Source: a virus
Reading direction: 5' to 3' (one strand)
Virus record (IMG/VR): IMGVR_UViG_3300028794_000195
Location: 1-21,928 of that record
DNA: 21,928 nucleotides
Made by a program: the position numbers and the translations under genes. How positions within the stretch are numbered: position 1 is the first letter of the stretch; each line of letters starts with the position of its first letter. The notes below the pieces were generated by a model that made no database searches, had not been told where the DNA came from, and saw nothing but the letters and a program-made list of their open reading frames with translations. Below are positions 1 through 21,928 of the stretch, piece by piece.

Positions 1-459
1 ATGAGCGACGAATACGACCTGGGCGCCCAGCTTGAGCTGGAAGGCCGCCTCCACGGGTGGCAGGTGTACCAGGCGCGTGAGCCTCGGTGGGTCGCCCCGG
101 TCGGTGACCTGACGGCCAAGGTGGAGGTCCCGGCCGGCTGGTGCTGGGCGGCGCACTGGCATCCGGACGAGCTGCCGGTCGTGGCCGAGACCCTGGCCGA
201 GTTGGAGCACCTGGTCGGTGAGCGGACGCCGCCGACGGAGCCGAGCCGGCCGGTGTTCCGCGACGACAACGACTTCGACACGGTCGAGGAGATCGACGAG
301 GCGGTCGCTGCCGTCGCCGACGAGCACGTCGAGCGGCGGCTTCAGGAGCTGCTGGCAGACCCGCCTGAGCGCTCGGTCATGCGGGAGCTGCTCGGCGACG
401 ACGCGGACCGCTACGAGGTCGCCCCGGGCCGCTGGTACCTGCCCGGGACGCCTCCCTGA
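1..459 (+). CDS. Small acidic protein of unknown function
   Basis: This frame encodes 152 residues beginning with ATG at the first base of the window, so a longer upstream start cannot be excluded. The codons have the GC-rich third positions expected of real genes here. The N-terminal half (about residues 1-75) contains several Trp residues and a pattern of short beta-like segments. The C-terminal half is strongly acidic and probably helical, and the protein ends in a Pro/Gly-rich tail. No signal peptide, membrane segment or catalytic motif is seen. It is on the plus strand, unlike the phage structural genes, and could be a prophage accessory gene or a host gene beyond the prophage end. I do not recognise the family. 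Confidence 0.6.
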   Translation: MSDEYDLGAQLELEGRLHGWQVYQAREPRWVAPVGDLTAKVEVPAGWCWAAHWHPDELPVVAETLAELEHLVGERTPPTEPSRPVFRDDNDFDTVEEIDEAVAAVADEHVERRLQELLADPPERSVMRELLGDDADRYEVAPGRWYLPGTPP

Positions 460-586
460 GCGGAGCGGGAGTAGGCCGACCGTCCACAGTGCGGCGCCGA
501 TCATCCGAGGTCAGCGGCTCCGCGGTCGACGCCACGCCGAATCGCGAGCACAGTGTCATGGCCTCCTCACCGATAGGGACGACACG

Positions 587-1048
587 ATGACGCAACCGCC
601 GATCATCCCCGGCCGGCAGCCTGCGTGGCCGCCACCCCCCGCGCCCACGACGCCCCGCCAGCGCACGCACCCGCTCGCCTGGGCCGCCGCGATCATCATC
701 GGCGGGAGCGTCGGCGCCGCCGGATTCTTCGCCTACCGCGCGTTCGCGCCGGCCGGATTCCCCGGCAAGCCAGCCGACTCGGGCATCGAGGCCTGCGAGG
801 CCATGCGGGACGGCCCGATCGGCAATCAGACACCACTCACCGAGGATCGATACCGGAAGACGCGGGCACTGTTCGCGGGCTCCCGCGACCCCGACATCCG
901 CGAGAACGGCACGAAGTTGATCGACATCGCCTGGCAGGCCGGGCAGGACGAGTCGAAGGCGCTTGCCTACATGGGCCCGCTTATGGACGCGGCCAGCGGT
1001 TTGCAGACGGCGTGCGCCGACCACGGCATCATCCTGCCCAACAACTGA
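587..1048 (+). CDS. Membrane-anchored extracytoplasmic protein, unknown function
   Basis: The protein has 153 residues. The ATG at 587 follows an AGGGA ribosome binding site about eight bases upstream. Residues 1-25 are Pro-rich and cytoplasm-like. Residues about 27-47 form one hydrophobic segment (AWAAAIIIGGSVGAAGFF core). The remaining 100 or so residues are hydrophilic and probably outside the membrane, with one Cys near the start of that domain and one near its end that could form a disulfide. The layout of Pro-rich tail, one transmembrane helix and small outer domain is common in actinomycete proteins. The gene is convergent with the endolysin gene, with only eight bases between stop codons. 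A role as a lysogen-expressed surface or exclusion protein is possible from position only. Confidence 0.75.
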   Translation: MTQPPIIPGRQPAWPPPPAPTTPRQRTHPLAWAAAIIIGGSVGAAGFFAYRAFAPAGFPGKPADSGIEACEAMRDGPIGNQTPLTEDRYRKTRALFAGSRDPDIRENGTKLIDIAWQAGQDESKALAYMGPLMDAASGLQTACADHGIILPNN

Positions 1049-1056
1049 CCGCCCGG

Positions 1057-1719
1057 CTACAAGGCCGGCGGCAGCAGCGCCTTGACCGCCGCCACCTCGG
1101 CGCGGAGCAGGGCCAGCTCCGCCAGGGCCTTCTTGCCGTCCTGCAAGCCGGACTGCAGGGCCACCGCGACGGTGTCGCCGCCGCCGGGCTTGCCCAGGTC
1201 GTGGTTGAGCAGGGCCCTGACGATCTCGTCGACGCTTGGCATATCGTCCTCCTCGTTGCGGATCTTCTCGGCGAGCCGGGCGGCCTGCGCGGGTGTGCCG
1301 ACGACCTCCCAGTGCATCGGGTCGGGGTCTGACCAGTCGCCGCCCCAGCGCAGCACCCCGTCGCTCTCGCGCTCCAGCGCGTGGCACTCGTCGATCTGCC
1401 GCGTGGTCATCACCTCGGACGGTTCGGCGCCGTCGGGGTTGTCGGGCGCGTTGATATCCCACGCACACGCCGCGGCATGGTTCGACCAGTCAGGGCCGTC
1501 GCCGATGAGCCGGACGTTCCAGCCCCAGCATCCGGCGGGCTGGATGGGCTCGACGCGGCGGTGGTACTCGGCGACGTGCCAGCGGGCGATCGTGGCCACG
1601 TCCCCGGCGAGGACGCGCACCGTGTGCGGCATGGTGCCGGGGAGCACCAGGTCGGTGAGCTTGCGGCGGCCGGCGTCGGTGTCCGGGACGACGGGCCAGC
1701 CGTTCTGCGATGTGGGCAT
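1057..1719 (-). CDS. Endolysin, M15-family (VanY-like) metallopeptidase
   Basis: This 220-residue protein is a zinc peptidase predicted to cut peptide cross-links in peptidoglycan at lysis. It shows the M15 signature around residues 79-88, a variant of SxHxxGxAxD (S79, H81, A84 in place of Gly, A86, D88), and the second metal motif PMHWEV with H136. These are the expected zinc ligands His81, Asp88 and His136. The catalytic domain fills about residues 1-145. The C-terminal 75 residues are helical and Ala/Leu-rich, with no recognised cell-wall-binding repeat. No signal peptide is present, so it probably leaves the cell through the holin encoded just upstream. The start codon shares one base with the holin stop (TGATG), which suggests translational coupling. 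Confidence 0.9.
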   Translation of the reverse strand: MPTSQNGWPVVPDTDAGRRKLTDLVLPGTMPHTVRVLAGDVATIARWHVAEYHRRVEPIQPAGCWGWNVRLIGDGPDWSNHAAACAWDINAPDNPDGAEPSEVMTTRQIDECHALERESDGVLRWGGDWSDPDPMHWEVVGTPAQAARLAEKIRNEEDDMPSVDEIVRALLNHDLGKPGGGDTVAVALQSGLQDGKKALAELALLRAEVAAVKALLPPAL

Positions 1720-2045
1720 CAGCGGATCACTCCCTGGGCTCGTAGTTCGGCCAGCACCTTGAGCGCGGCCCGGTTCGCGCCGGCCTCGATCCGGGCGTCG
1801 AGCTCACCGTTGACGCGGCGCTCGATCGTGCCCAGCTGCGTGGTCTGCGCCGCGGTGTCCGCCTGCAGCTGCTCGACCCTGCCGGACACACCGCCGGCGA
1901 CAGCCGCGCCGCCACCGATGCCGCCGAGGACGCCGAGGGCGCCGAGGATCGCCGCCGGGTCCCAGTCGGCGAGGGTTGCCAGCGCGACCGCGGCCGCGGA
2001 CAGCACCGCGATCAGGCCCACCATCTGCCACGAAAGCTTGCTCAT
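1719..2045 (-). CDS. Putative holin
   Basis: This 108-residue protein has two hydrophobic segments, at about residues 7-25 and 31-53. The second is rich in Gly and Ala. A hydrophilic helical tail follows (residues 55-108) with coiled-coil character. Two short membrane helices and a charged tail, next to the endolysin and coupled to it by a one-base stop/start overlap, fit a phage holin that permeabilises the inner membrane. Its own ATG likewise overlaps the stop of the preceding tail gene by one base. The assignment rests on topology and position; I see no family-specific motif. An alternative is a small membrane protein that regulates lysis. Confidence 0.7.
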   Translation of the reverse strand: MSKLSWQMVGLIAVLSAAAVALATLADWDPAAILGALGVLGGIGGGAAVAGGVSGRVEQLQADTAAQTTQLGTIERRVNGELDARIEAGANRAALKVLAELRAQGVIR

Positions 2046-2572
2046 CAGGGCTCCGTCCTGTCCCATGTCCACTCCAGCACCGACGCGAACTGCGAGCTGA
2101 CCGCAGTCGACGACGTGCCGGCACCCGACCGGGTGACCTGGTAGACGATCTCGAAATAGTCGGTGCTGCCGTTGCACTGCACCTCGGACGCGACGGGCAG
2201 CACCAGCGTCTGCGCGGTGGTGCCCGGGGTGATCCGGTGCGCCGGGGCGATCGCGACGCCGTTGCGGGCGATGTAGCACTGGGCCTGCGTGTAGTCGGTG
2301 TTCCCGGCGATCGACACACCGCCCTTGACCCCGTAGACGCCGGCGACGGTCGGGGTGACCCGGGTGTTGTTCACCCCGGGGTCGTGGAAGTTGTGGGTGT
2401 CGATCTCGTCCGTGGCGGCGAACGTGATCGCCGTGGCGGTGGTGTTGACGATGCCGGTCTGGGCGGTGCCCTGCCGGATCCGCCCGGCCGGTTTGTTCGG
2501 GCCGTACCGGATCAGGTCGTTGATCGTGGCGGCGAGGATCGGGTCGCCGCCACCGACCTCGGTGTAGGTCAT
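2045..2572 (-). CDS. Putative tail-tip or receptor-binding protein, C1q/TNF-like fold
   Basis: The protein has 175 residues. After about 35 N-terminal residues it is a run of beta strands with the spacing of C1q/TNF-like jelly-roll domains found in phage tail fibres. There is a GVYGVKGGV strand, then a strand containing the RNG turn, and near the end an aromatic strand with Tyr-Phe-Glu-Ile-Val-Tyr, followed by a Ser/Thr-rich loop and a final Trp-containing strand. The gene starts with an ATGA overlap on the large tail protein and is followed directly by the holin, the usual place for a tail-tip appendage. The fold is inferred from strand pattern only, so a generic minor tail protein is the safer reading. 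Confidence 0.7.
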   Translation of the reverse strand: MTYTEVGGGDPILAATINDLIRYGPNKPAGRIRQGTAQTGIVNTTATAITFAATDEIDTHNFHDPGVNNTRVTPTVAGVYGVKGGVSIAGNTDYTQAQCYIARNGVAIAPAHRITPGTTAQTLVLPVASEVQCNGSTDYFEIVYQVTRSGAGTSSTAVSSQFASVLEWTWDRTEP

Positions 2573-4719
2573 CGAGCCCACCTTCCGGGGGTTGCGACGT
2601 GCACGGCCGCGCCGGCCGGCAAGGTCTTGCGGATGGCGTTCTTCGACCGGACAGCCCCGGTGATCACCTGCTGGTAGGCGCCCGGGCTGCCGGTCCGCGC
2701 GCCCATGCCACCGGCGGGGACGCCGACGAGCTCGCCGGCGGTGAGCAGGTCGTAGGCGGACGTCGACGACCAGGTCTCGTCGGCGGTGATACCGAGGGTG
2801 AGCGTGGTCGTGGTCGGCCCGGCCGCCGCGCTCATCGTGGACGTGGCCAGGTCGTAGCGGGCGATCCCGTCGTCGTAGGCGCCCACCGCGAACTGCTGGT
2901 CCGGAGCGCACACGAAGGTGATCCGGCGCGAGGTCGGGCCGATGACCTCGGTGTAGCCGAGCACGTGCAGCCGGATCGTGTACTCCCGGAACCCGGCGAT
3001 CGTGATGACGTGGCCGACGTCGACGGCCTCCACCTCGGCGACCTTCGCCGGGCCCAGCGCCGCGAGGTTGACGGTCACCTGCGGGTAGCGGGGCAGGTTC
3101 ACCGTGCCCCTCTTGAGCCACCAGTTCGCCAGGACCGGCAGGCCGGCCTCGTCGGCGACGTTGACGTCGACGCGCTGCTCGTACTCGCCGCGGCCGTCCG
3201 GTGGTGGCTGGGTGCCCATCGGGCTGGTGTCGTCGCGGGCGATGTGCTCGCCGCCGTCGCGCTGGGCGACGGTGACGATGTTGTGGACCGGCAGGTCGTC
3301 GGTGACCTCCCGGGGCAGGCCGGGCAGATCGGTCGGGGAGAGCTCGAGCGCGGGGGTCTGGTTGTAGCGGTCGGCGAGGCACAGCAGGTAGATGGCGGCC
3401 TGGGTGCGCATGTCGAAGATCAGGCCGTCCTCGGTCCGGGCGATCTCCTCCAGGTGCCCGGCGAGGGTCGCGACCGGCTGCGGGCCCATCGGGGTCGAGC
3501 TGGCCCAGCCGTCGCTGACGATGTTGGTGATCCCGGCGGCGGTGAGGAGCCGGTAGAACCGCCAGGCGGTGAGCTCGCCGAGGTAGCCGGTCCAGGCGTA
3601 GATCCGGTCGGTGCTGAACAGGTCGGTGCCGCCGGACGATCCGACGTCGGCGAAGAGGAAGTGCCCGAACGTCGAGCCGGCGGGGACGTCGCCCAGCTCC
3701 GTGCTGGCCGAGACGGCGGCGCTGTCGAGGGTTCCCGGCTGGTGCGCGAACGTGCCGGTGATGAACCTCGACTGCGTGTTGTCGGCGTTGGTCCAGTTGA
3801 CGAAGATCGTCGTGGTGCCGCCGGAGTAGGTGGCGTCGATCGTCCACAGCGACCACTGGGTGAAGTCGTAGGCGTCCGTCGTCTTGGTGACATCCAGCCA
3901 GAACCCCGGGGCCACCGCGCTGTTGGACCCCTGGAGTTGGATCTGCCCGGTGCTGGGGAGCAGGACGATCTGGAACGCGTCGCCGGACCCGCCGCCGCCG
4001 GACGTGTTGATGCTGTACATGAACGTGTCGTCGCTGGTCAGCGGTTCGAGGCGCTGAACCCACGAGTGTTGCCAACCGGTCGTGCTGGTCGCGTTCGGGA
4101 CCACGTTGGTGTAGAGGTTGACGCCGCCGCGCTCGCCCAGGTCCATCAGCGGAGCGCTCGACGACGGGTAGCTCTGGCTGTCGAAGGTGACGCCACCGGA
4201 GAACGCGAACCCTTCCGGCCCGACGAAGGTCGGCACCGGCACTGTGGTGGTCCGGGCCTGCTCCGCCGGGAAGTACGCGGTGACGTGGGCCAGGCCCTCG
4301 TTGTAGGCGCGGAACGCGCTCTTGAGGGGCTTGGTCCACTGGCCGATGCGCTGCAGCAGCCCGCCGCCCTCGAACTCCGTCCAGGCCCGGCCGCGCTTCG
4401 GGTAGCGGCGGAAGTCCTGGCTCTGGTCGCACGCCAGCGACGACGCCTCGACCACGCCGCGCACGGTGCCGCCCACGGACACCCGGCCGGGAGTGTTCAC
4501 GCCGGCCTTGCCGTACAGCGGGCTCTCCGGGTTGGACGTGCGGTACCGGTCGTCGTCGTTGGCCAGCTCCGCGGTGATCTGCGCCGGCCGCGGCGCCGGG
4601 GACTCGTCGCCCTGCCCGCGCCGGATCACGATCGGGGCGGTGAACACGTCGTCGTCGGCGGTGATGTCGCGCCAGGCGCCGTCGTAGAACAGCTCGAACG
4701 CGACGTCCTGCTTAGGCAT
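2569..4719 (-). CDS. Minor tail protein with LamG-like domain
   Basis: This 716-residue protein is probably a tail-tip structural protein of the mature virion. The N-terminal region (residues 5-85) carries the pattern typical of actinophage minor tail proteins: FYDGAWRDIT, then IRRGQGDES, then a segment on ordered strands ending ESPLYG. Residues about 200-390 resemble a concanavalin/LamG beta-sandwich ending in GYLGELTAWRFYR. Residues 395-716 match the C-terminal part of tail proteins that form the ring or hub at the tip. The ATG at 4719 overlaps the tape-measure stop by eight bases. An upstream in-frame ATG at 4800 would add 27 residues with signal-peptide-like character. I rejected it because that stretch lies wholly inside the tape-measure gene. 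Confidence 0.88.
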   Translation of the reverse strand: MPKQDVAFELFYDGAWRDITADDDVFTAPIVIRRGQGDESPAPRPAQITAELANDDDRYRTSNPESPLYGKAGVNTPGRVSVGGTVRGVVEASSLACDQSQDFRRYPKRGRAWTEFEGGGLLQRIGQWTKPLKSAFRAYNEGLAHVTAYFPAEQARTTTVPVPTFVGPEGFAFSGGVTFDSQSYPSSSAPLMDLGERGGVNLYTNVVPNATSTTGWQHSWVQRLEPLTSDDTFMYSINTSGGGGSGDAFQIVLLPSTGQIQLQGSNSAVAPGFWLDVTKTTDAYDFTQWSLWTIDATYSGGTTTIFVNWTNADNTQSRFITGTFAHQPGTLDSAAVSASTELGDVPAGSTFGHFLFADVGSSGGTDLFSTDRIYAWTGYLGELTAWRFYRLLTAAGITNIVSDGWASSTPMGPQPVATLAGHLEEIARTEDGLIFDMRTQAAIYLLCLADRYNQTPALELSPTDLPGLPREVTDDLPVHNIVTVAQRDGGEHIARDDTSPMGTQPPPDGRGEYEQRVDVNVADEAGLPVLANWWLKRGTVNLPRYPQVTVNLAALGPAKVAEVEAVDVGHVITIAGFREYTIRLHVLGYTEVIGPTSRRITFVCAPDQQFAVGAYDDGIARYDLATSTMSAAAGPTTTTLTLGITADETWSSTSAYDLLTAGELVGVPAGGMGARTGSPGAYQQVITGAVRSKNAIRKTLPAGAAVHVATPGRWAR

Positions 4720-6097
4720 TGCGGCCGCCAAGGACAAGCTGAGCGTTACCGCCACGGCGGCGAATCGCCCGCGCCAGGATCTCGACCAGCAGGTCATCAA
4801 GCTGCGAACCTCCGGACTGGATCACGATCGGTCCGCCGCCACCGCCGCCGGGCCAGCTCACCTGCTCACCGGCCATGGCCATGATCGGGACCTCGGTGCC
4901 CGGGGCGCCGGGCACGATGCCGCCGGTGTGGAACTTCGGCAGGTACGGCACGGACCAGCTGTTGCCGCCGATGAACGGGATCCAGCCGGGCACGCTGAAC
5001 GACATCCCGCCGACGGTGTTGTTCCACGCGTCGGAGATCAGGTTGAACGCCGCCCGGAACGGGGCACTGATGAACCGGGCCACCTTGCCGAACGCGTCAC
5101 CGAGCCAGCCCGGGATCTTCTTCAAGAAGTCCCAGGTGTTGCTCGCCGCGGACTTGATCCAGCCCCACGACGCCCTCCACGCCCGCTGGAACCAGTCGGT
5201 CTTCGTCGCGATGACCACGATGATCGCGATCAGGGCGGCGATCGCGAGGATGATCCAGGTGGTGGGGCTGGCCAGCTGGGCGATGTTCCAGAGCCACTGT
5301 GCGGCGGTGACCAGGCCGACCACACCGACCACCGCGCTGAGCAGCGGGGTGACCATGCTGATGTTGTCCGCCCACTTCTGCAGGCCGGTGGGGTTGGCCT
5401 CGGACATGGCGGCGTTGAGGTTGAGCTGTGCGTCCTTGCCGTCGCGGACCGCCTGGGTCGCGTCGACGGTCGCCTGAGTGCCGTCGATCGACGCCTGCCG
5501 GGCGTCCGCCGTCGCCTGCTCTTCGTCCAGCCGGGCCTGGTTCAGGTCGGACGTCGCCTGGGTGAGATCGATCTGGGCCTGCCGGGCCTCGTCGGACCCC
5601 ACGCCGTATTCCTTGACGGCCGCGTTGTAGTCCTTCTGGGCCGTCGTCGCGTCCAGCTTCGCCTGACGGGCGTCGATCTCCGCCTGCTCCACGTCGATCG
5701 CGGCCTGCTTGCCGTCCAGCTGCGACTGGTTGAGATCCTCCTGCGCCTGCCGCAGATCCACGGCGGCCTGCTTGCCGTCCAGCATCGCCTGCTCGACGTC
5801 GGCGTTCGCCCGGGCCAGCTTCATCGCGCGCTCGCGGCCGGCCGACTGGATATCGGCCAGGCCCTGCACGGCCGCCCCGGCGGAGTCGATGGCGTCGGTC
5901 ATGCCGGTCACGCCGGCGCCGATGTTGCCGATCTTCTCGCCGTAGTCGACGCCCTGCTTGCCGGCCTTATCGAAGTCGGCGCCGGCACTCTTCGCCGCCT
6001 TGCCGACGTCCTCGGTCGCGGCGGTCGCCGCCTTCGCCGCCTTCTGCAGCTTGGTGGCGTCCCCGGCGAACTCCAGGGTCATGCTGTTGCCGGCCAT
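4712..6097 (-). CDS. Tape measure protein (short)
   Basis: The protein has 461 residues, much shorter than most siphovirus tape measures. Residues 100-227 are built from about 17 near-perfect heptads of the form D-x-x-Q-A-x-x, broken once by a YGVGSDEA segment, and should form a long helix. Residues 248-270 and 279-298 are hydrophobic and membrane-like, as is usual in tape measures. The C-terminal part is rich in Trp, Gly and Pro. The ATG at 6097 shares one base with the stop of the preceding small gene. At about 1.5 angstrom per residue, the general rule for these proteins, the tail would be near 70 nm. Position after the chaperones and before the tail-tip gene supports the call. Confidence 0.9.
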   Translation of the reverse strand: MAGNSMTLEFAGDATKLQKAAKAATAATEDVGKAAKSAGADFDKAGKQGVDYGEKIGNIGAGVTGMTDAIDSAGAAVQGLADIQSAGRERAMKLARANADVEQAMLDGKQAAVDLRQAQEDLNQSQLDGKQAAIDVEQAEIDARQAKLDATTAQKDYNAAVKEYGVGSDEARQAQIDLTQATSDLNQARLDEEQATADARQASIDGTQATVDATQAVRDGKDAQLNLNAAMSEANPTGLQKWADNISMVTPLLSAVVGVVGLVTAAQWLWNIAQLASPTTWIILAIAALIAIIVVIATKTDWFQRAWRASWGWIKSAASNTWDFLKKIPGWLGDAFGKVARFISAPFRAAFNLISDAWNNTVGGMSFSVPGWIPFIGGNSWSVPYLPKFHTGGIVPGAPGTEVPIMAMAGEQVSWPGGGGGGPIVIQSGGSQLDDLLVEILARAIRRRGGNAQLVLGGRNA

Positions 6098-6273
6098 CAG
6101 CGGACCCGTTCCCGAAGCCCCGGCCACAGGATGGCGCGAGCGAGCGGCGCCCAGTCGCACGGCCTGGTCGAGACGGTCACCGCCCAGGCGACAACCGGCG
6201 GTAGGTCGGGGTGGATGGCGATCGGCACCCCGACTGACCCTGCTGCGACCTTCCGGCCCGCCTTGCCTGCCAT
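6097..6273 (-). CDS. Small protein between tail-completion gene and tape measure
   Basis: This 58-residue frame begins with ATG at 6273 and is joined to both neighbours by one-base stop/start overlaps (TGATG), the coupling used throughout this operon. The protein is basic, with a hydrophobic middle (HPDLPPVVAWAVTVS) and a conserved-looking Cys-Asp-Trp. The hydrophobic stretch is too short and proline-broken for a confident membrane helix. I do not recognise a family. Its place in the tail module suggests a role in tail assembly, but nothing in the sequence proves that. Confidence 0.6.
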   Translation of the reverse strand: MAGKAGRKVAAGSVGVPIAIHPDLPPVVAWAVTVSTRPCDWAPLARAILWPGLRERVR

Positions 6274-6689
6274 CAGTCCTCCACCAGCCCGGCGTTGCGG
6301 ATCACCGCGGTGATGGACTCCTGCAGCTGCGCCTCGATCCGGGGCCGGATCTGCCGCAGCGTCGGGTAGACGTAGCGGCCCTCGCCGAGGAACGGGCGTG
6401 CGCCCGGGCGGCCGGCGACGCGGCCCTGGCCACCGAAGTCGAGCCACGGGAAGTACGGGGCACGCTTGCCGCCGACCGCGACCCGGGCCGAGGTCCGCGT
6501 CGACCGGGCGACCAGGGAGCGCCGAGCGGCGCCGGACACCGAGGGGATCTTTGGGCGGGTCGCGTCGACGAGCAGCTCGGCCGCGGAGTTCAGCGCCAGC
6601 CGCAGCTCCTTGGGCGCGCCGGAGTCGATGCCGCGCAGCCCCTTGGACAGCTGCGCCAGGCCGCCGACCTCGACCTTCAGGCCCTCCAC
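6273..6689 (-). CDS. HK97 gp10-like tail-completion/connector protein
   Basis: The protein has 138 residues and starts with GTG at 6689, four bases after a GGAGGG ribosome binding site. The pattern fits the HK97 gp10-like group: an N-terminal strand and helix, the segment GAARRSLVARST, then YFPWLDFGG, then an aromatic and charged helix at the C-terminus. Members of this group join head and tail or finish the tail end. Here the gene lies after the tail chaperones rather than between connector and tail tube, an order I believe is seen in some actinophages. Confidence in the fold is moderate. Confidence 0.7.
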   Translation of the reverse strand: MEGLKVEVGGLAQLSKGLRGIDSGAPKELRLALNSAAELLVDATRPKIPSVSGAARRSLVARSTRTSARVAVGGKRAPYFPWLDFGGQGRVAGRPGARPFLGEGRYVYPTLRQIRPRIEAQLQESITAVIRNAGLVED

Positions 6690-6690
6690 G

Positions 6691-6876
6691 TCACCCTCCC
6701 GCCTGCTTTAGTTCCTGACGCTGTGCCTGGATCGCGTGGAAGACCTTCCAGGTCTCGAACTCCGCGCTGGACATCTGCCGTAGCTGGCCGACGGTCATCT
6801 TGAGCCGGTCGGCCAGCGAGTACTCGAAGCCCAGGTCAGTGCTCTCCAGCTGCTCCCGGATCGCTTTTGTCGGCAC
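6691..6876 (-). CDS. Tail assembly chaperone, downstream (frameshift) part
   Basis: This frame of up to 61 residues overlaps the end of the first chaperone gene in the +1 frame. Its content (EYSLADRLKMTVGQLRQMSSAEFETW) is the typical C-terminal extension of siphovirus tail chaperones. The first possible start is GTG at 6876, but no properly spaced ribosome binding site precedes it. It is therefore more likely translated as an extension of the upstream gene after a +1 slip at the A-AAA at 6865-6868, giving a product of about 160 residues. The stop at 6691 is one base before the GTG of the next gene. Confidence 0.75.
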   Translation of the reverse strand: MPTKAIREQLESTDLGFEYSLADRLKMTVGQLRQMSSAEFETWKVFHAIQAQRQELKQAGG

Positions 6877-7174
6877 CCTCGCCGAGCCCGGACAGTTCCC
6901 GGATCGCCTCGGTCACCGGCGCGATCACCATCGGCGTCGTCGCCTTCTGCCACGCCTCGACCTGCCGATCGGTCAGCCGCGGCTCAACGAGGCAGTACGA
7001 CAGCATCCGCCGCTCGATCTCGCCCGGGTCCTCGGTGCCCTTGCGGGACTGGATCAGCTCGAAGCGGGACATGCCCCGCACCTTGACCGTCTTGCCGTTG
7101 GGCAGTTCGACGTCCCGGGTGTTCCCGGTGACGTCGCCGGTGGTCAGGTCGTCGAGGCTCGCGTACTCGGTCAT
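6836..7174 (-). CDS. Tail assembly chaperone, first part
   Basis: This 112-residue protein is made from ATG at 7174, with AGAGGA about nine bases upstream. It is acidic and helical after a short N-terminal beta region (RDVELPNGKTVKVRGMSRFEL). That is the usual layout of the shorter tail chaperone, which coats the tape measure during tail assembly and is absent from the virion. It sits between tail tube and tape measure, as expected. The last 40 bases overlap the second chaperone frame. Most of the product should stop at 6836, with a minority expected to shift frame. Confidence 0.82.
   Translation of the reverse strand: MTEYASLDDLTTGDVTGNTRDVELPNGKTVKVRGMSRFELIQSRKGTEDPGEIERRMLSYCLVEPRLTDRQVEAWQKATTPMVIAPVTEAIRELSGLGEGADKSDPGAAGEH
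6862..6871 (-). promoter_or_regulatory. Candidate +1 translational slip site in tail chaperone
   Basis: Read on the minus strand the site is GAC-AAA-AGC. A lysine tRNA on AAA can re-pair with AAA one base downstream because four A residues occur in a row (6865-6868). It then continues with GCG in the frame of the second chaperone part. The common -1 slip would not reach that frame. Tail chaperone frameshifts are well known, mostly -1, with -2 and +1 reported. This site is inferred from frame geometry and is not measured. Confidence 0.5.
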
Positions 7175-7188
7175 CGGTCGGTGTCCTC

Positions 7189-7590
7189 TCAGACCTGGGC
7201 GGACGAGTCCCACTCGTCCGACGGCTCGGTTTCCAGCGACCACAGCCGGTAGCCGGCCGCCGGGGCGGTCTCGGTGTACTTCGTGATCACCGCGTCGAAG
7301 CTGTCCTGGGGCAGGCCGGCGCCGGTGCCCTCCGGCCGGTACTGGACCCGGACCTTCAGTCCGACCAGCGGCTTGAGGACAGCGCGCGGGCCGGTCGCCG
7401 CCGACTCGTACTTGCCGGAGCAGCCGAACGCGCCGGTGAGCATGGTCGGGTCCTTGACGATGGCGTTCTTGCCGTAGGTGGTGTTGTCCTCGGTGCCGCT
7501 GCTCTGCTCGCAGTTGCTGTCGGCGCAGTCGGTCGACACGTCGTTGCCGTCGATGATGATCACGGTGAGCCTGCTGTGCTTGCGCCCCAC
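7189..7590 (-). CDS. Tail tube (major tail) protein
   Basis: This 133-residue protein starts with GTG at 7590, preceded by AAGGAG at good spacing. The ribosome binding site contains the stop codon of the upstream gene (TAAGGAG). The sequence has the signature of short actinophage tail-tube proteins: an N-terminal strand ending in IIIDGND, a Cys/Ser-rich loop, YGK, a GAFGCSGKYESAATGPRAVL segment, then RPEGTGAGLPQDS and a strand before SDEWDSS. It is followed by the tail chaperones, as expected for the tube protein. Three Cys residues in the first half are uncommon for this group. The name rests on remembered family pattern and gene order. Confidence 0.75.
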   Translation of the reverse strand: MGRKHSRLTVIIIDGNDVSTDCADSNCEQSSGTEDNTTYGKNAIVKDPTMLTGAFGCSGKYESAATGPRAVLKPLVGLKVRVQYRPEGTGAGLPQDSFDAVITKYTETAPAAGYRLWSLETEPSDEWDSSAQV

Positions 7591-7601
7591 GATGCGTCTC
7601 C

Positions 7602-8111
7602 TTACGAGCTGGTGCCGACGATGACGACGTCGTACGTGACGCTCGTGCCCGCCGCCGCGTTGGTCAGGGTGATCAGGTCCCCGGTCGCCGCGGTCACGGG
7701 GACCTTCCCGTCCGCCGGGCACGACCAGAGGAACACCCCACCCGGCGGGATCGGAATGCCGTCGGACGCAGCCAGGAACAGCGGCACCCCGTTGGCCGCC
7801 GGCCGGGTGAAGTTGACGTTGTTCGTGTTCGTCGCGGACGCCTTGATCACGATGCCGCGGAGCTCAACGAACGTGAGCGTCGCCCCGAACGGGCTGGCGA
7901 GCACCCCGGCCAGGTCCAGATCCTCCGTGCCCGACGCAGCCAGGGTGCGCTGGTCGTGGAAGAGCAAGTCCGCCTGCGCGGAACCCGTGCCGGACGCGAG
8001 CTGGATGGCCGCGGCGATGACGAAGTTGTCCACAGGTGCCGACAGGTCGAGCAGGTTCTTGAACGTGCCCTCGATCCTCGCGGTCACGGTGGTCTTGAGC
8101 GTGGTCGCCAT
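7602..8111 (-). CDS. Virion structural protein, beta-rich
   Basis: The protein has 169 residues and starts with ATG at 8111, with AGAGGAA upstream. It is almost entirely beta strand with no charged helix. It contains TLAASGTEDLDLAG in the middle, then ASATNTNNVNF, PPGGVFLWS and a final AAGTSVTYDVVIVG. This pattern recurs in a family of phage proteins encoded between connectors and tail genes whose exact role I do not know. It may be a decoration, tail-tube-associated or spike-like protein. The ATG shares one base with the stop of the tail-terminator gene. Confidence 0.7.
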   Translation of the reverse strand: MATTLKTTVTARIEGTFKNLLDLSAPVDNFVIAAAIQLASGTGSAQADLLFHDQRTLAASGTEDLDLAGVLASPFGATLTFVELRGIVIKASATNTNNVNFTRPAANGVPLFLAASDGIPIPPGGVFLWSCPADGKVPVTAATGDLITLTNAAAGTSVTYDVVIVGTSS

Positions 8112-8524
8112 CAGTTCCTCTTTCCTTGGCCCACAATGGTTGCCTTGAAGATCGCGACGAGGTAGTCGGTGCCGGCGATCGGCGCGAAGTCGAACTCACA
8201 GGTCGTCACGGTCACCTCGTCACAGCTGGTCCACGACCACGCCTCCATGGCCGCCTTCACCGACTTCGGGCCGTCGCCGGACGCCCACGCCGCGACCGTG
8301 TCCCGGGCGGTTCGGTCGGTGACCCTGGAGGTCACCAGCACGATCGGCAGGTCGGTGATCTGGTCGCTGCCGCGCCCGTAGGTCTCGTCGAAGACGACCG
8401 ACTGCGGGTAGTCGAGGTACCCGGCCGGCGGCGACACCCGCGCCGGCGGATGGGAGGCCACCCGCAGCCCGGTGAGCTGCCCCAGCGCCAGCGCCATCTC
8501 GTCCATGACCGCACCCAGGTCCAC
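8111..8524 (-). CDS. Putative tail terminator protein
   Basis: This 137-residue protein starts with GTG at 8524, three bases after the connector stop. The order of elements matches tail-terminator proteins of actinophages: an N-terminal helix for ring packing, then a strand with a Pro-rich loop (PPARVSPPAGYL), DETYGRGSDQ, a strand PIVLVTSRVTDR, a helix with SVKAAM, and final strands ending GTDYLVAIF. In the virion it would close the head-proximal end of the tail. The position between connector and tube agrees. A connector (neck) protein is the main alternative. Confidence 0.7.
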   Translation of the reverse strand: MDLGAVMDEMALALGQLTGLRVASHPPARVSPPAGYLDYPQSVVFDETYGRGSDQITDLPIVLVTSRVTDRTARDTVAAWASGDGPKSVKAAMEAWSWTSCDEVTVTTCEFDFAPIAGTDYLVAIFKATIVGQGKRN

Positions 8525-8527
8525 GGC

Positions 8528-9130
8528 TCAGCCCACCTTCCGCGGCCGGCACAGGCCACGCAGCGACACGGCCACGTCCGGGTCGAGCCGGGCCAGCAGC
8601 CGCAGCTCTGAACCCTGCATCGGCGAGCCGGCGACGCCGTACGGCGACTCGCGGCGGGCCGCGAACCGGGAGCCCTGCAGCTTCGCGGCCTGCTTGACCG
8701 CCGGAGGAAACGCCGTCCACCCCCACGGGGCGGTGATGCCCGCCTGGTCCTGAGTGCCGTCCGGCTGCGCCTCGGCGTCGGTGGCGAACACCAGCCGCGT
8801 CCACGGCTTGCCCTCGGCCGCCGCGTTGCGCGGCTCCAGGGTGAACTTCCCGGTGGTGACCGTGACGGCGCCGACCAGCACGACCAGGCCGCTGACCGAC
8901 ATCAGGTCGTCGATGTCGACCACCCACCGGCAACGGCGGGCGCTCCACCGGGGTGTGTAGAACCGCTGCTCCGGGGCGTCGACCTTGCCGAACTGCCGGT
9001 TGCAGTGCTCGTCGATCACCCGGGACGCGGCCGTGCACCAGGCCGCCAGCTCGACATCGTCCAGCTGGTCGCCGACGCGCAGGAACGCGTCCAGCTCCCG
9101 GGTGGTGATGTAGTCCGGCGCCCAAGACAT
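8528..9130 (-). CDS. Head-tail connector (adaptor) protein
   Basis: This 200-residue protein starts with ATG at 9130, six bases after AAGGGGA. The N-terminal part (residues 1-45) is the helical start of phage head-tail adaptor proteins: DYITTRELDAFLRVGDQLDDVELAAW, shown here only as its pattern of a short strand followed by two helices, then a conserved IDEHCNRQFG. The middle is beta-rich and the end returns to a helix. In HK97-type phages the adaptor binds the portal ring. Gene order (capsid, small genes, adaptor, terminator) agrees. Confidence 0.8.
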   Translation of the reverse strand: MSWAPDYITTRELDAFLRVGDQLDDVELAAWCTAASRVIDEHCNRQFGKVDAPEQRFYTPRWSARRCRWVVDIDDLMSVSGLVVLVGAVTVTTGKFTLEPRNAAAEGKPWTRLVFATDAEAQPDGTQDQAGITAPWGWTAFPPAVKQAAKLQGSRFAARRESPYGVAGSPMQGSELRLLARLDPDVAVSLRGLCRPRKVG

Positions 9131-9141
9131 CGAAGGTCCCC

Positions 9142-9462
9142 TTACGCCAGCGGCCCGGACAGGCGCGCCGCGCCGACGGTGACCGAGGTGACCGCGGAGT
9201 AGGTGATGGCGACCGAGTCGCCGTACTTCGCGCTGCCGCGCACCGGGATGACCGCGATGCCGGACGCGAGCACCACGTAGCCGGTGCCCTGCACGGTGAC
9301 GGTCTTGCTGGACGCGTCGCCGTTGCGGACCACCACCACGACGGGCAGCTCCCAGCCGCCGACCTTGATGCCGGCGGCCACGCTGTCACCGCCGCCGGCG
9401 GCGGCGACCATGGTCACGTTCGCGATGCCGTTGCTCGCGTCGTCAACAGCCAGGACAGCCAT
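9142..9462 (-). CDS. Small beta-rich protein, possible head decoration protein
   Basis: The protein has 106 residues and starts with ATG at 9462, six bases after GAGGAG, a ribosome binding site formed from the last codons of the preceding gene. It contains a VVVVVRNGDASSKTVTV strand pair and ends with VAITYSAVTSVTVGAARL. Related small beta proteins are often found directly after the capsid gene in phage genomes. A capsid-decorating role fits that position but is not shown by any catalytic or binding motif. The stop (TAA) lies inside the ribosome binding site of the connector gene. Confidence 0.65.
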   Translation of the reverse strand: MAVLAVDDASNGIANVTMVAAAGGGDSVAAGIKVGGWELPVVVVVRNGDASSKTVTVQGTGYVVLASGIAVIPVRGSAKYGDSVAITYSAVTSVTVGAARLSGPLA

Positions 9463-9465
9463 CTG

Positions 9466-9684
9466 TCACTCCTCGCGCTCGAGAACCCAGCCGCGGCCGT
9501 CACCGCGGTCGACGTGCCCACCGGCCCGGCGCGCCGGACCGTCCTGCTGTTCCGGCGCCATCGGCAGGCCGCCGCGTCCCGGGTGGTCGGGCGGGCCGGT
9601 CCACACGGTGTCGGTCGCGGCCGGCTGCCGCGCGGCGGCGGGCCTCCCGGGCGGGGAGGTCCGCTTGGCCGGACGGCTGGTCAT
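9466..9684 (-). CDS. Small Pro/Arg-rich protein after the capsid gene
   Basis: This 72-residue frame begins with ATG at 9684, sharing one base with the capsid stop codon. It ends in Arg-Glu-Glu just before the start of the decoration-like gene. The first 50 residues are rich in Pro, Arg, Ala and Gly and look disordered. The C-terminal 20 residues (about GHVDRGDGRGWVLEREE) are charged. It has no recognised family. Overlaps at both ends and reading in the operon direction support real translation. Confidence 0.55.
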   Translation of the reverse strand: MTSRPAKRTSPPGRPAAARQPAATDTVWTGPPDHPGRGGLPMAPEQQDGPARRAGGHVDRGDGRGWVLEREE

Positions 9685-10979
9685 CAGGTGATCCGGATGC
9701 CGGACACACCGACCGGGCGGAGCAGGTGCGTAGCGAAGTAGCCGAACACGTTGAGCTCGATGTTCGCCGGGCCCTGCTTCTCCTCGAACCGGAAGGTCAG
9801 CAGCGGCGACTCCCACACCCACAGGTCGGCCCGGTTGAGGGTGAAGATCTGCGTGTCGCCGGCGGCGACGCCGGTGATCGCCCAGGCGGGGATGTGCGGC
9901 AGGCCGTCGACGTACCAGCCCTGGGTGAGGGCGTTGCCGACCCCGGAGGTGTTCTGCGCGCCCACGGACGGGAAGATCGGCCGGCCCGTGGTGTCGGTCG
10001 AGGTAGCCAGGATCACCGTCCCGTTCTGGCCCATCAGCGCCATCGTCGGCGACGCGAACCGGTTGAACGGGTACTTCGCCAGCCGGTTCCGGATGCCGCC
10101 GATCAGCGCCGGCGGGGTGCCCGTGGAACCGACGAACGTGGCGGCCTGCGCGCCGGACGGCACGAAGTCACCGGTGATGGTGCCACCGGAACCGTTCGCG
10201 CCGTTGAGCAGCGTGTACACCTTGGTCTCGGTCTGCCGGGCGTAGGACTCGTTCATCGCGGCGACGGCGATGGCGTCGATGGCCGGGTTGGACGAGTCGA
10301 CGATCTCGCGGGTCAGGACCAGACGGCCCGACACTGCGCCGGGGGTGACCGTCTTGGTGGTGAACGTCAGGGCGCCGTCGGACGGGTTGGTGCCCTCGAC
10401 GTGGTCGGCGGTCGCACCGGTCGCGGTGGAGAACACCGGGACCACGAACGGGGTGGCGTTGCCGATGGTGCCCTGCGACGCGGCCGAGACCAGCGGGCGG
10501 CCCTGCTGCAGCTGCGGCACGTACAGGTCCGGCCGGTAGCCGGGCGGGACGATCTGCGACGCCGTCGCCGTCGACTGCGGGGTGAACTGCGCCGACAGCC
10601 GCTGGTTGGTGAGCTTGGCGACGTCCTCGGTCTGCTGGCGGTACTTGCGCAGCCGGTCGATGGCGTCGTCGTCGCGCTCGCGGGTGGCGTACCAGGCGTC
10701 GCGGACCAGGGAGTGCCCGAGGCCGTTGAACCGGTAGATGGGGTCCTCGCGGGTGACCGTGTAGCGGGCCGCCCGGACCGGCTGCGGGCCCTCGTTCTGC
10801 GGGTCGTGGATGCCTTCGAGGGCTGCCTTGATGCCGGCGGAGAACGACTCGCCGAGCGTCTCGGCCAGGCCCTCGGACAGCTTCTGGTGCGAGTCGGTGA
10901 TCTTGTCGGCCAGGCCGGACATGTAGCCGTCGAAATCGAACGCGGCGTCCGGCTGACCCTTACCGGCCGTAGCCGTCAT
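9684..10979 (-). CDS. Major capsid protein, HK97 fold (internal start)
   Basis: Starting at the internal ATG at 10979 gives a 431-residue protein. AGAGAGG lies about seven bases upstream, a normal ribosome binding site. The first 100 or so residues are helical and coiled-coil-like (KITDSHQKLSEGLAETLGES region), matching the scaffold-like delta domain that the protease removes. The rest has HK97 features: VPPGYRPDLY, a VPVFSTATG strand, REIVDSSNPAID on the spine helix, and a C-terminal strand with VFGYFATHLL. This is the likely form incorporated into the head. It is nested in frame inside the 9684-12761 frame. Confidence 0.7.
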   Translation of the reverse strand: MTATAGKGQPDAAFDFDGYMSGLADKITDSHQKLSEGLAETLGESFSAGIKAALEGIHDPQNEGPQPVRAARYTVTREDPIYRFNGLGHSLVRDAWYATRERDDDAIDRLRKYRQQTEDVAKLTNQRLSAQFTPQSTATASQIVPPGYRPDLYVPQLQQGRPLVSAASQGTIGNATPFVVPVFSTATGATADHVEGTNPSDGALTFTTKTVTPGAVSGRLVLTREIVDSSNPAIDAIAVAAMNESYARQTETKVYTLLNGANGSGGTITGDFVPSGAQAATFVGSTGTPPALIGGIRNRLAKYPFNRFASPTMALMGQNGTVILATSTDTTGRPIFPSVGAQNTSGVGNALTQGWYVDGLPHIPAWAITGVAAGDTQIFTLNRADLWVWESPLLTFRFEEKQGPANIELNVFGYFATHLLRPVGVSGIRIT

Positions 10980-12761
10980 GGGGGTGCCTCTCTGGTTGTC
11001 TCGGCTGGCCTTCACAGAGGCCACCCGCGCGTCATCGAATGCGGGGACGCCGGTCAGGGCAACGCCGCGGAGAGTGGCCTGGCGCACCAAGCGGACCGTC
11101 TCATCGGTCGGGTCGGGCTCCCAGGAATCGAAGGACTCGAAATCGACCTCGACGCTGAAGCCGTCGAGGATCTTGTCTTCTGCCTTCTGCAGCGCTCGAT
11201 CACCCTCAGGACTGCGGTCGACCTTGAAAGTCGCCATGAGCCCGCGCGAGGCGGACTGAAGGCGAGTGGCGTAGGCGACCAGGACAGTGCTGTCGTGGTG
11301 AAGGTTGAGCTTGATGCGTGAAGGCTCGGACCAGCTCACCGAGTCCTTGACGAACCGCCACTTGGCGATCCCGTTGTTCGCCACCTTCCCCCAGGGGAGC
11401 ACCGGCCCGGTGATGGTCCGGCGCTCCACGTCCACCTGGAAGTCCTGGGGATCGGGTGCCTCGAACTGGACGCGCACCGCGTCTCCCGCGTCGAAGTGCT
11501 GTGTCACGGGTGTCTCCCTGCGCTCGTTCTGCGCCCCGGCCGGCTCGGCCGTCGCGGGTACGGCCGGCGGCTTCGGCACGCGGGCGGCACGCTGGGTGGC
11601 GGTCAGCGGCGGCCGGTCCTCGAGGTCGCGGATCTCCTCGTCGACGTACGCGCCGACGCGCAAACCGACCTCGTAGGTCTGCATCCGGGTCAGCGCGTCG
11701 CCGCGCAGGAAGCCGGCGAAGTCGATCCGGGACACGTAGTTCATCGGCAGCACGTCACGCATCGACAGCCGCTCCTGGACCGTCGTGGCGTACGCGCCGA
11801 GCGTGAGGTTGATCCGGTCCTGGTTGCGCTGCTCCCGGTTCGCGTACGTCCGCGACGTGGTCGACACGCCCAGGTCCTCGGCCTCGACCCCCGCCGCCCG
11901 GGCGATCTCCAGCACCGCGTGCTGGCGCTGGTCAGCCAGCTGCAGCTGCTCCGGGTTCCACGACAGGGTGTTCGCCTTCAACGCCGCCGGGATGTACGCC
12001 CACGCGTTCCTGGCCCGCTGCGCGTTCCACTCGTCGAGCAGCTCGGCCACGTCGTCGTCATCGGCCGGGTCCGCACCGTCTGCCGGGCTGAAGTAGCCCA
12101 GCGGCTGCGGATCCCGCGCGTACAGCGCGGCGGCCTGGTCGAGCGCCAGGCACGTCCGGATCGCCCGCGCGGCGTGCCGCAGCAGCGGCGGGTTCGGCGA
12201 GTCGAACCGGATCACCTCGTCGTCGCGCACCGGGTGGCCGTCGATGAACACCTGGCCGTCGACCGGGAACGGCTGATCCGGGCTGATCTGCTGCAGCGAC
12301 GGCATCGACGCCCCCACCGGGGCGACGTTCACCGACTCGATCGGCACGTGCCGGGCCTCGGTCGGGTAGCCGTGCCACCCGCGTGCCGTGACCCGCAGCC
12401 AGGACACGGACTCGAACAGCAGGTCCTCGAAGATCTGCGCCTTGACCACCACGTTGGCGATGTTCGGGTCGATGTTCCCGCTCGGCAGATACGTCACGCC
12501 GGCGACCTCGCGGCGGTCCGGGCCGAACACCCGCAGCGGCAGCGTGGCCAGCGACGAGCAGATCAGGTTCCGGGCCCGCATCACCGCGGGCACCTGCAGC
12601 GCCTCCTCGCGGGACACCCGCGGTGCGATCGCGGCGCCGCCGGTCATCGCCTGCAGCATCTCCGGCGGCAACGACACCGTGAACTGGGCGCGCGGGCGCG
12701 GCGCTCTCAACGCCTGAGCGGCACCTGGCCGACCCAAGCGGAGCACACGCCTCCAGTTCAT
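9684..12761 (-). CDS. Portal + prohead protease + major capsid in one reading frame
   Basis: One uninterrupted frame of 1025 codons contains three HK97-type head proteins in order. Residues 1-418 are the portal (VSREEALQVPAVMRARNLICSS near residue 55 is the family pattern; it ends in a Pro/Ala linker). Residues 419-594 are a prohead protease of the S78/U35 type, with LNLHHD (protease His70/His71) and DGFSVE (Ser118) as likely catalytic sites. Residues 595-1025 are the capsid, with a helical delta-like domain and then the HK97 core. In most phages these are three genes. Here no stop codon separates them, yet each later part has a start codon and ribosome binding site (GTG 11507, ATG 10979). 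Either a polyprotein, separate proteins, or both could be made. The ribosome binding site before 12761 is weak. Confidence 0.93.
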   Translation of the reverse strand: MNWRRVLRLGRPGAAQALRAPRPRAQFTVSLPPEMLQAMTGGAAIAPRVSREEALQVPAVMRARNLICSSLATLPLRVFGPDRREVAGVTYLPSGNIDPNIANVVVKAQIFEDLLFESVSWLRVTARGWHGYPTEARHVPIESVNVAPVGASMPSLQQISPDQPFPVDGQVFIDGHPVRDDEVIRFDSPNPPLLRHAARAIRTCLALDQAAALYARDPQPLGYFSPADGADPADDDDVAELLDEWNAQRARNAWAYIPAALKANTLSWNPEQLQLADQRQHAVLEIARAAGVEAEDLGVSTTSRTYANREQRNQDRINLTLGAYATTVQERLSMRDVLPMNYVSRIDFAGFLRGDALTRMQTYEVGLRVGAYVDEEIRDLEDRPPLTATQRAARVPKPPAVPATAEPAGAQNERRETPVTQHFDAGDAVRVQFEAPDPQDFQVDVERRTITGPVLPWGKVANNGIAKWRFVKDSVSWSEPSRIKLNLHHDSTVLVAYATRLQSASRGLMATFKVDRSPEGDRALQKAEDKILDGFSVEVDFESFDSWEPDPTDETVRLVRQATLRGVALTGVPAFDDARVASVKASRDNQRGTPMTATAGKGQPDAAFDFDGYMSGLADKITDSHQKLSEGLAETLGESFSAGIKAALEGIHDPQNEGPQPVRAARYTVTREDPIYRFNGLGHSLVRDAWYATRERDDDAIDRLRKYRQQTEDVAKLTNQRLSAQFTPQSTATASQIVPPGYRPDLYVPQLQQGRPLVSAASQGTIGNATPFVVPVFSTATGATADHVEGTNPSDGALTFTTKTVTPGAVSGRLVLTREIVDSSNPAIDAIAVAAMNESYARQTETKVYTLLNGANGSGGTITGDFVPSGAQAATFVGSTGTPPALIGGIRNRLAKYPFNRFASPTMALMGQNGTVILATSTDTTGRPIFPSVGAQNTSGVGNALTQGWYVDGLPHIPAWAITGVAAGDTQIFTLNRADLWVWESPLLTFRFEEKQGPANIELNVFGYFATHLLRPVGVSGIRIT
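10980..11507 (-). other. Prohead protease segment with own GTG start
   Basis: These 176 codons, from GTG at 11507 to the codon before the capsid ATG, encode the protease unit. AGGGAGA lies about five bases before the GTG. Likely catalytic residues are His70 or His71 (KLNLHHDS) and Ser118 (ILDGFSVEV), the usual His/Ser arrangement of phage prohead proteases. There is no stop before the capsid, so initiation at GTG would give a protease-capsid fusion of 607 residues unless the product is cleaved. Confidence 0.75.
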
Positions 12762-12818
12762 AACCGAAGGCTACCCCGGCGGTCAACCTTCGATCCATAG
12801 GCACACGGGCAGCCAAAC

Positions 12819-14405
12819 CTACGATTCTTCGGCCCGACGTCGGGCACCGATGATCCGGGGCTTGCCGATCGGGGCGGGCAGAGTCCGGGCCAGGTGCACC
12901 GCGCCGGCCACCGCGTACACCGCGTCGACGTTCCCGCCACCGCGCCGGGTGAACACCTTCGCATCGCCGCGCCGCAGCCACTCCGCGCCGGCCACCTGGT
13001 CGTCGAGCATCCCCTGGCCGGAGTGCGCGAGCGTGAGGGCGTCGACCTCCTTGCCCAGACCCATGGCCGCCGCCGCGACCTCGCCGCGGATCTCCGCCAC
13101 GGTGACGCCGGGCGGCGGCCACCCGCGCACACCGTCCTTACGCCGGTCCTTCACCCGGCCGGCGACCGCCTCGGCCGGGCCGCCACCGAACCAGCCGACC
13201 GTCTGCGGCCCGATCTTCTCCACCCAGCCGGGCAGTGCGCGCTCCAGGTCGGATGCCGCCGCCGGCCCGATCCACTCCGCGACGGTCTCGACCCGGACCC
13301 GGCCGTCCTCGAGGACGGCGGCCGCCGCAAGCGTGGCGTGCAGGCCGTCCGGCGACAGGTCGAGGCACAGCGCCAGCCGCGACCGCGCGGCGGCCAGCTC
13401 CCCGACCTCGAGGCAGTCGCGCCACCGCTGCGGGTCGATCGCCGGGTTGGAGTGCCGGACCCGGACACACATCCGGTTGGTCTTGAAGGCCGCCAGCGCC
13501 TTGCCGCCGAGCCGCTTCGCCTCGGCCGCCTTCGCCCGCAGCACCTCGAGGTCCAGTCCGTACCCGACGCGGGGGTTCGCCTGCAGCAGCGCCTCGACGT
13601 CCTCCGGGTCGGCGTCCTCGGGGGCGGAGTACTCGATCAGGCCCAGGCGCTCGTCACCGACGCCGGTCTCGATGAACTCCAGCGCCGACTTGCGCAGGTC
13701 ATTCAAGACGACCGACCGGTCGTCGCCCGCGTTCGACAGTGCCCAGATCTGCGCGTCCATCGGCGAGCACGCCGGCTCGAACGCCTCCCAGGCGTCGTAA
13801 CTGTGGTGCTGGCGCAGCTCGTCGCAGATGCCCCGATCGATCGTCAGCGACCGGCCGCCCTCCTCGTTCGCCGCCGCGATCAGATACCGGCAGTCATCGA
13901 CCGTCCAGCTCTCGGTCTCGCCGTTCGTCCGGCGCAACCACTTGCGGCCCGGCTCGTGCAGGTCGTCCAGCGCCGGAGTCCGCTGCACCAGCTTCACAGC
14001 CTTCTGCCAGCTCTCCTTCGCGTACTTGAGCTGCGTGGACGTGCCCAGGATCAGAGGGACCTTCTTCCGGAACTGCCAGTAGATGCTCAGCACCACCGGC
14101 AGCTCCGTCTTGCCGTTCTGCCTGGACACGCAGAGCAGCACGATCCGGAACCTGGGCCGGCAGCGGCAGGGGTCAGCGTGCACGCCGAGCGCCGGGGCGC
14201 ACCCGGGACCGTCCAGCATCTCGCCGCCGTGGATCACCGCGAACTCCTGCCACGGCAGGAGCGGGTGTTGCAGCACGTCCCGGGCGAAGTCGATCACCTC
14301 GAACCCGTACGACGTGGCCGGCGTCAGCTCGCGCAGCGGTGGCGTCCACAGCCGCGGGGTCGTGCTGCCCAGCAACGGCGGGGCCAGGTCGACGACGGTC
14401 ATCAT
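12819..14405 (-). CDS. Terminase large subunit
   Basis: This ATPase-nuclease packages DNA into the prohead. From ATG 14405 it has 528 residues. The Walker A variant SRQNGKT is at residues 94-100 and the Walker B acidic pair (ICDE) is about residues 192-195. The nuclease half contains LCLDLSPD and a late VDAVYAVAGAVHLA, giving the metal-binding Asp residues of an RNase H-like fold. The N-terminus (LWTPPLRELTPATSYGFEVIDFA) matches actinophage TerL starts. Starts at 14402 (overlapping a TGA by one base) or GTG 14480 are alternatives; none has a good ribosome binding site. No small terminase gene is recognised beside it. Confidence 0.95.
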   Translation of the reverse strand: MMTVVDLAPPLLGSTTPRLWTPPLRELTPATSYGFEVIDFARDVLQHPLLPWQEFAVIHGGEMLDGPGCAPALGVHADPCRCRPRFRIVLLCVSRQNGKTELPVVLSIYWQFRKKVPLILGTSTQLKYAKESWQKAVKLVQRTPALDDLHEPGRKWLRRTNGETESWTVDDCRYLIAAANEEGGRSLTIDRGICDELRQHHSYDAWEAFEPACSPMDAQIWALSNAGDDRSVVLNDLRKSALEFIETGVGDERLGLIEYSAPEDADPEDVEALLQANPRVGYGLDLEVLRAKAAEAKRLGGKALAAFKTNRMCVRVRHSNPAIDPQRWRDCLEVGELAAARSRLALCLDLSPDGLHATLAAAAVLEDGRVRVETVAEWIGPAAASDLERALPGWVEKIGPQTVGWFGGGPAEAVAGRVKDRRKDGVRGWPPPGVTVAEIRGEVAAAAMGLGKEVDALTLAHSGQGMLDDQVAGAEWLRRGDAKVFTRRGGGNVDAVYAVAGAVHLARTLPAPIGKPRIIGARRRAEES

Positions 14406-14641
14406 CGGTCGGCCCGGTCGGCGGAACGAACTACGGCCCCACAGGGAGCTACCCGAGGGACCGTAGGTTCGGCCGGCCACCAGCGGGAGCTACCCGCCGC
14501 GCACCGGCCACAGGCGCAGCCTACCCGGTCCGAACCGGGGCATCGGGGAGAGGGAAAGGACAGGTCAGCGGGTGTCCGGGGGGTGCCCTGCCGGGAAAAT
14601 CGGACTGCGTTTGCGCTGGTCAGGCGCATCTCTCTCACCAT
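14402..14641 (-). CDS. Doubtful small reading frame between HNH and terminase
   Basis: This frame of 79 residues starts at ATG 14641 inside the end of the HNH gene and stops at 14402 with the same TGATG overlap used elsewhere in the operon. Its third-codon-position GC content is clearly lower than in the neighbours, and the protein is rich in Cys, Arg and Pro with no fold pattern. It is where a small terminase gene often lies, but it does not look like one. The stretch may instead be a non-coding packaging region. Confidence 0.25.
   Translation of the reverse strand: MVREMRLTSANAVRFSRQGTPRTPADLSFPSPRCPGSDRVGCACGRCAAGSSRWWPAEPTVPRVAPCGAVVRSADRADR
14431..14496. repeat. Repeats upstream of terminase: GGGAGCTACCCG pair and CTACGG/CCGTAG
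   Basis: GGGAGCTACCCG occurs twice as a direct repeat (14444-14455 and 14485-14496). Each copy is nearly palindromic. The first copy sits between an inverted repeat, CTACGG (14431-14436) and CCGTAG (14461-14466). The location, between the HNH endonuclease and the large terminase, is where packaging (cos-like) sites are found in many HNH-carrying phages. A packaging or regulatory role is inference. Confidence 0.5.
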
Positions 14642-14901
14642 TTCGTCACCGCCTCGTTCGGCCGGTCGTGCAGCTTGGTCGGGTCGCCGAGTGCCAGGTT
14701 GCAGGGTTCGCACGCGCTCAGCAGGTACGCGGGGTCGTCGCCGAACTGCTTGCCTCGGGTGTGGTGCACGTGCATGGGTTCGCTCTGTCCCACGCACACG
14801 CCGGGCAGGCGGAGCTGGCAGGTCCACCCGTCGCGGACCAGCACGGCAGCCCGGGTGCTTCGCCACGCCCGGGTGCTGCCGGCTGTCCAGCTCTTGCTCA
14901 C
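14635..14901 (-). CDS. HNH endonuclease
   Basis: The protein has 88 residues and starts with GTG at 14901. It is a compact HNH nuclease with a zinc-binding pair at Cys28 and Cys36, the active-site His pair at His46-His47 (MHVHHTRGK) and a second pair C64-x-x-C67 followed by Asn68 (the HNN variant of the last motif). Phage HNH proteins encoded next to the terminase are known to help it cut the packaging site, so that role is likely here. The GTG overlaps the stop codon of the upstream membrane-protein gene by four bases (GTGA). Confidence 0.9.
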   Translation of the reverse strand: MSKSWTAGSTRAWRSTRAAVLVRDGWTCQLRLPGVCVGQSEPMHVHHTRGKQFGDDPAYLLSACEPCNLALGDPTKLHDRPNEAVTKW

Positions 14902-15005
14902 CGGTTCAGGGCTACGCCCACGCCGATGCCGAGGGCGACGCTGGTGGTGATGAGCGCGACGATGAGCAGGGCGAAGTGGAGCATGACCTTGGTGCTGGGC
15001 TTCAT
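14898..15005 (-). CDS. 35-residue single-helix membrane protein
   Basis: This very short gene starts at ATG 15005 with a strong ribosome binding site (AGGGAGGA, five bases upstream). It ends in a GTGA overlap with the HNH gene. The product has a basic N-terminus (MKPSTKVMLH), one hydrophobic helix over about residues 11-32, and ends Leu-Asn-Arg. The site strength and four-base overlap argue that it is translated. Function is unknown. Small one-helix phage proteins can affect membrane permeability, superinfection or lysis timing, but nothing here decides between these. Confidence 0.75.
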   Translation of the reverse strand: MKPSTKVMLHFALLIVALITTSVALGIGVGVALNR

Positions 15006-15022
15006 GGGATCCTCCCTGGTGT

Positions 15023-15051
15023 GGCCGGGCGCATTACGGGTGCGCCCGGCC
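15023..15051 (-). terminator. Perfect 11-bp hairpin, terminator- or processing-like
   Basis: GGCCGGGCGCA (15023-15033) and TGCGCCCGGCC (15041-15051) form a perfect GC-rich stem with a seven-base loop. It lies between the stop at 15058 and the ribosome binding site of the 35-residue gene. No run of T follows on either strand, so it is not a classical intrinsic terminator. It could attenuate transcription into the structural operon or protect an RNA end. Confidence 0.55.
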
Positions 15052-15057
15052 GTCTGG

Positions 15058-15351
15058 TCAGGCGTCGAAGTAGCTGGTTGCGGCCTTGGTGTCTCCGTCG
15101 GCGAGCTGGGCGCAGATGACGCGCCATACCTGGTTGACGTCGCGGCCTGAGCCGGCGGCGTAGCCGTGCAGGGCGACGTCCAGGGCTTCGCCGAGTTCCA
15201 TGAGGGCGTCTGCGGCGAGGTCGGGGGTCTGGGAGAGGTTGTGGGCGATGATGCCGCTGGACACCATGTCGTCGGCCAGTGCGTGCGTGATCATGGTTCG
15301 TACGGCTCGGCGGATGCCGACGATCCGCGCTGCGGTTTCCTGCTCGGTCAT
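15058..15351 (-). CDS. Small helical protein, unknown function
   Basis: The protein has 97 residues and starts with ATG at 15351, after GGAGGAG eight bases upstream. It is predicted mostly helical (ARIVGIRRAVRTMITHALA, then DLAADALMELGEALDVALHG). It has Trp in the last third and ends in Tyr-Phe-Asp-Ala. Its start (MTEQ, codons ATGACCGA) is like those of the neighbouring small genes. The stop codon lies in an 11-base sequence, CGTCTGGTCAG, that also occurs at the end of the next upstream gene. No family is recognised. It is probably an early or middle phage gene given its place after replication. Confidence 0.7.
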   Translation of the reverse strand: MTEQETAARIVGIRRAVRTMITHALADDMVSSGIIAHNLSQTPDLAADALMELGEALDVALHGYAAGSGRDVNQVWRVICAQLADGDTKAATSYFDA

Positions 15352-15388
15352 GCTCTGCTCTCCTCCGTAGTGATGTCCGGTCGTCTGG

Positions 15389-15892
15389 TCAGCTGATGGT
15401 CTTGGGCTCGTTCTCGATAGCGTCGGCAACGCAGTCCCCGACACAGGTGCAGCTGCGCATGGGCTCCATGGCGTGGCGGATGGCCAGCTTCTGCTCGTCG
15501 GTGACCTTGTGCCGCAGCTCCAGGTCGGTCCAGTCGAGGTCGATGGCGGTGAACAGCTCGGCGGCGTCGCGTGCGCAGCTGATGCATGAGGTGGCCTCGA
15601 CGAGGCGGTATCCGGTGGTGACCGAGACGGTGAACCGTCCAGTGAACCCGTTGTCGTGGTTGATGGCCGGCGTGATGGCGATGGTGTCGGTGATGCGCTC
15701 GCAGGTGATGACCCCTGTGCCCCTCTCGCTGGTGAACGGGATGGTGGGGATGGCGAGGTCGGTCATGGTCAGTTCTCCTTGGTGGGGCAGGCTCACGTAG
15801 CTGTCGTCGTGGATGGGGCAGTCGTTCTTGTACCGGGCGTCGGTGATCGACCGGTCTATGACCGCGTCGCAGCGCGGGCAGGTGTCGGTCAT
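15389..15892 (-). CDS. Zinc-ribbon leader fused in frame to unknown protein
   Basis: One frame of 167 residues contains two apparent units. Residues 1-42 hold a small zinc ribbon (C5-x-x-C8 and C25-x-x-H28). Residue 43 is a Met (ATG at 15766) with a complete ribosome binding site, AAGGAGAACTGACC, in front. The same sequence precedes the outer start at 15892. The 125 residues from 15766 form a second unit with beta strands, a Cys-x-x-Cys (SCISC) and a late CTC/GDC pair, and could bind metal. The outer and inner proteins may both be made. Neither unit is recognised. Confidence 0.72.
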   Translation of the reverse strand: MTDTCPRCDAVIDRSITDARYKNDCPIHDDSYVSLPHQGELTMTDLAIPTIPFTSERGTGVITCERITDTIAITPAINHDNGFTGRFTVSVTTGYRLVEATSCISCARDAAELFTAIDLDWTDLELRHKVTDEQKLAIRHAMEPMRSCTCVGDCVADAIENEPKTIS

Positions 15893-16107
15893 GGTCAGTT
15901 CTCCTTCAGGACTTGGTGGAACCGAACGGCGGCATCGGTGAAGGTGGTCTCCATGTCTTCGAGGGTCTTCGGGCTGCCAATGTGCGCGCCCATCTTGGTG
16001 ATGAGCTGGTAGGCGTCGACGTGTTGGAGGTGGAGCCCGTGGCTCGCGGCGATGCGCTCCAGCCGCTCGTACTTGCTGGTTTCGGTGTCGGTCATGGTGT
16101 TCTCCTT
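15758..16107 (-). repeat. Three copies of a gene-start cassette
   Basis: The sequence AAGGAGAACTGACCATG plus the next six bases is identical at 15884-15906 and 15758-15780. A copy at 16087-16107 lacks two bases (TG) before ACC. Each places a ribosome binding site at fixed distance from an ATGACCGAC start. In the 15884-15906 copy the TGA inside the cassette is the stop codon of the upstream gene. In the other two copies the upstream frame passes through without stopping. Conserved start-associated sequences are known in some mycobacteriophages. Confidence 0.8.
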
Positions 16108-16272
16108 CGTTCGGTTACGGGCGAGCTTGGCCCGGTGGTATGCGGCCTTGCCGTACTTGCGATTTCGCAAGTGGTCGGCCCGGAACGCCTTCCGTTCCGC
16201 GCGCTTGCGCAGGGTCTCGGCAACCGCCCGCTGGAGGCGTTCCCGCCACTCTTGGGCCTCTTCCTCGGTCAT
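15895..16272 (-). CDS. Basic leader protein fused in frame to small helical protein
   Basis: The frame has 125 residues. Residues 1-59 are strongly basic and helical (many Arg and Lys), like a small nucleic-acid-binding protein. They end in Lys-Glu-Asn-Thr just before an internal Met at residue 60 (ATG at 16095), which has its own AAGGAG seven bases upstream. Residues 60-125 are a separate helical unit (KYERLERIAASHGLHL) that also ends in Lys-Glu-Asn before the stop. A separate 66-residue protein from 16095 is likely. The outer start at 16272 has only a GAGG about eleven bases upstream. The function of both units is unknown. Confidence 0.72.
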   Translation of the reverse strand: MTEEEAQEWRERLQRAVAETLRKRAERKAFRADHLRNRKYGKAAYHRAKLARNRTKENTMTDTETSKYERLERIAASHGLHLQHVDAYQLITKMGAHIGSPKTLEDMETTFTDAAVRFHQVLKEN

Positions 16273-16276
16273 CGGT

Positions 16277-16364
16277 TCTCACACCTCTTCCGGTTCCTGT
16301 TAAGCCGTTAGATGTGTGAGATGTGTGAGACCTCTAACGCTTCTCACACTTCTCACACTTAACA
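16277..16364. repeat. Composite palindrome with repeated octamer GTGTGAGA
   Basis: Two direct copies of GTGTGAGA (16314-16321, 16323-16330) face two inverted copies (16342-16349, 16351-16358) across an 11-base loop, giving 17-base arms with one mismatch. An outer pair, TGTTAAG (16298-16304) and CTTAACA (16358-16364), extends the dyad. A fifth copy in the inverted orientation is at 16277-16284, within the leader of the gene starting at 16272. The element lies between the primase-helicase stop and the next gene. It may be a binding site array, a replication element or a large terminator hairpin. Confidence 0.8.
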
Positions 16365-16381
16365 TGTCTCCCCCACAGGTG

Positions 16382-18340
16382 TTAGGCGGCTTGCGCCTTG
16401 CGGAGGGCTCGGTACATGCCGTTGACGGGCCGCTCGATTTCGCCGGCGGCGACCATCCGGCTCAGGGTCATGTCGATGGAACCGCGCTTGGCCCGGCTCT
16501 GGAACTCGTCGTGGATCTCCCGCACGGGCACCATGTCGTCCTGCTCGCGCAGCCACGCGGCCAGCTCGGTGCGAAGGTCTCCCTTGGCGCGCCCAGCCTT
16601 GTTCGCCTCCTCCATGACGTCGCCCGCGCGCCGCGAGTCGGTCACTCCCCAGGTGACCTTGGACGTGTAGACCTTGAAGGCCTCTCCGTCCTCGTCCTCG
16701 GCGTCGAGGGCCACTGTGGTGATCTGGTAGCGCTGTGAGCCCTGCTTGGGGCCGAGGTTGCATTTCTCTTGGCTGAACAGGTACTCGTCGGGTCCGTCTT
16801 CGTCATCGGTCTTCGGTACGGCGATGCAGTAGAGGACCGACCGGGCGACCGCTGAGAACGCACGCGAGCCCATCACGCTGTTGAGGGCGTCGGACCCGCT
16901 GGACTTATTCACGTGGATCAGGCCGCACACCGCGACGCCGGCCGCGGCGGCGAACCGGGACAGCGGGTCGAGGGCCTGGCGCACCTCGCGGTCCTTGTGG
17001 GTGTCGAGTTTCCCGTCGATGATCGACATGATGGGGTCGAGGACCAGCAGGGCCACGTCGTGTTCAAGGCACTGCTCGGCGAGGCGTACGAGGTCGCGCG
17101 GGAAGCTGAGCCAGTCCTTGGCGCCGTCGTCGTCGTAGGCGTCGGCCCGGAAGACCCGGGTGGTGTCGGCGCCGGCCGCGACGAGGCGGGGCAGGATGAC
17201 GGGCTCCCAGTCGTCTTCGGTGGCGTAGATGACCACGCCCTTCGGGGTGCCGAAGAACTCCCCGCGGAGCGTCCCGAGGGACACCTTGGCGATGACGTCG
17301 TAGCTGATGGTCGACTTGCCGATCCCTTCGCGCCCGGCGAGCAGCGTGATCGCGCCGACCGGGATGTGTCCGCCGTACTCGTTGCCGTGCAGCCACCGGG
17401 TGCGCGTCATCCTGATGCCCGATGCGGCGCGGAACCGGATGATCCGACCCTCGGGCTGAGCCTCAGGTGACACGGATGTGTCAGGTGGTGGCTCGCGGAT
17501 GGTGTCGAGCAGCTGCGACGCCTGGTCCCGCTGCTCGACGTAGTCGACCAATTCCGCCGGCGGCACGTACGGCTCGAAGTCGTCGATGGTGTGCCCGGCG
17601 CTGAGGTGGTCGTGGGCGTCCTTGCCGGTCTTGGCCTGGATGAACTTCAGCCCTTTGACGATGGGCCGTAGTGCTTTCTCTACCGCCGTCGCCCACTTCT
17701 CGCCGGTCGTGTCGGTGGCCTTGGTGGGCCGGTCGACGACGGCGTAGACGTAGTGCCCGGTCAGGGCGGCCGGGTCGGTCTTGGCGAATCCCTGGGCGCC
17801 GTTCATCGCCGTGGTGGCGATGTTCCCGGTGCGCTCGACGGCGTGGACGTCCTTTTCTCCCTCGACGAGGTAGATCGGAACACTGCCGGGCTCGACGGCG
17901 AGCAGCTCGGGGAGTCGATAGAGGACCCTGCGGGCGTCACCCAGCTTCCACCGGTAGCCGCCCTTGCTACCCGGGTCGGGCACGCGAACCGGGAAGTCCT
18001 TGTTGGCGGTCCGGCACACCTCGTAGAGCAGCTGGCGGGTCTCGTCGCGATACTGGTAGATCGCGACGGCATCACCGAATCGCGTCCACACGTTTTCGCG
18101 CGGCTTGCCCACCTCGGCCTTGTCGAGACCGACAGCGGCGAGCATGTCGTCGTAGGAGCAGCCCTGGGCCCGGCAGTCGAACACGACGGGTTGCCGGTCG
18201 CCGCGGCTGACGGTCGCGGATGGCCTGTTGTCGCCGTGCACGGGGCATTGGACGCTGGCGGTTCCCTGGCCGGTCTCGACCACCTTGCTGCCGAAGTCCC
18301 GCAGCGCTTGGAGCACGCGCCGGTACGGGTCATCGGGCAT
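16382..18340 (-). CDS. Bifunctional primase-helicase
   Basis: The 652-residue protein combines primase and helicase parts for phage DNA replication. A zinc-binding motif is at residues 32-61 (C32, H35, C56, C61). A TOPRIM region follows, with YLVEGEKD (Glu160) and a later GKDAHDHLSAG around 239-249. A RecA-like helicase/ATPase domain has Walker A AGREGIGKST at 335-344, Walker B ALLVLD ending at Asp435 and IHVNK at 475-479. The last 80 residues resemble a winged helix. The second TOPRIM motif, normally an Asp-rich DxD strand, reads VVDRPTKATD and is unusual. The ATG at 18340 overlaps the previous gene by eleven bases. Stop is just right of the octamer palindrome. Confidence 0.9.
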   Translation of the reverse strand: MPDDPYRRVLQALRDFGSKVVETGQGTASVQCPVHGDNRPSATVSRGDRQPVVFDCRAQGCSYDDMLAAVGLDKAEVGKPRENVWTRFGDAVAIYQYRDETRQLLYEVCRTANKDFPVRVPDPGSKGGYRWKLGDARRVLYRLPELLAVEPGSVPIYLVEGEKDVHAVERTGNIATTAMNGAQGFAKTDPAALTGHYVYAVVDRPTKATDTTGEKWATAVEKALRPIVKGLKFIQAKTGKDAHDHLSAGHTIDDFEPYVPPAELVDYVEQRDQASQLLDTIREPPPDTSVSPEAQPEGRIIRFRAASGIRMTRTRWLHGNEYGGHIPVGAITLLAGREGIGKSTISYDVIAKVSLGTLRGEFFGTPKGVVIYATEDDWEPVILPRLVAAGADTTRVFRADAYDDDGAKDWLSFPRDLVRLAEQCLEHDVALLVLDPIMSIIDGKLDTHKDREVRQALDPLSRFAAAAGVAVCGLIHVNKSSGSDALNSVMGSRAFSAVARSVLYCIAVPKTDDEDGPDEYLFSQEKCNLGPKQGSQRYQITTVALDAEDEDGEAFKVYTSKVTWGVTDSRRAGDVMEEANKAGRAKGDLRTELAAWLREQDDMVPVREIHDEFQSRAKRGSIDMTLSRMVAAGEIERPVNGMYRALRKAQAA

Positions 18341-18683
18341 GGTCTGCCGCCCATGTCCAGCAGCCGCAGCCGCAGGTGATGTCTCCGTCGTTGGGTTCGT
18401 CGCGCCGGTCGAGGCATTTCTCGTGGGCTGCGCGGGCGCATCGGCCGCAGGACGGCAGCCGTGGCCAATGCCTGGTGTCGTCCTGCAACTCGCGGGCGTT
18501 CTGGCGGACGCCGTCGCCGTAGCCGCGCCCGTAGCCGTCGAGGTCGTCGTCGGTGGGGCGCCAGTCAGGGTGGTGGTGCCGGGCGAGGATCCGCGCAGCC
18601 GCGCGCACCTCTAGCTCGGTAGGCTGGGGCTCGGTTCCCGGCCTGTTTCCCGCAGGCCGGGAGCCCCCATCCCGCGCCGTCAC
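18330..18683 (-). CDS. Cys-rich small protein, probable zinc binding
   Basis: The protein has 117 residues and begins with GTG at 18683, overlapping the previous stop by four bases (GTGA). The first 20 residues are polar and Pro/Gly-rich. A helical middle contains ARILARHHHPDW and DDDLDGYGRGYGDG. The C-terminal part has two cysteine groups, CGRC and CGCGC, with further Cys between them, which should bind zinc. The end overlaps the primase-helicase start. Position suggests an early gene linked to replication. No family is recognised. Confidence 0.72.
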   Translation of the reverse strand: MTARDGGSRPAGNRPGTEPQPTELEVRAAARILARHHHPDWRPTDDDLDGYGRGYGDGVRQNARELQDDTRHWPRLPSCGRCARAAHEKCLDRRDEPNDGDITCGCGCWTWAADHAR

Positions 18684-18904
18684 CGGTCACCACTGACGAG
18701 AAGGCCGGCGAGCGCCAGGCGCTGCGCGGCGGTCAGCGGCGGGTGCGCGTCAACAACCTGCTTGATGCGCTTGGCTAGGACGCTCGCGCGTAGGTCCCGG
18801 TCGGCCAGTTCAGCGCCCTCGGTGTTGCCACGGCGGGCGTAGCCACCCTTGCGGGCCCGGTGCTGCAGCGGAGTGCCGAGTGGGTCGGCGCACGTGTCGG
18901 TCAT
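18680..18904 (-). CDS. Small basic/helical protein, first gene of leftward early run
   Basis: The protein has 74 residues and starts with ATG at 18904, four bases after GAGGAG, a strong ribosome binding site. It has a Lys/Arg/Gly-rich segment (RARKGGYARRG) and then a helix with the pattern ADRDLRASVLAKRIKQVVDA followed by a helix LTAAQRLALAGLL. The last pattern is common in short proteins of actinomycete mobile elements, whose role I do not know. It is the first gene after the 534-bp intergenic region. A DNA-binding regulator or recombination factor is possible but not supported by a motif. Confidence 0.7.
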   Translation of the reverse strand: MTDTCADPLGTPLQHRARKGGYARRGNTEGAELADRDLRASVLAKRIKQVVDAHPPLTAAQRLALAGLLVSGDR

Positions 18905-19025
18905 GGCTCTCCTCGGAGCAAGACCATGATCGAACACACGTCTCAACGACGCCTGGGCAGGGGATATACGCCACAGCGCTATCCCGCGACCAGCTTCCGA
19001 CAATGCGGTAGCGTCGCGTTCGACC

Positions 19026-19073
19026 GCATGGTGGTGAGAGACCATGCCGTCCGAGTGTCCGACCTAGGGTCGG
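19026..19073. promoter_or_regulatory. Two operator-like dyads
   Basis: GCATGGT (19026-19032) and ACCATGC (19041-19047) form a perfect seven-base dyad with eight bases between. CCGACC (19059-19064) and GGTCGG (19068-19073) form a second dyad with a three-base centre. They lie 120-170 bases upstream of the first early gene. Such sites often bind dimeric repressors, but no repressor gene is seen in the window. Confidence 0.4.
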
Positions 19074-19088
19074 GTGCTTGTGGGATAG

Positions 19089-19124
19089 GAAGCGGCCAAG
19101 GGGCAAGCGCCCCTTGGCCGCTTT
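19089..19124 (+). terminator. Strong intrinsic terminator-like hairpin
   Basis: AAGCGGCCAAGGGGC (19090-19104) and its perfect complement (19109-19123) make a 15-bp stem with a four-base loop AAGC. A short T-rich end (CTTTCC) follows in plus orientation; the minus orientation ends in TTCCT. It could end leftward integrase transcription, or a short plus-strand RNA from the dyad region. Confidence 0.7.
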
Positions 19125-19438
19125 CCTGAGGATGAGCTTAGCTGCCAAGCTGTGCGAAACCTGGGTGCTGTGACGTGCTTTCACCGATCTGTCACCGACG
19201 AGATCAATTCCGTGATCAGGCGACCACGGTGCGCTTATCAATTCGATCTGAGTCGATGACCCGCTCAGCGCATAACTGCAGGTCAGAGGCCGTATTGGAA
19301 ATTCGCGATAGCGACCTCGCGCAACTGTGACATGGATCGCAGCCACATCCGTGATGCGCGTTACAGATACGAATGATGTCGGAGCTGGAATGCATTGCCT
19401 GAACAGAAATCAGGATTGACTTTCTCTATCGCTCTGCT

Positions 19439-19516
19439 TTACTTCCACGCAATCTGGATCGATTCCGGATCGAAGTAGGACTCTCCCGACTTCCAGCCCC
19501 CGGCCGCCGACCCGTC
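19439..19516 (-). other. Out-of-frame integrase C-terminal extension
   Basis: Twenty-five codons in the +1 frame after the integrase stop encode DGSAAGGWKSGESY followed by FDPESIQIAWK, then TAA. The FDP-x-x-x-x-x-x-W-K/R ending is typical of large serine integrases of actinomycetes. The two frames meet at CCC-TGA-C: skipping the T leads directly into this extension. The split may be a programmed shift, a real mutation or a sequencing error. Confidence 0.6.
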
Positions 19517-20969
19517 AGGGTGTCGACGATGGCGCGGCATCGGCCCAGATCTCGCCCCACGTCCGCTCGTCCCCGGCCCAGCGCGACGGCGCCAGCCGCA
19601 GCTCGTTGAACCGAGGCCCGTCGTACCGGGTGCCGGGCAGGAGCCGGACGTCGGCCAGCAGGCGCGTGATGTCCCGGCGCCGCCTCGCCGAGTACCCGCC
19701 CCACCTCGCGGCGATCTCCTCGCCCGTCTTCCCTGCCAGGTCGCCCAGCTCGGCCGGCAGCGCAAGCCGGTGGACCTTCCGCGCGGCCGTGTCGATGTCG
19801 ACCAGCAGGAGCCGCTCCACGGCCGCGAGCCCACCGGCGGTCAGGTCGCCCCGCGCCGCCTCGGCGTAGTGCGCGTCCAGCCGGTCCCGGAGCACCTTCT
19901 CCGCGGCGAGGGCGGCGCGCAGCTCCCCGTCGGTGCTGCCCTTCGCGATCAGCGCGTTGATGTCGGACTTCCTGAGCCGTCCCAGGATGACCGGTTCCAG
20001 CACGCCCTCCAGGCCGCGCGCCGACGCCGAGACTTTGAAGCATTCGCGGCACTGGTACGCGTCGCCGGTCTTGCGCGGGGCGGCCCGCAGGTTGCCGCCG
20101 CAGGGCGCGCACCGGACCGCCCCGGTGCACCAGTGCTTCACGTTCGACGACCCGGTGGCAGGGTGCGACGTCAGCCGGGCGTACGCCCGCTCCCAGACCT
20201 CGCGCGGCACTAGCGGCTCCCACGTGCCATCGCCCACGATCTTGCCCTGGTGCACGCGCAGCCCGGCGTAGACCGGCTTGATGGCGAGCTGGCGGATCTG
20301 GCGGTCCGTCCACTGTCCGCCCTCGGCCGTGGGGATGCCCCGCTTGTTGAGGTCACGCGCGATGGCGCCGAGGTCGTCCTTGTCGTCGCCGGCGGCGATG
20401 CGGGTGATGATCTCTGCGGCGATGGGCCCGGTCTCGGGGTCGGGTATCTGGCTCTCGACCCGGCCGCGGCGGTCGTAGGTCCGGATCCAGCCGTACCCGC
20501 GGCGACCGACCGGGCGGCCGGCGGCGGCGGCATCGCGCTTGCCGCGTACGGTGCGCTCGCTGATCTTCTCCGACTCGTCCGCCGACTCCACCGCGTCGTC
20601 GGCCAGGGCACGCCAGTCGCGGCGGTTGCGGACGTCGTAGGTGCGCTTGTGGCTGATGACCCGGATCAGCACGCCCTCGACGCGGCAGAGTTTGAACAGC
20701 TCCGCCCACTCGCCGAGGTCGCGGGAGCCGCGCGAGTTCTCCCAGAGCGACAGCATCTCGCAGTCGCCGGCCGCGATGTGCGCGAGCAGGGCGGCGTAGT
20801 CCGGGCGGTCACGGGTGGCGTACCGGGATGCGGACCGGTCGGGGTCGGCGAACTTCCGGCCGAGCTCGAAGCCCTGCTCCGCGCAGTCGGCGTGCCAGTC
20901 CTTTTCCTGCGACGCTACCGACCGGCCTTCGTCAGCGTCCGACTTGCGTCCGTAAAGATCTGATCGCAT
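19515..20969 (-). CDS. Large serine integrase
   Basis: As read, the protein has 484 residues. It catalyses phage integration through a covalent serine-DNA link. The catalytic N-terminal domain shows YGRKSD with Ser10, SVASQ at 17-21, DRPDY at 54-58 and the WENSRGSRD stretch at 76-84. A recombinase domain follows (GRRGYGWIRTY, then a DLNKRGIPT element at 207-214 and LAIKPVYAGLRVH). A zinc ribbon has C287-x-x-C290 and C307-x-x-C310. A coiled coil spans about 345-400. The end (EIWADAAPSSTP) is abrupt. A +1 shift at CCC-TGA would add 25 residues ending FDPESIQIAWK at 19439, which looks like the normal end of this family. The gene lies next to the attachment junction. The ATG at 20969 has no ribosome binding site. 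Confidence 0.96.
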   Translation of the reverse strand: MRSDLYGRKSDADEGRSVASQEKDWHADCAEQGFELGRKFADPDRSASRYATRDRPDYAALLAHIAAGDCEMLSLWENSRGSRDLGEWAELFKLCRVEGVLIRVISHKRTYDVRNRRDWRALADDAVESADESEKISERTVRGKRDAAAAGRPVGRRGYGWIRTYDRRGRVESQIPDPETGPIAAEIITRIAAGDDKDDLGAIARDLNKRGIPTAEGGQWTDRQIRQLAIKPVYAGLRVHQGKIVGDGTWEPLVPREVWERAYARLTSHPATGSSNVKHWCTGAVRCAPCGGNLRAAPRKTGDAYQCRECFKVSASARGLEGVLEPVILGRLRKSDINALIAKGSTDGELRAALAAEKVLRDRLDAHYAEAARGDLTAGGLAAVERLLLVDIDTAARKVHRLALPAELGDLAGKTGEEIAARWGGYSARRRRDITRLLADVRLLPGTRYDGPRFNELRLAPSRWAGDERTWGEIWADAAPSSTP

Positions 20970-21010
20970 GCTTGCAATGCTACTGCGCGAGGACTACTTT
21001 TCAAGAAGTC
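20970..21010. other. Prophage attachment half-site (att junction, right end)
   Basis: Permease coding sequence runs up to minus-strand GACTTCTT (21010-21003), encoding Asp-Phe and the start of the next codon. The family normally continues Phe-Asp-Thr. After this the sequence is unrelated and leads within 34 bases to the integrase start. The crossover probably lies within ACTTCTT. Exact limits need the other end of the prophage, which is outside the window. Confidence 0.8.
20977..21004 (-). promoter_or_regulatory. Candidate integrase promoter across the attachment junction
   Basis: On the minus strand TTGAAA (21004-20999) and TAGCAT (20982-20977) are separated by 16 bases. The -35 matches TTGACA at five of six positions; the -10 fits the TAnnnT pattern common in actinomycetes. 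Seven bases separate the -10 from the integrase ATG, so transcription would begin at or near the A of the start codon, giving a leaderless mRNA. The first two bases of the -35 fall in the sequence shared with the host gene. Confidence 0.5.
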
Positions 21011-21928
21011 GGTGATCAGCAGGGTGAAGATGAACATCAGCACGACCAGCCAGCCGGCCCGGCCCCACGAGTCGAGCACGTTGAACTTGCCCAGCAGCGA
21101 CAGGTCGGGCAGATCCACGATCTTGTCCGGCAGCGCGGGCACGTTCAGCGACCAGCCGCTCGGGTTCGGCTTGCCGTCGACGAACGACGGGCCGACCTTG
21201 GCGATCGCCTCCACGATGACCGCCAGCACCGTGCTGACCAGGATGCCGATCAGGATCGCGCCCTTGACCTTGCGGACGAAGAGCACCAGCGTGATCAACA
21301 GGCCGACGCAGAAGACGAACACCGGCCAGGTCGTCAGCTTGCCGCCCAGGCCCAGCTCGACCGGCACGGTCGTGCCCGCGGCGTCCGGGATGCGGCGCAC
21401 GAAGCCCGCGTCGACCAGCCCGATGATCATCAGGAACAGGCCGATGCCGACGCCGATCGCCGTCTTCAGCTGGGTGGGCACGGCCCGGAAGACCGCGGTA
21501 CGCAGCCCGGTCAGCACCAGGATGCCGATGATCACACCCTCGATGAAGACCAGGCCCATCGCGTCGGCCCAGGTCATCTCGGGCGCGATCTCGTACGCCA
21601 CGAGGGCGTTGACGCCGAGCCCGGCCGCCAGCGCCAGGGGGAACCGCGCCACGACGCCCATCAGGATGGTCATCACGCCCGCCACCAGCGCCGTACCGGC
21701 CGCCAGCGCCGCCACCGGCAGCTTGCCGCCGACCGCGTCCACGCCCGCCGCCAGGATCAGCGGGTTGAGCACCACGATGTAGGCCATCGTGAAGAAGGTG
21801 GCGAAACCACCGCGAACCTCCCGGCCGACGGACGAGCCGCGGGCCGAGATCTCGAAAAATCTGTCAAAGGCGTTCTTCGGGGTACGCCCGGACGAACCAG
21901 CATCCGTCTCGGCAGCAGCAGTGGACAT

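Follow-up and report, generated by a model that had tools for sequence, protein, structure and literature searches.

It has long been asked how a phage head obtains exactly one portal and a suitable amount of protease. In the window analysed here, which comprises all 21,928 bases of an IMG/VR record, portal, prohead protease and major capsid protein are encoded in one reading frame that ends at a single stop. From the sequence alone, the original prediction had described this frame as stopless over 1025 codons, with GTG 11507 and ATG 10979 as retained internal starts, and had proposed that it makes a polyprotein or sets the dosage of protease to capsid. The observation is confirmed below and its interpretation partly supported. 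Comparison with relatives makes it fairly likely, in our view, that the locus is a nested three-in-one head gene, from which a scarce portal-protease-delta-capsid polyprotein and abundant free capsid protein would both be made, the resulting seed being cut by the S78 protease.

Table 1. Features of the fused head gene and its immediate neighbours in the window.
Feature	Position	Strand	Evidence or remark
Fused gene, portal-protease-scaffold/delta-major capsid	9684..12761	-	1025 codons, single open frame; Pfam and PHROG domains
Stop codon TGA of the fused gene	9684-9686	-	
Portal domain, HK97 type (residues 58-382)	11616..12590	-	PF04860, E 8e-28; 3kdr by sequence and fold
Shine-Dalgarno match AGGGAG before GTG 11507	11514..11519	-	Duplex -8.1 kcal/mol; 6 nt spacer
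GTG, putative internal start of a protease-capsid product	11505..11507	-	Shine-Dalgarno start retained in most fused members of the window's clade
Portal-protease linker (residues 398-439)	11445..11570	-	pLDDT < 50; length changes in frame
Prohead protease domain, family S78	11001..11444	-	PF04586 above cut-off; catalytic His and Ser conserved
Shine-Dalgarno match AGAGAGG before ATG 10979	10987..10993	-	Duplex -8.0 kcal/mol; 7 nt spacer
ATG, predicted internal start of the major capsid protein (431 aa product)	10977..10979	-	Conserved position; codon bias upstream
Variable N-terminal region of the capsid protein	10770..10979	-	Between protease and capsid core; modelled helix 610-635
Major capsid core, HK97 fold	9687..10769	-	phrog_2263; Foldseek
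Terminase large subunit, directly upstream of the fused gene	12819..14480	-	phrog_9, E 6e-54
Head-tail adaptor, downstream of the fused gene	8528..9130	-	phrog_442, E 2e-11

The three parts of the frame are recognizable by both sequence and fold (Table 1). The portal domain scores 97.9 bits against PF04860 (cut-off 39.1), which identifies it as an HK97-type portal in Pfam, and its Foldseek matches are the HK97-family portals 3kdr and 8fql; the narrower portal model TIGR01537 gives 57 bits and does not reach its cut-off of 112. The protease follows the same pattern, with 24.3 bits for Peptidase_S78 at residues 482-587 (cut-off 21) and 43.5 bits for the narrower model TIGR01543 (cut-off 59, not reached). 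Its catalytic residues, which the original prediction had seen in the window, are conserved among the fused relatives (His in 86/87, Ser in 87/87). For the capsid part, PHROG 2263 (major head protein) spans residues 440-1024 (E 2e-47), the Pfam HK97 capsid families match residues 748-988 slightly below their cut-offs, and Foldseek retrieves the capsids of HK97 (2fs3), D3 (9ous) and GTAs, placing this part within the HK97 fold. An AlphaFold2 model built from 35 sequences (window and IMG/VR; mean pLDDT 69, pTM 0.37) has the parts folded separately, with low confidence at residues 398-439 and 581-610, two stretches which contain one internal start each, and with a helix at 610-635 preceding the capsid core. 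The model suggests that the portal-protease linker, Ala/Pro-rich in composition across the family, is probably disordered, and the position and helix of the variable N-terminal region of the capsid protein make this region probably scaffold- or delta-like.

Around the fused gene, a tail terminator is also encoded downstream (PHROG), and the tape measure protein (4712-6160) is very short (~480 aa), which suggests a very short tail. At 19515-21928, the gene for a large serine recombinase with Resolvase and Recombinase domains adjoins a frame for a xanthine/uracil permease, which runs to the end of the record and matches its Pfam model over the first half only; the prophage may be inserted in this permease gene.

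The original prediction had proposed looking for the absence of stops in relatives, and this absence is widespread: among 113 non-redundant loci from Micromonosporaceae genomes and IMG/VR contigs in which all three domains are present, 87 carry the three-part frame without a stop, a ratio biased towards fusion because the relatives were sought with fused proteins as queries. The others have the portal apart from a protease-capsid gene (23 loci), a split before the capsid (2) or three genes (1). The same three-part frame occurs at 58-83% identity in three IMG/VR contigs and in Actinoplanes subtropicus NRRL B-24665 (of whose prophage locus L003 appears to be the IMG/VR record), and all four have internal starts at both boundaries despite different linker lengths. 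Among 355 genomes scanned around A. subtropicus, at least 15 further fused loci came to light, some at ~30% identity, together with several loci with a separate portal; IMG/VR scans yielded 42 relatives with a divergent member as query, all of which were fetched, and 421 with an alignment as query, of which the best 80 were fetched.

On a FastTree tree of the 113 loci, the fused or split label changes about six times, and a 16-member split clade nested within fused clades reads as a fission at the portal-protease junction. Linker lengths have changed at least 71 times between portal and protease and at least 74 times between protease and capsid (at least 40 and 45 when linkers are counted only as far as the internal starts), always in frame. 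Judged from these sequences, the three-part frame is a genuine variant of the protease-capsid fusion, widespread and apparently unreported, and it predominates across a large clade of small phages and prophages of actinobacteria. The rarity that the original prediction attributed to a fusion including the portal thus holds for phages at large and fails within the window's own group. Two loci depart from the common arrangements: in the split relative L172 (1405-4794), the protease-capsid frame is open for 1129 codons and overlaps most of the portal gene in a different frame, and L072 (1828-4778) has a portal-protease frame with a truncated protease and a frame shift, followed by a capsid gene with its own start, which makes it either a decayed or error-bearing copy or a case of natural protease loss.

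Every one of the 87 fused frames has a start preceded by a Shine-Dalgarno match at the capsid boundary (74 ATG, 13 GTG), mostly 10-16 codons past the protease domain; the group thus shares the conserved in-frame internal start and ribosome-binding site of a nested gene of the lambda C/Nu3 kind. When the first ATG after the protease is taken regardless of its score, the duplex energy is ≤ -7.5 in 75/77 cases, vs. 20/2374 control windows. In a fixed stretch of eight codons before that ATG, a choice which avoids the circularity of selecting good Shine-Dalgarno sites, GGA makes up 60% of the Gly codons, vs. 3.8% in the domains (Fisher p 3e-56), and GC at third codon positions drops from 0.91 in the domains to 0.64 before the capsid start. 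Since the residues there vary, this codon bias is, on comparative grounds, a sign of selection on the RNA upstream of the capsid start. Relatives of the two-part type also retain a strong internal capsid start. Within the window alone, neither internal site is exceptional (GTG 11507 and ATG 10979 rank 5th and 6th by duplex energy among 62 in-frame start codons), and each would be weak evidence; the comparison gives them their significance, and it was solely by comparison with relatives that chance Shine-Dalgarno sites could be ruled out.

At the portal-protease junction, a start with an energy ≤ -7.5 is found in 35 of the 43 fused members of the window's clade and in 13 of 44 in the sister clade, the chance rate of such starts in comparable windows being ~6% at ≤ -8. 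The internal starts proposed in the original prediction are thus retained throughout the fused group at the capsid boundary, and at the junction in most fused members of the window's clade and a minority of those of the sister clade. The most serious rival to the nested gene is genome compaction, in which portal, protease-capsid and capsid would each be made from their own starts, and a read-through product would be tolerated, cut or degraded. The small genomes and the existence of split relatives at about 60-67% identity speak for it, as do the junction starts of the window's clade and the rare codons AGG and GGA enriched before them, which were counted at best-scoring sites and are hence weaker evidence than that for the capsid start. 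Much of the protease in the window's clade may indeed come from the junction start. Compaction fits less well with the conservation of the fused state across so many changes in linker length, with the lack of any stop before the capsid end for a ribosome that begins at the portal, and with the sister clade, where 31 of the 44 fused members have no Shine-Dalgarno start at the junction, so that much of this clade probably has no source of protease other than a portal fusion. We therefore regard compaction as rather unlikely; on the nested-gene reading, the window's clade may have kept or regained a third, protease-capsid product.

The internal Shine-Dalgarno-like sites could instead be translational pauses that aid the folding of separate domains, as their location in linkers between modelled domains would allow. 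This we consider very improbable, since a properly spaced start codon follows in 87/87 frames and split-off capsid genes begin at that point with a strong Shine-Dalgarno match (L072 and L166, the loci split at the capsid boundary). A zinc-knuckle-like CxxC-H-C motif (e.g., MHCATCGQVHAEGVAC) also lies directly past the internal capsid start in 25 of 110 loci (L004, L010, L015, L018, L073 and 20 more), a placement that fits the N terminus of a protein; the motif perhaps acts in the scaffold/delta part. A loss of stops through sequencing or assembly error or prophage decay, conceivable for a single virus record, is refuted by the same arrangement in 86 other non-redundant loci, including whole bacterial genomes such as that of A. 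subtropicus, and a programmed frameshift ending the upstream protein on the TGA within ATGA or GTGA, as the NTGA at both window boundaries might suggest, has next to no credibility on the alignment, where the TGA is variable and many relatives have ATGCCC, ATGCAC or ATGGAC.

How, then, might the nested gene work? The best candidate start of the portal is weak (median -4.85 kcal, ≤ -8 in 8/80), which, together with the strong capsid start, predicts a scarce polyprotein and abundant capsid protein, with Shine-Dalgarno strength as a proxy for initiation. Because leaderless and weakly led starts also occur in actinobacteria, the portal start may exceed its apparent strength. From the weak portal start, ribosomes would continue as far as the only stop and produce a polyprotein in small amounts, the accumulation of which we infer, and initiation at the internal ATG would deliver free delta-capsid protein in large excess; in the window's clade, GTG 11507 could begin the third product. 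By icosahedral geometry, a T = 4-like head takes ~235 capsid subunits to 12 portal subunits, for which an equimolar polyprotein would be insufficient, and the nested start can explain how the stoichiometry is kept. For a genome of ~18 kb, the predicted head is T = 4-like (PMC7762592). The dosage idea of the original prediction thus gains support from the contrast between a weak portal start and a universal, strong capsid start.

In the polyprotein, each portal subunit would be joined to one protease and one capsid domain, and free capsid protein could assemble on this seed. The S78 protease would then cut the seed apart and remove the delta regions, as its conserved His and Ser and the known S78 maturation suggest. 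That the uncut polyprotein is itself the assembly seed, with twelve portal subunits carrying protease and first capsid domains covalently, is a more tentative proposal, which we put forward as possible rather than probable. The tolerated fission at the portal-protease junction is, on the tree, a sign that the covalent portal link is useful, not indispensable, and by-eye inspection of the junctions for common cleavage motifs found none that was convincing.

Among known systems, the nested C/Nu3 gene of lambda resembles the predicted arrangement in its products: an in-frame internal start yields an abundant short product which shares the C terminus of the scarce protease fusion. In lambda, however, the short product is the scaffold, the capsid protein has a separate gene and the portal is unfused. 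The lambda portal B, protease C and scaffold Nu3 form an initiator complex (PMC3224144), which the portal fusion would make covalent.

The nearest isolates are siphoviruses of 14-17.5 kb, and all ten that were examined have a separate portal, with its stop, and a protease-capsid fusion, whereas the window and 86 other loci have no stop between portal and protease. A strong internal ATG precedes the capsid part in seven of the ten and a weaker one in Jeanie; none was found in Emperor or RRH1. More broadly, the fusion of protease, scaffold and capsid is described as common among siphoviruses whose genomes are unusually small (PMC7302621), and further protease-capsid fusions have been described (PMC5513430, PMC8306868). 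The phages of Microbacterium (cluster EE), Arthrobacter (AN/AX/FE) and Gordonia (CW/DM) and Rhodococcus RRH1 resemble the window in encoding protease, delta/scaffold and HK97 capsid as one gene (PMC7302621, PMC5513430), and in their small genomes, gene order and mostly strong internal capsid ATG; they differ in that the portal is a gene of its own with a stop, usually with a 4-nt overlap with the fusion or with lysis genes in between. The latter is the case in Gordonia phages Emperor, Rahul and Jeanie and Rhodococcus phage RRH1 (L089, L090, L093 and L095), so that these four have an insertion site where the window's group has its fused junction.

Other fusions share only some of these parts. 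The capsid polyprotein of Pseudomonas phage PAJU2 (P85500, cited in PMC8306868), likened here by description and not by sequence, is a protease-capsid protein proposed to cut itself, and no portal part has been reported for it. NCBIfam NF045541 (prohead protease/major capsid protein fusion) covers two of the window's three parts in a model without portal, and the window scores 18.5 bits against its cut-off of 525. In actinophage portal-MuF fusions, the portal is also joined to a head gene, but the partner is MuF rather than protease and capsid (PMC7302621, PMC5513430). None of the family models and isolates examined includes a portal in a protease-capsid fusion, and no report of a portal-protease-capsid fusion was found in full-text literature, subscription journals being mostly outside its reach. 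Likewise, when four fused proteins were searched by tblastn, no site in 50,697 phage records covered 80% of the query, and a plasmid search gave partial matches only.

The arrangement belongs to very small phages of soil actinobacteria and is absent from the isolated phages examined, and in this large group automatic annotation misses the separate capsid protein. If the uncut polyprotein does act as the seed, a single gene would fix the number of portals per head at one and that of proteases at twelve, and the capsid count would depend on the strength of the internal start alone. With portal, protease and capsid naturally linked in one chain and a nested start supplying bulk capsid protein, the locus would offer a minimal system in which the supply of portal and protease to the head could be tested by single mutations.
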